From Iodobacter fluviatilis (GTDB taxonomy: Bacteria; Pseudomonadota; Gammaproteobacteria; Burkholderiales; Chitinibacteraceae), in the NCBI RefSeq assembly GCF_004194535.1, contig NZ_CP025781.1, forward strand, positions 3,658,001-3,722,000: 64,000 bases of DNA, in the 5' to 3' direction. Each line of letters begins with the position of its first letter. Position 1 is the stretch's first letter. The position numbers and the translations under genes were made by a program. Shown here piece by piece: positions 1-64,000 of this stretch. The notes under the pieces were generated by a model. That model saw only the letters and a list, made by a program, of their open reading frames with translations. It was not told the origin of the DNA and searched no databases.

Positions 1-437
1 GACTTCACCATTCCGGCTAGGTAACGATTGGTGCGTATCATGTTTCGTAATAAATTTTTGTTCAGTAACGGTGTTTTTTCCAGTAAATCAAGAAATGCAT
101 TTTTGCTAATACTGAGCAATTGGCAATCTTCGGCGGCATCAATCGAAAGTGCACGCGGCTCTTCGTCAACCAGAGCCATCTCGCCAAAACTGCTGCCTGC
201 TTGTGCCACATAAAAAACAAATTCTTTTCCTGTATCTGCACTAGAAAAGCAGCGTAATCGCCCTTCAATAAGTACATACATCGATTCAGCAATATCGCCT
301 TCAGCAAAGAGTAATGCCCCTTTGTTAAGGGTGCGGCGATTAGAAATTTTTTCAATTGCCGCTAAAATATCGTCGTCTAAGTCCGTAAATAAGGGGACTG
401 ACGCTAATAATTGGCGAAGCGTTAAATGGGTGCTCAT
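1..437 (-). CDS. cyclic nucleotide-binding domain protein, 3' part beyond window
   Basis: About 145 residues are visible before the window edge cuts the gene. They form a cAMP-receptor-type cyclic nucleotide-binding fold: a beta-roll from about residue 17 to 110 with the phosphate-binding cassette at 84-98, reading FGEMAL followed by EEPRALS with the expected Arg-Ala pair at 95-96. No helix-turn-helix or other effector domain is visible, so it may be a Crp/Fnr-type regulator or a stand-alone sensor domain. The start ATG overlaps the TGA stop of the upstream lipoprotein gene by one base (TGATG), so the two are probably co-translated. Confidence 0.8.
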   Translation of the reverse strand, partial: MSTHLTLRQLLASVPLFTDLDDDILAAIEKISNRRTLNKGALLFAEGDIAESMYVLIEGRLRCFSSADTGKEFVFYVAQAGSSFGEMALVDEEPRALSIDAAEDCQLLSISKNAFLDLLEKTPLLNKNLLRNMIRTNRYLAGMVK

Positions 438-799
438 CAGTGTTCTGCTTTATCGGCTTCTGCGGGTTTTTCTTCGGATGCATCAAGCTTTTCTGGTTTT
501 TTTGCCCCAGCAGTCGCAGCCGGAATGGCGGCATCCTCGGGCGGAGAAATAATGTCTATTTTTTTTTGTTGCATATACTCATTCATATCTTTCCAGCCAG
601 CAAAAATATCTGCTTTGGGTACTCTTATATTGCGGCGATAGCAATCTTCCAGTGCTCGCCCGCTATGGCGGCAAGCGGCACCTATTGCCTTGCCGTTCGC
701 CTGCTGTTTATTTACGACTTCCATGACTTTGTCGCAGCCACTCAGGGCAATTAATGCTGCAAAAACAATAAAGAGCTTAATTATTTGGCTTATTTGCAT
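437..799 (-). CDS. small predicted lipoprotein of unknown function
   Basis: A 120-residue protein with a type II signal peptide: a hydrophobic stretch from residue 6 to 20 followed by the lipobox LSGC with Cys22 as the lipidation site. The middle has two Cys residues near 43 and 53 (AACRHSG and EDCYRRN), possibly a disulfide. The C-terminal third is a low-complexity Ala/Lys/Glu/Pro tail. I do not recognise the family. It is the first gene of a two-gene unit with the cyclic nucleotide-binding protein, which it overlaps by one base. Confidence 0.7.
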   Translation of the reverse strand: MQISQIIKLFIVFAALIALSGCDKVMEVVNKQQANGKAIGAACRHSGRALEDCYRRNIRVPKADIFAGWKDMNEYMQQKKIDIISPPEDAAIPAATAGAKKPEKLDASEEKPAEADKAEH

Positions 800-882
800 G
801 GTTGGTATGCCAACAGTATTTTCATTATTCTCAGTGTAAGTGAAAAATCAACGGTCTGTTTAAGCTTTATCTTCTAGCAAAA

Positions 883-909
883 CAAAGACCGACGGTGAGT
901 CGGTCTTTG
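883..909 (-). terminator. intrinsic terminator after the Tim44-domain gene
   Basis: A perfect 11-bp stem (CAAAGACCGAC at 883-893, GTCGGTCTTTG at 899-909) with a 5-base loop. On the minus strand it is followed by a T-rich stretch (TTTGTTTTG), and it lies 24 bases past the stop of the Tim44-domain gene. Confidence 0.85.
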
Positions 910-932
910 TAAGGTGCTAATGAATAGGCAAC

Positions 933-1817
933 TTATAGCTGTTGAATCCCCGCCACCATCCAGCGTGGATCGCCGTTGATTGGACGTACAAAGTGCCAAA
1001 TCTCTTGGAATGCCTCAGGTGCTGCATGTAATGATTCGCTGACCTTGCCGTAAAAACGTACGCTAGAAATCATGCGTCCATCTTCGGTAGCACAATCAAC
1101 CAGTTCGGCATTGAGTTCTGGGAATTCTGCCGGCTCTTCATTGCCGCTGATATCTTTGCTTAGCTCATTAAATAGCTCAGGCGTGAGGTATTTGCGCATT
1201 TCATTAACTTGCTCAGGAGAGTGCAAGGTTTGCATATGCATAAAGCTACCACGTGCTTGGCGCAAAAATGCGGCTGTTTCGGTGCCATCAGGCAAGCGCG
1301 TGATCGCTGTAGAAACTGGTGCTGCACTCGCTGCTTGATCACCCATGCGAAAAACACGATCTTGCGCAGGGTTGTTGTCTTGTTGTGGCATTGAGTTTGC
1401 CATGCCAGCAAAGGCTGGGCTGGCTGCTTCTTTACGTTTACGCATCATACGCATCGCAAAATAGCCACCAGCACCTAGTAGCAGTAGCAGGCCCCAAGGG
1501 AAGCCGCCGCCAGATGATTCAGACGTGCCTGATGCGTGATTAGAGTTTAATAAGTTACCCAGTAGGTAGCCACCCAATGCACCCGCAGCAACGCCACCAA
1601 GAATCGATCCCATGCCGCTACGCTGCGGTTGTGGGGCCGCTGGCTGTTGTGCTGGAGCGACATTGCGTTGCGGAGGAGGCGCAGCCGGACGTGTGGTTTG
1701 ACTACGCTGCATGCCACTGGAGCGGCTACCGCCTACTCGTTTTGCTTCGGCAATGCCGCTAGCAAATAAAGACGCAGTGAGTAGGGTAACCATAAAAGTA
1801 CGACTAAATTGGCTCAT
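933..1817 (-). CDS. Tim44-like domain protein, secreted or membrane anchored
   Basis: A 294-residue protein. It has a signal peptide (residues 1-25, ending IAEA), an Arg/Ser/Pro/Gln-rich low-complexity stretch to about residue 68, a Gly/Ala-rich hydrophobic segment (about 69-90), a second membrane-like segment (about 105-125, followed by RMMRKRK), and a C-terminal Tim44-like domain from about 180 on. The start at 1817 is chosen over an upstream ATG at 1877 because it begins the signal peptide and has GAAGGA eight to nine bases before it. Bacterial Tim44-like proteins are membrane associated and of uncertain function; a role here is not established. Confidence 0.75.
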   Translation of the reverse strand: MSQFSRTFMVTLLTASLFASGIAEAKRVGGSRSSGMQRSQTTRPAAPPPQRNVAPAQQPAAPQPQRSGMGSILGGVAAGALGGYLLGNLLNSNHASGTSESSGGGFPWGLLLLLGAGGYFAMRMMRKRKEAASPAFAGMANSMPQQDNNPAQDRVFRMGDQAASAAPVSTAITRLPDGTETAAFLRQARGSFMHMQTLHSPEQVNEMRKYLTPELFNELSKDISGNEEPAEFPELNAELVDCATEDGRMISSVRFYGKVSESLHAAPEAFQEIWHFVRPINGDPRWMVAGIQQL

Positions 1818-2187
1818 GCCAAGTCCTTCAGTGAAAGATTCATTGCTATTAGTGAGGGTGGAGGCAAACAAGTTCAAGTCTTTTGCAAAAAAAATGCAAA
1901 ATGACTTGATTAAGGGCCGCAGTATTGGGCAAGTTTTAAAAATATTGCAAGAGTCTGGGGGCGCTGTTTGATCACTTGTTTGAGATGTACTTGATGTTGT
2001 TCCGTCGTAATTATTCTTATCGCGGTTTGGTTTTGCGAAAATGTTACAGGAAGCTGCTGCTGGTGACGCCCAGAGGTAGAAAGTGCGTTTAATGCTGCTC
2101 TCAATTTTTGGTCCAGCAGGAAGTGCCCCTAAGGTGTTTTTTTCTTAGGGGCAGAGTGCAAATTAATGTCGTGTAGATGATGGCGTT
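1818..2187. other. intergenic region with one stem-loop
   Basis: About 370 bases without a convincing gene. The only clear structure is a perfect 9-bp stem, GCCCCTAAG at 2125-2133 and CTTAGGGGC at 2144-2152, with a T-rich 10-base loop, 36 bases past the stop of folB. It has no T-tract after it on the minus strand, so it is a weak candidate terminator. The promoter of the Tim44-domain gene must lie here, but I see no strong -35/-10 pair. Confidence 0.5.
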
Positions 2188-2544
2188 TTAGCCGCGGTGG
2201 CCGCGCTCTATGGTGACGCCAACTCTGCCTACTTCATGCAAGATGCCCAGCTTGGTGACAGAGACCTTAGCCCAAGGCGCGCCAAAGTCTTGAAGAATAA
2301 GCTGGGCAATATGCTCAGCTAAAGCTTCAAGCAGCAAAAAATGGCGCTCTTCGAGTACTGTGCGGATGTGTTTAACCACGGCATCGTAATCAATGGTGTC
2401 GACAAGATCGTCGGATATACAGGCTCTTGCAGAAGGGATGCCAATTTCCAAATCGAGCTCAACAACCTGGGGCGAAACACGCTCCCAGTCATACCAGCCA
2501 ATAAGGGTGCTTGCACGCACGGTGTGTAGATAAATGATGTCCAT
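2188..2544 (-). CDS. folB: dihydroneopterin aldolase FolB
   Basis: A 118-residue cytoplasmic enzyme of folate synthesis that cleaves 7,8-dihydroneopterin to 6-hydroxymethyl-dihydropterin and glycolaldehyde. It shows the family pattern throughout: GWYDWER near the start, DTIDYDAVVKHI in the middle, LLEALAEHIAQLIL with the conserved Glu, and KLGILHEVGRVGVTIER at the end. Full family length. It is divergent from plsY, separated by 82 bases, an arrangement common in beta- and gammaproteobacteria. Confidence 0.93.
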   Translation of the reverse strand: MDIIYLHTVRASTLIGWYDWERVSPQVVELDLEIGIPSARACISDDLVDTIDYDAVVKHIRTVLEERHFLLLEALAEHIAQLILQDFGAPWAKVSVTKLGILHEVGRVGVTIERGHRG

Positions 2545-2626
2545 GATGGGGTGACTTGATTGGGTTTAACCCAGCAGCGGTCATTTAGCTTAAAATCGGA
2601 AGCTTACGATTGTAGTGGATTTAGGT

Positions 2627-3238
2627 ATGACACCGTTAATTCTAATTTTAGTAAGTTATCTAATTGGGTCCCTTTCTTTTGCCGTGATTGTCTCTAAAGC
2701 CAGTGGATTGGCCGATCCGCGCAGTTATGGCTCAGGAAACCCAGGGGCCACAAATGTGCTGAGAAGTGGCAATAAAAAGGCTGCTGCACTTACTTTGTTG
2801 GGGGATGCCTTAAAGGGCTGGCTGGCGATTGCCTTGGCGCAATGGTTGGCAACGCGTTTGGGGTTGGGCCCAGAAGTGGTGGCTTGGGCCGCTATCGCCG
2901 TCACGGTTGGGCATATGTGGCCGGTGTTTTTTAGTTTTAAAGGTGGCAAGGGTGTGGCTACGGCTGCAGGCATTTTGTTGGCGTTGGATTGGCGGCTTGG
3001 TTTGGTAACTTTGCTGGTTTGGCTGGTCGTGGCTAAAGGATTAAAAATCTCTTCCTTGGCCGCGCTATTGGCCGCTTTATTGGCCCCAGTTTTGGCGTGG
3101 ATTTGGTTGGTATCTACTGCACAGTTTGCTGCGGTTGTTGTGATTTCAATATTACTGATCTGGCGGCATCAAAAAAACATCAGAGATCTTTTAATGGGTA
3201 ATGAAGGGCAGATCGGTGAGCAAGTTGGTAAGGAGTAG
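2627..3238 (+). CDS. plsY: glycerol-3-phosphate acyltransferase PlsY
   Basis: A 203-residue inner-membrane protein that moves an acyl group from acyl-phosphate to glycerol-3-phosphate, the first step of phospholipid synthesis. The three family motifs are visible: SGNPGATNVLR near residue 37, GHMWPVFFSFKGGKGVATAAG near 95, and the final region near IWRHQKNIRDLLMGNE. Five or more hydrophobic segments are present. The ATG at 2627 is preferred over a GTG at 2615 because it begins the first membrane segment. Confidence 0.93.
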   Translation: MTPLILILVSYLIGSLSFAVIVSKASGLADPRSYGSGNPGATNVLRSGNKKAAALTLLGDALKGWLAIALAQWLATRLGLGPEVVAWAAIAVTVGHMWPVFFSFKGGKGVATAAGILLALDWRLGLVTLLVWLVVAKGLKISSLAALLAALLAPVLAWIWLVSTAQFAAVVVISILLIWRHQKNIRDLLMGNEGQIGEQVGKE

Positions 3239-3395
3239 CGCGCCTTTAGTTCAGGTGATTCACGTGGCTAATGGTTTGACATTCTAGACAGAGCTTTCTC
3301 AGTTTTAGCAAAAAGAGGTGAAAATTGAGCGGGCAAAGCTTGCATTGCAGGATTGGATGATGCGCGTGCAAACGCTGAAAAAGCCATAAGCATGG

Positions 3396-3426
3396 AAAAG
3401 GGCAGCGCTACGGCTGCCCTTTTTTT
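3396..3426. terminator. bidirectional terminator between plsY and smpB
   Basis: Perfect 11-bp stem AAAAGGGCAGC (3396-3406) and GCTGCCCTTTT (3413-3423) with a 6-base loop; the stem ends in A/T runs on both sides, so it can stop transcription from plsY on the plus strand and smpB on the minus strand. Confidence 0.85.
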
Positions 3427-3448
3427 CCGATATGGCCACGTTGGTGGC

Positions 3449-3904
3449 TCAGGAGTACTTGTTATTGGCACGAACAATTTGCGCTTTTTCGCGCACCCAT
3501 TCGCGGTCCTTCTCTGTGTTGCGCTTGTCGTGCTGCTTTTTACCCTTGGCTAAACCAATATCCAGCTTAATAAAGCCATTCTTAAAATGCATATTGAGCG
3601 CAGCTACGGTGTAACCCGCGCGCTCAACTTTAATCGATAGTTTTTCGATTTCACGTTGATTAAGTAAGAGTTTACGTAAGCGTGTTGGTTCAGCTAAAAC
3701 GTGGCTCGATGCGCTAGTGAGCGGGGAGATATGCGCTCCCATTAGCCAAAAATCACCACGTAGATAAACTACATAGGATTCTTTGAGCTGTACGCGCCCT
3801 GCACGAATTGCTTTAACTTCCCAACCTTCTAGCATAAGGCCTGCTTCAAAACGTTCTTCAATAAAGAAGTCGTGAAAGGCCTTTTTATTATCGACGATTG
3901 ACAT
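3449..3904 (-). CDS. smpB: SsrA-binding protein SmpB
   Basis: A 151-residue RNA-binding protein that partners tmRNA in rescue of stalled ribosomes. It has the standard family sequence: an N-terminal [30 protein letters not shown] segment (described here as residues about 8-37), the [32 protein letters not shown] region, and the basic C-terminal tail beginning [16 protein letters not shown] that enters the mRNA channel. Length is slightly shorter than the usual 155-160. No tmRNA gene is visible nearby. Confidence 0.96.
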
Positions 3905-3967
3905 CGTAATGAGTCCGGTTTTGTTTCACTAAAGTTTGATTCTAACACTTAACACAGGGACACACTT

Positions 3968-4954
3968 ATGCGGAAAATTCGCGTTATTTACACAGGTGGC
4001 ACAATTGGCATGCTGCCGAGCGAAGGAGGTTATGCACCAGCGCCTAATTACTTACAGAATCAACTACAAGAACGCTATTCTGGTTTGTCGGTGCTGGAGT
4101 ACGCGCCTTTGCTAGATTCTAGCGAAATGACCCCTGCGCTATGGAATCGCATTGCTGCTGACATTGCCGCTGATTATGATCAATACGATGGTTTTGTGGT
4201 GTTGCATGGCACTGATACCATGGCGTATACCTCGGCTGCTTTGTCGTATAGCTTAGAAAACCTAGGTAAGCCAGTGGTGGTGACAGGGTCGCAGATTCCT
4301 TGGTGTGAGCTGGGCACAGATGCGCTAGAACACGTTGCGGCTGCATTGGCCTTGGCGGCTATGCCTGATTTTTGCGAGGTTGCTGTAGTCTTTGCTGGCT
4401 TGTGCCTGCGCGGCAATCGAGTCAGGAAAATCGACTGTGATGGCATGGTTGCATTTGCATCTCCCAATTATCCTGTGCTGGGGGAGTGGTCGGAAGGGCG
4501 TTGGCAGATGTTAGGTATGGCAGCCAGCTTGCCGCCTGCAAATGGAGCATTTCGCCTGCAGTGTGTTGCGGATACGGCAAAAGTGGTTGCCGCCAAACTT
4601 GCCCCAGGCTTTAGTGCAGAATGGCTGGCATCCTCTTTGCAGGGTGTGGATGGGGTGGTGTTAGAAACCTTTGGTGCGGGGAATGCAGGTAGCCAGCCCG
4701 CTTTAATGGCGGCTTTATCCACTTTGGCAGAGAAAAACTTGGTCGTGAATTGCACGCCTTGCTTAACAGGGCGGGTAAAAATGGGTCGCTATGCCGTAAG
4801 CGGTAGTTTGGCCGCGATGGGGGTGCTCGATGGTGCAGATATGACGCCTGAGGCTGCCTTAGCTAAGCTCTATTACGTGCAAGCTAAGCATTTAGGCAGA
4901 GCAGAACAGCGAGCTTTATTTTTGCAGCCGATGATGGGTGATCGCACAGAGTAG
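3968..4954 (+). CDS. ansA: L-asparaginase, cytoplasmic type I (AnsA)
   Basis: A 328-residue enzyme that hydrolyses asparagine to aspartate and ammonia. Catalytic motifs are in place: YTGGTIG with Thr12 near the N terminus, and HGTDTM at 80-85 with the second catalytic Thr-Asp pair. VVTGSQIP at about 105-112 is also typical. There is no signal peptide, so it is the cytoplasmic type I form rather than periplasmic AnsB. It begins 63 bases after the divergent smpB start. Confidence 0.92.
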   Translation: MRKIRVIYTGGTIGMLPSEGGYAPAPNYLQNQLQERYSGLSVLEYAPLLDSSEMTPALWNRIAADIAADYDQYDGFVVLHGTDTMAYTSAALSYSLENLGKPVVVTGSQIPWCELGTDALEHVAAALALAAMPDFCEVAVVFAGLCLRGNRVRKIDCDGMVAFASPNYPVLGEWSEGRWQMLGMAASLPPANGAFRLQCVADTAKVVAAKLAPGFSAEWLASSLQGVDGVVLETFGAGNAGSQPALMAALSTLAEKNLVVNCTPCLTGRVKMGRYAVSGSLAAMGVLDGADMTPEAALAKLYYVQAKHLGRAEQRALFLQPMMGDRTE

Positions 4955-4972
4955 CTTTTTAGTGGGCTTGAC

Positions 4973-5001
4973 TTGGCATTTTTGTTTTGCTGTGCTATAG
5001 T
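4973..5001 (+). promoter_or_regulatory. sigma-70 promoter of the SRP RNA gene
   Basis: A -35 TTGGCA at 4973-4978, a 17-base spacer, and a -10 TATAGT at 4996-5001 preceded by TGC, an extended -10 context. Predicted transcription start is about 5008, just before the folded SRP RNA. Confidence 0.65.
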
Positions 5002-5007
5002 GCGCCC

Positions 5008-5125
5008 CAATGTTCGACGGCGGGTCTCCTCGCATAGCTAGAAGGTTAACTTGGTCAGGTCCGGAAGGAAGCAGCCACAGCTTTTGATGCTAGTGCCGAG
5101 GGTTAGGCTCGCCACCTCCCCTTTT
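5008..5125 (+). ncRNA. ffs: 4.5S signal recognition particle RNA
   Basis: The universally conserved SRP domain IV sequence GGTCAGGTCCGGAAGGAAGC begins at 5053, followed by AGCCACAG. Flanking arms can pair to give the long hairpin: the 5' arm near 5018-5033 (GACGGCGGGTCTCCTCGC region) with the 3' arm near 5096-5114 (CCGAGGGTTAGGCTCGCC). The transcript ends in CCTCCCC followed by TTTTT. It binds Ffh for co-translational targeting of inner-membrane proteins. The exact ends are estimated from the promoter and the T-run. Confidence 0.93.
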
Positions 5126-5239
5126 TAGTGATGTAATATTTCACTATCGTTTTATCTCGATTTATCTCCCTTGTATTAATTTAAAAAAAATTAACCGCTA
5201 TTTTACGTCTATTTTTAATATGCAGTGCCTATGTGGCGA

Positions 5240-5253
5240 TTGATCTATATCAA
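5240..5253 (+). promoter_or_regulatory. perfect FNR/ANR-type binding site
   Basis: TTGAT-CTAT-ATCAA, a perfect match to the FNR consensus TTGAT-N4-ATCAA. Its centre (5246.5) lies 41.5 bases before 5288, the class II activator position. A weak -10 hexamer CAGAAT lies at 5276-5281. Confidence 0.6.
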
Positions 5254-5287
5254 TACACTAAATACACTTTTGCGCCAGAATGGCTGT

Positions 5288-5357
5288 CACGCGAGCTGAT
5301 GCTTCGTGTATCTCCAGTGGTAATTTTGCGCCGCGCACTGTCGCGGCGCTTTTTTTT
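5288..5357 (+). ncRNA. candidate FNR-activated small RNA
   Basis: The 293 bases between the SRP RNA and yciB contain a perfect FNR site followed at the class II distance by a roughly 70-base segment that ends in a strong terminator. The predicted RNA begins with a stem-loop (CACGCGAGC at about 5288-5296 pairing with GCTTCGTG at 5301-5308, with a bulge and one wobble pair), followed by an unpaired stretch containing TATCTCC, which could pair with Shine-Dalgarno GGAG sequences, and then the terminator hairpin. The layout resembles FNR-induced riboregulators such as FnrS in enterobacteria and AniS in Neisseria. Homology to either is not claimed; expression is inferred. Confidence 0.45.
5328..5357 (+). 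terminator. strong intrinsic terminator upstream of yciB
   Basis: Stem GCGCCGCG (5328-5335) with CGCGGCGC (5342-5349), a 6-base loop and eight T at 5350-5357. No protein gene precedes it closely; the nearest upstream gene is the SRP RNA, which has its own T-run. Confidence 0.85.
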
Positions 5358-5424
5358 GTCTTCATTTACTTGTTTTCGTAAAAATGGGTCAGCATAATGC
5401 GGCATCTATATTGCGACGATGCTG

Positions 5425-5982
5425 ATGAAAGCCCTTTTTGATCTCTTCTCCGTTATCCTATTTTTTGTAACCTACTCAATTACCAAAAGCATTTACGCTG
5501 CAACAGGGGTGGCTATTGCTACCACTACAGCGCAAGTGGCATGGTCTTGGTTTAAGCACCACCATGTTGACGCCATGTTATGGCTAAGCTTTGGCTTGAT
5601 TACCGTTTTGGGGGGGGCAACACTGCTATTGCATAACAAAATGTTTATTTTGTGGAAACCCACCGTTTTATATTGGGTATTTGCCGTTATTTTGTGTGGC
5701 TCTCGCTATCTACGCGGAAAAAACCTGATGCAAAAATTAATGGGTCAGCAAATGACGCTGCCTGACAAACTTTGGGATCGGGTTAATTTGGCATGGGTCT
5801 TGTTTTTTGTGAGTATGGGCATACTTAATCTCTTTGTTGCCTTTAATTTCCCTGAAGATTTATGGGTGAAATTTAAAATGTTTGGTACATTGGCGCTGAC
5901 ACTGGTATTTGTACTACTGCAAGCCTTTGTGCTTTCACGGTATCTTACTGATGATGTAGCAACAAAAAAGGAAGAGTCCTAA
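5425..5982 (+). CDS. yciB: inner-membrane septation protein YciB (IspZ family)
   Basis: A 185-residue protein with about five membrane segments and the family start MKALFDLFSVILFF. Typical internal motifs are WKPTVLYWVF and FRxxNE-region equivalents near LNLFVAFNFPEDLWVKFK. The family is involved in cell envelope and septation through an unclear mechanism. An ATG two codons earlier (5419) is also possible. A G8 run at 5610-5617 is in frame here, unlike G-runs in five other genes of the window. First gene of a four-gene unit, overlapping yciI by one base (TAATG). Confidence 0.88.
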   Translation: MKALFDLFSVILFFVTYSITKSIYAATGVAIATTTAQVAWSWFKHHHVDAMLWLSFGLITVLGGATLLLHNKMFILWKPTVLYWVFAVILCGSRYLRGKNLMQKLMGQQMTLPDKLWDRVNLAWVLFFVSMGILNLFVAFNFPEDLWVKFKMFGTLALTLVFVLLQAFVLSRYLTDDVATKKEES

Positions 5983-6281
5983 TGCTTTACGCCATGATTG
6001 CTGAAATGTATCCAGATACAGCTGCAGCGCGCTCGCAAAGCCGTCCGGCGCATTTGGCAAGGTTAGAAGTGCTAAAAGATGCAGGTCGTTTAGTGTTGGC
6101 GGGGCCTTTTCCTGCCATTGATGCCGTTGACCCTGGCCCTGCTGGTTTTACGGGGAGCTTGATTGTGGCTGAGTTCGATACACAGCAAGCTGCACAGGCA
6201 TGGGCTGACAATGATCCTTATGTAAAAGCAGGGGTTTATGCAAGTATCATTGCAAAGCCCTTTCTACATGTTTTACCCTAG
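5982..6281 (+). CDS. yciI: YciI family protein
   Basis: A 99-residue protein of the YciI/YCII family (ferredoxin-like fold, small cytoplasmic). It shows the usual features: MLYAMIAEMYPDT at the start, RPAHLARLEVLKDAGRLVLAGPFPA with the conserved His, and AQAWADNDPYVKAGVY near the C terminus. The biochemical role is unknown for most members. Its start ATG overlaps the yciB stop by one base. Confidence 0.87.
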   Translation: MLYAMIAEMYPDTAAARSQSRPAHLARLEVLKDAGRLVLAGPFPAIDAVDPGPAGFTGSLIVAEFDTQQAAQAWADNDPYVKAGVYASIIAKPFLHVLP

Positions 6282-6285
6282 CCAA

Positions 6286-6549
6286 ATGATTAGCGAAGAA
6301 ATACACTTACGCCTTGCTGTATTGAAGCCGGAATACGTGGATGTTTACGATGATAGTGCAGCACATGCTGGGCACGCAGGAAGCGTGGCAGGTGGTGGGC
6401 ATTTTGATTTAACTATTGTCTCATCTGCGTTTGCGGGTAAAAATACTTTGGCGCGCCATCGAATGGTGATGGCTTTATTTGCAGATTTAATCCCACATCC
6501 AATCCATGCGCTCAGTATTAAAAAAACACTGACGCCGGATGAATTGTGA
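6286..6549 (+). CDS. BolA family protein
   Basis: An 87-residue BolA-like protein with the family core GGGHFDLTIVSSAFAGKNTLARHRMVMALFADLI split over residues about 34-67, including the His after GGG and the invertase-like LARHRMV helix. BolA proteins partner monothiol glutaredoxins in Fe-S cluster handling or act as DNA-binding regulators. The start at 6286 lies 5 bases after the yciI stop; no good ribosome-binding site is visible, so translation is probably coupled. Confidence 0.85.
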   Translation: MISEEIHLRLAVLKPEYVDVYDDSAAHAGHAGSVAGGGHFDLTIVSSAFAGKNTLARHRMVMALFADLIPHPIHALSIKKTLTPDEL

Positions 6550-6593
6550 AATCTATCGAAGCTTTACTGACTTGAGAACAAAGGACTGAACAC

Positions 6594-7376
6594 ATGCGCC
6601 AACCGAACCGTATTGCTCTTGCTTTAACTGCTTGCTTTTTGTCCGCTTCATTTGCAGCAACTGCTGCTAATGTAGCAACCGTTAATGGCGTTGCTATTCC
6701 TGATAGCAAGGTTGATTTCTTTCTAAAGCAAGTGGCAGAACGTGGTCAGAAAGATAGCCCAGAACTGCGTGCACGTATCAAGGAAGAATTGATCCGCAAC
6801 GAAGTATTGTTTCAAGAAGCGCAAAAGAAAGGCGTGGAAAAAACCCCAGAAGTACAGCAACGTCTTGATATGGCCAAGCAACAAATTCTGGTTGGCGCTT
6901 ATGTGAATGATTACGCAAAAGCAAACCCAGTAAGCGATGCAGACCTGAAGAAAGAATACGACAAAATTAAAGTCAACTTCAGCGGCAAGGAATACAAAGC
7001 ACGTCATATTCTGGTTAAAACTGAAGAAGAAGCGAAGGCTGTTTTGGCTGATCTAAAAAAAGGCAAGAAGTTTGAAGATCTTGCTAAGGCAAAATCTTCA
7101 GATAAGGGTAGCGCAGTAAATGGTGGTGATTTAGGTTGGTCTACACCGGCTAACTACGTGAAAGAATTTGGTGAAGCGTTGGCTAAATTGCCTAAGGGTA
7201 AGATTTCTGATCCAGTGAAGACTCAATTTGGTTATCACATCATCAAATTAGATGATCAACGTGAAGCTAAAGGCCCTTCATTTGAAGAAGTTAAACCAGA
7301 ACTGATGCGTGAGTTGCAAGGCCAACGTGTGCAAAAAATGGTTGAAGAATTACGCGCTAAAGCAAAAGTTGAGTAA
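6594..7376 (+). CDS. periplasmic parvulin-type peptidyl-prolyl isomerase
   Basis: A 260-residue exported chaperone/isomerase. It has a signal peptide (1-25, ending AATAA), an N-terminal SurA/PrsA-like helical region with VPxSKVD-type start, and a parvulin domain at about 135-225 containing ARHILVKTEEEA, GGDLGW and FGYHIIKLDD. Parvulins of this type help fold outer-membrane and periplasmic proteins. It is last in the yciB-yciI-bolA unit and followed by a strong terminator. Confidence 0.9.
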   Translation: MRQPNRIALALTACFLSASFAATAANVATVNGVAIPDSKVDFFLKQVAERGQKDSPELRARIKEELIRNEVLFQEAQKKGVEKTPEVQQRLDMAKQQILVGAYVNDYAKANPVSDADLKKEYDKIKVNFSGKEYKARHILVKTEEEAKAVLADLKKGKKFEDLAKAKSSDKGSAVNGGDLGWSTPANYVKEFGEALAKLPKGKISDPVKTQFGYHIIKLDDQREAKGPSFEEVKPELMRELQGQRVQKMVEELRAKAKVE

Positions 7377-7420
7377 TCAACTCAGTGAGTGCTTATCGAT
7401 TTTTTTATAAATCGACTGCC

Positions 7421-7462
7421 CATAAAAAAGCCCCGCTAAATAACTAGCGGGGCTTTTTTATG
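7421..7462. terminator. bidirectional terminator between the parvulin gene and sdaA
   Basis: Perfect 18-bp stem, 7421-7438 with 7445-7462, core GCCCCGCTA/TAGCGGGGC flanked by A6 and T6 runs, 6-base loop. Serves both convergent genes. Confidence 0.9.
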
Positions 7463-7477
7463 GGGTAATTAACCCAA

Positions 7478-8869
7478 TTACGCAGGGGCTTTATCTTTAA
7501 ATACGATGGTTTTTACAGCAGGAGCTGTGATGAGCAAGGCGAGTCCGCCGCATGAGGTTTCACGGTATTTAGCATCCATGTCTTTACCTGTGGCGTACAT
7601 AGCGGCAATGACTTTATCTAAAGATACCTTGGGTGTGCTGCTGCGGTGCATGGCCATTCTGGCGGCGTTGATGGCTTTTACTGCGCCAATTGCGTTGCGT
7701 TCAATACAAGGAATTTGCACTTGGCCACCTACAGGGTCACAAGTGAGGCCCAGATTGTGTTCCATCGCAATTTCGGCAGCCATACAGACTTGCGCAGGAC
7801 TGCCGCCCATTAGCTCTGCCAGCCCCGCTGCTGCCATAGAACAGGCTACGCCTACTTCGCCCTGACAACCCACTTCAGCGCCTGATATAGAGGCGTTGAG
7901 CTTATATAGGCAGCCAATGGCTCCAGACGCAAGGAAAAAGCGTAGAGCGCTATCGTCAGTAAGCGGTTGAATAAAGTGATTGTAGTAAGACATCACGGCC
8001 GGAACGATGCCGCAAGCACCATTAGTTGGGGCGGTAATGACCCGCCCACCTGCGGCGTTTTCTTCTGACATCGCCATTGCATACATATTCACCCAATCCA
8101 TCACATTGAGCGGATCATTAGCGATATCGAGCGAGCTAGTCAATAAATGGTGCAGGGCAGGGGCACGGCGTGGAATACGCATGGGGCCTGGCAGGTTGCC
8201 TTCCGTTTTCATGCCACGCTCGATACTACTTTGCATGACTTTCCAGACTTTAGCGAAATGGCTATGAATATCTTGCTGGTCGTGGAAGGCTTTTTCGTTT
8301 TCGAGCACGAGGGCTGAAATGGATAAGCCGCTTTCTTCGCACATTTCTAGCAAATCATCTGCACTTAAAAAGTGATAAGGCACGGGCTGATCATTACAAC
8401 TGCCCACATTAAAGTGTTCTTCATCAACGATAAAACCGCCGCCAATCGAGTAATAGGTTTTGCTAAGGCAGCAGGTTTCACCAATAAAAGCACGTATGGT
8501 CATGCCGTTTTCGTGCAGGGCTAGATTGCTATTTTGAAACTCAAGCTTAAAAGCAACACGTTGTTGGGTGCGGCCTAAGCAGATTGTGCCGCTTTGCTCT
8601 ACGTCTTGTACGATGCCCGCTACGCTCTCTAAATCAACGGTTTCAGGCAAGTTGCCGGATAAGCCTAGAATAATGGCTTGATCCGTGCAGTGGCCCTTGC
8701 CGGTTAAAGAGAGGGAGCCATAGCAGTCAACGATCACTTTATTAACTGCACCAAATTGACCTGTTTCTTTTAATGTGGCTAAAAACTGATGGCCAGCTTT
8801 CATGGGGCCAATGGTGTGTGAGCTAGATGGGCCAATACCAATTTTGTAGATATCTAAAGTGCTGAACAT
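7478..8869 (-). CDS. sdaA: L-serine ammonia-lyase SdaA, single-chain iron-sulfur type
   Basis: A 463-residue 4Fe-4S enzyme that deaminates serine to pyruvate and ammonia. The N-terminal beta domain begins STLDIYKIGIGPSSSHTIGPMKAG and the C-terminal catalytic domain carries the conserved Cys positions in GAEVGCQGEVGVACSMAAAG, GLTCDPVGGQVQIPC and ETSCGGLALL. The start at 8869 has AAGGAAAT before it; an in-frame ATG ten codons upstream lacks the family N terminus. It follows sdaC in the same direction with a 67-base gap, forming a serine uptake and breakdown unit. Confidence 0.95.
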   Translation of the reverse strand: MFSTLDIYKIGIGPSSSHTIGPMKAGHQFLATLKETGQFGAVNKVIVDCYGSLSLTGKGHCTDQAIILGLSGNLPETVDLESVAGIVQDVEQSGTICLGRTQQRVAFKLEFQNSNLALHENGMTIRAFIGETCCLSKTYYSIGGGFIVDEEHFNVGSCNDQPVPYHFLSADDLLEMCEESGLSISALVLENEKAFHDQQDIHSHFAKVWKVMQSSIERGMKTEGNLPGPMRIPRRAPALHHLLTSSLDIANDPLNVMDWVNMYAMAMSEENAAGGRVITAPTNGACGIVPAVMSYYNHFIQPLTDDSALRFFLASGAIGCLYKLNASISGAEVGCQGEVGVACSMAAAGLAELMGGSPAQVCMAAEIAMEHNLGLTCDPVGGQVQIPCIERNAIGAVKAINAARMAMHRSSTPKVSLDKVIAAMYATGKDMDAKYRETSCGGLALLITAPAVKTIVFKDKAPA

Positions 8870-8936
8870 GGCTATTTCCTTGTAAAAACAGCCTGCCATC
8901 TATTGAAAAGCAGGCTGTGTATAAAGCAGAGGATGT

Positions 8937-10241
8937 TTAGGCAAAGAGGCTAAAGAAGATCGCAGAGATGGCAATCAGGCCAATCAGCACAACAAACACA
9001 TTGCTGGCAACACCGGAGTACTTACGCATGGCAGGTACTTTATGGATGGCATACATCGGCATCAGAAATAGTAGTACCGCAATCACTGGGCCACCGAGGG
9101 TTTCAATCATTCCCAAGATGTTTGGGTTGATGGTAGCGACCAACCAAGTGGTAATTAGCATAAAGATCGCGGTGTAACGCTCAAGCTTAGGTGTTGAAAT
9201 GGTTTTACCTTTTTCACGCAATTGCTTGATCACCAAGCCATGCAGACCTTCTTTTGCACCAAGATAGTGGCCAAGGTAGGATTTAGTAATGGCGATAAAG
9301 GCAATGATTGGAGCCATCCACGCAATAACTGGGTTATCGAAGTGGTTAGCAAGGTAGGACAAGATCGAAATATTTTGTGCTTTAGCAGCAATCAAATCGG
9401 CAGGAGCCAAGCTAAATACACAGCTAAATACAAAGAACATCACCGACAACACCATCATGATGTGGCTGCGGAGTAGGATTTTAGAAGCTACTTGGTCTTC
9501 TTTGCCCGGATGTAGCTTTTTTTGGCTTACAGCAAAAGAAGAAATAATAGGTGAATGGTTAAACGAGAACACCATCACCGGAATCGCTAGCCACAGGGTT
9601 TTGTAAAAAGAGCTGCTGCTCAGTGCATCGCCTAAGCTACCTGCGTGATCAAGTACGGAGCTGTTCCAGTTAGGTATCAGATAAACCGCTAAAACCATTA
9701 GAGCAATCACAAAAGGGTAGACCAAGATACTCATGGCTTTAACAATGAAATCACCACCCAAACGCACGATAGACATCAGTCCTAAAATCAAACACAGCGC
9801 AAAAATGCCGCGAGTGACGAGATCAGTGCCTACGGCAATATGCATTTGGTGGGTAAGGAAGGACAGCACCGTGTTGGTAATCGCCACGCTGTAAACCAAG
9901 AGGATCGGGTAGATGGCAAAGAAATAAAGCAGGGTGATGAGTTTGCCCGCGCCCTTACCAAAATGCTCTTCTACTACCTCGGTGATATCGCCGTCTTTGG
10001 TTGAGCCAGAAAGCACAAAGCGGCTTAGTCCACGGTGCGCAAAAAAGGTCATAGGCAAGGCCAAAAGCGCCATCATAATCAGCGGCCATAAACCACCAAT
10101 CCCCGCATTAATTGGCAGGAATAAAGTCCCTGCACCAACTGCAGTACCATAAAGGCCAAGCATCCAGACGGTGTCTTGCTTAGTCCAATTGGAAGCGCTG
10201 CCCTTTGTTATGGCTAGATCATTGAGTGTTGTATCAGACAT
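8937..10241 (-). CDS. sdaC: serine transporter, SdaC type (HAAAP family)
   Basis: A 434-residue inner-membrane permease with about eleven hydrophobic segments, family length, and typical sequence: WTKQDTVWMLGLYGTAVGAGTLFLP at the N terminus and VMVFSFNHSPIISSFA in the middle. SdaC-type carriers import serine with protons. Placed directly upstream of sdaA and downstream of a YheO-type regulator, all on the minus strand. Confidence 0.92.
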   Translation of the reverse strand: MSDTTLNDLAITKGSASNWTKQDTVWMLGLYGTAVGAGTLFLPINAGIGGLWPLIMMALLALPMTFFAHRGLSRFVLSGSTKDGDITEVVEEHFGKGAGKLITLLYFFAIYPILLVYSVAITNTVLSFLTHQMHIAVGTDLVTRGIFALCLILGLMSIVRLGGDFIVKAMSILVYPFVIALMVLAVYLIPNWNSSVLDHAGSLGDALSSSSFYKTLWLAIPVMVFSFNHSPIISSFAVSQKKLHPGKEDQVASKILLRSHIMMVLSVMFFVFSCVFSLAPADLIAAKAQNISILSYLANHFDNPVIAWMAPIIAFIAITKSYLGHYLGAKEGLHGLVIKQLREKGKTISTPKLERYTAIFMLITTWLVATINPNILGMIETLGGPVIAVLLFLMPMYAIHKVPAMRKYSGVASNVFVVLIGLIAISAIFFSLFA

Positions 10242-10315
10242 GATGTTTTCTCTAAATAAAAATAATTGTTTTAAGTGCGGTTAGTTGTGTGTTGAGTGCT
10301 TGGTTTTTTATCTTT

Positions 10316-10942
10316 CTAGTGGGTGTTGTTTTTTAAATAGCGATAAAGCGTGGGTTCTGAAATGGCAAGTAAAGAGGCTGTTTTTGCAATAAATCCTTTC
10401 ACTAGAAATACCCCGTTTTGTTCCAGTGTTTGCACGATGGTTTTTTTGTCGGTACTGCTTAAGCGCTTGGCTTCGATGGGGTAGCTAGCTAGCGCTTGGT
10501 TGATAATGTCGTCTCCTAGTTGCTCTACTGAATGACTGAGTAATTCTTCGCTAGGGCTGTTTTCCTCATGTTGAAAATAATTACGCAGTAAGTCGGCAGC
10601 ATGCTTTAGGTGATGGTCGTTGCGATTGATGCAGAGCATGGCAAGTGGCTGGCCTGCTGCATCTTGTAACAACATGCTAGAGCTACGCATGCGATGACCA
10701 TCATGAGTTTTACCTAGGTAATTAGTGCGAAATGGCGCTTTAGCACTGCTTTGACATTCGTGCAGTAAACGCAGTGCAAAATCTGTGGCTGGAGCACCAA
10801 TTTGTCGGCCAGAAATGGGGTTTTTTATGATGCACAGTGATCGTTCTAGCTCGGTCATATCGTGCACCGCAATTTCTACCGAGTCTCCCATCACTTGTGA
10901 GAGAAACTCTGAAAGGGCGTCTAGGTCTATCGAGATACGCAT
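10316..10942 (-). CDS. YheO-type transcriptional regulator (PAS-like plus HTH)
   Basis: A 208-residue protein with a PAS-like sensor domain (about 6-120; VEIAVHDMTELERSLCIIKNPISGRQIG) and a C-terminal helix-turn-helix (about 165-205; LVKGFIAKTASLLAISEPTLYRYLKN). This matches the YheO/DauR family, in which the E. coli-type relative DauR controls D-amino-acid metabolism genes. The position just upstream of sdaC and sdaA suggests it controls serine catabolism; that is inference from context. It is 74 bases from sdaC and could be co-transcribed. Confidence 0.85.
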   Translation of the reverse strand: MRISIDLDALSEFLSQVMGDSVEIAVHDMTELERSLCIIKNPISGRQIGAPATDFALRLLHECQSSAKAPFRTNYLGKTHDGHRMRSSSMLLQDAAGQPLAMLCINRNDHHLKHAADLLRNYFQHEENSPSEELLSHSVEQLGDDIINQALASYPIEAKRLSSTDKKTIVQTLEQNGVFLVKGFIAKTASLLAISEPTLYRYLKNNTH

Positions 10943-11314
10943 GATAAAAATTTCTTGTCTTGATAAGTTGATGCGGATTCTACCCTCAGTATTTTGTTTA
11001 GTATGTTGGATTAAGTACGTTTATTGATTGCTATCAATAAATAATTTTTCACAAAAATAAAAAATTATTAATATAAAATTTCAAATAAATAGGATATATG
11101 GATATTTTTTTAGATTTGCTGATTGTTTAGCGCATTTTTGTGAATTTTGGTAATTTATTGAAATACCGTATTATTTACTTTTTTGTTGTATATTTAACGG
11201 AGAGAGGAAAAAGCAACATCCCCCTGAAAAAAAAAGGGGGGGGGGGGGAGTAAGGCCTTATAGAATAAGACTTTGGGCGTGGTATGGGTGATGCAGATTG
11301 AAGCTAAATTTAGC
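10943..11314. other. AT-rich intergenic region upstream of the YheO regulator
   Basis: About 370 bases with no supportable gene. The part from 11040 to 11170 is very AT-rich. It holds a C5-T-G-A9-G13 block at 11220-11248 and presumably the promoter of the regulator and of sdaCA. No clear -35/-10 pair was picked. Confidence 0.5.
11220..11248. repeat. G13 homopolymer with preceding C5 and A9 tracts
   Basis: C5 at 11220-11224, TG, A9 at 11227-11235, then G13 at 11236-11248. The C5 and G-run can pair around an A-rich loop. The tract is intergenic, about 66 bases past the stop of the YdcF-type gene and 294 bases upstream of the YheO regulator start. Run length is unreliable given other G-run problems in this window. 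Confidence 0.7.
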
Positions 11315-12064
11315 TTATGCGTTAAAGCGAAATTTATACCAGAGCATGCCAAGTAGCTCATGCAAGGCAAAGCTGCTGTTAATGAGGGCGCTTGATTTAG
11401 GCATCAAGGACAAGATAGAAAAAGGCTCTTGATTGGCATAGTCGGTGGGGGCTATGGCCACTTTAAAACCTGCGCGCTCAAATGCAATTTTTGCGCGTGG
11501 CGTATGTACTGCTTGGGTAACCAGTAAAATTTTTGCCCCTTTGGGTAGCAGCTGGGCGCTAAATTCAGCGTTTTCTTGTGTGTCAACGGAGTTGTTTTCA
11601 ATCCAGCGCACAGGAGTGTTGAATTCATTGATCAATATTTTTGCCATCAGCTCAGCTTCGCTGATGCCACCTAGTGGCTTGCCTCCGCTGACTAAAATCG
11701 GCAACTGGCTTTGTTTTGCAAGCTGGGCGGTGTAGCGCAGCCGCGTAAGTGTGGCGTTGTTAATGGTTTCGCCTTCGATTTGATCATAAGCCGCAAAACG
11801 CTTGCCGCCACCTAAGCAAACAAGGGCAACAACATCTTTTGGTATCGATGTGAGCGCTGGCGGCTCAATTAGGCGAAGTAAAGCATTGGCAACGATAGGC
11901 ATTGATAAGAGGGTAAGTGTAATCAAACTGCTCGTGATGATCCCCTTCCCCAGTCGTGGCTTACGGGAAAGTAGTGCTAGCCCAACTGCAATAAGCAGTA
12001 GAAAAAGCCCAGGTGGAAGCAGCCATGCGGCAATCGTATTTTTGGCGAGAACGGCGAAGTGCAT
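11315..12064 (-). CDS. YdcF/ElyC-type envelope protein (DUF218)
   Basis: A 249-residue membrane protein with two N-terminal hydrophobic segments (about 10-29 and 40-60) followed by a DUF218 domain facing the periplasm. Domain motifs include VVALVCLGGGKRF, LPILVSGGKPLGG with a following Glu-rich helix (SEAELMAKIL), NSVDTQENA, and ILLVTQAVHTPRAKIAFERAGFKV. ElyC in E. coli acts on the polyprenol carrier lipid and peptidoglycan synthesis; SanA/YdcF are relatives. Which member this is cannot be decided here. Confidence 0.82.
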   Translation of the reverse strand: MHFAVLAKNTIAAWLLPPGLFLLLIAVGLALLSRKPRLGKGIITSSLITLTLLSMPIVANALLRLIEPPALTSIPKDVVALVCLGGGKRFAAYDQIEGETINNATLTRLRYTAQLAKQSQLPILVSGGKPLGGISEAELMAKILINEFNTPVRWIENNSVDTQENAEFSAQLLPKGAKILLVTQAVHTPRAKIAFERAGFKVAIAPTDYANQEPFSILSLMPKSSALINSSFALHELLGMLWYKFRFNA

Positions 12065-12256
12065 AATGATCTAGTGCTGTGAAGGTGGGGGATTATATCG
12101 CTGATGTTTCACGGCAGTATTGGCAAAACGACGTTTTCTAAGCAAATCACACGGGATATTGTTTAGTGATGGCGTTATTTTTAGTAGATTATCTCTGCGC
12201 CTTAGCCTGCAAGCGGCGAGCTAGTTGTGTGCGTGGGGTAAAGTCTGCGCATAAAA

Positions 12257-12286
12257 AAAAACGAGCCAGCAATGTGGCTCGTTTTT
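12257..12286 (-). terminator. terminator after livF
   Basis: Perfect 12-bp stem AAAAACGAGCCA (12257-12268) with TGGCTCGTTTTT (12275-12286), 6-base loop, followed on the minus strand by a T-run. It lies 13 bases past the livF stop and closes the liv operon. Confidence 0.88.
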
Positions 12287-12298
12287 GCGCTAATACGA

Positions 12299-13015
12299 TT
12301 ACTCGCCCAAATAGGCCTGTTGAATTTTGGGATTGGCGAGTAAGTTTTCTGCCGTATCTGCCAAGGTGATTTGGCCCGATTCCATCACATAGCCTCGGTT
12401 GGCCGTTTGCAGCGCCAACTTGGCATTTTGCTCTACCAATAGCATGGTAACGCCTTCGGCCGCGATCATTTTAATGATCTCAAAAATCTTATGCACAATA
12501 ATTGGCGCAAGGCCCATTGAAGGCTCATCCAGCAGCAAGAGCTTAGGGCGGCCAAGGATGGCTCGGCCAATTGCGACCATCTGTTGTTCGCCCCCAGAAA
12601 GCGTGCCGGCTAGTTGTTTCATTCGCTCTTTTAGGCGCGGGAACAGGTAGTAAACGCGTTCCATATCGTGGGAAATGCCTGCTTTATCGTTGCGGGTATA
12701 GGCGCCCATTAAGAGGTTTTCTTCGACGGTCAGACGGCTGAAAATACCTCGCCCTTCAGGCACCATAATCAGGCCCTGCTTAACGTAATCGTAAATTGGC
12801 TTTTTAGCGGTCGATTTGCCGTCAAATAGGATTTCGCCTGAGCTAGGGTTGCACATGCCGATCAGTGTTTTTAGGGTGGTGGTTTTACCCGCACCATTGG
12901 CACCAATCAGCGCGACTAGCTCGCCTTGATGAATTTCTAAATCAATGCCTTTTACTGCGTGGATACCGCCGTAGGCCACTTTTAGGTCTTTTACTTGGAG
13001 TAATGGGCCGCTCAT
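12299..13015 (-). CDS. livF: branched-chain amino-acid ABC transporter ATPase LivF
   Basis: A 238-residue ATPase of the high-affinity leucine/isoleucine/valine importer. Walker A GANGAGKTT (about 37-45), signature LSGGEQQM, and Walker B LLLLDEPSMG are intact, and the LivF-type ending KIQQAYLGE is present. Last gene of livHMGF; 55 bases separate it from livG. Confidence 0.93.
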   Translation of the reverse strand: MSGPLLQVKDLKVAYGGIHAVKGIDLEIHQGELVALIGANGAGKTTTLKTLIGMCNPSSGEILFDGKSTAKKPIYDYVKQGLIMVPEGRGIFSRLTVEENLLMGAYTRNDKAGISHDMERVYYLFPRLKERMKQLAGTLSGGEQQMVAIGRAILGRPKLLLLDEPSMGLAPIIVHKIFEIIKMIAAEGVTMLLVEQNAKLALQTANRGYVMESGQITLADTAENLLANPKIQQAYLGE

Positions 13016-13070
13016 GCTCGTGCAACTCCTTGATACATAACACGCGAATTATTGGTTTGGGCTGGCTGTT

Positions 13071-13841
13071 TCATTCTGGGGCAACGCCTAGATAAGCCTC
13101 GATGACGCGTGGGTCATTTTTAATCATGCTTGGCACGTTTTCGGCAATTTTCTTACCATAATCAAGTACCGCAATACGATCACATAGATCCATCATCAGC
13201 TTAACGTCGTGCTCAATCAGCAAAATAGTGACACCATCCTTTCTGATTTTTTCCATTAGCTTTTTAAGATCGTCGGTCTCTTTGGGGTTCATCCCCGCCG
13301 CAGGCTCGTCGAGCGCCAAGAGAATAGGGCGGGTGGCCAAAGCACGGGCGATTTCTAAGCGGCGCTGATCACCATAAGAAAGATTACGCGCTAGCTCTTT
13401 CGCGTGTTTACTAATGCCAACATAAGCGAGGAGTTCGGCGGCTTTGCTATGGATTTCAGCTTCTTCTTTTACCGCCTTAGGGCTGTGGAATACCGCGCCT
13501 AAAATGCCGGAGTGCGTACGTACATGCTGGCCCACCATCACGTTTTCTAGGGCCGTCATATTGGCAAATAAGCGAATATTTTGGAAAGTACGGGCAATGC
13601 CGGATTCAACCACTACATTGGGTTTTTTACGGAATAAATCCAAGCCATTAAAGCTAAAGCTGCCTTCGTCGGGTTGATAAAGGCCGGTTAGCACATTAAA
13701 TAAGGTGGTTTTCCCCGCGCCATTGGGGCCGATCAGGCCGTAAATCTCGCCTTTGTTAATGGTAAGGCCCACGCCAGACAAAGCATGCAGGCCGCCAAAG
13801 CGCTTCGTAATGCCGTCAATTTTTAGGAGTAATTCGCTCAT
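13071..13841 (-). CDS. livG: branched-chain amino-acid ABC transporter ATPase LivG
   Basis: A 256-residue ATPase pairing with LivF. Walker A GPNGAGKTT, a Q-loop followed by ARTFQNIRLF, the signature variant LSYGDQRRLEIARAL, and Walker B ILLALDEPAAGMNP are all typical of LivG. The start overlaps the livM stop by 4 bases (ATGA), indicating translational coupling. Confidence 0.93.
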   Translation of the reverse strand: MSELLLKIDGITKRFGGLHALSGVGLTINKGEIYGLIGPNGAGKTTLFNVLTGLYQPDEGSFSFNGLDLFRKKPNVVVESGIARTFQNIRLFANMTALENVMVGQHVRTHSGILGAVFHSPKAVKEEAEIHSKAAELLAYVGISKHAKELARNLSYGDQRRLEIARALATRPILLALDEPAAGMNPKETDDLKKLMEKIRKDGVTILLIEHDVKLMMDLCDRIAVLDYGKKIAENVPSMIKNDPRVIEAYLGVAPE

Positions 13842-14947
13842 GCTTTTGCCTCTTCATCTTTTTCGTGGAACTCTGCTTTACGGCGTTGTGATGGCCATAG
13901 GCCTTCAGGGCGCAGCAGCATAATCACGATCATGGCAAGGCCAAAAATCAGCATACGTAAGTTTTCTGGGTCGACCACTTTGCGGCCAACGAGGGCGTGT
14001 TGTAGTGGATTGATCACATCACGCAAAATCTCTGGCGTGATCGATACGATAATCGCACCCAGAATTACGCCAGGAATATGGCCCATCCCGCCTAGCACCA
14101 CCATACACAGCACCATGATGGATTCCATCAGTACAAATGATTCTGGTGAAACAAAGCCTTGGAAGCTGGCAAATAAAGCGCCTGATACACCGCCAAAGCT
14201 GGCTCCCATGGCAAAAGCCAGTAGCTTGATATTACGGGTGTTGATGCCCATCGCATTGGCGGCAATTTCATCTTCACGAATCGCCACCCAAGCACGGCCA
14301 ATCCGTGAGTTTTGTAGGCGCATTGAGACAAAAATAATCAAGAGGCAGAAGGCCAAAATCAAATAGTAGTAGAGGTGGACTTTTTCAAACGAAAGGCCCA
14401 AAAACTCAATAGGGCGGCCAAAATCGTAACCCGCAATTTGCACGGTCTTGATATTGTTAATACCCTGCGGGCCATTGGTGATATTGATTGGTCGATCAAG
14501 GTTGTTCATAAAGATGCGGATAATTTCGCCAAACCCTAGGGTAACGATGGCGAGATAATCGCCACGTAGTTTGAGGGTGGGTGAGCCAAGTAAAACGCCA
14601 AATAGACCAGCGACTAAGCCTGCTAACAAAATCATGACCGGAAAAGAAGGGTAAATGAGCCACGTCGGCAAGACTGCTGCTAGATGAGGCGAGTTAAGGA
14701 TGGCATAAAGATAAGCACCTACCGCATAGAAAGCGATATAGCCTAAGTCCAATAGACCTGCATAGCCCACAACAATATTGAGCCCAAGTGCCAGCATGAT
14801 ATAGAGCAGGGCAAAGTCAATGGTGCGAATCCATGACTTGCCGCTTTCAAAATTGCCCGTTAATACAAAGGGCAGGATGAGCATCACTACCGCCAGCACA
14901 ACCATGCCGATCAGCCGTGCGCGGGGATTTTCTAGTTTTTGAAACAT
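13838..14947 (-). CDS. livM: branched-chain amino-acid ABC permease LivM
   Basis: A 369-residue inner-membrane permease with about nine hydrophobic segments. Family motifs include LGLNIVVGYAGLLDLGYIAFYAVGAY (read as residues about 54-79) and RLQNSRIGRAWVAIREDEIAANAMGI, the EAA-type loop that contacts the ATPases. Sits 16 bases after livH. Confidence 0.93.
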   Translation of the reverse strand: MFQKLENPRARLIGMVVLAVVMLILPFVLTGNFESGKSWIRTIDFALLYIMLALGLNIVVGYAGLLDLGYIAFYAVGAYLYAILNSPHLAAVLPTWLIYPSFPVMILLAGLVAGLFGVLLGSPTLKLRGDYLAIVTLGFGEIIRIFMNNLDRPINITNGPQGINNIKTVQIAGYDFGRPIEFLGLSFEKVHLYYYLILAFCLLIIFVSMRLQNSRIGRAWVAIREDEIAANAMGINTRNIKLLAFAMGASFGGVSGALFASFQGFVSPESFVLMESIMVLCMVVLGGMGHIPGVILGAIIVSITPEILRDVINPLQHALVGRKVVDPENLRMLIFGLAMIVIMLLRPEGLWPSQRRKAEFHEKDEEAKA

Positions 14948-14963
14948 GATTTTTCCCTTGGGC

Positions 14964-15893
14964 TTAAGCGCGGTCTGCTACGCGCTCGCCCAGCAAGCCG
15001 GACGGACGGAACACCAGTACGATAATCAGTACGATAAAGGCGAAGATGTCTTTGTAGTTGCTACCAAATGCACCGCCGGTTAAATCGCCCAGATAGCCAG
15101 AGCCTAAGCTTTCGATCAGGCCCAGTAACAGGCCGCCTAATACGGCACCGCCCAGATTGCCAATTCCACCTAAAACAGCTGCGGTAAAGGCTTTCAGGCC
15201 GATTAAGAATCCCATATAGGCATGAGCTTGATCGTAATTGGCGGCAACCATCACGCCTGCGACTGCGCCCAGTGCCGAGCCAATCATAAATACCATCGAG
15301 ATAATGGAATTGATATTCACACCCATTAGGCCCGCTACTTCAGGGTTTTGGGCAGTGGCACGCATGGCGCGGCCTAGTTTGGTGCGCTCAATCAGAAAAA
15401 ACAAGCCAGCCATTAAGGCAAGGGCGAGGCCAATAATGGCGATTTGCAAGCTGGTAATGGTTGCGCCACCAATCTCATGCACGGTGCTTGGCAAAATGGC
15501 GGGGAAAGGGCGGTAGTTGCGGCCCCAGATCAGCATGGCGGCTTGTTGTAATACGATGGATACGCCAATTGCGGTAATCAGGGGGGCAAGCCTTGGCGCT
15601 TTACGTAGTGGCCGGTAGGCTATTTTCTCGATAGCGTAGCCCAAAATAATGGACACCGGTACGGCCATCATAAAGCCTACTAAAAGCAGCATGGGGCCAG
15701 GTAGCGATACATTGTGCCCAAGTAGGAGGTTGATACAGGTAATGGTGACCATAGCACCGATCATCACGATTTCGCCGTGGGCAAAATTGATCAGCTGCAT
15801 GATGCCGTACACCATGGTGTAGCCAAGGGCAATCAGCGCATAAATACTGCCGACAACCAAGCCGTTAAAGATTTGCTGGAGAAAAATATCCAC
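14964..15893 (-). CDS. livH: branched-chain amino-acid ABC permease LivH
   Basis: A 309-residue permease, first gene of the operon. It begins MDIFLQQIFNGLVVGSIYAL and carries INFAHGE and the ATPase-contacting loop RTKLGRAMRATAQNPEVAGLMG. Family length. No livJ/livK periplasmic binding-protein gene is next to it, so that partner must be encoded elsewhere. A miniature transposon begins 46 bases upstream of the start codon, in the expected promoter region. Confidence 0.93.
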   Translation of the reverse strand: MDIFLQQIFNGLVVGSIYALIALGYTMVYGIMQLINFAHGEIVMIGAMVTITCINLLLGHNVSLPGPMLLLVGFMMAVPVSIILGYAIEKIAYRPLRKAPRLAPLITAIGVSIVLQQAAMLIWGRNYRPFPAILPSTVHEIGGATITSLQIAIIGLALALMAGLFFLIERTKLGRAMRATAQNPEVAGLMGVNINSIISMVFMIGSALGAVAGVMVAANYDQAHAYMGFLIGLKAFTAAVLGGIGNLGGAVLGGLLLGLIESLGSGYLGDLTGGAFGSNYKDIFAFIVLIIVLVFRPSGLLGERVADRA

Positions 15894-15938
15894 GTGTGTA
15901 TGCCCATATGAGGAGTGCAGATGCGATTAAATAAGACA

Positions 15939-16087
15939 CTAGGGTCTGTTGACGTTTCATTCGCCATTGCGCTGAGCCGGAAAACGGCCAAGCACAAGGC
16001 ATGTGACGAAGGCAATAACGGGTTATTGTCGAGGAGCATAACGCCGTGAATGGTCATTTTCCGGCTCAGCGCTTCAACAGACCCTAG
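15939..16087 (+). mobile_element. miniature inverted-repeat element, family 1, copy A
   Basis: A 149-bp non-coding element whose ends are CTAGGGTCTGTTGA and its inverse TCAACAGACCCTAG. Inside is a second palindrome, GCGCTGAGCCGGAAAA near the left and TTTTCCGGCTCAGCGC near the right, so the whole element can fold on itself. Related copies lie at 28811-29003 (opposite internal orientation) and 34495-34750 (same orientation). There is no transposase gene, so it would need one supplied in trans. The CTAG ends suggest a CTAG target, as used by some IS5-family elements; that link is inference. Confidence 0.85.
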
Positions 16088-16413
16088 ATCTATGGGCGAA
16101 AATTAACCTTGAATAATAATGGCCGATACTTGTGAATTTCCCCAACTGGCAATCTTAATCTGGGCTGTTTTAAACAAGCTCAAGCGTTTGGTAATTAAAA
16201 CTAGTATCTTCTATTTATATAATGACTCTTTACGTGGGCATGAATGGTAAATGTTTAAAACTTTATTGGTATTTAATTGTATGGGGTATGGCTCTAAAAG
16301 ATGTACTTGGATAGGTGGGATTACACATTGCTGGTTTAGCTTGATGTATAGGTTATTTATTTGAGCATGTTATTTTTTGAACCGATGTTTTTATTATTTT
16401 ATTTGAAGCAAAA
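16088..16413. other. AT-rich intergenic region upstream of the liv operon
   Basis: About 325 bases between the miniature element and the rne terminator. AT-rich, with no supportable gene and no convincing promoter. The ancestral livH promoter may lie here, now separated from livH by the element. Confidence 0.4.
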
Positions 16414-16444
16414 AAAAGCCACCGAGTGTTTATCGGTGGCTTTT
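16414..16444 (-). terminator. terminator after rne
   Basis: Perfect 12-bp stem AAAAGCCACCGA (16414-16425) with TCGGTGGCTTTT (16433-16444), 7-base loop; A-run on the plus strand gives the T-run on the minus strand. It lies 17 bases past the rne stop. Confidence 0.88.
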
Positions 16445-16460
16445 GCTGGTTCAATTCAAA

Positions 16461-19373
16461 TTAAAATTGTTTAGTTTGAACCTGTACCAGCGGCTCGGCT
16501 GATGTATCTGCTGGTGTAGCAGTGACATCACGTCGATTAGCCCGTGCAGGCGCATCACTAACAGGAGCGAGGGCCATACTAGTTGCAGTAGTTTGTGTTT
16601 CAACTTGCTGCAACATGGAGACTTCAGCATTGGCCTGTGTTGTCGTTTGAATGTCGCGACGGCGGCGGCGAGCGGGTGCCTCAACGACTGGTGTGCTCTC
16701 TGGCGCTATGGCTCGCGTTGCGACCATGACTAAGCCTGCTGCTTCTGGAGTGCCAATCGCCAAGGTTGCTTGAGCTGGTGCTGCTACTGCCACCGGAGCC
16801 ACTTCAATCGGTGAGTTTATTGGAGCAGGAGCTGCAAATACTGCAACTGGAGCATGCATTGGTGCAGAAGCTGCAACTGGGGATGGCGCTGCAGCAGGAG
16901 CAGGAGCAGGTATCGGTGCAGGAGCTGCAACATGTACTGGGGTAGTCGTTACAGGAGCTAGAGTAACGGCTACTTCAGGGGTCACTTCCGCCACGGTAAC
17001 AAGCTGAGTCGCTACCGGTCCAGCCACCACGGTAATTTCTACTGCTGGAGCGGAGACAGGAGCAGAAGCTTCTACATGGGCAGGTGCTGCAACAGGAGTA
17101 ATCGGCTTGATATCAAAGATCGGAGCCGCAGGAATGATCGCTGTGAAAGCGGGTTCCGCACCTGTAGTTTCTGGGCGATCACGACGCTCACCACGACGGC
17201 TGCGACGGCGACGGCTACGTTGTTGCTCGCTAGCTTCATCGCTATTGTTTTCTACGGCAGGCGTAATTAACAATACTTCTGTAGTGGCTGCAGGTGCTTC
17301 TTTACGTGGCTGACGTTCTGGACGGACTGGGCGCTCATTGCGAGGGCGTTGCTCGGCAGTGGCTTCGCTACGCTCGTTTTTATCGTTACGCTCACCTCGT
17401 TCTGCGCGTTCGCGTGGCTCGCGGTTTTCGCGCGCTTCACGGTTTTCACGACTTTTTTGCAGGTCTTCTTCGATGCGTGGCTTGCCATTGCCGCGACGTG
17501 GCTGTGCAGGCGTTTCTTCATTGCGAGCAGGGCGCTCGGTGCGCGGCGCTTGGCCTTCACGTGGTTCACGCGCTGGGCGCTGGCCGCGATCATTGCGATT
17601 GCGTGAGTTATTGCTTGGGCGTGCTGCAGCCACTGGCTTCTGTGCTTCTGTAGAAGCCTCAGGCTCGCCTTGGAACCAAGTGACAATTTTTTTCCAAAGC
17701 GATGGCGTAGCAACAACATCGGTAGGCGCAGCAATGCGATCACGGGCCGAAATTGGTGCAGGCTGATCAGGGGTAAGACCCTTCACCATGGCTTCTTGAC
17801 GTTTGGTCTGCTCTTCTTTGACCTTGCCTGGCTGATAGCCCGTTTCACTTGGCAGATCAACCATCTTGTAGGATGGCACTATATCTTCATGGCTGCCGAT
17901 GTCTTCGTGACGCAGACGCGAGAGGTTGTAGTTTGGGGTTTCAAGATGAGTATTTGGAATCAGCACCACGCTTACTTTCAAGCGAGCTTCAAGAGCAAAA
18001 ATTTCTGCACGTTTCTCGTTCAGTAAGAAGGTAGCAACATCAACCGGCACTTGTGCGTGGATCGCACCGGTGTTTTCCTTCATCGACTCTTCTTGAATAA
18101 TGCGCAAGATATTGAGCGCAGAAGATTCGATGCCGCGTGTGAAGCCCGTGCCGTGGCAGCGCGGACAAGCGATGTGGCTGGTTTCTTCTAGGGAAGGTTG
18201 CAAGCGTTGACGGGATAATTCCATCAGACCAAAGCGGCTGATTTTGCCTGTTTGAACGCGAGCACGGTCGTGGTGCAGGGCGTCGCGCAGGCGGTTTTCG
18301 ACTTCGCGCTGATTCTTTGGGTTTTCCATGTCGATAAAATCGATCACGATCAAACCACCTACGTCACGCAGACGCATCTGACGGGCGATTTCGTCAGCGG
18401 CTTCCATATTGGTGCGCAACGCGGTTTCTTCGATATCGGCACCCTTGGTGGAGCGAGCCGAGTTAACGTCGATAGAATAAAGCGCTTCGGTTTTATCGAT
18501 CACAATTGCGCCGCCAGAAGGCAAATTCACTTCGCGGGCAAAGGCTGTTTCGATTTGATGCTCAATCTGGAAGCGCGAAAACAGCGGCACATCATCTTGA
18601 TAGAACTTCACACGGTTTACATTGGCCGGCATCACATGGCTCATAAACTGGCGTGCTTGCTCGTAAATATCGAGCTTATCAATCAGCAGTTCACCGATTT
18701 CTGGCTGGAAGTAATCGCGGATTGCGCGGATCACTAAGCTGGATTCTTGATAAATCAAGAATGCGCCAGTCTGGGTAGAGGCAGCGCCTTCAACCGCACG
18801 CCACAATTGCAATAGGTAGTTTAAATCCCACTGCAATTCTTCAGCATTACGGCCAATCGCAGCAGTACGTGCGATTAGGCTCATGCCATTTGGCGTTTCG
18901 AGTTGGTCGAGTACGGCGCGAAGCTCATTGCGCTCTTCACCCTCGATACGGCGTGATACACCACCACCACGCGGATTGTTTGGCATTAATACAAGGTAGC
19001 GACCAGCTAAGCTGATATAGGTAGTCAGCGCAGCCCCCTTGTTGCCACGCTCGTCTTTCTCTACCTGAACGATCAGTTCCTGACCTTCTTTAAGGGAATC
19101 ACCGATACGTGGGCGACCATTACCATCACCATTGTCGTTCAGGTAGGCGCGAGCCACTTCCTTAAACGGCAAGAAGCCATGACGATCACAGCCATAATCA
19201 ATGAAGCAGGCTTCAAGGCTAGGCTCTACACGGGTAATTACGCCCTTGTAGATATTGGATTTCCGCTGTTCTTTACCAACGGTTTCGATGTCGAGGTCGA
19301 CTAGTTTTTGACCATCAACAATCGCAACGCGCAGCTCTTCAGCTTGCGTTGCATTAAATAACATACGTTTCAT
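16461..19373 (-). CDS. rne: ribonuclease E
   Basis: A 970-residue endoribonuclease, the core of the RNA degradosome, acting on mRNA turnover and rRNA/tRNA processing. The N-terminal catalytic half has the S1 RNA-binding domain (about 35-125), the metal-binding region SIDVNSA with [11 protein letters not shown], and the zinc-link CPRCHGTG. The C-terminal half is an unstructured scaffold: an Arg/Glu-rich RNA-binding stretch (about 560-720) followed by a Pro/Ala/Val-rich tail with PAPAPAA-like repeats. The start at 19373 begins [10 protein letters not shown] and has GGAG ahead of it. Divergent from rluC. Confidence 0.95.
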
Positions 19374-20145
19374 AACAGTGCTCCGGCTCGCACTCACGCG
19401 GCTGGAATTAGGTTCTGGCAAGCTCAGCGCAACCGAGGGGAGCTTTAACTCAGGCATCATTGTGTCTGCGGCTAAAGCTCAAAAGGTATTGATGGCGCTG
19501 GCGATGAGTCTATTGCTTGCAATTTTTTACAGCGTATTGCAAAACGGTGCTGAAGTCCTACCTCGCATTGGAAATGAGCCTAAAATCCTTGTTGGTGCTT
19601 TTATTTAGGATTTTAACTCGCTTGTCTTGCTGGTACTTTTTGCACCATTTTGTCTTTGCTGCTACAAGGTGACCAGGTGCCGAACGGTCCATACCGGCGG
19701 TTTTACTTATTTCTCGGTAAAAGTAGGCCAGTACGCTAATAAGAATCCGATGAGTGCTTTATATATATAAATCAATTACCATCGCTGCTTTTTGCGGTGA
19801 GCGAGATAACCGCTTCCCGGAACTTGTTGCATCAGCCATACGGCAGATAGGCGAGCCCCGCGCTTGTGCTCCCTGTTGTACAAAGGCTTTGAGCCTTGGG
19901 GAGTGGGTAGAGTATTTTTCTCTACGGCGGGAAGGTAATCGCCGACTGTATCGTCGGGCAGCATGCTTTAAGAGCGGGACCTAAAAGTGGCAATGCCACC
20001 TTGCGCAGTGTTTGTTTTGGTGGGTTTGTTATAAAGACCCATGTCAAAACAAGCCCTTGCGGTAATCGTTGCCGTTGCGTTTATAACGCCACGGCCAACC
20101 TGCTACAACCTTCTGGGTTGTGGCGTGCGGAGAGTATAAGTCAAG
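19374..20145. other. rne/rluC divergent regulatory region with probable long rne leader
   Basis: A 772-base gap without a supportable gene. In E. coli the same rne/rluC gap holds a roughly 360-base rne 5' leader through which RNase E regulates its own mRNA. Here an AT-rich TATATATA block at 19760-19767 could supply a -10 for rne, giving a leader of about 370 bases; this is inference. GC-rich inverted segments near 19680-19730 and paired-looking repeats near 20085-20125 suggest RNA structure. rluC presumably starts from within 20000-20140. Confidence 0.45.
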
Positions 20146-21117
20146 ATGAAGGGCAGTAGCAAAGCATCCGTAACGTTCCTGACTGTAGATGAGGAAGATG
20201 CCGGCCAAAGGCTGGATAATTTTTTGTTAAAACATCTCAAGGGCGTACCTAAAAGTCATATTTATCGCATTGTGCGTAGTGGCGAAGTTCGTGTAAATAA
20301 AGGCCGTAGTGATGTGACTTATCGCCTGCTGGCTGGTGACATTTTACGTTTGCCGCCCGTGCGCGTGGCAGAGAAACCAGACGCCGCACCGGCTGTGGCT
20401 GCATCGCATCGCATCGATATTCCAATCATCTTTGAAGATGAGGCTATTTTAATTTTAAATAAACCAGCTGGTTTGGCTGTGCATGGTGGTTCAGGCGTTA
20501 GTTTTGGCTTGATTGAGCTGATTCGTGCGCAGCGGCCACAAGCAAAGTTTTTGGAATTAGTGCATCGCTTAGATCGGGAAACATCCGGTATTTTAATGGT
20601 GGCGAAAAAGCGCTCTGCCTTAATCGTTTTGCAAGACGCCTTGCGTGACAATCATCGTATTGATAAGCGTTATTTAGCTTTGGTGAAAGGTGTGTGGGGG
20701 AATCCGCGCAGCCACGTGAAATTTTCTTTGCTGAAATACAACACCGCAGAGGGTGAGCGTCGTGTACGCGTTTCGCCAGAAGGGAAGATTTCGCACACCG
20801 TAGTGAATCGTCGTCAGGTCTGGAAAGATTGCTCCTTGCTGGAGTGTGAGCTTAAAACAGGCCGTACCCATCAGATACGGGTGCATCTGGCCTCTAGCGA
20901 TCATCCAATTTTGGGAGATGAAAAATACGGTGACTTTGCTTTAAATAAATTATTACCAAGGCAGGGGCTGCGCCGCATGTTTTTGCACGCTTGGCGTTTA
21001 ATTGTGGATCACCCGATTACGGGCAAGCCTTTGGAATTAGAAGCGCCACTTCCCCCTGAATTACAATCTTATATCGATCAACTTGAGCGATCTCTTGGGA
21101 ATAAACCGCATGCCTAA
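20146..21117 (+). CDS. rluC: 23S rRNA pseudouridine synthase RluC
   Basis: A 323-residue enzyme that makes pseudouridines 955, 2504 and 2580 in 23S rRNA in E. coli. It has an N-terminal S4 RNA-binding domain (about 15-75; GQRLDNFLLKHLKGVPKSHIYR region) and the RluA-type catalytic domain with HRLDRETSG, whose Asp is the catalytic residue, and KTGRTHQIRVHL. Divergent from rne, as in many proteobacteria. The last eight bases (ATGCCTAA) contain the start of the next gene. Confidence 0.93.
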   Translation: MKGSSKASVTFLTVDEEDAGQRLDNFLLKHLKGVPKSHIYRIVRSGEVRVNKGRSDVTYRLLAGDILRLPPVRVAEKPDAAPAVAASHRIDIPIIFEDEAILILNKPAGLAVHGGSGVSFGLIELIRAQRPQAKFLELVHRLDRETSGILMVAKKRSALIVLQDALRDNHRIDKRYLALVKGVWGNPRSHVKFSLLKYNTAEGERRVRVSPEGKISHTVVNRRQVWKDCSLLECELKTGRTHQIRVHLASSDHPILGDEKYGDFALNKLLPRQGLRRMFLHAWRLIVDHPITGKPLELEAPLPPELQSYIDQLERSLGNKPHA

Positions 21118-21766
21118 GCAGTTTGATTTGCTGGTGTTTGATTGGGATGGCACTTTAATGGATAGCACGGGCACTATTGCCCGTGCTATCCAGGCGGCTT
21201 TTAGTGATATAGGCCTACCTATACCATCAGATAAAGAAGCGCGATATGTTATTGGGTATGGCATGAATGAGGCAATGCAATACCTTGCGCCTGATGCCAC
21301 GCCTACCCAAATCACCGAGGTGGTGAGTGTGTATCGCCGCCATTATTTAGCGCAAGACCAAAATATAGCGCTGTATGACGGGGTAATTGAGGCCTTGCCA
21401 CTGTTTATTGAGGCAGGATTTCAGCTTGCCGTGGCTACGGGTAAATCTAGAGCTGGCTTAGATAAAGTTTTGGTGTCTAGCGGCTTGGGGGCGTTTTTTA
21501 AAATGACGCGTACGGCCGATGAAGCATTTTCTAAGCCGCATCCGGCTATGCTGCATTACATTTTGGATAAATGCCATGTGGATGCCAGTCGTGCTGTAAT
21601 GATTGGCGACACCACCCATGATCTGCAACTGGCGCAGAATGCCGGCACCCAAAGCTTGGCGCTAACTTATGGCGCGCATAAGTTACCAGAATTATTAACG
21701 TGCCATCCTATGGCGCATTTTGATGATTTTCACGCTTTAAGGGATTGGATTTTACTCAATGCCTGA
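21110..21766 (+). CDS. HAD-family phosphatase, Gph-like
   Basis: A 218-residue HAD hydrolase. Motif I is FDWDGTLMDS with the nucleophile and acid Asp residues, motif II is around VATGKSRAGL, and motif III/IV is VMIGDTTHDLQLAQNAG. The cap domain sits between motifs I and II, as in phosphoglycolate phosphatases, but the substrate cannot be assigned. The start overlaps the end of rluC by 8 bases, and the end overlaps the Rieske gene by 8 bases. Confidence 0.88.
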   Translation: MPKQFDLLVFDWDGTLMDSTGTIARAIQAAFSDIGLPIPSDKEARYVIGYGMNEAMQYLAPDATPTQITEVVSVYRRHYLAQDQNIALYDGVIEALPLFIEAGFQLAVATGKSRAGLDKVLVSSGLGAFFKMTRTADEAFSKPHPAMLHYILDKCHVDASRAVMIGDTTHDLQLAQNAGTQSLALTYGAHKLPELLTCHPMAHFDDFHALRDWILLNA

Positions 21767-22115
21767 TCGTGTGCTGTGCCAGAGTGGTGATTTGCTTGAG
21801 CGCGGCTTGGCACAGCGCTTTACTCTACAATGGGGAGGGCGTGAGCGAAGTGCGTTTGTCCTACGTTATGATGGCAGGGTATACGCTTATATCAATGAGT
21901 GTGCGCATATCCCAATTGAGATGGATTTTAATCCGGGTGATCTCTTTGATTTATCCCGCTCTTGGCTTGTTTGTTCAACTCATGGCGCATATTATGCGCC
22001 CAATACGGGTCTTTGCTTGGGCGGGCCTTGCCCTGGCCGCAAGTTGATTTCTTTGCCGGTTCGCGAAATCGCGGATCAAGTTTGCTTGATTGAGGATAAA
22101 ACACAGCATGAATGA
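21759..22115 (+). CDS. Rieske [2Fe-2S] domain protein
   Basis: A 118-residue small Rieske ferredoxin-type protein. The cluster ligands are present as Cys48-x-His50 (ECAHI) and Cys72-x2-His75 (CSTHGA), with the G-rich loop LCLGGPCPG closing the cluster site. No oxygenase catalytic domain is attached. Such stand-alone proteins recur between the HAD phosphatase and sppA genes in betaproteobacteria; their partner is unknown. Overlaps both neighbours by 8 bases, so the three are co-translated. Confidence 0.88.
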   Translation: MPDRVLCQSGDLLERGLAQRFTLQWGGRERSAFVLRYDGRVYAYINECAHIPIEMDFNPGDLFDLSRSWLVCSTHGAYYAPNTGLCLGGPCPGRKLISLPVREIADQVCLIEDKTQHE

Positions 22116-23040
22116 ATCTTGGGAACGCGAACAATTAGAAAGTTTGCTGCATGCCGGTATTAAAGAGCGCCGCATTAGGCGCCGCTGGAATATTTTCTTT
22201 CGCTTAGTCACCTTTAGTATTGTGATATTAGTTATTGCCATGATGATGGGGTGGGTAGGCAAAAAAACCGGCGATGAAATGACTGGGCCACATACAGCAG
22301 TAGTGCGTTTAGAGGGAGCCATTGCTGCGGGGGGAGAGGCGAATGCTTCAATGCTAATTGAGGGGTTAACGGCAGCGTTTGAGGATAAAAATACCAAGGC
22401 AGTGATTTTGCAAGCCAATAGTCCAGGTGGTAGCCCGGTGCAGGCTGGGATGATGGCCGATGAAATTGCACGTTTGAAAAAACTACATCCAAAAATTCCA
22501 TTTTATGTGGTGATTGAAGAAATCTGCGCCTCAGGTTGCTATTACGCTGCTGCTGGTGCCGATAAGATTTACGCAGATAAAGCCTCAATGGTGGGCTCGA
22601 TTGGTGTGTTGATGGATGGTTTTGGTTTTAGCGGTGTAATGGAGAAGCTCGGCGTTGAGCGGCGTTTGCTCACGGCTGGTGCCAATAAAGGCTTTTTAGA
22701 TCCTTATTCACCGATGAGCCAAGGCCAGCGTGATAAAGCGCAAGTGATGCTGGATGAAATTCATCAGCAGTTTATTGGCGTAGTCAAAGCAGGGCGTGGC
22801 AATAAGCTGATAGATAATCCTGATTTATTTTCAGGTTTGGTTTGGAGTGGTGCTGCTAGTATCAAAATAGGCTTGGTGGATGCTTTAGGCTCGGTAGATA
22901 GCGTGGCACGTGATGTGGTTAAGGCAAAAGACATCGTTGATTTTACGCCACGCCCAAGCTATGCGGATCGTCTAGCACGTCAGATTGGGGTGTCGGCTGC
23001 GAATAAGCTGGTTTCTGAGTTTAATTTACAGCTTAGATAA
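22108..23040 (+). CDS. sppA: signal peptide peptidase SppA, S49 family
   Basis: A 310-residue membrane-bound protease that degrades released signal peptides. A basic N terminus is followed by one membrane segment (about 29-49) and the S49 domain. The catalytic Ser is in MVGSIGVLMDG and the family helix ASGCYYAAAGADKIYA precedes it. This is the short, single-domain form. The start at 22108 overlaps the Rieske stop. Confidence 0.9.
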   Translation: MNESWEREQLESLLHAGIKERRIRRRWNIFFRLVTFSIVILVIAMMMGWVGKKTGDEMTGPHTAVVRLEGAIAAGGEANASMLIEGLTAAFEDKNTKAVILQANSPGGSPVQAGMMADEIARLKKLHPKIPFYVVIEEICASGCYYAAAGADKIYADKASMVGSIGVLMDGFGFSGVMEKLGVERRLLTAGANKGFLDPYSPMSQGQRDKAQVMLDEIHQQFIGVVKAGRGNKLIDNPDLFSGLVWSGAASIKIGLVDALGSVDSVARDVVKAKDIVDFTPRPSYADRLARQIGVSAANKLVSEFNLQLR

Positions 23041-23124
23041 CGGGTGGTGTGGGCTTTGTGCCCACAATGTTGCTTTTACGCGTGGGCACAACACGTGCCC
23101 ACTCTGCAAATCAGGGAACTCAGC

Positions 23125-23940
23125 ATGGCACGTAAACACAGGCACGAGGAGCATGAAAACCACGAGCGCTGGTTGGTGTCTTATGCCGATTTTATTACCC
23201 TTTTATTTGCTTTTTTTGTGGTGATGTACGCTATTTCTTCGGTCAATGAAGGCAAATATAAAGTGCTGTCGAACTCGATGGTCGATGCCTTTAAGCAAAC
23301 CCCCACCACCAAAGAAGTCATCAAGCAAAATCAACCTGTAGCAGGAGCGCCAGATAAGTTAGTTGTGCTTAATGCGGTTTCCCCGCCAACCCCAAGCCCC
23401 AAAGTGGCTGAGCAAACGCAAAAAATGCAGGGCATGGCTGGGGATTTAAAAAAATCGTTGGGTGCTTTGATTGACCAAGGCAAGGTGCGGGTAACGCAAT
23501 CCAAGCGTGGAATCGCTGTAGAAATTAGCGATTCGGTCTTGTTTGATACTGCCAAAGCCGATTTACACACCGAATCGGCTACCGCGCTGATTGCTGTGGC
23601 AGAAATGGTTAAAAACACCGATAACCTGATTCAAATTGAAGGCAATACCGATAATTTACCGATGCGCTCGGGGCAGTTTCCCTCTAATTGGGAGCTATCC
23701 GCCGCCAGAGCTGCCAGTGTGGTGCGTTTGTTTGTAGACGTGGGCGTGGCACCACAGCGCTTGGTGGCGATTGGTTATGGTGAGTTTCGGCCACAGGGTA
23801 GCAACGATACGCCAGAGGGGCGGGCGAGTAACCGTAGGGTAACGCTTAATATCTTGGCGGATAATAAAGATGAGGTGGCGGTGCTACCTACTACGCCAGA
23901 TAAGCCTGCGGCAGCTGCACCAGCTGCTTCAGCTAAATAG
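23125..23940 (+). CDS. motD: flagellar motor stator protein MotD (MotB family)
   Basis: A 271-residue MotB-type protein. The single membrane helix (about 16-40) carries the proton-channel Asp in SYADFITLLFAFFVVMYA (Asp22). A linker is followed by an OmpA-like peptidoglycan-binding domain (about 130-250; VEISDSVLFDTAKADL, IEGNTDNLPM, SAARAASVVRLFV, GRASNRRVTLNIL). The sequence fits the MotD branch. Its usual partner motC is not upstream here; sppA is. The start has AGGGAACTC ahead of it. Confidence 0.87.
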   Translation: MARKHRHEEHENHERWLVSYADFITLLFAFFVVMYAISSVNEGKYKVLSNSMVDAFKQTPTTKEVIKQNQPVAGAPDKLVVLNAVSPPTPSPKVAEQTQKMQGMAGDLKKSLGALIDQGKVRVTQSKRGIAVEISDSVLFDTAKADLHTESATALIAVAEMVKNTDNLIQIEGNTDNLPMRSGQFPSNWELSAARAASVVRLFVDVGVAPQRLVAIGYGEFRPQGSNDTPEGRASNRRVTLNILADNKDEVAVLPTTPDKPAAAAPAASAK

Positions 23941-23958
23941 ATCTAATGAGTTGAACAG

Positions 23959-23982
23959 GGCGTTGTTTGCAGCGCCTTTTTC
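23959..23982 (+). terminator. terminator after motD
   Basis: GGCGTTG (23959-23965) pairs with CAGCGCC (23970-23976) with one G-U pair and a 4-base loop, followed by TTTTTT. It is 19 bases past the motD stop. Confidence 0.7.
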
Positions 23983-24013
23983 AATGCTAGCTGCAGCAAG
24001 CCGCTCTGATTGT

Positions 24014-25720
24014 TTAAATAGAAAAATCTTCATTTATCCCGCTGAGCGTTTGCATGGCTAAGTGGGCGCTCAAAAAGACTTCTCCATCTAAATTTTCTAA
24101 GATCTCACTACGGCGTAAATGATCCATTACTGGCCCTTTGATTTCGGCTAGGTGGATTTTGATGTGCCGTGCTCGCAAGTTTTCTTGTAGCAAGCTGATG
24201 GCCTGCATAGCGCTAAAATCGATGCTATTTACCGCTGACATAATCAGGAGTAAATGCTGCGTATTGCTTGCCTTGTTTAAAATATCGATTAACTCGGTTT
24301 GTACCTTGGCGATATTGCCAAAATACAAGCTTTCATCAATGCGTACCGCCACAATGTGATCGCTCGTTTGTGTAGTAAAGCGGCGAATATTGCGATAGTG
24401 CTCTGTGCCAGCAATACGGCCAACCACCGCGATATGCGGCTGGCTGCTGCGGTATAAAAAAAGTAATAGCGATAAGCCCACTCCCGCTACAATCCCTAAC
24501 ATTGCTCCCAATGCTAAAACAGCGATGGCAGTACAGATAAAGGCTGCGCCATCACTGCTATCGTAGCGCCAGCTCTTAAGGAAAAAATCAAAATCTATTA
24601 AACGCAGCGCCACTAAAATAATGGTGGCAGCCAAAAGGGGAAGGGGGAGTAGCGCTAGATAATCACTGAGCCAATGCGCCGCTAGCGCAATCCACACCGC
24701 CGTCATTACTCCCGCCAAGGGCGTATTTGCGCCTGATGCGGCGTTAACTGCGGTGCGTGAGAAACCACCGCTCACCGGAAAGCCGCCACTGGCTGCTGCT
24801 GCGATATTGGCAGCGCCTAAGCCAATCAGTTCTTGATTACTATCGATGCTGCGCTTTGTTTTTAAGGCCAAACTTTGGGCAATGGTGATGCTCTGTAAAA
24901 AGCCAGCTAGGCCAATGGTGATGGCTGGCAACCAAAGCTGGGCAAGGTTAGTTTGATTGAGCTGTGGCCAAAATAAGCGGGGTAGGCCGGCAGAAAAAGC
25001 CCCAATAAGCTTGGTTTGGATATTCAAAAAATAGACGGTAGCGGTGATGACTAGCATGAGCAGTAAGGGGCTGATTTTGCTCAGCAAAGGCCCGTGGCTA
25101 AAATGCTGTAGCCGTTTGGCTAAAGGGCCGCCAGCCAGCCAGAGTAGCCCTAAACAGACTAGGCCAAAGGGCTGCATTGCAGGAATAGCCAGCATAAGCT
25201 GCAGTAACAGCTGGCCAACATGCTCGCCCTGGATCGATACGCCGAGTAACGGCGCTATTTGCCCCAGTACGATCAAAATAGCCGCGCCGCTACTAAAGCC
25301 ATTAATGACGGGGTGAGAGAGGAGTTGAGTGATAAATCCCAGCTTAAATAAGCCTAGTAGCGTCAAAAACACCCCTGAGAGCAGGGCAAGACTAGCGGCA
25401 AGGGCTATGTATTGGCTGGAGCCCGTTGCCGCCAAGGGCGCAAGTGCCGTGGCGGTCATAATGGCGTTGATCGCCATCGGACCAACCGATTGCACCATGC
25501 TGCTGGCAAAGAAAGCGTAGACCACCAGCGGTAAAATACTGGCATAAATCCCTGCTTGTGGTGGCAGGCCAGCAAGCAAAGCATAAGCAATGCTTTGTGG
25601 GATGAGTAATATGGCCACAATCAGGCTGGCGCTTAAATCTCCAGCAAAGCTATGCTTTTGGTAAGACGGTAGCCATTGCAAAATAGGGAAGAACTTTGCT
25701 AGAGATTTGAGGGATGTCAT
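24014..25720 (-). CDS. SulP family anion/sulfate transporter
   Basis: A 568-residue inner-membrane carrier with the SulP layout: about 12 membrane segments containing the family start LPSYQKHSFAGDLSASLIVAILLIPQSIAYA (residues about 18-48), the GFSSGAAILIVLGQ segment, and ASGGFPVSGGFSRTAVN, then a C-terminal STAS domain (about 445-555; LLLIMSAVNSIDFSAMQAI). Last gene of a unit with two YeeE-type proteins and a BigR-like repressor, and overlapping the preceding gene by 4 bases. In such units it probably exports or imports sulfur oxyanions made during sulfide detoxification. Confidence 0.9.
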   Translation of the reverse strand: MTSLKSLAKFFPILQWLPSYQKHSFAGDLSASLIVAILLIPQSIAYALLAGLPPQAGIYASILPLVVYAFFASSMVQSVGPMAINAIMTATALAPLAATGSSQYIALAASLALLSGVFLTLLGLFKLGFITQLLSHPVINGFSSGAAILIVLGQIAPLLGVSIQGEHVGQLLLQLMLAIPAMQPFGLVCLGLLWLAGGPLAKRLQHFSHGPLLSKISPLLLMLVITATVYFLNIQTKLIGAFSAGLPRLFWPQLNQTNLAQLWLPAITIGLAGFLQSITIAQSLALKTKRSIDSNQELIGLGAANIAAAASGGFPVSGGFSRTAVNAASGANTPLAGVMTAVWIALAAHWLSDYLALLPLPLLAATIILVALRLIDFDFFLKSWRYDSSDGAAFICTAIAVLALGAMLGIVAGVGLSLLLFLYRSSQPHIAVVGRIAGTEHYRNIRRFTTQTSDHIVAVRIDESLYFGNIAKVQTELIDILNKASNTQHLLLIMSAVNSIDFSAMQAISLLQENLRARHIKIHLAEIKGPVMDHLRRSEILENLDGEVFLSAHLAMQTLSGINEDFSI

Positions 25721-26127
25721 TTAGGGAGTAGCCTGAAAACAAACATGCCGCTAAGCATAGCAATGACAAAAATAAACGCCTTGCTTTCACCCATTGCCAT
25801 GGCTACTAAGCCTGGGCCTGGGCAAATACCCGCTAAGCCCCAGCCAATACCAAATAACAGGCTGCCACCGATTAAAGGGCGATCAATGATTGTGCTTGTG
25901 GGGAGCGCCATTTTTTCATGGGTAAGTAGCGTTTGTTGGCGGCGTTTTGCCCACATAAATAAAGGTGTGGCGGTGGCAATGCCACCTGCCATGACTAAGG
26001 CTAAGCTTGGATCCCATTGCCCTGCTAAATTAAGAAAGCCAATGACTTTAGCTGGGTTGACCATGCCTGAAATAATCAGGCCAAGGCTAAATATGACCCC
26101 TGTAAGTAAGGCAACGATTGTTTGCAT
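25717..26127 (-). CDS. YeeE/YedE-type membrane protein (second of pair)
   Basis: A 136-residue membrane protein with about four segments, of the DUF6691/YeeE half-transporter type. The motif GIGWGLAGICPGPGLV with its Cys is the family signature for thiosulfate/sulfur-compound channels. Start 26127 is preferred over an upstream ATG because it has GAGG before it and begins a membrane helix (MQTIVALLTGVIFSLGL). Pairs with the next gene upstream, 8 bases away. Confidence 0.85.
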   Translation of the reverse strand: MQTIVALLTGVIFSLGLIISGMVNPAKVIGFLNLAGQWDPSLALVMAGGIATATPLFMWAKRRQQTLLTHEKMALPTSTIIDRPLIGGSLLFGIGWGLAGICPGPGLVAMAMGESKAFIFVIAMLSGMFVFRLLPK

Positions 26128-26135
26128 AGTGGGCC

Positions 26136-26561
26136 TCAAAAAAGATGGTGGGTCAGTAATACTGTGATAAAGCCTGCAGTCATAAAACTGGCAACCGCGG
26201 CGAGGGAGCGGATAGAAAACCGAGATAGTCCGCAAATGCCGTGGCCGCTAGTGCAACCATTGCCATAGCGTGTGCCAAGACCAACTAAGAGCCCTGCGAT
26301 GATAAGCGTTGGTGTATTTGCTGTGATTTGAATATCGGCTGGTGTCTTAAAAGCCATCCAAAATAGCGGGGTGAATATTAATCCTAATAAAAACGCGGCG
26401 CGCCATTGCATATCGCTTTGTGCATTGAGTAGACCGCCTAAAATGCCACTAATCCCCGCGATTTTCCCTGCGAGCAGGGCAAGTAAACCGCTGGCTAAGC
26501 CAAGGAGTGCGCCGCCTAATAAAGCGCTCCACGGGGTGAACTGCAACCAATCAATTTGCAT
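26136..26561 (-). CDS. YeeE/YedE-type membrane protein (first of pair)
   Basis: A 141-residue membrane protein with about four segments and the Cys motif YGNGCTSGHGICGLSRFS, characteristic of the first half of split YeeE/PmpA-PmpB type transporters. It overlaps the repressor gene by 11 bases. In related bacteria this pair is found with BigR repressors and persulfide dioxygenases. Confidence 0.86.
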   Translation of the reverse strand: MQIDWLQFTPWSALLGGALLGLASGLLALLAGKIAGISGILGGLLNAQSDMQWRAAFLLGLIFTPLFWMAFKTPADIQITANTPTLIIAGLLVGLGTRYGNGCTSGHGICGLSRFSIRSLAAVASFMTAGFITVLLTHHLF

Positions 26562-26883
26562 CGTTAGCGTCCTTTAAATCAGAGGGGCAATAAAGTGAGT
26601 ACAGTACTTGCAGTAGCTGCTGTACCTCATTACTGGCTAAGCTGTAGTAAATTCTTTTGCCATCACGGCGAGTGTTGACCAAGCCTTCTTTGCGCAGCAC
26701 GGTGAGTTGTTGCGAGAGCGTGGGCTGGCGAATATCTAGCAATGTTTCAAAGTCAGAGACGCATTTTTCGCTATCCACCATTTGGCAGAGCAGTAATAAG
26801 CGGTCTTCATTGGCCATTACTTTTAAAATACGTGTTGCGCCGTTGGCGGCTTGGCGCATGGCGGTGATTTGTTCTGAATTCAT
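26551..26883 (-). CDS. ArsR-family repressor, BigR/SqrR-like sulfide sensor
   Basis: A 110-residue winged-helix repressor. The recognition region is RQPTLSQQLTVLRKEGLV (about 52-69) and the wing is RRDGKRIYYSL. Cys41 (SEKCVSDF) and Cys99 (LYCPSDL) correspond well to the two Cys that form a disulfide or polysulfide bridge in BigR and SqrR, releasing DNA under sulfide stress; a further Cys33 is present. It heads the transporter unit and is divergent from the persulfide-dioxygenase-like gene. Confidence 0.85.
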   Translation of the reverse strand: MNSEQITAMRQAANGATRILKVMANEDRLLLLCQMVDSEKCVSDFETLLDIRQPTLSQQLTVLRKEGLVNTRRDGKRIYYSLASNEVQQLLQVLYSLYCPSDLKDANDAN

Positions 26884-26927
26884 GGGTAAAACGGCTCTTT
26901 TGGTCAGTGTTGGTAACGGTTCTAATC

Positions 26928-26959
26928 ATTATAGTTTTGTATATAATATTTTCAAATAT
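26928..26959. promoter_or_regulatory. overlapping divergent promoters with AT-rich palindrome (probable BigR-type operator)
   Basis: Minus-strand promoter: -35 TTGAAA at 26955-26950, 16-base spacer, -10 TATAAT at 26933-26928, leading to the repressor gene. Plus-strand promoter: -10 TATAAT at 26942-26947, with a weak -35. A perfect palindrome ATATTT-TC-AAATAT at 26946-26959 covers the minus -35 and part of the plus -10, so one bound repressor would block both. Confidence 0.6.
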
Positions 26960-26980
26960 ATTTATTGATGAGGTGTGCTG

Positions 26981-27847
26981 ATGTTGCATCCAAACGTAGA
27001 AGCTTTTTTTGATTCTGCCACCTGTACTGTGAGTTATGTGGTGTTTGATTTCGAGGGTGGTTGCGCCGCTTTAGTAGATACTGTGCTTGATTACGACGCT
27101 AAATCGGGGCGCACTGCAACTCATAGCGCTGATCGTTTGATTGATTTTGTCACGGCAAAAAAATTAACCGTGCAATGGATCCTTGAAACCCATGCTCACG
27201 CCGATCATCTATCTGCCGCGGCATATTTAAAGCGCAAAGTGGGCGGCAAGGTGGCGATTGGCCAGCATATTAATCAAGTGCAAACTATTTTTAAGCCGAT
27301 GTTTGGTTTGGGGCATGATTTTGCTGTGGATGGCAGTCAGTTTGATGTGCTGTTTGCGGCTAACGCCGTGTTTCAGATTGGTGAGCTTAGCGCCAAAGTG
27401 CTGTTTGTGCCGGGGCACACGCCAGCAGATATTGCCTATTGGGTAGGGGATGCACTGTTTGTGGGGGATACGCTGTTTATGCCTGATGTTGGCTCTGCTC
27501 GTTGTGATTTTCCAGGGGGTGATGCGGCGATGCTTTATGATTCAACTCAGCAACTGTTAGCCCTGCCGGATGCAACAAGGATATTTGTTTGTCATGATTA
27601 TCTGCCAGAGCATCGCCAAGCTGTGCAGTGGCAAAGTAGCGTTGCGCAGCAGCGAGCGGGTAATATTCATCTGCATGCTGGGGTGGTAAAGGCAGATTTT
27701 ATTGCGATGCGTGAGGCGCGCGATCAAACCCTTGGTATGCCGCAGTTGATTTTGCCCGCTATTCAAATCAATATTCGTGCGGGAGAGTTTCCCTCTCCTG
27801 ATGCTGATGGTCAGCGTTATTTAAAAATCCCCTTAGATATTTTGTAG
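26981..27847 (+). CDS. MBL-fold persulfide dioxygenase-like hydrolase (Blh/ETHE1 group)
   Basis: A 288-residue metallo-beta-lactamase-fold protein. The iron-binding motif ETHAHADHLSAA (about 69-80), the later His in FVPGHTPADIAYWVGDALFVGDTLF with its Asp, and VCHDY supply the metal ligands. The pattern and the YLK...KIAIG-type N terminus match Blh/ETHE1 proteins that oxidise glutathione persulfide to sulfite. Start 26981 has GAGG seven bases before it; a GTG at 26975 is less likely. Divergent from the BigR-like repressor. Confidence 0.88.
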   Translation: MLHPNVEAFFDSATCTVSYVVFDFEGGCAALVDTVLDYDAKSGRTATHSADRLIDFVTAKKLTVQWILETHAHADHLSAAAYLKRKVGGKVAIGQHINQVQTIFKPMFGLGHDFAVDGSQFDVLFAANAVFQIGELSAKVLFVPGHTPADIAYWVGDALFVGDTLFMPDVGSARCDFPGGDAAMLYDSTQQLLALPDATRIFVCHDYLPEHRQAVQWQSSVAQQRAGNIHLHAGVVKADFIAMREARDQTLGMPQLILPAIQINIRAGEFPSPDADGQRYLKIPLDIL

Positions 27848-27857
27848 AGATCACCTT

Positions 27858-28814
27858 ATGGCCGGTAGCAGCCTTTTAGTATTACTCGATGATATTGCCG
27901 CAGTTTTAGATGATGTAGCCCTCATGACCAAGGTGGCGGCTAAAAAAACCGCTGGGGTGCTGGGAGATGATCTAGCCCTTAATGCCGAGCAGGTTTCTGG
28001 CGTGCGTGCGGAACGAGAGATCCCCGTGGTGTGGGCGGTGGCAAAAGGATCAATACGCAATAAATTGATTTTAGTGCCCACGGCATTAGGGATCAGTGCC
28101 GTGGCTCCTTGGCTGATTACACCTTTATTGATGCTGGGTGGATGCTATTTATGTTTTGAAGGTTTTGAAAAGCTGGCGCATAAATTTTTGCATAGTAGTG
28201 AGGAGCACGCGGATAAAGAAGCGCTGCTTGCTGCCGCACATAACGTTGAGGTCGATTTAGTTGCCTATGAAAAAGACAAAATTCAAGGGGCTATTCGTAC
28301 TGACTTTGTGTTGTCAGCAGAAATTATTGTTATCGCCCTTGGAACTGTTGCTGGGGTATCGATTGCATCTCAACTCGCCGTATTAAGCCTGATTGCAGCT
28401 GTAATGACCGTTGGGGTCTATGGTTTGGTCGCTGGGATTGTTAAGCTGGATGACGCAGGTCTTTATCTGTGCAAAAAAACCGGCCAAGGCCTGTGGCTGC
28501 AAGTGCAGCATAAAGTGGGCCGCTTATGTTTGGTTGGCGCGCCCTATTTAATGAAAACGCTGACCGTGGTAGGCACCATTGCAATGTTTATGGTGGGAGG
28601 AGGGATTCTTACTCATGGCTTTGCACCTGCTCATGATCTTATTCATCATATCGCCCTAGCAGTGCGCGAAATTGCTAGCATTGGCCCTCTGCTTTACGCC
28701 GTATTACCGATATTATTGGACGCCGTGGTAGGCGTTATTGCTGGTGCAATTTTGCTGGTGCTTAGCATGGCGGTAGCGGGTATTGTGAAATTAATCAGGC
28801 CGCAGCAGGTCTAG
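27858..28814 (+). CDS. DUF808 family membrane protein (YedI-like)
   Basis: A 318-residue membrane protein of the DUF808/YedI family, starting MAGSSLLVLLDDIAAVLDDVA and containing KTAGVLGDDLALNAEQVSG and WAVAKGS, family hallmarks. Several hydrophobic segments follow. Function is unknown. It is 10 bases downstream of the persulfide-dioxygenase-like gene and so probably shares its sulfide-responsive promoter. The TAG stop codon is part of the CTAG end of a miniature transposon. Confidence 0.87.
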   Translation: MAGSSLLVLLDDIAAVLDDVALMTKVAAKKTAGVLGDDLALNAEQVSGVRAEREIPVVWAVAKGSIRNKLILVPTALGISAVAPWLITPLLMLGGCYLCFEGFEKLAHKFLHSSEEHADKEALLAAAHNVEVDLVAYEKDKIQGAIRTDFVLSAEIIVIALGTVAGVSIASQLAVLSLIAAVMTVGVYGLVAGIVKLDDAGLYLCKKTGQGLWLQVQHKVGRLCLVGAPYLMKTLTVVGTIAMFMVGGGILTHGFAPAHDLIHHIALAVREIASIGPLLYAVLPILLDAVVGVIAGAILLVLSMAVAGIVKLIRPQQV

Positions 28815-29003
28815 GGTCTGTTGACGTTTCATTAACGCCGTGCAGCCCCAAAAATGGACTAAACCCGAAGGGCTGAGCCGGAAAATGGCTATTCACTGCG
28901 TTATGCTCCTCGATAATAACCCGTTATTACCTTCGTCACATGCCTTGTGCTTGGCCGTTTTCCGGCTCAGCGCAATGGCGAATGAAACGTCAACAGGGCC
29001 TAG
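28811..29003 (-). mobile_element. miniature inverted-repeat element, family 1, copy B
   Basis: A 193-bp element with near-perfect 23-bp terminal inverted repeats (left CTAGGGTCTGTTGACGTTTC..., right end its inverse with two mismatches). Its internal sequence runs opposite to copies A and C. It carries an extra left segment (CCCCAAAAATGGAC region) also seen in inverted form in copy C. The left CTAG includes the stop codon of the DUF808 gene. Confidence 0.85.
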
Positions 29004-29752
29004 TGTTTACTATCAGTATGTTGATTTGCATATTCGTTTATGCAATAAAACTATTCTAAATTCATTTGGATCTAAAAAAATTACAAGGTTCAACATTTTT
29101 ACAATATTGCTGCAGTTTTTAGCCAATTAATCTATCTTGCGGAGTGGGTGTGGGTAGAGAATAAAGGAGGATTAGAGTAATTTTTTTTATATAGTATTGA
29201 TTTTAATGAATTTAATTTATTATTTCATGATAGGGCGAAGGTAAATGGGTCTTGCTCAGTAGATCAGTAAACTCTCATAATTTGAATCTTTTTGGGGCCA
29301 GAGACGTTCAATGCTACAAAAAAATGCTGGCACATTAATCATCTGTTACAAAACGTGATGTTAATAGGCAAAAAGCACAGTAAAATCGCGTCATTATTGA
29401 GTGGATGCGAGCGACCAGTAACGCTTAAGTCTGGTATCCTATTTGCTTGGCTTGTACGATATTTACTGGACGCAAGGCTAAAGTGAAGGTTTACTGAATC
29501 AGAAAAAATAAGGTGGCTTAACCTAGCTAATTTCACTAATATTTTACTGTAATTGAAAAGTGCGCGCTAATCATATTGGTAAGCGAGTACAAATGAGTAG
29601 GAATGTGGCTGATAATGAGCAGCCTGCAGACCTAATAAACACTGAATAATAGGCTGGACCGATATTGTTTTAGATACTTCATCAAACGCTTAATGGGCAG
29701 GTGATGAAGTTTTTTTAAAAGGATAGATCGACTCGCCAAGAGACCTTAAAGA
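29004..29752. other. AT-rich gap between the miniature element and zipA
   Basis: About 750 bases with no recognisable gene; the longest reading frames have no family resemblance or good ribosome-binding site. The base composition is more AT-rich than the neighbours. Near its end, 29676-29716, is a terminator-like hairpin just before zipA (listed separately). Possibly decayed DNA or an unrecognised small RNA. Confidence 0.4.
29676..29716 (+). terminator. terminator-like hairpin upstream of zipA
   Basis: ACTTCATCA (29676-29684) pairs perfectly with TGATGAAGT (29702-29710), 17-base loop, followed by T6. It sits only 37 bases before the zipA ATG, so it either ends an unidentified upstream transcript or attenuates zipA. 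Confidence 0.55.
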
Positions 29753-30949
29753 ATGACCGATTTGCAATTAGGATCGCTGATTGTAGGTGGCGTGATTGTC
29801 GCCGCTGTCTATGCCTTCAATTGGTGGCAGGAATACCGCTATCGCCAGCAAGCCGCCAAGGCCTTTGCCCGTAATGAAAGCGATGCGCTGCTGGATGTGC
29901 CCAAAAACATGGTGCGCTCAGCAGGGGCAAGCCGGATGGAACCAAGCCTAGAGACGGCCGAATTGGTGCCTGAGCGCTTTGAGCCCCTGCTGGTTGAGCC
30001 GGAGTTGGAAGTTGCCCCTGCTTATCAGCCACAACCTCAAACGGCCCCCGTGCGCGAGCCTTATATCGAACCACCGGTAGCGCCTTCGGTGGCGGTAGAT
30101 GCCGCGCCTTATGTGCCAGAGCCGGTTAAGGTTGCTGCGCCAGTCAGTGATGACAGTGAAGCACTCGCAAGTAGCTTGCTCGATTCATCGATTGATTTTG
30201 TTGCAGAAGTTCATGCTACAGAAGTGATTGCAGCGGCAGATTTACCGGTATTTAGGGGCTCTAAGCGCGTACAGGTAATGGGTAGCCAAAATAATCGCTG
30301 GGAAGCCTGTTTACCAAGTTCGCGTTCGCGTTATAAAGAGCTGAAAATTGGTTTGCAATTGGCTGATCGTCAAGGGGCATTAAGCTCAGAGCAGCTCAAT
30401 GCTTTTTGTATGTCGGTACAGCAGTTTGCTGATGAGCACGAGGCGGTGGTGACTTTTCCCCAGCGCTCAGCCAAATTAACCGCTGCAACTAATCTAGATG
30501 AGTTTTGCGCTAGTGTGGACGTGCTCATTGGTTTAAATGTGATGGCAGCAAGCCGCCCGTTCCCAATGGAGCGCGTGCGCTTATTGGCTGAAAACGCGGG
30601 CTTGGTTCGCAGCCCAGAGGGTGCGTTTCACTACCGTAGCGATTCAGGTAAAACATTGTTTACCTTGTCAAACTATGATCAGACCCCTCTTGGCAATACC
30701 TCGAGTGGCCTTACGCTCCTGTTTGATGTACCACGGGTGGCGGGTGGCGTATCGGTGTTTGATTATTTTGCTGAATTTGCACAGCACTTATCGGTGGCAC
30801 TATCTGGTGAGCTGGTTGACGATAATAGCAAGCCCCTAACCGAAGCAAGTTTAGATAATATCCGCAAGCAATTAGGCGTGTTGTACGCAAAAATGGATGA
30901 TAGAGGCATTGCTCCAGGCTCTGTGGCGGCTTTGCGTTTATTTGCGTAG
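29753..30949 (+). CDS. zipA: cell division protein ZipA
   Basis: A 398-residue inner-membrane anchor for FtsZ. One N-terminal membrane helix (about 5-24), a basic patch (YRYRQQAAKAF), a long Pro/Val/Glu-rich linker (about 55-170), and the C-terminal FtsZ-binding domain (about 240-390; NVMAASRPFPMERV and VPRVAGGVSVFDYFAEFAQHLS regions). It precedes ligA with one lipoprotein gene between them; smc-zipA-ligA is a frequent order, but smc is not upstream here. Confidence 0.85.
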   Translation: MTDLQLGSLIVGGVIVAAVYAFNWWQEYRYRQQAAKAFARNESDALLDVPKNMVRSAGASRMEPSLETAELVPERFEPLLVEPELEVAPAYQPQPQTAPVREPYIEPPVAPSVAVDAAPYVPEPVKVAAPVSDDSEALASSLLDSSIDFVAEVHATEVIAAADLPVFRGSKRVQVMGSQNNRWEACLPSSRSRYKELKIGLQLADRQGALSSEQLNAFCMSVQQFADEHEAVVTFPQRSAKLTAATNLDEFCASVDVLIGLNVMAASRPFPMERVRLLAENAGLVRSPEGAFHYRSDSGKTLFTLSNYDQTPLGNTSSGLTLLFDVPRVAGGVSVFDYFAEFAQHLSVALSGELVDDNSKPLTEASLDNIRKQLGVLYAKMDDRGIAPGSVAALRLFA

Positions 30950-30970
30950 TTTTTGGTGGGATGTGTTACT

Positions 30971-30999
30971 GCAATGCCGCTGTTCGTCAGCGGCATTGC
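30971..30999 (+). terminator. terminator after zipA
   Basis: Perfect 12-bp stem GCAATGCCGCTG (30971-30982) with CAGCGGCATTGC (30988-30999), 5-base loop, followed by TATTTT. Confidence 0.75.
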
Positions 31000-31089
31000 T
31001 ATTTTGGGCTGTAAATAGGCATCTTGTGCTGCATTTTTTGCCTAGAGTGACGATATAGACTTTATTGCTGTTACGCTGAGAGAAGGGTC

Positions 31090-31653
31090 ATGAAACGCGC
31101 CCGATTAAGCTATGCGGCTCTATGTTTGAGCTTGACTTCTTGTGCTGCCCTTCTGCCCGATTCAGAGCAAATTAGCCGTACTCCTTGGCCAGATTATCAA
31201 ACGGCGGAGCAGGTGTTTAAAGGTGTTCCCTTGGAAACCACCAGTTTGCAACAGTTGCATGCAATGGGCTTGGATCCAGCTAAAACGCCAAATATTGTCG
31301 TACTGAGTTATGCTGATTTAATGCGTCGTCTGGCATTAAGTGGTGCAGGCGAGCCGCGTTTATTAGCACCGCAAATCCAAGCCTGTATTGCTGCTCAAAC
31401 TTCGTGCTTTGCTTATGAAATTGAGCAGAAAAGCTCAGTAAGAAAACGCTATGGCAATTTCTGGGCAGATTTTTTAAATTTTGAACGAAAAACGGTTATT
31501 TCTGGTTGGCATTTTGATGTCATTTTCATTGTTCAGAATGAACGTCTTGTGTATAAATTGTGGAGTGGTACGCCGAGTATCGAGCAATTTGAACAAGAAA
31601 ATACCCCGCTGGGGCCTTTTCAAGGCTTGGGAATATCGATTCTGACCAAATAG
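31090..31653 (+). CDS. predicted lipoprotein of unknown function
   Basis: A 187-residue protein with a lipoprotein signal (residues 1-17, LSLTSC lipobox, Cys18). The mature part has paired Cys at about 98 and 105 (ACIAAQTSCF), a basic/aromatic stretch (RKRYGNFWADFLNFERK), and a beta-rich end. It looks like an outer-membrane or periplasmic protein; the family is not recognised. Conserved placement between zipA and ligA would suggest an envelope role, but that is inference. AGAAGGGTC precedes the start. Confidence 0.7.
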   Translation: MKRARLSYAALCLSLTSCAALLPDSEQISRTPWPDYQTAEQVFKGVPLETTSLQQLHAMGLDPAKTPNIVVLSYADLMRRLALSGAGEPRLLAPQIQACIAAQTSCFAYEIEQKSSVRKRYGNFWADFLNFERKTVISGWHFDVIFIVQNERLVYKLWSGTPSIEQFEQENTPLGPFQGLGISILTK

Positions 31654-31933
31654 TTATTGGCTGTTCTCATATTTTGTAATGGCATCAATGGGGGGACTAT
31701 GAACTGGGCCCAGTGTTCAGGTGCTGGATTTGCTTTTGCGTAGTAGTAAATTATCTCTATTTAGCGGGCTTATCCAGAGCGGCTCCATGTGATGCAGCGT
31801 AATTTTTAAATCACAATAAAATTACAAAAAACGTAAAAACAAGGGGTATTCTTGAGTGTTTGGACTGCTCATGTTTTGGCGTATATTCTTGTTGTACATC
31901 CTCGCTATTTCAGCTTCCGCATAAAATCAATAG

Positions 31934-34494
<2,561 letters not shown>

Positions 34495-34498
<4 letters not shown>

Positions 34499-34750
34499 AT
34501 TCGTCATTGCGCTTAGCCGGAAAACGGCCAAGCACAAGGCATGTGACGAAGACAATAACGGGTTATTGTCGAGGAGCATCACGCAGTGAATGGCCATGTT
34601 CCGGCTCAGCCCTTCGGGTTTAGCCCATTTTTGGGGCGGAACGAAAGTTAAAAATCGCTCATGCTACGTGTACCATGTCGCAATTTTCTCCTTGTTCAGC
34701 CCCAAAACTGGGCCAAACGCAGCCGTGAATGAAACGTCAACAGACCCTAG
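34495..34750 (+). mobile_element. miniature inverted-repeat element, family 1, copy C (left end damaged)
   Basis: The 256-bp longest copy, same orientation as copy A. After CTAG it lacks the first part of the left terminal repeat (GGTCTGTTGACGTTTC missing) and goes straight into the shared core ATTGCGCTTAGCCGG. The right end is intact: AATGAAACGTCAACAGACCC then TAG. It carries an extra internal segment of about 90 bases not in copy A. The left end was probably lost when the family 2 element inserted. It ends 90 bases before the HTH-galU reading frame. Confidence 0.8.
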
Positions 34751-34839
34751 GGTACGCAGTAGCGTGTTTATCTTGTTAAACATTTGTGAATTTTGCAATG
34801 CAGGTTGACGTGGGTGTTTATTTATATAAACATTGCAGA

Positions 34840-35019
34840 ATGCGAAAGTCTGAAGCAATCAAACTGTTTGGTACCCAAACTCGCCTAGCCGATGCGCTAG
34901 GGCTTGGGCGCTCAGCCGTTTCCCAGTGGCCAGATGAATTGGCGCAGCGCCAAGCTGACCAAGTACTGGGGGCGGCATTAAGGCTCGGTTTACTCTCTAC
35001 TTCATATCAGGATTCCCAA
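34840..35019 (+). CDS. Cro-like helix-turn-helix segment in frame with galU
   Basis: Sixty codons that read straight into galU without a stop. The segment [20 protein letters not shown] followed by [20 protein letters not shown] is a typical small Cro/DicC-type DNA-binding domain, with the recognition helix around RSAVSQW. Only a short linker (STSYQDSQ) joins it to the GalU Met. Either the cell makes a regulator-GalU fusion, or this is a decayed or leaky regulator ORF and GalU is made from its own start. No strong ribosome-binding site is seen before 34840. Confidence 0.55.
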
Positions 35020-35889
35020 ATGCAAAAAGTACGCAAGGCCGTATTCCCCGTTGCCGGTATGGGCACTCGTTTTTTGCCTGCCACAAAAGCTAGCCCAAAA
35101 GAAATGATGCCGGTAGTTGATAAGCCTTTGATCCAGTACGCCGTTGAAGAAGCGCTGGCGGCAGGTATCACCGAAATGATCTTTATTACGGGCCGTAATA
35201 AACGCAGTATTGAAGATCACTTTGATAAAGCTTATGAGTTAGAAGCCGAGCTAGAAGCCAAAAATAAACAAGCCCTGCTAGAGATACTCAGAAATATTAT
35301 TCCAAAGTCAGTGAGCTGTATTTATATTCGTCAGCCAGAAGCCCTAGGCCTAGGCCACGCCGTTCTCTGCGCTAAACCCGTAGTAGGCGACGAGCCATTT
35401 GCGGTGATTCTGGCCGATGACTTGATTGATGGTGGCGCGACCAGCGAAATGAAACGTATGGTCGATGTATTCAGTGACACCCATTGCTCTATCTTGGGGG
35501 TAGAGCAAGTACCACAACAAGACACGGGCTCTTACGGAATTGTTGAAGTTCAGGAAGGCAATGGCCGTTTAAAAATCACTAATATTGTTGAAAAACCAAA
35601 ACCAGAAGAAGCACCATCTAATTTGGCCGTTGTGGGGCGCTATATTCTCACCCCGCGCATTTTCCACCACCTGCAGCATGTGCAGCCAGGTAAGGGTGGT
35701 GAAATCCAGCTTACTGATGGCATCTTTGCACTGATGCAAGAGCAGCATATCTTGGCGCATAAAATTATCGGCACTCGCTACGATTGCGGCTCTAAGCTAG
35801 GCTATCTGAAAGCCACTATGGCGTATGGCATGAAGCATTGTGAAGTGGGTGAAGAGTTTTCTGCTTACTTGAAAAACCTTAAATCATAA
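35020..35889 (+). CDS. galU: UTP-glucose-1-phosphate uridylyltransferase GalU
   Basis: A 289-residue nucleotidyltransferase that makes UDP-glucose for envelope polysaccharides. Motifs: [24 protein letters not shown] (about 4-27), the catalytic/binding region [14 protein letters not shown], and [10 protein letters not shown]. The ATG at 35020 is preceded by AGGA seven bases upstream, supporting independent initiation, although the same frame is open back to 34786 and adds a Cro-like HTH. Followed by a terminator, so it is separate from the sugar locus downstream. Confidence 0.92.
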
Positions 35890-35910
35890 TTTATTTATTT
35901 CATTAAGCTT

Positions 35911-35950
35911 GCAAAAAAAGGCGGCCCTACTGGTGTCGCTTTTTTTTTTG
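35911..35950 (+). terminator. terminator after galU
   Basis: GCAAAAAAAGGCG (35911-35923) and CGCTTTTTTTTTTGC (35938-35952) can pair with a large loop; a T10 run follows the GC pairs. It lies 22 bases past the galU stop. Confidence 0.65.
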
Positions 35951-36103
35951 CTCTATGATGCTTAGTAAGCTGATCTAGATAGACATATGCTATTTCAGTA
36001 TTTAATTCTGACTTTGCGTATGTTGTTTTTACTGCGTAATCAGTTTTTTTATAAGGTTTGTAAATTTAAAAACGAATTTTATAAATACCTTAAGGAATCA
36101 AAT

Positions 36104-36889
36104 ATGAAAGTAGTCATTTTAGCCGGTGGTTTAGGCACTCGTTTAGGTGAAGAAACTGACGTGCATCCTAAGCCTATGGTTGAAATTGGCGGGCGGCCTA
36201 TTTTATGGCACATCATGAAAATGTATTCGCATTATGGTTATAACGACTTTGTTATTTTGCTGGGGTATAAAGGAAATTTAATTAAAGAGTTTTTTGCTAA
36301 TTATTTTCTTTATCAGGGTGATGTAACCATTGATTTAAGTAATAACCAAATTGAAGTGCACCGCAATCAGTCAGAGCCATGGAAAGTTACTTTATTAGAG
36401 ACGGGTTTAAAAAGCCAAACTGGCGGGCGTATTTTGCGTGCCAGAGATTATCTGGGCGATGAAGATTTTATGCTGACGTATGGTGATGGTGTTTCAGATA
36501 TTGATATTGCCGCCTTACTGGCGCAGCACCAGCAGCATGATGGCTTGGTCACGATGACGACTGTTCAGCCTGAGGCTCGCTTTGGTATGGTCGATCCTGA
36601 TTCCGCTGGGTTTATTCGCGAATTCAAAGAAAAACCGATTTCTGATCAAGCTTGGATTAATGGCGGCTTTATGGTGTGCCGCTCAGGCGTGTTTGATTAT
36701 ATAAAAGAGGGCGATCTGACTATATTTGAGCGCCTTCCTCTCGAAGAATTAGCCAGCGATGGCAAACTACTTGCCTACCGGCATAGAGGTTTCTGGAAGT
36801 GCATGGATACCTTGAGGGATAAAATTCAACTTAATCAGCTTTGGGACCAAGGTAAAGCGCCTTGGAAGCAATGGGATGAATTGGGCTAA
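36104..36889 (+). CDS. rfbF: glucose-1-phosphate cytidylyltransferase RfbF
   Basis: A 261-residue enzyme that makes CDP-glucose from CTP and glucose-1-phosphate, the entry step to CDP-linked deoxysugars. Motifs: VVILAGGLGTRLGEET (about 3-18), KPMVEIGGRPILWHIMK, LTYGDGVSDIDI and the ending FWKCMDTLRDKIQLNQLW. An upstream ATG at 35987 is rejected because AAGGAATC lies just before 36104 and the family starts there. First gene of the sugar locus. Confidence 0.94.
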   Translation: MKVVILAGGLGTRLGEETDVHPKPMVEIGGRPILWHIMKMYSHYGYNDFVILLGYKGNLIKEFFANYFLYQGDVTIDLSNNQIEVHRNQSEPWKVTLLETGLKSQTGGRILRARDYLGDEDFMLTYGDGVSDIDIAALLAQHQQHDGLVTMTTVQPEARFGMVDPDSAGFIREFKEKPISDQAWINGGFMVCRSGVFDYIKEGDLTIFERLPLEELASDGKLLAYRHRGFWKCMDTLRDKIQLNQLWDQGKAPWKQWDELG

Positions 36890-36891
36890 AA

Positions 36892-37965
36892 ATGTTTGCT
36901 GATTGCTATCGTAATAAAAAAGTATTTATCACTGGGCATACTGGTTTTAAAGGTAGCTGGCTAAGTCTGTGGCTAAGCCAATTATCCGCCAAGGTGTATG
37001 GCTATGCTCTGGCTCCTTTAGAGGGGGAGCGTTCGCATTACGCTAAGCTTGCTTTGCCTCTTGAATCAAACGTGGCAGATATTTGTGATTTTGCAAGGCT
37101 GAGTGCCGCTTTGCAGGATGCTAGCCCAGAGATTGTCTTTCATTTAGCCGCCCAGCCTTTGGTATTAGAGAGCTACCGCGACCCTGTAACGACGTGGAAT
37201 ACCAATGTGATGGGCACGGTGAATCTACTGGAAGCTTGCCGCCATGTGCCTTCGATTAAGGCTGTGGTGGTGATTACCACGGATAAATGCTACCAAAATC
37301 AAGAATGGTCTTGGCCCTATCGGGAGTGCGATGCCTTGGGCGGGCACGATCCTTATAGCGCCTCGAAAGCGGCGGCTGAGCTGGTGGTTGCATCTTATCG
37401 CGCTAGTTTTTCGCCGCAAGATTTGTCTCGATCGCTGTTGATTGCAACGGCCAGAGCGGGCAATGTGATCGGAGGTGGTGATTGGGCGCAAGATCGATTG
37501 GTGCCGGATGCCGTGCGTGCGGTACAAGCAGGGCGCTATGTGGAGATTCGCAACCCCAAGGCGGTGCGGCCTTGGCAGCATGTGCTTGAACCTTTGTCTG
37601 CTTATTTATTGATTGGGCAGCACTTACTTGCAGGCAATGAAGGTGCTGCGAAAGCTTGGAATGTGGGGCCGAGTGAACGGGATGTGGCCTCTGTGGCTGG
37701 GGTATTAGATGGGCTTGGTCAATATTGGCCTGAGCTGAAATGGCAGGGAACTGCAGCCCTCGCACATGAAACGCAAGCTTTGCGGCTGGATTCATCGCAG
37801 ATTGCGACAGCATTAAAGTGGAGTCCTGTCTGGCCACTGTCACGTGCATTGGCTGAAACGGCAGCTTGGTATCGGCGTGGCGACAGTGCTTATTTGCATA
37901 GCTTACCGCAGTTGCACGCTTATATTGCTGATGCTGCGGCGGCCAATTTGGGCTGGGCTATTTAA
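36892..37965 (+). CDS. rfbG: CDP-glucose 4,6-dehydratase RfbG
   Basis: A 357-residue short-chain dehydrogenase/reductase that converts CDP-glucose to CDP-4-keto-6-deoxyglucose. It has the NAD-binding GHTGFKGSW (about 15-23), FHLAAQPLV, TTDKCYQNQEW and the catalytic YSASKAAAE Tyr-Lys pair. Starts 2 bases after rfbF and overlaps the next gene by one base (TAATG). Confidence 0.94.
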   Translation: MFADCYRNKKVFITGHTGFKGSWLSLWLSQLSAKVYGYALAPLEGERSHYAKLALPLESNVADICDFARLSAALQDASPEIVFHLAAQPLVLESYRDPVTTWNTNVMGTVNLLEACRHVPSIKAVVVITTDKCYQNQEWSWPYRECDALGGHDPYSASKAAAELVVASYRASFSPQDLSRSLLIATARAGNVIGGGDWAQDRLVPDAVRAVQAGRYVEIRNPKAVRPWQHVLEPLSAYLLIGQHLLAGNEGAAKAWNVGPSERDVASVAGVLDGLGQYWPELKWQGTAALAHETQALRLDSSQIATALKWSPVWPLSRALAETAAWYRRGDSAYLHSLPQLHAYIADAAAANLGWAI

Positions 37966-38516
37966 TGCGAATTTTACCCTTAGATATTGCCGGTGCAGCC
38001 ATCTTAGAATCTGATCGCCATGGCGATGAGCGTGGTGGTTTTGCACGCTGGTTTTGTGAGCATGAACTGAGCGCAGTATTAAATGGCGCGTCGATTCGGC
38101 AGATGAATCACTCGACCAGTCTCCAGTGCGGCACGGTGCGAGGAATGCATTTTCAGTATGCGCCGCAGGCAGAGAAAAAGATTATTCGCTGCCTAGCAGG
38201 ACGTATTTTTGATGTGGTGCTCGATCTACGTGCCGGGTCGGAGACGTTTTTACAGTGGCGCGGGGTGGAGTTGTCTGGGGGCGATGATCGCGCTTTACTT
38301 ATCCCAGAAGGCTGCGCACATGGCTTTCAAACACTGAGCGATCAGGTGCAAATGCTCTATTTACATACTGCTTTTTATGCGCCAGAGCTTGAGGCCGCTG
38401 TGGCCTACAATGATCCTCGTGTGCAAATTGCTTGGCCCTTACCCATTACGGTAGTGTCAGACAGAGATCGTCAACACCCTTATTTGCCGGTAGATTTTTT
38501 TGGGATAACGCTATGA
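37965..38516 (+). CDS. dTDP-4-dehydrorhamnose 3,5-epimerase family protein
   Basis: A 183-residue cupin-fold epimerase of the RfbC family. The catalytic His is in GTVRGMHFQYAP and the Tyr/Asp region is around ILEGCAHGFQTLSD. In this locus the substrate is presumably the CDP-4-keto-6-deoxyglucose made by RfbF and RfbG rather than a dTDP sugar; this is inferred from the neighbours. Overlaps both neighbours. Confidence 0.87.
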   Translation: MRILPLDIAGAAILESDRHGDERGGFARWFCEHELSAVLNGASIRQMNHSTSLQCGTVRGMHFQYAPQAEKKIIRCLAGRIFDVVLDLRAGSETFLQWRGVELSGGDDRALLIPEGCAHGFQTLSDQVQMLYLHTAFYAPELEAAVAYNDPRVQIAWPLPITVVSDRDRQHPYLPVDFFGITL

Positions 38517-39736
38517 AATGTCGCCACTGCGAAAGCCCATTACAGCTGGATTTGATTGATTTAGGCTTTGCGCCGCCCTCTAATGCCTATCTGGGGGCGG
38601 ATGATTTATGCCGCCCCGAGTTGTATTACCCGCTGCGGGTGAAGGTGTGCGAAAGCTGCTGGCTGGTGCAGACCGAAGATTTTGCCCAGCGCGATGCGTT
38701 TTTTAATGCCGATTACGCCTATTTTTCCTCGGTGTCTTCATCTTGGTTGGCTCACGCTCAAAGCTATGTCGACATGATCTGTGAGCGGCTAAAGCTTGAT
38801 GCCCAATCGCAAGTCTGGGAGGTGGCGGCTAACGATGGTTATCTCTTGCAATATGTGGCGGCACGCGGCATTCCCTGCCTAGGCATCGAGCCCACGAGTG
38901 GTACGGCCGCAGCAGCAAGGGCCAAAGGGTTGACCATTGAAGAGATATTCTTTGGCAAAGCCAGCGCAATCGAATTACGCACACGCTATGGATCTGCGGA
39001 CCTGATTGTGGCTAATAATGTGCTGGCCCATGTGCCGGATATCAATGACTTTGTCAGTGGATTAGCTCTGGCATTAGCAAGCACAGGCACGATTACCCTC
39101 GAGTTTCCTCACCTTTTAGAATTAATTGCCCATACCCAATTCGACACAATTTATCACGAGCACTATTCCTATCTTTCGCTACTTTCAGTGCAAAAGATCT
39201 TAGCTGCTGCAGGTTTACGGGTTTATGACGTTGAGCGCCTGCCTACTCATGGAGGAAGCTTACGTGTGTATGCCTGCCATCAAGAGACCACTCAAGCCGA
39301 ATTACCTGCTGTAGCGTCTTTGCTTGAAAAAGAGCAGGCCGCAGGGCTGAATCGTGCCGCGTGCTATCAGCAGTTTCAACAGCAAGCGATTCGCTTACGC
39401 CTCGATTTAAACGCCTTTTTACTTGAGCAATATCGCTTAGGTAAACGCGTATTAGCCTATGGCGCGGCAGCCAAAGGCAATACTCTGCTTAATTATGCTG
39501 GCATCGATGCGGTGCTTTTGCCCATGGTGGCTGACGCTGCGCCATCTAAGCAGGGTAAGTTATTGCCCGGTAGTCATATTCCTATTATTACGCCCGCAGA
39601 GTTAATCGCCGCGCGCCCAGACTATGTACTGATTTTGCCTTGGAATATCAAAGCAGAAGTCATGCGAGAGCTGGCTGCGATCAGAGAATGGGGCGGGCAG
39701 TTTGTGGTGGCTGTACCCAGTATGGAGCTGTTATGA
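38513..39736 (+). CDS. sugar C-methyltransferase (NovU/TylC3-like)
   Basis: A 407-residue SAM-dependent methyltransferase with the three-part layout of sugar C-methyltransferases: an N-terminal zinc-binding domain (CRHC at 3-6 and VCESCWLVQ), a central SAM domain (about 100-210; VWEVAANDGYLLQYVAARG and ADLIVANNVLAHVPD), and a C-terminal domain (about 310-400; YGAAAKGNTLLNYAGI and ITPAELIAARPDYVLILPWN). Such enzymes add a methyl to C3 or C5 of 4-keto sugars. Start overlaps the epimerase stop by 4 bases (ATGA). Confidence 0.87.
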   Translation: MKCRHCESPLQLDLIDLGFAPPSNAYLGADDLCRPELYYPLRVKVCESCWLVQTEDFAQRDAFFNADYAYFSSVSSSWLAHAQSYVDMICERLKLDAQSQVWEVAANDGYLLQYVAARGIPCLGIEPTSGTAAAARAKGLTIEEIFFGKASAIELRTRYGSADLIVANNVLAHVPDINDFVSGLALALASTGTITLEFPHLLELIAHTQFDTIYHEHYSYLSLLSVQKILAAAGLRVYDVERLPTHGGSLRVYACHQETTQAELPAVASLLEKEQAAGLNRAACYQQFQQQAIRLRLDLNAFLLEQYRLGKRVLAYGAAAKGNTLLNYAGIDAVLLPMVADAAPSKQGKLLPGSHIPIITPAELIAARPDYVLILPWNIKAEVMRELAAIREWGGQFVVAVPSMELL

Positions 39737-40842
39737 GTCAGCGCATCTTATATACCAAGCCCTCTATTACTGAATTGGAAGTCGCTTATGCCAGCGATGC
39801 GGCAGCAAATGGCTGGGGTGAGCATTGTTACGACTATATTCACCGTTTTGAGGCTGGGTTTGCTCAGTATTTAGGTTCAGGCTATGCCATCGCCACCTCA
39901 AGCTGCACCGGTGCAATGCATATGGGGTTGGCTGCTTTGGAAATTGGGGCTGGGGATGAAGTGATTTTGGCTGACACCAACTGGGTAGCCACGGTTGCCC
40001 CTATAGTGCATATGGGTGCAACGCCGGTGTTTGTTGATATCTTGCCAGACAGCTGGTGTATCGATCCACAAGCGGCGGAAGCGGCCATTACCCCGCGAAC
40101 CCGCGCGATTGTTGCCACTCATCTGTATGGCAATCTATGTGAAATGGACGTTTTACGTGATATTGCGCAACGGCATCATTTGGTGTTGATTGAAGATGCA
40201 GCAGAGGCGATTGGTTCGGTTTACCAAGGGCGGCGTGCGGGATCAATGGGGCATTTTGGGGTGTTTTCTTTTCATGGCACCAAAACCATCACGACAGGTG
40301 AAGGGGGGATGTTTGTTACCTCTGATCCAGTGCTTTATCAGCGGGTGCTAACGCTCAGCAATCATGGCCGAAAACAAGGGGAGCAGCGGCAATTCTGGCC
40401 GGAAATGATCGGCTATAAATATAAAATGTCTAATATCCAAGCGGCCATTGGTTGCGCTCAGTTAGAGCGAATTGATGAGCTTGTGGCACGCAAGCGAGCT
40501 ATTTTTACGGCATACCGTCAAGCCCTGCAGGGGGTGCCTAGTATCAGCTTGAATAAAGAAGCAGACCATACCCAAAATGGGTTTTGGATGCCGACGGTCG
40601 TCATCAATCCAAGCAGGGGTATTACACGTGAGCAGTTGATTTCGGCTTTTAAACAGGCGGATATTGATGCTAGGGTGTTTTTTGAGCCGCTATCAAGTAC
40701 TCCCGCATTTACGCCGATATTAAAGAATAAGCACAGTTACTCAATCCCTACACGAGCGATTAATTTGCCGAGTTATCATGATATGGACGAAGATCAACTA
40801 CAACGCGTGATCGATTGCTTGCTGGATGTCATAAGGAAATAA
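39733..40842 (+). CDS. DegT/DnrJ/EryC1/StrS sugar aminotransferase
   Basis: A 369-residue PLP-dependent aminotransferase acting on keto sugars. The PLP Lys184 is in FHGTKTITTGEGGMF, preceded by LIEDAAEAIGS, whose Asp binds the pyridine nitrogen. The Lys shows it is a true aminotransferase and not the RfbH-type dehydratase that has His there. It would add an amino group to the CDP-keto sugar, giving the substrate for the acyltransferase next door. Overlaps the methyltransferase by 4 bases. Confidence 0.91.
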   Translation: MSQRILYTKPSITELEVAYASDAAANGWGEHCYDYIHRFEAGFAQYLGSGYAIATSSCTGAMHMGLAALEIGAGDEVILADTNWVATVAPIVHMGATPVFVDILPDSWCIDPQAAEAAITPRTRAIVATHLYGNLCEMDVLRDIAQRHHLVLIEDAAEAIGSVYQGRRAGSMGHFGVFSFHGTKTITTGEGGMFVTSDPVLYQRVLTLSNHGRKQGEQRQFWPEMIGYKYKMSNIQAAIGCAQLERIDELVARKRAIFTAYRQALQGVPSISLNKEADHTQNGFWMPTVVINPSRGITREQLISAFKQADIDARVFFEPLSSTPAFTPILKNKHSYSIPTRAINLPSYHDMDEDQLQRVIDCLLDVIRK

Positions 40843-40844
40843 AA

Positions 40845-41494
40845 ATGCAAAAAGTTTTATTGCTCGGGGCAAATAATCCAGAAACTGCTCGCATGATCCG
40901 CTGTGTACTTCAGAAGGCAGAGGTTGATTTTGTTGGCTATATCGACAATGCCCCAGACAAAAAAGGACAGCAATTTTATGGACTGCCTATTTTTGGCGGC
41001 TTTGAAGTATTAAATCAATTTGATCCTGCTGAATATCAATTTGTAAATTTAATTACGCGTGATTGTCTGACTCGCCATCAAACTACATTACAAATGCTGA
41101 ACGCAGGTTTTAAAATGTATAATTTTATTCATCCTAGCGTGGATGATTTTATGGTGGAATTGGGGGGGGGTTATATCTACAAGAGGCCGTCATTGTGCAG
41201 GCAGGAGTTAAACTGTCTGATAATGTAAGTATTCATATTGGCTCGTTGATTGGACATGAAACTGAAATTGGTGAGTCTTCTTTTATTGCCCATGGTGTTG
41301 CTGTGTCTGGCTGTACCAAAATTGGGAGAGGAGTATTTATTGGTGCTGGGGCTAGTTTAGTGCCGCGCATTAGTATTGGTGATTGGGCAATTATTGGCTC
41401 GGGGGCTGTGGTTACTAAGGATGTGCCAGCAGGGGCGGTGATGGTGGGTAACCCGGCTAAAGTATTAAAAATGCGTGATATTCCAGAATTATAA
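40845..41494 (+). pseudogene. PglD/NeuD-like sugar O/N-acyltransferase, frameshifted at a G9 run
   Basis: A left-handed beta-helix acyltransferase. The N-terminal Rossmann-like half (KVLLLGANNPETARMIR) is followed by hexapeptide repeats (SIHIGSLIGHETEIGESSFI through GNPAKVLKMRD). The frame breaks at G9 (41162-41170): the first frame ends after KRPSLCRQELNCLIM, and the other frame continues LYLQEAVIVQAGVKLSDNV. Ten G would give one protein of 216 residues, the normal PglD size. It likely acylates the amino sugar made by the neighbouring aminotransferase. AAGGAAAT precedes the start. Sequencing error or phase variation cannot be told apart from sequence. Confidence 0.8.
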
Positions 41495-41525
41495 ATACAG
41501 GTTAATATTAATTTAAGGGCTTGGT

Positions 41526-42344
41526 ATGACAAACAAATTACATGCAGAGTTTGAGCGTGAGCGCGCAATTGATATTCAGCAGCAGGGTAGGGATGGTGCT
41601 GTGCATTCAATTGCACTTGATTTTTTAATTAAAACTGCACCCTATAAATACGCTTATAATTTTAAGGCACTTGGCCGGCCAATTATTCAATTTCCTCAGG
41701 ATATGATTGCCATTCAAGAACTAATTTGGGAAATAAAGCCTGATTTAATTATTGAAACGGGTATTGCCCATGGCGGTTCACTCATTATGAATGCCTCTGT
41801 ATTGGCAATGCTTGATTATTGCGATGCAGTCAGCTCAGGGGAAGTGCTTGATCCACTAGCGTCCAAGCGTAAAATGATTGGCTTGGATATCGATATTCGC
41901 CAGCATAATCGCGAGGAAATAGAAAAACATCCTTTGGCGCATAAAATTGAAATGATTCAAGGCTCGTCCATCGATGCATCGATTGTTAAGCAAGTTAAAG
42001 AAATTGCTGCCCAATATTCAAAAGTATTAGTCTTGCTAGATTCTAATCATACCCATGACCATGTGTTGGCCGAGTTAAAAGCCTATGCGCCACTGGTTTC
42101 TAAAGGTAGTTATTGTATTGTGTATGACACGGTAATTGAAGATATGCCTGTCGATTCATTTCCTGATCGGCCATGGGATGTGGGTAATAATCCTAAAACC
42201 GCTTTGCATGCCTATTTAAATGAGTTACAAGCAGAAACTGTATTTGCCTCAGATGGTGAACGATTATTTTATGAAATTGATAAAGAGATTGAAAATAAGT
42301 TGTTGATTACAGTTGCTCCGGATGGCTACCTGAAACGTGCTTAA
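41526..42344 (+). CDS. CmcI-family (cephalosporin hydroxylase-like) sugar-modifying methyltransferase
   Basis: A 272-residue Rossmann-fold protein of the CmcI/RhnP group, many of which are SAM-dependent O-methyltransferases acting on glycans. It shows IIETGIAHGGSLIMNASVL (about 81-99), IGLDIDIRQHNR, IQGSSID, and the metal-binding-like VLLDSNHTHDHVLAELKAYAPLV. Probable role: methylating the flagellin glycan; inferred from context. Base composition is AT-rich compared with the preceding genes. Confidence 0.8.
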   Translation: MTNKLHAEFERERAIDIQQQGRDGAVHSIALDFLIKTAPYKYAYNFKALGRPIIQFPQDMIAIQELIWEIKPDLIIETGIAHGGSLIMNASVLAMLDYCDAVSSGEVLDPLASKRKMIGLDIDIRQHNREEIEKHPLAHKIEMIQGSSIDASIVKQVKEIAAQYSKVLVLLDSNHTHDHVLAELKAYAPLVSKGSYCIVYDTVIEDMPVDSFPDRPWDVGNNPKTALHAYLNELQAETVFASDGERLFYEIDKEIENKLLITVAPDGYLKRA

Positions 42345-42486
42345 TCAGCTCTTTCATTGTGAGTTGATTATGGTGTATTTATTGCACATAACTCATAATG
42401 GTTGGGTTGGTAGTACTCATGATGTTGATGTGTATGGTTTTTTATTTAATATCTGCATTGTTTATTTTGATGGAAAATTATAGTAG

Positions 42487-45400
42487 ATGAAAAATATGAG
42501 CGAATATAATAAAGAATTAACTTTGATATTGCTTACGCATAATAGAAAGAAATTCTTAGAAAGAGCTGTTTCATACTACGCGAATTTCCCATTCAAATTA
42601 CTTATTTTAGATTCGTCTAAAGTTAGCAATGTACCCTTGCTTGATAAATATAAAGATAAAAATCAAGATGTGGATTATATTCATTACCATTCTGATGCAT
42701 ATGGTGATTTGGTAAAAAAAATTAAGTATGGTGTTAGTCTGGTTAAGACAGAGTACGTGCTTTTTGTTGCCGATGATGATTTTACTCTGTTAAATGGTAT
42801 TCAGGATAGTTTGCATTTTCTTAAAAATAATGCTGATTATGGGATGTGCCACGGCTATTCAATGATGTATCTGGCCGATGCAAAAGAAGTACATTATTTT
42901 CAGTACGCAAAAAAAATTAGTGGTGATTACTCTAGGGAGGGGGGCGATAGAATCATTGATTTTATGGCGGAGTATCATCCTCCCTTTTATGCCGTACAGA
43001 AAACAGCATTATTATCAAATTGGTTCGAGCGGATTTATGATGATATTTCCTTCGAATTTAGTGAGTTTGGACATGCTTTTCATATGCTTAATCTCGCTAA
43101 AGCGCATGTGTTACAGACTCCGTTTATGGTCAGGGAGTTGAATTATCCCTATTCAGAGCATTTAACAGATTTAAGAACAGCGATGGAAACCAAGAACATC
43201 CATCCGGAAAAAAGAGAGTATTTTTATTCATTTCTTGAGCGGCTATTGCTGGAAGTAAATCCACAGCGCCCATCTAAACAAGTGCGTGATTTAATTGAGC
43301 AATCCAGCCAAGTATTGGTGAGTTGTCTACAGTTAGAAACATCGCTTCAATTGGCGGAGTTGTTTTTTTCAACGGCTGAATCTACACCACAAAAGCTAGA
43401 TTGGACCTTCTTAGCTAAGCAGCCAATTACCGAATTGCCTTTTTATTCAGCAACTTTCTTTAATACATTAGCTGAAATTGATACCCTGATTAGAGTGATG
43501 CCCTGTGGTAAGTTGCAACTTGATAGCTTAAGTAAATTACCTAGACAGCAAAATGATCCTTATATGGCTTTAAGAATTGCACAAGGCCATTTTATCGATG
43601 AATTGTCGCTTATTTCTCCTCGCGTTGCTGTGGTGCTTCATCTCTTCTACCTTGAGCAATGGGACGAAATTAAGCCTTTACTGCTTAATATTCCCTATGA
43701 CTTTGATTTATTTGTTTCGACCATCGCAGAGAATAAGAGCGATGTTATGTCGATGTTGGCTGCCGATTTTCCAAAGGCAAAATTATATATTACAGAAAAT
43801 AAAGGCCGCGATATTGGCCCCTTGTTTGAGCTATTGCAGCATGAAAATCTAGCCAACTATAATTTTGTTTGTAAATTGCATACCAAGAAATCCCCCCATT
43901 TAGACCCTGATTTGGTGCAAAAATGGCGTGAAGAATTATTAGTTTCTTTATTGCCTTCCAAGGAAGGCGTGCAGGCTATTTTTGATTTATTTAATACCCG
44001 CCCAGAGGTGGGTATTGTGACTGGGGCGGGTGTGCTGGTGCATGCGCATTACACGCCCGGCGGCAATATTGGTTTGCTGCGCGAATTGGCCGCACGGCTG
44101 GGTTTCAATTTAGATGAAACAGCCTATGAGTTCCCCGGTGGTTCAATGTTCTGGTGCCGTGGGAGCGTGTTTAATTCAGTTAATGCACTGAATATTTCGG
44201 TGGATGATTTTGAGCCAGAAGCTGGACAAACCAATGGCACGCTGGCGCACGCTATTGAGCGTTTGTTTCCATTGATTGCCTATCATCAGGGCTTGCTAAC
44301 GGTGGATGCTGGCTATCAGGGGCATGTTCCTAATCCGCGGTTCCCTAATAGTAGTGAAGAGTATTTGCACTGGCTAAGTAAGCAGGCGCTGAGTATCCCT
44401 GAGGCTAAATTATTTGATTTGCATGCAGCAGCCGTGTCTTTGCCTAAGGTTAAAATTTGTATTGTTGATCGTTTTGCCAATAAAAGCGGCTTAATTGCTT
44501 CAATAAATAGCGTTTCGTGCCAGTTTTATGCTGATGTGGAATTACTGGTGTGCTCAAGTGCGGCCAATCCTATGCCAGAGTCTGGGATTGAATGGATTCA
44601 AGTTAAAGATGGGTTTTATTCTGCGGTGCTGGATACCTTAGTCCAGCAGGAGTGCGCATGGCTGGGGCTGATGGAGGCAGGAGATCAGCTCACCATGAGT
44701 GGTTTATTGCTGGCGATGCACCAGCTGGCTGAGCATCCAGAATGGAAAGCAGTTTATTTTGATGATGATGTGATGAATGCCGATGGCCGCCCTGCGTGCC
44801 CGCGTTTTAAACCTGATTTTGATATTAATTTATTACGCAGCATTCCCTATGCCGATGGCTTTTTATTACTCAGAACTGATGTGGCTTTGGCCGGTATTTA
44901 TCAGCAGCTTGAAGGCTGGGGGGGGAGCAGCTCACGCTTTTATTGCACTGCTATGAGCAGTATGGGGCGAAATCGATTGGCCATATCCCAGAGCTTGTTA
45001 CGCATCTGCAGATTAATGATTCCAGAATTTTATCCGATCCCCGTCGTTATAAAGATTTCTCACAATTAATCGAAATGCATTTACAGCGAGCAGGAGTTGA
45101 CGCTGAAGTATTGCCTAATGGCCGAGTAGAGGGCGCAGTGCGGGTGAAATATGCACTGCCAGAGCGCCCACTTGTGAGCATTATTATTCCGACTAAAAAT
45201 CAGCTGCCTATGCTGCAGCGCTGTATTGAATCTATTTTGGAGAAAACCAGCTACTCGAATTATGAAATTATTATTATTGATAATAATAGTGATGATCCGC
45301 AGGTACAGTCTTATTTGGAGCAGCTCGAGTTATTACTTAGCGATCGGTTACGGGTGTTTTCTTACCCGCATGCTTTTAATTTTTCTGCGATTAATAATGC

Positions 45401-47027
45401 GGCAGTGGGGCAGGCCAATGGCGAGTATTTGGTCTTGCTTAATAATGATACGGCCATGATTCAGGATTCATGGCTGGATGAGTTACTGCATCATGCCATG
45501 CGGCCAGAAGTAGGGATTGTGGGCGCTAAGCTGCTGTATCCAAATGGCCTAGTGCAGCATGCGGGCGTTGTGCTTGGCTTGCGTGGGCCGGCTGATCACC
45601 CGTTTATTGGCGCTTCGCTGGAGGAATCGGGCTATATGCACCGCCTGCAGCTAGATCAGCAGTATTCGGTGGTGACGGCGGCCTGCATGATGATCCGTAA
45701 ATCCGTGTATGTGCAGGCAAGGGGAATGGATGAGCAGGACTTCAAAGTTTCTTATAACGACGTTGATTTATGCCTAAAGGTAAAGGCGCTGGGCTATTCA
45801 ACGGTCTGGACGCCATATTCAGTGGTGATGCATGAGGGGAGCGTGAGTCAAACGCAAATTAACCCAGATAAGGCAGCTGCTAAGCAATTACGCTTTGAGG
45901 GTGAGCAACTGGCGATGTACCGCAAATGGCGGCCAGAGATAGGCAATGACCCTGCTTATAATAAGAACTTAACCCTCAGCGGCAATGGTTTTGAATTAGA
46001 GCATCGCTCGCTGTTATCTTGGCGGCCATTAAGCTGGAAGCCTTTGCCTGTGGTGCTTTGCCATCCGGCTGATCAGACTGGCTGCGGGCAGTATCGTATT
46101 TTGCAGCCTTTTGCTGCAATGCAAGAGGAGCAAAAAATCTCTGGGGCCATTGCTTTTGAGCTGTTCCCGGCGTTTGAGCTGGCAAAGTTAGCACCTGATG
46201 TTATGGTTTTTCAGCGGCAGATTTCGGCGCAACAAATTGATTTTTTGCGCCTATCCAAAGCCTGCACGCCTTCATTTAAGGTGTATGAATTGGACGATTA
46301 CTTGCCCAATATCCCCATTAAAAGTGCACATCGCTCGCATATGCCTAAGGACGTGGTGAAGTCTTTGCGCAAGGCTTTAACCTTTGTTGACCGCTTTACG
46401 GTATCAACTGATGAGCTGGCCAGCGCTTATCAGGGCATGCATTCGGTGATGCATGTGGTAAACAACTATCTGCCCGTGCCGCTCTGGGGCGATTTGCATT
46501 CAGAAAGAAATCAGGGCAAAAAGCCACGTGTGGGCTGGGCAGGGGGCGCGAGCCATACTGGCGATTTAGAATTGATTGAAAGTGTGGTGAAGGCGCTTGC
46601 TAGTGAAGTTGAATGGGTGTTCTTTGGGATGTGCCCAGATAAGCTGCGCCCCTTTGTGCATGAGTTTCATGCGGGTGTGCCGATTGGTCTTTATCCGGCA
46701 AAGCTAGCTAGTTTGAATCTTGATTTAGCTCTAGCGCCTTTAGAGCAGAATATTTTTAATCAGTGCAAAAGTAATCTGCGCCTTTTAGAGTACGGCGTTT
46801 GTGGCTTTCCAGTGATCTGCACAGATATTGCCCCGTATCGAGGTAGTTTGCCCGTTACACGGGTGAAAAATAAGCACAAAGACTGGGTGGAGGCGATTAG
46901 AAGTCATTTGGCGGATATAGATGCCAGCGCTCGCATGGGGCGCGAATTAAAAGCAGTAGTATTAAAAGACTGGATGCTTGATGGGGCTAATTTAGATAAA
47001 TGGCGCGAGGCTTGGTTGCCTAATTAA
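42487..47027 (+). pseudogene. giant multi-domain glycosyltransferase, frameshifted at a G8 run
   Basis: With one added G at 44918-44925 this becomes a single protein of 1513 residues. Domains by eye: an N-terminal GT2-like domain (about 10-330; LTLILLTHNRKKFLERAVSY, FVADDDF); an RgpF/rhamnan-synthesis-like domain (about 370-640; VVLHLFYLEQWDEI, NKGRDIGPLFELL, KLHTKKS); a degenerate GT2-like segment (about 655-880); a complete GT2 domain (about 893-1160; PLVSIIIPTKNQLPMLQRC, YNDVDLCLK); and a GT4-like end (about 1185-1513; RVGWAGGASHTGDLELIE). The break changes EGWGG-EQLTLLLHCYEQYG to a short stop-terminated tail. It lies directly before flagellin, as flagellin-modifying transferases often do. 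First 1.5 kb is AT-rich. Confidence 0.82.
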
Positions 47028-47115
47028 ATGGTGTGAGGTTTGTTTTGGCTTGGCGGAAACAAACCTCAATCGCTTGGCTTGTTTTTGGTCATTGAAAAAA
47101 GATTAGAAATAGTCC

Positions 47116-47142
47116 TCAAGTTTATCGGTGCTCTTCCGATAA
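47116..47142 (+). promoter_or_regulatory. sigma-28 (FliA) promoter of flagellin
   Basis: TCAAGTTT at 47116-47123, 11-base spacer, TCCGATAA at 47135-47142: an almost exact match to the FliA consensus TAAAGTTT-N11-GCCGATAA. Predicted start about 47150, giving a leader of about 63 bases. Confidence 0.88.
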
Positions 47143-47212
47143 AGCATACAAGGGCTTACTTATATGCCTGAAACACTAAGCACCGATTCCAGGACAAGCA
47201 AGGGGTAGTATC

Positions 47213-48844
47213 ATGTCTCAAGTCATTAACACCAATGTACCATCACTCAATGCGCAGCGTAATTTAGCTTCGTCATCTATGAGCTTATCAAACTCACTAC
47301 AACGCTTGTCCTCGGGTCTGCGTATTAATAGTGCCAAGGACGATGCAGCGGGTCTGGCGATTTCAGAGCGTTTCACTTCTCAGATCCGCGGTATGGATCA
47401 GGCCAAGCGTAATGCCAACGATGGTGTTTCACTTGCGCAAACCGGTGAAGGCGCTTTAGGTCAGATGGGCGATATTTTACAACGTGTACGTGAGCTGGCT
47501 GTTCAGTCTGCCAATGCCACCAATACTTCAAATGACCGCTTAGCGATCAACTCTGAAGTGACACAATTAGTTTCAGAACTCGATCGTTTTGCAACATCAA
47601 CCGAGTTCAACGGTCAGAAGTTGTTTGACGGTAGCTTCACCGCAGCTACGTATCAGGTTGGTGCCAATACTAACCAGACTATTACTGCAAATACTGCAAA
47701 CTTACGCACCAACCAATATGGTACTTACCAGGTGGGTGTGGGTAATGGTACGGGCAACTTAGCAACGACTAATTCTGTTTCTGGTTCTACAGCGGTAACT
47801 GCTGGCGCAACAGGGACGGTTAATGTGGATGGCGCTGCGGTAACTTCTTCTGGCTCATTCAGTATTAATGGAACCAATATTTCGGTTTCTGGTACAGATA
47901 TGGCGAAAGATATTGCCAATAAAATTAATGCTGCCGGAACAGGCGTAACCGCCACTGCACGTACTGAAGTTAACTTAGGCTTGGCATCTGGTACATACAG
48001 TTTAACTGCCGCGTCAAAAAGTAGCACATTTGAGTCTGTCTCATTTAACGTGAATGACTTGGATAACAACGGCAAAATTGAAGCCGACGAGTATTCGCAA
48101 GCGATTCAGGCGTTTAATGCCAAGTCTTCCAAAACGGGGATTACCGCTGAACTGGCGACTTTTGAAGACTCATCTAAAACGACTCAATATGCATTGAAAC
48201 TAACTGCTGCTGATGGCTCAAATATTGCGCTAAGTAATGACCCAAGTAATGCCAGTGGTTTTGGTGGTGGCGTCACTAAATGGGACATGGATGTCACTAA
48301 TTCCAGTGGTGCTATTCAGTATATGTCCAGTGGTCAAGCCGGTGCGGTCTCTACATCTGCAGCGGGTTCAGGCGTGGTGACTTTTGGTGGTCAGGTTGTA
48401 CTGAACGCCACTAACTCATATTCCGTTACAACGAGCGGTGCAGGTTTTGCTTCTGGTGTGTTGGCGGTAGGTGGAACTTCTACTACAACAGCTTTAACCA
48501 GTGGTGCAGCGTATGCATCTACACTGAAAACAGTTGAAAAACTAGATATCTCAACTGTTCAAGGTTCTAACCAAGCTTTACGTGTGGTTGATGACGCTTT
48601 ATCGACAGTAAATGACCAACGTGCTAAGTTTGGTGCGCTGCAAAGTCGCTTCACTGCTACGATTAATAATCTGGCCACAACGTCAGAAAATATGAGCGCT
48701 GCGCGTAGCCGGATTAGAGATGCCGATTTTGCAGCAGAAACTGCAGCGCTCACACGGGCTCAGGTCTTGCAACAAGCAGGTACAGCAATGTTAGGCCAGG
48801 CTAATGCCCTGCCAAACCAAGTGCTAAGTTTGCTGCGCGGCTAA
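47213..48844 (+). CDS. fliC: flagellin FliC
   Basis: A 543-residue flagellin, the filament subunit exported by the flagellar apparatus. The N-terminal D0/D1 helices ([40 protein letters not shown]) and C-terminal D1/D0 ([36 protein letters not shown]) are conserved. The central variable region (about 170-440) is Ser/Thr/Gly-rich, giving many possible O-glycosylation sites, and includes an EF-hand-like loop [12 protein letters not shown] at 282-293. Expression from the sigma-28 promoter upstream. Confidence 0.96.
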
Positions 48845-48871
48845 GTTTAAGCTAGGCTTGAATGAGTCAAG

Positions 48872-48898
48872 GCCCCGGCAAACTCGTGTTGCTGGGGC
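48872..48898 (+). terminator. probable terminator after fliC
   Basis: GCCCCGGCAA (48872-48881) pairs with TTGCTGGGGC (48889-48898) with one G-U pair; only a short GTTTC follows, so it may leak into flaG. Confidence 0.55.
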
Positions 48899-48919
48899 GT
48901 TTCTACAGGAAGGTGTATC

Positions 48920-49303
48920 ATGGATATCCAATCAACTTCGCAGCTTTTACCCCCTGTCGCGGCTAAAGGTGTTAATGAGCGCTTTCATGACGCGCCACCT
49001 ACTGAATTGGCAAAGGTAGTTAGTGCAGAGCCGGTCAAGGTGAGCCCTGATGCGGTACAGGCACTGAAACCCGCTGCTGATGCAAAAGAAGTTAAACAGG
49101 CAGTAGAAAAGCTAAACCAAGCGGTTCAAGGTTTCTCTGATAGCTTGCAGTTTTCTGTTGAAGAAGAAACAAAGCTGCCTATTGTTAAATTAATTGACAC
49201 AAAAACAAAAGAAGTGATTCGACAATTTCCCAGCGAAGAAGCTATTTCTATTGCAAAGGCAATTGATCGATTTCAGGGGCTTTTAATTAAAGATCGTGTC
49301 TAG
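48920..49303 (+). CDS. flaG: FlaG family protein
   Basis: A 127-residue FlaG protein, found between flagellin and fliD in many polar flagellates, where it influences filament length. The conserved C-terminal domain is LQFSVEEETKLPIVKLIDTKTKEVIRQFPSEEAI (about 75-108); the N-terminal half is low complexity. AGGAAGG precedes the start. Confidence 0.9.
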   Translation: MDIQSTSQLLPPVAAKGVNERFHDAPPTELAKVVSAEPVKVSPDAVQALKPAADAKEVKQAVEKLNQAVQGFSDSLQFSVEEETKLPIVKLIDTKTKEVIRQFPSEEAISIAKAIDRFQGLLIKDRV

Positions 49304-49341
49304 TTGGCCGATATATTGAATACATAAATAGGGAGGCTATC

Positions 49342-51771
49342 ATGGCTGGGATTTCTTCTTTAGGCTCGGGTTCAGGGATGGATTTGTCGGGCTTGATTGA
49401 TAAGCTAATGGCAGCTGAAAAAGCGCCATTAAAAGATTTACTGCTTAAAGAAGCATCTTACCAAGCCAAAATATCCGCTTATGGTTCTGTAAAAAGCGCT
49501 TTGTCTGCCTTTCAAGCTTCACTAAAAAACCTTTCTAGTGTACAAACGTTCAGAAGTACCACGGCGACATTGGCTGATTCTTCAATTGCAACCGTTACTT
49601 CCAATAGCCTTGCTCAGCCCGGCTCGTATAGTTTGGAAGTTTCACAATTAGCCCAAAATCAAAAACTGACATCAAATGCCTTTAGTAGTATTAATACGGG
49701 CTTGGGTACAGGGACGTTAACAATTCAGCTTGGCACAGTGGATAAGCACGATACTGACGCTACAAGCGATGATACATTTACTGCAAATGCAAAAAAACCT
49801 TCATTCTCTATTGATATTACCTCCAAAAACAATACCTTGGCAGGGGTGCGAGATGCAATTAATCTTGCTAATCAGGGTGTAAGTGCCAGTATTTTGAATG
49901 ACGGTACGGGTAGCCGTTTAGTTTTAACCAGTAAAGATTCTGGTGCTGAAAATTCAATAAAAGTATCGGTGATTGATTCCGATGGCAATAGCACGGACAC
50001 AGCAGGCTTATCTGTATTAGCTTACGATCCGGCTGGGGCGCGTAATTTAATTGAAACACAGGCAGCAAAAGACGCTAAATTTAAAATTGATGGCATTAAT
50101 GTTAGCAAACCTACTAATTCGGTAACGGATGCTATTCAAGGTTTAACCATTAATTTAACTAAAGTTTCTTCACCCACCAGTACTGGTGCAACCACACTTG
50201 CGCCAACCACGATTACGATTGGTTCTGACTTGTCTGGGCTTAAAGATTCTATTAAGGGTTTTATTAAATCTTATAATGAATTGAATAAAACACTTAAAGA
50301 TGTTTCAAGTTATATACCTGGTAATGCAACTACTTCAGCTAAAGCTGCGCCGCTTAATGGTGATTCTGCTATTCGTTCTATTCAAAATCAAATGCGTGCA
50401 GTCGTCAATGAAATGCAGGGCGAAGGGAGTTATTTTAAATCTCTGAGCGATATTGGTGTTTCATTTAGCGGCTATCAAACCGATGCCAAAGGCACAATTA
50501 TTGGTGGAACCACGCCTAAGGGTGATCTTTCACTGAATGAAGCTAAATTGCAGGCCGCTATTGCAAGTCATCCAGGCGATGTTGCCAATCTATTTACGGT
50601 GAATGGTATTTCAAGTAGTAATCAAGTGACCTTTTTGGCTGGCTCCTTGGCTACTCAATCAGGTAAGTATGCTGTTGAGGTTACTACGCCAGCTAGTCAG
50701 GCTAAATACAGCGGCTCTGCGCTCTCGTTTCTCAAAGTTGATGCAACGAATAATACTCAGAATGTCACTTTAGGTGGGGTCAGTGCAAGCCTTTCCATTG
50801 ATAATAATGATTACACAACGGAAAGCTTGGCGGCTCAAATCAAATCTAAAATTGAAGCCGATCCCACTTTGTTTACCTCTGGCACAGATACTATTAAAGT
50901 TGAATTCAATAAATTGAATAAAAACTTTGATATTAGCCGTGAAAGAACAGTGGCAGGCTCGCCTGCAACTGTTCAAAAAGACTCAATGGCTTTAAACGTT
51001 GCATCTGCACCTAAACCTATTACCATTGATGAGAACAATAAAACATTATTGGTTTCTGTTGATGGCGTGAATAGTCAAATTATTACTCTTGGTAAAGGGA
51101 GTTACGCCTCGATGGCTGATTTGGCGGCAGAAATGCAGTCAAAAATTAATAGTGATACTTCATTAGTTAAAGCCGGCAAAACGGTCGGCGTGGCTTTTAA
51201 TGAAGCGACTAGCCAGTTTGATCTATCTTCTGGCTTATATGGTAAAGATTCAAAGATTAAAATTACAGGCGTAGGTAATTCGACCTCTAGCACTTCTGCA
51301 GCAACTTTAGGTTTGGTCGTTGGTGGATATTCTGATACGCCTGCTGGCCCAACCGTCGGATACACCTATACCGCAGGTGCGGATGTAGAAGGCTTGATTG
51401 GTGGCGAAAAAGCTAAGGGCTCTGGGCAAGCATTAACGGGTACAGGGGCCAGTGAAGGTTTGAGTTTGATTGTCACTGCCAGTACAGCTGGTGATTATGG
51501 TTCTGTTTCATTTAACCGTGGTGTGGCTTTTGCTTTAGATAAATTACTTGATAGCATGGTTAAAGATCGAACCGGGCTGGTGGCAAAGCAGACAGAAGGC
51601 GTTACGAATAGCATTGCTCAGCTAGGTGATAAACGTGTTCGGATGAATCGCCAGTATGATGCCACCGAGGCACTTTATCGTAAACAATTTACGGCGATGG
51701 ACATCGCTATTGCAACCATGAGAAATACGAGTAGTAATTTAACTGCACAGCTTGCCAGTTTGCCAAAGTAA
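49342..51771 (+). CDS. fliD: flagellar filament cap protein FliD, unusually long
   Basis: An 809-residue hook-associated protein 2 that caps the filament and folds flagellin. N-terminal FliD domain (GLGSGSG-like start SSLGSGSGMDLSGLIDKLMA, about 5-23) and C-terminal FliD domain (QMRAVVNEM through the final FTAMDIAIATMRNTSSNLTAQL helix) are present. The protein is much longer than the usual 450-480: residues about 430-700 add two or more flagellin-hook-IN-like repeats (SLSIDNNDYTTESLAAQIKS and VSVDGVNSQIITLGKGSY). GGGAGG precedes the start. Confidence 0.92.
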   Translation: MAGISSLGSGSGMDLSGLIDKLMAAEKAPLKDLLLKEASYQAKISAYGSVKSALSAFQASLKNLSSVQTFRSTTATLADSSIATVTSNSLAQPGSYSLEVSQLAQNQKLTSNAFSSINTGLGTGTLTIQLGTVDKHDTDATSDDTFTANAKKPSFSIDITSKNNTLAGVRDAINLANQGVSASILNDGTGSRLVLTSKDSGAENSIKVSVIDSDGNSTDTAGLSVLAYDPAGARNLIETQAAKDAKFKIDGINVSKPTNSVTDAIQGLTINLTKVSSPTSTGATTLAPTTITIGSDLSGLKDSIKGFIKSYNELNKTLKDVSSYIPGNATTSAKAAPLNGDSAIRSIQNQMRAVVNEMQGEGSYFKSLSDIGVSFSGYQTDAKGTIIGGTTPKGDLSLNEAKLQAAIASHPGDVANLFTVNGISSSNQVTFLAGSLATQSGKYAVEVTTPASQAKYSGSALSFLKVDATNNTQNVTLGGVSASLSIDNNDYTTESLAAQIKSKIEADPTLFTSGTDTIKVEFNKLNKNFDISRERTVAGSPATVQKDSMALNVASAPKPITIDENNKTLLVSVDGVNSQIITLGKGSYASMADLAAEMQSKINSDTSLVKAGKTVGVAFNEATSQFDLSSGLYGKDSKIKITGVGNSTSSTSAATLGLVVGGYSDTPAGPTVGYTYTAGADVEGLIGGEKAKGSGQALTGTGASEGLSLIVTASTAGDYGSVSFNRGVAFALDKLLDSMVKDRTGLVAKQTEGVTNSIAQLGDKRVRMNRQYDATEALYRKQFTAMDIAIATMRNTSSNLTAQLASLPK

Positions 51772-51914
51772 GTACATTAGCGTGATGAATATAAAGTGAA
51801 GTGTTTTTTAAAATACGCTGCATATTATTCGCATAAATTGGCCTGTTTTAGGTATTAAACAAGGCTTGCTAGATTGAGTCGGCGTTTCTCGAATTCCTTT
51901 AGAGAGTTATTTTT

Positions 51915-52376
51915 ATGAGTGCGGTTAAAAAAGCAATTTCTGCCTATGGGCAAACCAGCCTCGATATGGTTGTAGAATCAGCCAGCCCCCATCAGCTTAT
52001 TGTTCTGTTGTTTGAGGGTGCGATTAAAGCTATTCAATTGGGCAAAATTTACATGCAGCAGGGGCTGATTGCACAAAAAGGTGCAGCGATTTCAAAGGCA
52101 ATTGCAATTATAGAAGACGGTTTGCGGCTGGCTTTAGATAAAGAAAATGGCGGTGAGTTAGCTGAAAATTTAGATTCTTTATATGACTACATTAGCTTTG
52201 AATTGTTGCAGGCTAATATTAATAACACACCTGAACGCTTAGATGAAATGTTGAATTTGTTAGGGCAATTGAAAGACGCATGGTTATCAATTGGTTTTAG
52301 TCAAGTTGAAAATGAAACACCTGCTGTCGTACGTGATGAACAAGAGCGGAGTAACTTAAGTTATGGGCGTATCTAG
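51915..52376 (+). CDS. fliS: flagellin export chaperone FliS
   Basis: A 153-residue helical chaperone that binds the flagellin C terminus before export. It shows MSAVKKAISAYGQTSLDMVVESASPHQLIVLLFEGAIKA (read as residues 1-39 in parts), ALDKENGGELAENLDSLYDYI and QLKDAWLSI. Overlaps the next gene by 14 bases. Confidence 0.93.
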   Translation: MSAVKKAISAYGQTSLDMVVESASPHQLIVLLFEGAIKAIQLGKIYMQQGLIAQKGAAISKAIAIIEDGLRLALDKENGGELAENLDSLYDYISFELLQANINNTPERLDEMLNLLGQLKDAWLSIGFSQVENETPAVVRDEQERSNLSYGRI

Positions 52377-52683
52377 GTATTTAACTGCCTATGCAAACTT
52401 GAATGCGTGCATTACTCAAATGTTGCTCACAGCCAAGGCTGAAGACTGGGATAATATGTTGGTGCATGCTCAATTATTTGCAGAATTAAGCTCGAATTTG
52501 CCTATGATTGAATGGGGCGCGTTAACAAGCTTAGAGCAGCAGCAACTGGCTGCAATTTTGCAAGTATGTAACAGCGAAGTGCAAGAAATAGAGCAAATGG
52601 CAGTTAATCAACGCGGTGCGCTGGCTACGCTTTTGCAAAATATGCATAACACTGGAAAACTACAACGCGCGTATGACGTCTAA
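52363..52683 (+). CDS. fliT: FliT-like flagellar chaperone
   Basis: A 106-residue helical protein overlapping the fliS end by 14 bases, the usual fliT position. It begins MGVSRYLTAYANLNACITQMLLTAKAEDWD and has the FliT-like EDWDNMLVHAQLFAEL pattern. FliT binds FliD before export. The assignment rests mainly on position, size and helical pattern. Confidence 0.75.
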   Translation: MGVSRYLTAYANLNACITQMLLTAKAEDWDNMLVHAQLFAELSSNLPMIEWGALTSLEQQQLAAILQVCNSEVQEIEQMAVNQRGALATLLQNMHNTGKLQRAYDV

Positions 52684-52719
52684 TAATAGCCTGCCCGCCC
52701 CGGCAGGGGAGATCGTCTT

Positions 52720-53115
52720 ATGAATGGCATCGTCATTACTTGGGTACAGCTTCTTTATATCAGTCTGATTTTGATTTTATTTTATGTGGCTGAATTGCTT
52801 TTGTTTATGCGTAAAGCATCTATGCATCGGGGTTTAGGTCAAAATCCTCAAGAGATGGATAAATTGCGTAATGAAATTGCGCAGCTTAGATTTGAGATGG
52901 ATGCTCTCAAGCTACGCTTGGCTGCGTCTCAAACGCAGTGGACGAGTTCTTCTGCGGAATTGGTGATGGAGGGCGATCAAGAAAGCCCTTATAGCCATGC
53001 GATTCGATTGGCGAAACTCGGGGCGGATTCAAACAGCGTGGCGCACCAATGTGGCATTTCACGCGGTGAAGCTGATTTAATCGTTGCGCTTTACCGCTCC
53101 AGTACGCAGAGATAA
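52720..53115 (+). CDS. DUF2802 protein
   Basis: A 131-residue protein with one N-terminal membrane helix (about 8-30), a coiled-coil (about 45-72; MDKLRNEIAQLRFEMDALKL), and a C-terminal DUF2802 domain with the helix-turn-helix-like YSHAIRLAKLGADSNSVAHQCGISRGEADLI. The family is usually found in flagellar clusters of beta- and gammaproteobacteria; function unknown. Confidence 0.82.
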   Translation: MNGIVITWVQLLYISLILILFYVAELLLFMRKASMHRGLGQNPQEMDKLRNEIAQLRFEMDALKLRLAASQTQWTSSSAELVMEGDQESPYSHAIRLAKLGADSNSVAHQCGISRGEADLIVALYRSSTQR

Positions 53116-53220
53116 GCATGCTTTCCGACTTTGTAGGTATTGACTCGGCTTGCTATTTTATTCGCTCTCTAGCGGTTAGGGAGGCTATTTGCGCCTGCCG
53201 CCTTGTTTTTAAAGACCATT

Positions 53221-54266
53221 ATGCTTCCCGGTACTAGTCCGATCAGCTTAGTTCAGCACTACCTCAAAGCACAGGAGGGGGTCGCTGAGGTGACGCGCAT
53301 CACATCAGACGATGTGCGCTATACCGTTGGTGAACGGGTGCAGGCAACGGTAACGGGTCAATTACCCAATGGTCGTTATGCCGTGCTTATTAAGGATCAG
53401 TTACTGGATCTTAATTTGCCAAGAAATACCGAGCCTGGCGAGAAGCTAGATCTTACTGTGGTTACGGGCTATCCCAAGCTGACCTTTGCTTTGACTGGAG
53501 CTGGTGCACAGCCTGCATTGCCACAAGAAATGGTTTTAAGCCAAGGCGCTCGCTTTTTAGCTTCTTTGCTTGGCAAAGGTGAGGCTAAGCCTGGGGCTGC
53601 TCAATTGAGTTCCGCAGCCGCATTGTTTGATGGGGCTCCTGATACAGAAAAATTAGCCGCGAAGCTATCTCAAGGCTTGGCCGACAGCGGTTTATTTTAT
53701 GAATCACATCAGGCTGAATGGGTGAATGGTGAGCGGCCATTGCAGTCACTATTAAGAGAGCCACAAGCTGGCTTGGCTAAGCCAGCCACAAATGGCGCTG
53801 AAAAAATGGAAAATACGGATAAAGCCAACAATTTTGCGCCAGCTAAAGATAATTCACTTGCAGAGAAAATAACTCAAGCACCGGAGGGGCTTTTACGTAA
53901 TTTGGTTCAGCAACAACTGGACGTGCTTGAGCAGCGCCCCATTGTATGGAGTGGGCAAGCCTGGCCTGGACAGCCATTGCATTGGGAAGTGGAGCCCGAA
54001 AACGAGCGTCAAGCCGGAGGGGGCAAGATGAAGAGCAGCGTAGTTGGCAAACTCGGTTAAATCTTCAGCTCCCAGAGCTGGGTGGCTTGAGTATTGTGGC
54101 GGTGCTTCGTAATGGCGAATTTGCTTTGCGCTTTGAAGCGTCGGCCCAAACGGCAGAAAAGATTCGTGCAGAAACCAAAAATCTGCAAAATCGCTTTGAG
54201 GCTGCCGGTTTGACTTTGGCGTCCAGCCTAGTGGTGGTTAATGCTGAGCAAGTGAATGTCACGTAA
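53221..54266 (+). pseudogene. fliK: flagellar hook-length control protein FliK, frameshifted at a G5 run
   Basis: With one added G at 54019-54023 this is a 348-residue protein with the FliK layout: an N-terminal variable region and a C-terminal Flg_hook domain (LNLQLPELGGLSIVAVLRNGEFALRFEA). The break falls between ENERQAGGG and QDEEQRSWQTR. FliK measures the hook and switches export specificity through FlhB, and the next gene encodes an FlhB-tail protein. The length and domain order are normal after repair. ATG at 53221 is preferred to the TTG at 53203. Confidence 0.82.
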
Positions 54267-54585
54267 GCATCCTGATGGCCGCCGTCAGCAAGCTGTGGCG
54301 TTGGCTTACCAACAAGGTAGTAACTCCCCTCGCGTCGTCGCTAAAGGGCAGGGCTTGCTGGCCGAACGGATTATTGAACGTGCACAAGAAGCAGGCGTGT
54401 TTGTGCATGAATCACCTGAGCTAGTCGCGATGCTGATGCAAGTGGATCTAGATCAACACATACCCCCGCAACTTTATCGTGCTATCGCCGAATTACTAGC
54501 CTTCGTTTATCATTTGGAGCGTGGAGAATCAGTGACTGTGCCTGTTTTTGATTTGCCGCCCCTAGTCGATGATCAGCCCGAGTAA
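54256..54585 (+). CDS. fhlB: FlhB C-terminal-domain protein (FhlB)
   Basis: A 109-residue protein matching only the cytoplasmic tail of FlhB, with no membrane segments. It contains RRQQAVALAYQQGSNSPRVVAKGQGLLAERI and IPPQLYRAIAELLAFVYHLE. The NPTH autocleavage motif of FlhB is replaced by QGSNSPR. Stand-alone FlhB tails next to fliK are common in polar flagellates and may tune export switching. Start overlaps the fliK stop. Confidence 0.88.
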   Translation: MSRKHPDGRRQQAVALAYQQGSNSPRVVAKGQGLLAERIIERAQEAGVFVHESPELVAMLMQVDLDQHIPPQLYRAIAELLAFVYHLERGESVTVPVFDLPPLVDDQPE

Positions 54586-54594
54586 TCCCATCCC

Positions 54595-54922
54595 ATGCTT
54601 CGCCATCAATTTAAAGACTTACGCTATCGCAGCGCTATTCTTTGCTCTTGGCTGCAGATTTGGGAGCGGGGTTTTATTTTCCTGTTACCACCTATGTGTT
54701 GCAACGTTTTGGATCAAAAAAGTTTGTTTAGGTGCGGGCTGGCAATTGCCCTTGGTACTGCCCGCGCTGGCTTTTGCACTAAGTTTTAGTTTTACTTTAG
54801 TGATTATGGTTTTTGAAGGCGTAGCACATCGCTGCCTAAATGTGACCATGAATGCACAGGGTGTTGCGGGGGAGCTGGAAAACGACAAACCGATTATGTC
54901 TAGATTGCACGCTGTGTTTGTC
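54595..54922 (+). pseudogene. MFS transporter pseudogene, 5' part, cut by the IS481-type element
   Basis: Reading across all three frames recovers a single membrane-transporter sequence with several small frameshifts: AIAALFFAL, then LAADLGAGFYFPVTTYVLQRF, then SLFRCGLAIALGT, then FSFTLVIMVFEGVAHRC, then LNVTMNAQGVAGELENDKPI and MSRLHAVF. The MNAQGVA...PIMS-HA pattern is characteristic of YbjJ-like MFS transporters. The match stops where the IS481-type relic begins. No 3' half is found on the other side of the element. Confidence 0.7.
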
Positions 54923-55793
54923 TAGTTTCGAGTGTTCATAAACACGTTTAGTAAACAATTCAGGTTTGATTTTGTACCAATGTTTTAACGCAGAAATTGG
55001 TGTTGTATGACCCAGCGCTTTTTGCGGAATGTGATGGTTGTAGAGCTTGGGATGATTTTCCAAGGTTTGTCTGATCTTCTCTGCTGACGCAAACCGCGTT
55101 TGCTGAACAACCTCGCTGATTCGACCGTTGAAACGCTCCACCATCCGATTGGTCTGGGGTGACGTGGCGGAATCAAACGGTGTTCAATCTGCAGGCGATG
55201 ACACTCGCGATCAAAGCGATGCTGCCCACTCGTCACCTTCTCTTTGCAAGTAAAACGATCTGTAAATTGGCTGTCATTGTCAGTCAAAATCGTTTTGATT
55301 TTAACTGGACAAGCACGATGTAGTGCTTGAAGAAAGTGCGCTGCACTTTCTTCGGTTTAGTTGGGGTAGATGGCGAAGTAAACCCAGCGAGGGGCTCGAT
55401 CAATGGCGACAAATAGCAACGCTGCATTTCATTTGGCATCTGCGGCAGGTATTTGATGTCGATATGTAGATAGCCAGGACCGTCGCTCTTAAAGGTCTTC
55501 GTGGGTTTCGCCTCCGCTTCATCGGCAGGAATCAGATCTTTAGTTTGTTCACCCCATATCGTGAGAAGCAGCGATACAAGCCAGCCCGAGAAGCATGAGG
55601 ATTGATGAATTCCTAGGTAATGACCAGCATGTCATCCAAGGGCAGCAAGAGCAGTCGACGCAATTCAACGACGATGATTTCCTTAAACAAGTAACAAGGG
55701 TGAGCCACTGACTTGACGAACCTACCCAGCGTTGCACTTACTATTTGATAGATGAGGCCGACGGGTAGATTGCCCGTCAGCGCTTGTGGCGGT
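54920..55793 (-). mobile_element. decayed IS481-family element with transposase pseudogene
   Basis: Read on the minus strand across frames, the segment gives an IS481-like DDE integrase: HIDIKYLPQM (first Asp), VAIDRAPRWVYFAIYPN, LTDNDSQFTDRFTCKEK (second Asp), RMVERFNGRISEVVQQTRF (catalytic Glu) and ALGHTTPISALKHWY. At least three frameshifts and one in-frame stop break it, so it is inactive. The ends are not well defined: the left lies near TGTCTAG at 54918-54924, the right near the stop of the following transporter gene. It interrupts the MFS pseudogene. Confidence 0.8.
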
Positions 55794-57152
55794 TTAAATC
55801 AACCCAAAGCCATTTAAAAGAATAATGCCGATTAAGAGTGGTGCAATATATCGCAGTAAAACAAACAGTACTTTAATCAGTGCCTGATTATTTAAGCTGC
55901 CACCATTGGATAGTGCTTCTTTTAGTTTGGGCAAACCATAAGACCAGCCAGCAAAGATGCAAAGTAAAATGCCGCCAACAGGCATCAGAATGTTTGAGCT
56001 GATATAGTCAAATAAATCAAATGTATTTAAGCCAAATAGTGTCCAGTTTGCGGTCAGCGATTGAGATAATGCGGCGGGTAGGCCAAATAGGGCAATCGTT
56101 AATATGCTGATGGCGGTGGCTTTTTTACGGCTCCAATTACAGCGCTCAATCAACATTGCAACGGGCACTTCCATAATTGAAAGAATGGCCCCTGTTGCAG
56201 CAATTGCCGTCAGAATAAAGAATAAAGCCATAAAAATACTGCCGCCTGGCATGCTATGAAATACGGCTGGAATCGTAATAAAGACCAGTGATGGGCCAGC
56301 AGCTGGCTCAAAGCCAAAAGCAAATACCGCTGGGAAAATAGCTATACCCGCCAGTAAAGAGACGGTTAAATCGGCAAACATCACGCGTGTGGCGGTGAGG
56401 GGGATATTTTGTTCGGCACGGAAATAGCTGCCGTAAGTGAGCATGGTTCCCATACCAATGGATAGCTTAAAAAAGGCCAGCCCGACTGCCGTTAAGATAA
56501 CCGCTGAATTAATTTTGCTAAAATCAGGCGTAAATAAGAATTCAAGGCCACGCATTGCGCCAGGTAAAGTTAGGCTGCGGATACAAAGTGCAATGAGCAA
56601 TAAAAATAGCACTGGCATCAGCTTTTTGCTAACGGCTTCAATGCCTTTAGATACGCCACACATAATAATTGCGCCGGTAAAGCCAAGCACAATCCATTGC
56701 CAAATAAGGGCAGACTGAGGATTCGCCACTAGTTCGCCAAACACGGCCTTGGTATGGCTTGGATCTACTGAGCTGAGTTTTCCAGATAAGGCTTTAAAAA
56801 TATAGGCAAAGACCCACCCTGCTACTTCAGTGTAAAAGGCCAGAATCAAAACAGCTACTGCAATCCCCATTACGCCAATGATCTTCCAGAAGCCTTGCCC
56901 TTTGGGGGCTAATTTTTCAAAGGTGGTGATCGCGTTGGCACGAGATGCTCGCCCCAACATGATTTCAGTCATCATCACAGGCAAGCCAACTAATAGTGTG
57001 GCGATGATATACACCAATAGAAAGCTAGCTCCGCCATTTGTACCCGTTAGGTAAGGAAACTTCCAAATATTACCAAGGCCAACGGCAGAGCCCAAGGTGG
57101 CAACGAGAACACCAAAGGTTGAGGTGAAGCCGTCGCGGGATGTGTTACTCAT
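55794..57152 (-). CDS. sodium-dependent transporter, NSS/SNF family
   Basis: A 452-residue inner-membrane carrier of the neurotransmitter:sodium symporter family, with about 11-12 segments. The signature GSAVGLGNIWKFPYLTGTNGG (about 20-40) forms the unwound first helix that binds substrate and sodium. Bacterial relatives such as LeuT and TnaT carry amino acids; the substrate here is unknown. It points away from the flagellar genes and is divergent from cysM. Confidence 0.92.
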   Translation of the reverse strand: MSNTSRDGFTSTFGVLVATLGSAVGLGNIWKFPYLTGTNGGASFLLVYIIATLLVGLPVMMTEIMLGRASRANAITTFEKLAPKGQGFWKIIGVMGIAVAVLILAFYTEVAGWVFAYIFKALSGKLSSVDPSHTKAVFGELVANPQSALIWQWIVLGFTGAIIMCGVSKGIEAVSKKLMPVLFLLLIALCIRSLTLPGAMRGLEFLFTPDFSKINSAVILTAVGLAFFKLSIGMGTMLTYGSYFRAEQNIPLTATRVMFADLTVSLLAGIAIFPAVFAFGFEPAAGPSLVFITIPAVFHSMPGGSIFMALFFILTAIAATGAILSIMEVPVAMLIERCNWSRKKATAISILTIALFGLPAALSQSLTANWTLFGLNTFDLFDYISSNILMPVGGILLCIFAGWSYGLPKLKEALSNGGSLNNQALIKVLFVLLRYIAPLLIGIILLNGFGLI

Positions 57153-57293
57153 TATGCGTTTCCTGTTTTAAAAACAATTTACGGTAAAACTTATTGATTA
57201 TGGTGATGTAATGACCTACTTGCGGCTCTGTATTGGCATGTGTGCTTGAATGGCGTGGCAGGTATAATCAAGATAAGAAGAATGGAGCCCTGC

Positions 57294-58172
57294 ATGTTTA
57301 AGTATTTAGAAGACTTCGTCGGACATACACCTTTAGTACGCTTAAAACGTATGCCCGGCGACACCAGTAATATTATTTTAGTAAAGCTTGAAGGCAATAA
57401 CCCAGCCGGATCAGTTAAAGACCGGCCCGCATTATCCATGATTCGGCACGCAGCGGCTCGTGGAGATATTCAAACTGGTGATACTTTAATTGAAGCGACT
57501 TCAGGTAATACCGGTATTGCCCTTGCCATGGCCGCGGCGGTGATGGGGTATCGCATGATTTTAATCATGCCCAAAAACGCCAGTATCGAACGCGTACAAA
57601 GCATGAAAGCTTACGGTGCGGAAGTAATTTTGGAAGAAAGTATGGAAAGCGCCCGTGATTTGGCGCAAATAATGGTAAAAAAAGGCCAAGGCATTGTATT
57701 GGATCAGTTTGCAAACGCAGATAACCCGCTTGCTCACTATGAAAGTACCGGCCCAGAAATATGGCAAGATACAGAGGGCCGTATCACCCATTTTGTTTCT
57801 AGCATGGGCACTACTGGCACCATTATGGGCACTGGGCGTTATTTAAAAAAACAAAATCCGGCCGTGCAAATTGTAGGTGTTCAGCCTTGCGATGGCGCAC
57901 AAATACCAGGGATTCGCAAATGGCCGCTGGATTATGTGCCTGCTATTTGTGATTTCTCTAAATTGGATCGCATGATGGAAGTCAATCAGGCGCTTGCGGA
58001 AGAAACAACTCGCCGGTTGGCGCGTGAAGAAGGCATTTTTGCGGGCATCTCATCGGGTGGCGCGTTGGCGGCGGTTTTGCAATTATCACAAGAAGTAGAA
58101 AACGCAGTGATTGTTTCCATTGTATGTGATCGTGGGGACCGCTATCTTTCGACCGGCGTATTTCCTGCGTGA
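57294..58172 (+). CDS. cysM: cysteine synthase B (CysM)
   Basis: A 292-residue PLP enzyme that makes cysteine from O-acetylserine and sulfide or thiosulfate. The PLP Lys42 is in NPAGSVKDRPA, the phosphate-binding loop is EATSGNTGIALA, and the C-terminal GIFAGISSGGALA is typical. The CysM-type active-site loop SxxGTxGT appears as SSMGTTGTIMGTGRYLK. The start has GGAG ahead; a TATAAT lies at 57263-57268 but lacks a well-placed -35. Confidence 0.93.
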   Translation: MFKYLEDFVGHTPLVRLKRMPGDTSNIILVKLEGNNPAGSVKDRPALSMIRHAAARGDIQTGDTLIEATSGNTGIALAMAAAVMGYRMILIMPKNASIERVQSMKAYGAEVILEESMESARDLAQIMVKKGQGIVLDQFANADNPLAHYESTGPEIWQDTEGRITHFVSSMGTTGTIMGTGRYLKKQNPAVQIVGVQPCDGAQIPGIRKWPLDYVPAICDFSKLDRMMEVNQALAEETTRRLAREEGIFAGISSGGALAAVLQLSQEVENAVIVSIVCDRGDRYLSTGVFPA

Positions 58173-58211
58173 TGGGTTTGATTTAAGCGAGGCCTAAGAA
58201 ATTTGATATTT

Positions 58212-58282
58212 TTGTAGGAGTGGCTTTTGCCGCGAAGGCTCAGCTTGTTAAAGTCATTTGCGGCTAATGCTGCTCCTCAGGA
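58212..58282 (+). repeat. REP-like inverted doublet (REPIN-like)
   Basis: TTTGTAGGAGTGGCTTTTGC followed by CGCGAA (58211-58236) and, about 20 bases on, an inverted degenerate copy TTTGCGGCTAATGCTGCTCC then TCAGG (58257-58281). The GTAGGAG...GCCGCGAA pattern is the classic REP sequence of Pseudomonas and relatives, which is mobilised by RAYT transposases. It sits between cysM and the PHP gene. Confidence 0.6.
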
Positions 58283-58375
58283 GTTTTTTCTAAGTTGACA
58301 GGGTGGCCCTGCGGCATGCGTTTATAATTTTGTGCCTTTGAAGTAATCATTTAGCTGTATTAGCAAGGAAAAAGC

Positions 58376-59245
58376 ATGACTCCCGTCGATCTACATTGCC
58401 ATTCAAACCATTCCGATGGCCTGCTCCCTGCGCGTGATGTGGTGCGCAAAGCGTTTGAGCGGGGCTGCCAATTATTTGCGCTCACCGATCATGATGAAAC
58501 GCGCGGCCTTGCCGAGGCAGAAGACGAAGCCAAGCAATTAGGAATGAAGTTCATTAATGGCGTAGAAATCTCGGTGAGCTGGGGCAAGCATATTTTACAT
58601 ATCGTTGGCCTTGGTTTTGATCGCAATAATGAAGCGTTACTGGCTGGGCTTGCCAGTGTGCGCTCTGGCCGTGGTGAGCGAGCCGAGCGTATGGCCGCCG
58701 AGCTGGATAAGGTGGGCATTCATGGCTCCTTAGAAGGTGCTCGGCAGTATGCGGATAATCCAGCCATCCTGAGCCGTGCTCACTTTGCCCGTCATTTAGT
58801 GAAAACCGGCGTGTGTAAAGATATGGGCACGGTGTTTAAGCGCTATCTGGTGCGTGGCAAGCCCGGCTTTGTTGAACACGAATGGGCGCGTTTGCACGAG
58901 GCTATTGAATGGATTACTGGCGCGGGCGGTGTTGCTGTGCTGGCGCATCCTGCCCGTTATGAAATGGGCAACGAAACACTCCGAGTGTTGCTCACCGAAT
59001 ATAAACGCCTTGGTGGCGAGGCCATTGAAGTGGTTTCTGGCTGCCATGGTATTCCTGATGCTGCACGATTTGGACGGCTGGCTCAGGAATTTGGTTTTTT
59101 GGCCTCTTGCGGTACGGATTATCACGCCACCGGCGAAGGTGCGCGTGAGCCTGGTTTAAATCCAGATCTCCCCATGGATTGCATGCCGGTTTGGCATCGC
59201 TGGTTGTCACCAGAGACGATGTCCCCTTCAATTTCAGCAGGTTAA
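58376..59245 (+). CDS. PHP-domain phosphoesterase (RNase AM/YciV-like)
   Basis: A 289-residue PHP-domain metal enzyme. Metal-binding motifs are DLHCHSNHSDG (about 4-14), LTDHDET, NGVEIS, LAHPARY and CGTDYH. E. coli YciV (RNase AM) degrades RNA 5' ends and 3',5'-bisphosphates, and this protein fits that family. Followed after 3 bases by yciO, a pairing also common in the group, and then M50 protease and trpS. Confidence 0.9.
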   Translation: MTPVDLHCHSNHSDGLLPARDVVRKAFERGCQLFALTDHDETRGLAEAEDEAKQLGMKFINGVEISVSWGKHILHIVGLGFDRNNEALLAGLASVRSGRGERAERMAAELDKVGIHGSLEGARQYADNPAILSRAHFARHLVKTGVCKDMGTVFKRYLVRGKPGFVEHEWARLHEAIEWITGAGGVAVLAHPARYEMGNETLRVLLTEYKRLGGEAIEVVSGCHGIPDAARFGRLAQEFGFLASCGTDYHATGEGAREPGLNPDLPMDCMPVWHRWLSPETMSPSISAG

Positions 59246-59248
59246 ACA

Positions 59249-59872
59249 ATGTCTCAGTTTTTTTCTATTCATGCAGAAAACCCGCAAGCCCGTTTAATCA
59301 AGCAAGCCGTTGATATTATCCGCAAGGGTGGAGTAGTGGTTTATCCCACAGACTCCTGTTATGCCATTGGCTGTAAGTTAGATTCAAAAGACGCTTTAGA
59401 GCGGGTTAGGCGCATTCGTCAGTTGGATGATAAACACCATTTCACCTTGGTTTGCAGCGATTTATCGCAAATTGGCACCTATGCTAAAGTCGATAATCGG
59501 GTTTACCGCATTTTGAAAGCTACCACGCCGGGTAGCTATACTTTTATCTTAGAAGCCAGCAAAGAAGTGCCGCGCCGTGTATGGCACCCTAAAAAATCCA
59601 CTATCGGCTTGCGTGTACCAGATCATCCCATTGCTTTGGCAATGCTAGAAGAGTTGGGCGAGCCGATTTTATCTTCTACGCTAATTTTGCCAGGGGATGA
59701 TGAGGCACTGACGGATGCATGGGAGATTCGTGATCGCTTGGAGCATGATGTTGATTTGGTGATTGAAGGTGGTTATTGCGGCATGGAGCCGACAACGGTG
59801 GTGGATTTATCCGGTGAAGGTGCCGAATTGCTGCGGAAAGGTAAGGGGAGTCTAGCGCCTTTGGGCCTGTAG
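59249..59872 (+). CDS. yciO: YciO family (Sua5/YrdC-like) protein
   Basis: A 207-residue protein of the YrdC-like fold, YciO branch. Motifs: KGGVVVYPTDSCYAIGC (about 27-43), LDDKHHFTLVCSDLSQIGTYA and PGSYTFILEASKEVPRR. YrdC/Sua5 proteins make threonylcarbamoyl-AMP for tRNA modification; YciO members have weak or uncertain activity. Three bases after the PHP gene. Confidence 0.9.
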   Translation: MSQFFSIHAENPQARLIKQAVDIIRKGGVVVYPTDSCYAIGCKLDSKDALERVRRIRQLDDKHHFTLVCSDLSQIGTYAKVDNRVYRILKATTPGSYTFILEASKEVPRRVWHPKKSTIGLRVPDHPIALAMLEELGEPILSSTLILPGDDEALTDAWEIRDRLEHDVDLVIEGGYCGMEPTTVVDLSGEGAELLRKGKGSLAPLGL

Positions 59873-60003
59873 GCTGGGCGTGTTTTAGTCTTGTTGCAAT
59901 TTTTTACTCGTGATTTATGCGAGGTTTGACAGGCTGTTAGATGGCACTGCCAGCGTGCCGTACTGAGCTTTTTTTGCCCCCCTACTTTTTGCTAAGGATT
60001 TAC

Positions 60004-60644
60004 ATGGAATTCAACCTGATTCAAAAAATTGCTATTTGGGCGTTGCCGGTATTATTTGCGATTACTGCACATGAAGCAGCCCATGCTTTTGTTGCTAAAA
60101 AATTGGGCGATCCAACGGCCTATCTATTGGGGCGGGTGACATTCAATCCCTTAAAGCATATTGATCCTATTGGCACTATTTTATTACCGCTTATTTTTCT
60201 GATTCTGCCTGGTGGTTTTTTATTTGGCTGGGCCAAGCCTGTGCCGGTTGATTTTAGCCGCTTAAATAACCCTAAGCGCGATATGTTGTGGGTGGCTGCG
60301 GCGGGACCTGCTTCTAACTTTATAATGGCCATTATTTGGGGGTTACTGTTTAAATTGGCTGAAGGTTTAGACGGCAACTCGTTTCAATTGCCTTTGGCGT
60401 ATATGGCCCAAGCGGGGATCAGCATTAATGTGGTGCTGATGGTGCTTAATCTTATTCCCATCCCCCCGCTAGATGGGGGCGTATATTGCTATCACTCTTG
60501 CCTAATCATTTAGCCGCAAAACTAGCGCTCGTTGAGCCTTATGGTATGTTTGTTTTAATAGGCTTGTTAGCAACAGGGTTACTAAGCGGTATCATGGCTC
60601 CATTTATTGCTCTGGCTTATCGCGTAGTTCATTTTATTGTTTAG
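60004..60644 (+). pseudogene. M50 family site-2-protease-like metalloprotease, frameshifted at a G5 run
   Basis: With one added G at 60475-60479 this is a 213-residue membrane protease of normal family length. The zinc motif HEAAH is at 23-27, followed by NPLKHIDPIGT and the third ligand region LIPIPPLDGG, where the break occurs. Repair gives DGGRILLSLLPNHLAAKLAL and a last membrane helix ending in RVVHFIV. In the raw sequence the frame ends at VYCYHSCLII. The start has AAGGATT ahead; an earlier ATG at 59941 is rejected. A family 2 element relic follows. Confidence 0.85.
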
Positions 60645-60650
60645 CCGTCT

Positions 60651-60803
60651 GTTGGATATAGGGCTGGCTTATTGCAAAATGTCGGATTCGATCATATCCC
60701 ATGTGTTTTCTCATGTAATAGCTCGCTATTCGCTTCCAAAATGCATGAAATCTGTCTTGGGCCGATTTTTTCACGACGGTTGCCTAAGCCCGATAGGCAA
60801 CTT
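60651..60803 (+). mobile_element. decayed miniature element, family 2
   Basis: Aligns along most of its length with the intact element at 34332-34498: AAAATGTCGGATTCGATCAT, TGTTTTCTCATGTAATAGC, TCGCTATTCGCTTC, GAAATCTGTCT and ACGGTTGCCTAAGCCCGATA parallel the corresponding parts with many substitutions. The left terminal repeat is largely lost. A stray right terminus (GACAGGCTGTTAG) lies at 59928-59940, before the M50 gene. Sits between the M50 gene and trpS. Confidence 0.65.
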
Positions 60804-60838
60804 GTTATTATTTGTTTTTTCTCTCTATAGGATTTGCG

Positions 60839-62041
60839 ATGTTCCCCGATCGAGTTCTCTCTGGCATGCGCCCCACTGGCAAGCTACATCTTGGGCATTA
60901 TCATGGTGTGCTCAAGAACTGGGTGCAGCTGCAGAGTGAACATCCTTGCTTGTTTATGGTGGCCGATTGGCATGCGCTGACGACTAATTACGATAACGTG
61001 AATGAGATAGAAAAAAGCGTTTGGGATATGGTGATTGATTGGATTGCTGCGGGAATAGATCCTGCACAGGCAACGCTCTTTATCCAAAGCCGCGTTCCAG
61101 AACACGCGGAGCTCCATTTGTTGCTTTCTATGATTACACCGCTCTCTTGGCTAGAGCGGGCGCCCAGTTATAAAGATCAGCTTGAGAAACTAAGCCATAA
61201 AGATTTGGATACCTATGGCTTTTTGGGTTATCCGCTGCTGCAGGCGGCAGATATCTTGTTATATCGTAGTAATTTAGTGCCGGTGGGCGATGACCAAGTG
61301 CCACACATTGAATTAACACGTGAAATTGCACGGCGTTTTAACCATGTCTTTGGTAAAGAAGTAGGTTTTGCAGAAAAAGCTGAAGCTGCAATTAAAAAAA
61401 TTGGCGGTAAAAAAGGCAAGCTTTACAATGATTTACGCACTCGCTACCAGCAGGATGGCGATGTTGAAGCACTAGAGGCGGCAAGAGCTTTATTACAAGA
61501 CACCCAGAATCTAAGCTATGGCGACAGAGAGCGCTTGTTTGGTTACTTAGAGGGAGGTGGCAAAATGATCTTGCCTGAGGCTCAGCCACTGCTGTCTAGC
61601 GTTCCTCGTATGCCTGGTTTAGATGGGCAAAAAATGTCTAAATCGTATGGTAATACGATAGGTTTACGTGAAGATGCGGATTCTGTTGGCAAAAAAATCA
61701 GACAAATGCCGACCGATCCAGCGCGTGCACGCCGCGCCGATGTGGGAAATCCAGAGCGTTGCCCTGTGTGGAAACTGCATCAGGTGTACTCAAATCAAAC
61801 GGTACAGCAGTGGGTTGTAGAGGGCTGTAAAAGCGCAGGGATTGGCTGTATTGAGTGTAAGCAGCCTGTTATTGAAGGTATTATTGCCGAGCAAAAGCCG
61901 ATGTTTGAACGCGCCCAGCCTTATGTTGAAGACCCAACACTGCTTAAAAGTATTGTGGCCGATGGGTGTGAAGTCGCTCGCGATATGGCTAGAGACACGA
62001 TGCGAGATGTGCGCGAAGCGATGGGATTGTCTTATGGTTAA
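60839..62041 (+). CDS. trpS: tryptophan-tRNA ligase TrpS
   Basis: A 400-residue class I aminoacyl-tRNA synthetase. The HIGH motif is HLGH (17-20) in GMRPTGKLHLGHYHG and the KMSKS motif is intact in GQKMSKSYGNTIGL. It is longer than the 334-residue E. coli enzyme because of inserted segments around residues 165-205 and at the C terminus, as in other Neisseriales and some proteobacteria. AGGATTT precedes the start. Confidence 0.94.
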   Translation: MFPDRVLSGMRPTGKLHLGHYHGVLKNWVQLQSEHPCLFMVADWHALTTNYDNVNEIEKSVWDMVIDWIAAGIDPAQATLFIQSRVPEHAELHLLLSMITPLSWLERAPSYKDQLEKLSHKDLDTYGFLGYPLLQAADILLYRSNLVPVGDDQVPHIELTREIARRFNHVFGKEVGFAEKAEAAIKKIGGKKGKLYNDLRTRYQQDGDVEALEAARALLQDTQNLSYGDRERLFGYLEGGGKMILPEAQPLLSSVPRMPGLDGQKMSKSYGNTIGLREDADSVGKKIRQMPTDPARARRADVGNPERCPVWKLHQVYSNQTVQQWVVEGCKSAGIGCIECKQPVIEGIIAEQKPMFERAQPYVEDPTLLKSIVADGCEVARDMARDTMRDVREAMGLSYG

Positions 62042-62339
62042 GTTTGCAAGCGCTTAGGCTTACTAAATTACAATGATAAGCAGGTAAAAAATCAGAGACC
62101 CTAGCGAAGGCGCTTGATTCGTTTTATATTTTTTATCTTGATTGTGTCTCCTGCTCATTTTTACCGTTTGTTTGGGTGGCAACGTTTAGTGATGTAAAGT
62201 TGTAATTTGTTGATAAGTGACGCCGCTTGGGTATATTGATTCCTATATGTTTGTCCTCTATGCAATGGAGTGATTGCAACTTTTTATTTATTTGCGAGTT
62301 TTGTAACGTGGACGAAATTATTAACGTAGAGGTAAAGCT
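62042..62339. other. short intergenic region after trpS
   Basis: About 300 AT-rich bases without a supportable gene or clear terminator. It must hold the promoter of the small membrane protein; AGAGGTAAAGCT lies just before that start. Confidence 0.4.
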
Positions 62340-62678
62340 ATGAAACAACGTAGTGCTGCATTCCCTATTGTATTAATTGCAATTGGCGGGGGATGGCTTG
62401 TGAATGAACTACAGCTGATGCCGCAAATGGGTACTTTAATTATTTTAGGTTTGATTGCTGCGGGGGGAGCGGTACTGGCTTTTGAAGGGATTAATAAATC
62501 CAGCGTTGTAACTGCTCCCATGCTTATTGCAACTGGGTTTGCCGTGTATCTTAAAGATTATCATGGCTTGGGTTTAAAGCTGGCGATTCCGGCATTAATG
62601 GTTTTAGCTGGCTTATTGATGTTGCTGGCTCGCTCCGCACATATTCGGGAGCGAGTTGAGCAGGATGAGCCGCAATAA
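62340..62678 (+). CDS. small membrane protein of unknown function
   Basis: A 112-residue protein with three or four hydrophobic segments (about 8-22, 32-50, 58-70, 79-97) and short charged ends. It resembles the small membrane domain seen in LiaI/LiaF-like and DUF5668-type proteins, but I do not assign it. Its last 128 bases overlap the end of the convergent GIY-YIG gene. Confidence 0.65.
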   Translation: MKQRSAAFPIVLIAIGGGWLVNELQLMPQMGTLIILGLIAAGGAVLAFEGINKSSVVTAPMLIATGFAVYLKDYHGLGLKLAIPALMVLAGLLMLLARSAHIRERVEQDEPQ

Positions 62679-62961
62679 ATTCATTTTCACTATGCTTTAG
62701 TGCAAATGCCCGTTTTTGCGTCGCAGTCCATTGTTTGATCGTGTATTCACTGCTGGCAGCACTTGCGTGGTCTTTAAATTCAATAACGGCTAATAGTTTT
62801 TGCGGTGGGCGGATGCGTGTATAGCGCGCGCCTTTACCGTTGACATGCGCGGCATAGCGTTTTTTTACATTAATGGTGATTCCAGTATAAATTGAATCAT
62901 CCTGACATTCGATCAGGTATACAAACCATGGCTTATTCGGCGTGGGCAATTCTTTAGGCAT
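62551..62961 (-). CDS. GIY-YIG nuclease-like protein
   Basis: A 136-residue protein with a GIY-YIG domain at about 12-90: WFVYLIECQDDSIYTGITINVKKRYAAH contains the Tyr pair (VYLIE...IYTGIT) and the catalytic Arg in the RYAAH helix, and NGKGARYTR follows. The final 45 residues form a tail unlike the family and are encoded in the region shared with the convergent membrane protein. Small stand-alone members (YhbQ-like) act in DNA repair or are uncharacterised. Six bases from the divergent spermidine-synthase-like gene. Confidence 0.82.
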   Translation of the reverse strand: MPKELPTPNKPWFVYLIECQDDSIYTGITINVKKRYAAHVNGKGARYTRIRPPQKLLAVIEFKDHASAASSEYTIKQWTATQKRAFALKHSENEFIAAHPAQLAPEYVRSEPATSISQLKPLMPESPALNPSHDNL

Positions 62962-62966
62962 AGGTA

Positions 62967-63716
62967 ATGACCGTAATTTCTGAAACTATAGAAAAAGACC
63001 TGTATGTTACGATAAAAAATGGTCTTAAGTCTTTGCATTTTGATGGGCAATCAATACAAAGCGCAATGGATGTCGATGACCCCTATGTCTTGGCATTGGG
63101 GTATTCGCAAACAATGATGGGCTTTTTATTGTTTCAAGCTCAGCCTGCCCATTTGCTTATTGTAGGCTTAGGCGGTGGATCTTTGCCTAAATATTGCTAT
63201 AGGTATTTGCCTGGTTGTAAAGTGACTACCCTAGAAATTAATCCCGAAGTCATTGCGTTGCGTAATGAGTTTTTTATCCCAAAAGATAATGAGCGATTTA
63301 AAATTATTCAGGCAGATGCGGTTGAGCACTTTGCTAAGGGCTCTGCGAGTGCCGATGTGATTATGTTGGATGCTTATAATAAAGATGGTCTACCTGCTGA
63401 GCTAGCAAGTGAATCTTATTATGACCATTGCCGAATGGCACTTTCAGAGCAAGGTGTATTAGTGGTTAATTTATGGGGCACGGATGCTAAGTTGAGTATT
63501 TATTTGGAGCGCTTGAAGCGTGTCTTTAATGGCCGTATATGGTATTGCCGTGCATTTAATAGTTATAACGTGATTGTATTTGCAAGTAATGATGAAAATC
63601 ATAAAATAAATTGGATTAAATTATTGTTTGCCGCCTCTAAATTAGAGGCTGATCACGCACTGGATTTGCAGGGTATTGTACGGCGTTTGCGTGCTGGCTT
63701 GGTTTATGTTGGGTGA
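62967..63716 (+). CDS. spermidine-synthase-like protein
   Basis: A 249-residue Rossmann-fold aminopropyltransferase-like protein. It shows LLIVGLGGGSLPKYCYRYLPGCKVTTLEINPEVI (about 63-96), with the Glu that binds the SAM-type cosubstrate, and VIMLDAYNKDGLP in place of the usual active-site D-Y-x-D region. Many such SpeE-like proteins lack true spermidine synthase activity, so the product is uncertain. Confidence 0.82.
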   Translation: MTVISETIEKDLYVTIKNGLKSLHFDGQSIQSAMDVDDPYVLALGYSQTMMGFLLFQAQPAHLLIVGLGGGSLPKYCYRYLPGCKVTTLEINPEVIALRNEFFIPKDNERFKIIQADAVEHFAKGSASADVIMLDAYNKDGLPAELASESYYDHCRMALSEQGVLVVNLWGTDAKLSIYLERLKRVFNGRIWYCRAFNSYNVIVFASNDENHKINWIKLLFAASKLEADHALDLQGIVRRLRAGLVYVG

Positions 63717-63790
63717 AGTATTTAGAATGCTTAGTAAGAAACGGGTATCATTTTAGTCCTTAATTGGGCGTTAAAATAAGAGATTTTAGA

Positions 63791-64000
63791 ATGCAAGAAT
63801 TTGAAGTAGAACTCAGTAATGAATTTATCGAGCTGCATAATCTGCTCAAAATAACTAATGTTGCCAGCTCCGGTGGTCAGGGCAAGATGATTGTTGCGTC
63901 GGGCGATGTGCAAGTCGATGGTCAACAAGAATTGCGCAAGGCGTGCAAAATTCGTGCAGGACAAGTGGTGCAGGTGGGTGATGCCATTTTGATTCGCGTT
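63791..64000 (+). CDS. S4-domain RNA-binding protein (YbcJ-like), cut by window edge
   Basis: Seventy codons up to the window end. It begins MQEFEVELSNEFIELHNLLK, has the S4-type core KITNVASSGGQGKMIVASGDVQVDGQQELR (about 20-49), and ends IRAGQVVQVGDAILIRV. This is the YbcJ/RNA-binding S4 family of about 70-75 residues, so only a few codons at most are missing. Ribosome- or RNA-associated role inferred from family. Confidence 0.85.
   Translation, partial: MQEFEVELSNEFIELHNLLKITNVASSGGQGKMIVASGDVQVDGQQELRKACKIRAGQVVQVGDAILIRV

Follow-up and report, generated by a model that had tools for sequence, protein, structure and literature searches.

A putative FNR-activated small RNA gene beside ffs, conserved in Iodobacter and other Chitinibacteraceae

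The window, i.e., the whole stretch of 64,000 nucleotides that was analysed (Iodobacter fluviatilis, contig NZ_CP025781.1, positions 3,658,001 to 3,722,000 of the forward strand), contains between the gene for the SRP RNA and that for a yciB-like membrane protein an interval, 5240–5357, in which an Rfam search at gathering thresholds found no family, ffs being the sole match. The features of the locus are the following:

5019..5116, plus strand: ffs (SRP RNA), the upstream neighbour, an Rfam match
5240..5253, plus strand: FNR box TTGATCTATATCAA, centre 5246.5, at −41.5 from the predicted start
5276..5281, plus strand: −10 element CAGAAT, mostly CAnnAT or GAnnAT at the equivalent place in relatives
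5288..5357, plus strand: predicted sRNA transcript of about 70 nt, matched by covariance model R1
5288..5308, plus strand: 5′ stem-loop CACG-C-GAGC-UGAU-GCUU-CGUG, z about −2.6 to −2.8
5297..5320, plus strand: 24-base invariant run TGATGCTTCGTGTATCTCCAGTGG, from an alignment of 22 copies
5308..5327, plus strand: mostly unpaired seed GUAUCUCCAGUGGUAAUUUU, of anti-Shine–Dalgarno type
5328..5357, plus strand: intrinsic terminator GCGCCGCG-CACTGT-CGCGGCGC with T8, a GC-rich stem of 8 bp
5419..5982, plus strand: gene for the yciB-like membrane protein, the downstream neighbour, with the name kept from an earlier reading

That earlier, sequence-only reading had proposed an FNR-activated small RNA at this place, and most of its parts were found where it had put them. 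The perfect FNR box at 5240–5253 is present, as is the strong terminator with T8 at 5328–5357, and the class II distance holds, since the centre of the box plus 41.5 bases (5246.5 + 41.5) gives 5288, which is both the predicted start and the base at which the hairpin begins. The segment TATCTCC, which had been described as open, is there as well, but in the minimum-energy fold its UAUC pairs weakly with GGUA, and the most open part is instead CUCCAGU. Model R1 scored 95.6 bits on the sRNA of the window, whose sequence is itself included in R1, and the conservation seen by BLAST in other genera mostly starts at 5286–5290, near the predicted 5′ end.

When the promoters of relatives were aligned, the only conserved parts were the FNR half-sites, the −10 element and the start of the RNA; no conserved −35 element was found, and the bases separating the FNR box from the −10 element are unconserved, which indicates selection to keep the box, beyond mere relatedness. 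The spacing was followed by scoring the best FNR-like site at each of 35 loci. In all 35, which are mutually related and hence not 35 independent tests, this site lay 64–71 bases upstream of TGTATCTCCAGTGG, and the class II geometry placed the start at most one base from the start of the hairpin; the maximum score (10 of 10) was attained in 30, and the observed score was reached by 0.8% of shuffled upstream regions. The RNA of Iodobacter is two bases longer at the 5′ end, with the box and the −10 element shifted along. Two loci of one genus (g4; L037 and L041) have a weaker box, TTGCGCCACATCAA, which counts against the explanation preferred below. An ordinary promoter overlapping the box (TTGATC-17-TACACT) was also considered and was rejected, being unconserved in relatives. 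The window holds two perfect FNR boxes, compared with 0.06 expected by chance. The second, TTGATTGCTATCAA at 11024–11037, lies upstream of a minus-strand gene for a YheO-like regulator, after which come genes like those for a serine transporter and a serine dehydratase, and an intergenic A run followed by a G run was seen at 11227–11250.

By BLAST, the body of the sRNA was detected in 40 of the 43 Chitinibacteraceae genomes. The three genomes that were missed belong to one genus, and two of them have diverged copies at the same place between ffs and yciB, each with a full FNR box (TTGATCCCGGTCAA); no credible copy was found in the family genome G010. The invariant run of 24 bases extends across the aligned genera, and a 23-base sub-string of it recurs without mismatch in ten named genera (Iodobacter, Deefgea, Chitinibacter, Chitinilyticum, Chitiniphilus, Silvimonas, Jeongeupia, Formivibrio, Chitinolyticbacter and Amantichitinum). 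The 5′ stem is kept among relatives despite variation in the length of its loop, and at seven of the eight pairs of the terminator stem both sides have changed in a compensatory manner. Conservation in relatives, which had been named as a check on the proposal, was thus borne out, with the FNR box and the hairpins kept at fixed spacing in close and distant relatives. The same seed was found in a second family (f32; five genomes of three genera), preceded by an unrelated but perfect 5′ hairpin (CAGAAGGC...GCCTTCTG) whose stem is wholly different, and by an equally spaced FNR box, in gene neighbourhoods that differ from those of the Chitinibacteraceae. Matches of R1 with 22–32 bits elsewhere in the order were rejected; of those inspected, only the one in f51 has an FNR box, and the others are taken as chance terminators. 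A plasmid search for the sRNA gave no match, and a search of one literature collection turned up no paper on sRNAs of Iodobacter or Chitinibacteraceae.

As far as sequence can show, the locus appears to be a free-standing and conserved sRNA gene that is driven by a class II FNR promoter, and the RNA of about 70 nt very probably acts in trans, being activated by FNR at low oxygen and blocking the translation of mRNAs. Under oxygen shortage, FNR carrying its iron-sulphur cluster would bind the box whose centre lies at −41.5 and, by class II activation, recruit RNA polymerase to a promoter without a good −35 element. The 5′ hairpin would then stabilise the RNA, the exposed invariant seed GUAUCUCCAGUGGUAAUU would present a complement to Shine–Dalgarno sequences of the type CCACUGGAGAU, and the U8 tail of the terminator would suit Hfq or ProQ; the A/U-rich end of the seed is typical of Hfq sites, and Hfq may bind there. 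Most likely, the sRNA would pair with the ribosome-binding sites of mRNAs that are unneeded without oxygen and block their translation. Such pairing is what we infer as the best candidate mechanism, because the anti-Shine–Dalgarno seed is invariant and because of the behaviour of FnrS and AniS.

The genes of candidate targets were named by inspection of their translations. In the genome of I. fluviatilis itself, matches to CTGGAGAT before an ATG include a doxX-like gene, with 12 complementary bases, and further sites were seen before trxA-like and trhO-like genes. Family-wide, CACTGGAGAT occurs before an ATG at 41 sites versus 4 for the reversed pattern, an excess of about 10-fold that is confounded and is no proof, because the pattern contains the Shine–Dalgarno core; the genes with such sites vary by genus (ndk-, sufE-, transporter- and ahpC-like). 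Among the sites examined, none showed independent cross-genus conservation of a seed-complementary Shine–Dalgarno site. The doxX site was tried as a conserved target and rejected: it is identical in eight of the nine Iodobacter genomes, yet the surrounding bases are equally conserved and it apparently falls in the last part of an upstream reading frame, so that its identity is no evidence. In one f32 genome (G117; L116, position 1501), a perfect antisense match to the sRNA seed, 20 bases long, was seen within GAATAACCACTGGAGATACA, about 248 bases ahead of a gene for a cioA/cydA-like oxidase. It is a target site or else what is left of a decayed sRNA copy; the sister genome G073 did not show the seed complement.

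Could the RNA be a very diverged homologue of the Neisseria RNA known as AniS in N. meningitidis and as FnrS or NgncR_094 in N. gonorrhoeae? This is a question of ancestry and is compatible with the function proposed above. Both RNAs have a box at −41.5, a 5′ stem-loop, no protein, an unstructured pyrimidine-rich region, a U-rich stretch and a terminator with about eight U (PMC3032703, PMC11912907), and in a lacZ fusion, lack of oxygen raised the activity of the gonococcal fnrS promoter 260-fold (PMC3032703). The Neisseria gene was located by its bacterioferritin-gene neighbours and FNR box, as in gonococcus (PMC3032703), its identity resting on place, box and AUG start and not on the published sequence, and all 46 Neisseria genomes yielded relatives of it. 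In most Neisseria (L122–L151), the 3′ core is conserved, and the place and the 5′ part are unlike the gonococcus-type copy beside bfrA/bfrB. Homology would also be favored by the motif ATCTC, present in both RNAs, and by a marginal match of an AniS covariance model (R2) in one f32 copy (L052; 16.5 bits, E 0.018). On the region of the window, however, R2 reached just 5.7 bits, through the terminator alone, and R1 found no match at the Neisseria loci. The Neisseria RNA moreover has a different invariant core, TTTCCTCTTGATGTGTGTGTGTTTGGGTGTGG, is 108 nt long in gonococcus and adjoins bfrA/bfrB; a core of the form TTTCCTCTTGATGTGTGTG was not found in the sRNA of the window. Descent from a common ancestor is accordingly unlikely, and the two RNAs share an architecture, with no common ancestry demonstrable.

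The motif TTGAY-N4-RTCAA is common to several Crp/Fnr-family proteins and not specific to FNR, and some copies of the sRNA have imperfect boxes, as might be expected if the RNA gene were real and its box mainly served another member of that family, e.g., a nitric oxide-sensing regulator of the Dnr type. This we consider quite improbable, as most of the boxes fit the FNR consensus and an FNR-like gene was found in 43 of 43 family genomes with an E. coli query sequence. The genome of I. fluviatilis has a single such gene at E ≤ 1e-30, whose product carries the CxxCx5C cluster motif together with a fourth cysteine and ETVSR in its recognition helix.

The proximity of yciB, which is on the same strand some 60 bases further downstream and comes after the sRNA in most genera, would suit a cis-acting leader or attenuator, with a transcription start at 5288 and hairpins that control read-through into yciB. 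Such a leader is very improbable. Although ffs is upstream in all Chitinibacteraceae loci examined, yciB was not found downstream in Chitinilyticum (L022, L024, L078), and the f32 loci have neither ffs nor yciB nearby, yet box, seed and terminator persist in both groups; the invariant portion of the RNA, furthermore, is the open seed, with no alternative pairing. As it persists where no yciB was found next to it, the sRNA is taken to be an independent gene acting in trans and not a yciB leader. That the locus encodes a very small protein (MLRVSPVV...) and not a functional RNA is scarcely credible: an ATG does lie inside the invariant core, but no Shine–Dalgarno site fits upstream of it, the third codon positions of the core are invariant, and the frame, which is the sole common reading in the interval, shifts or ends after 9–13 codons in several genera and lacks its ATG at that position in the f32 copies, in line with the earlier statement that no protein gene fits here.

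The sequence had not been recognised as FnrS or AniS in the earlier reading, and in the covariance searches too it was not FnrS and could not be recognised as AniS. On the window, RF01796 (FnrS, named frnS) did not attain its gathering threshold and was absent even at E ≤ 10, with 134.8 bits on E. coli fnrS as a positive control, and model R1 in turn did not match E. coli fnrS. Enterobacterial FnrS is, like the sRNA of the window, an FNR-activated class II sRNA with an intrinsic terminator, but its sequence is different. The best sub-threshold Rfam match was the Burkholderia sRNA ncS54 (RF02871; 27.3 bits versus a cut-off of 43), mostly by way of the terminator; its seed and hairpin differ, and we know of no link between ncS54 and FNR. 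The matches obtained at relaxed thresholds (ncS54, GcvB, anti-hemB) were rejected as terminator-driven. The sRNA makes up a family unnamed in Rfam and would belong to an already known kind, the FNR-activated class II small RNAs: the box lies at −41.5 from the predicted start, the −10 element stands without a conserved −35, the gene is free-standing and non-coding with a terminator and U tail, and FNR is encoded in the genome. A different sRNA candidate, with its FNR box at class II distance and an invariant core, CGCAGTTGGTTCGATGTAGTTTCTCCTCTATTTCTCCTTTGCAGACTTC, followed by a terminator, was seen in two f51 genomes (G173 and G271; L071 and L225). It may be, and we hold this tentatively, that FNR-activated riboregulators arose several times independently, the promoter and the hairpin-seed-terminator plan being kept while the seed is specific to each family (that of the Chitinibacteraceae and f32 RNA, AniS in Neisseria, the UUUCUCC type in f51, FnrS in enterobacteria) and the low-oxygen target sets are rewired. 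If the reading as an FNR-activated sRNA is true, oxygen sensing would be linked to translation by a well-delimited sRNA family throughout a family of environmental bacteria; the constraint on the seed is such that the target set should be findable, and comparison with AniS, FnrS and the f51 candidate would allow a direct test of homologous versus convergent low-oxygen sRNAs.
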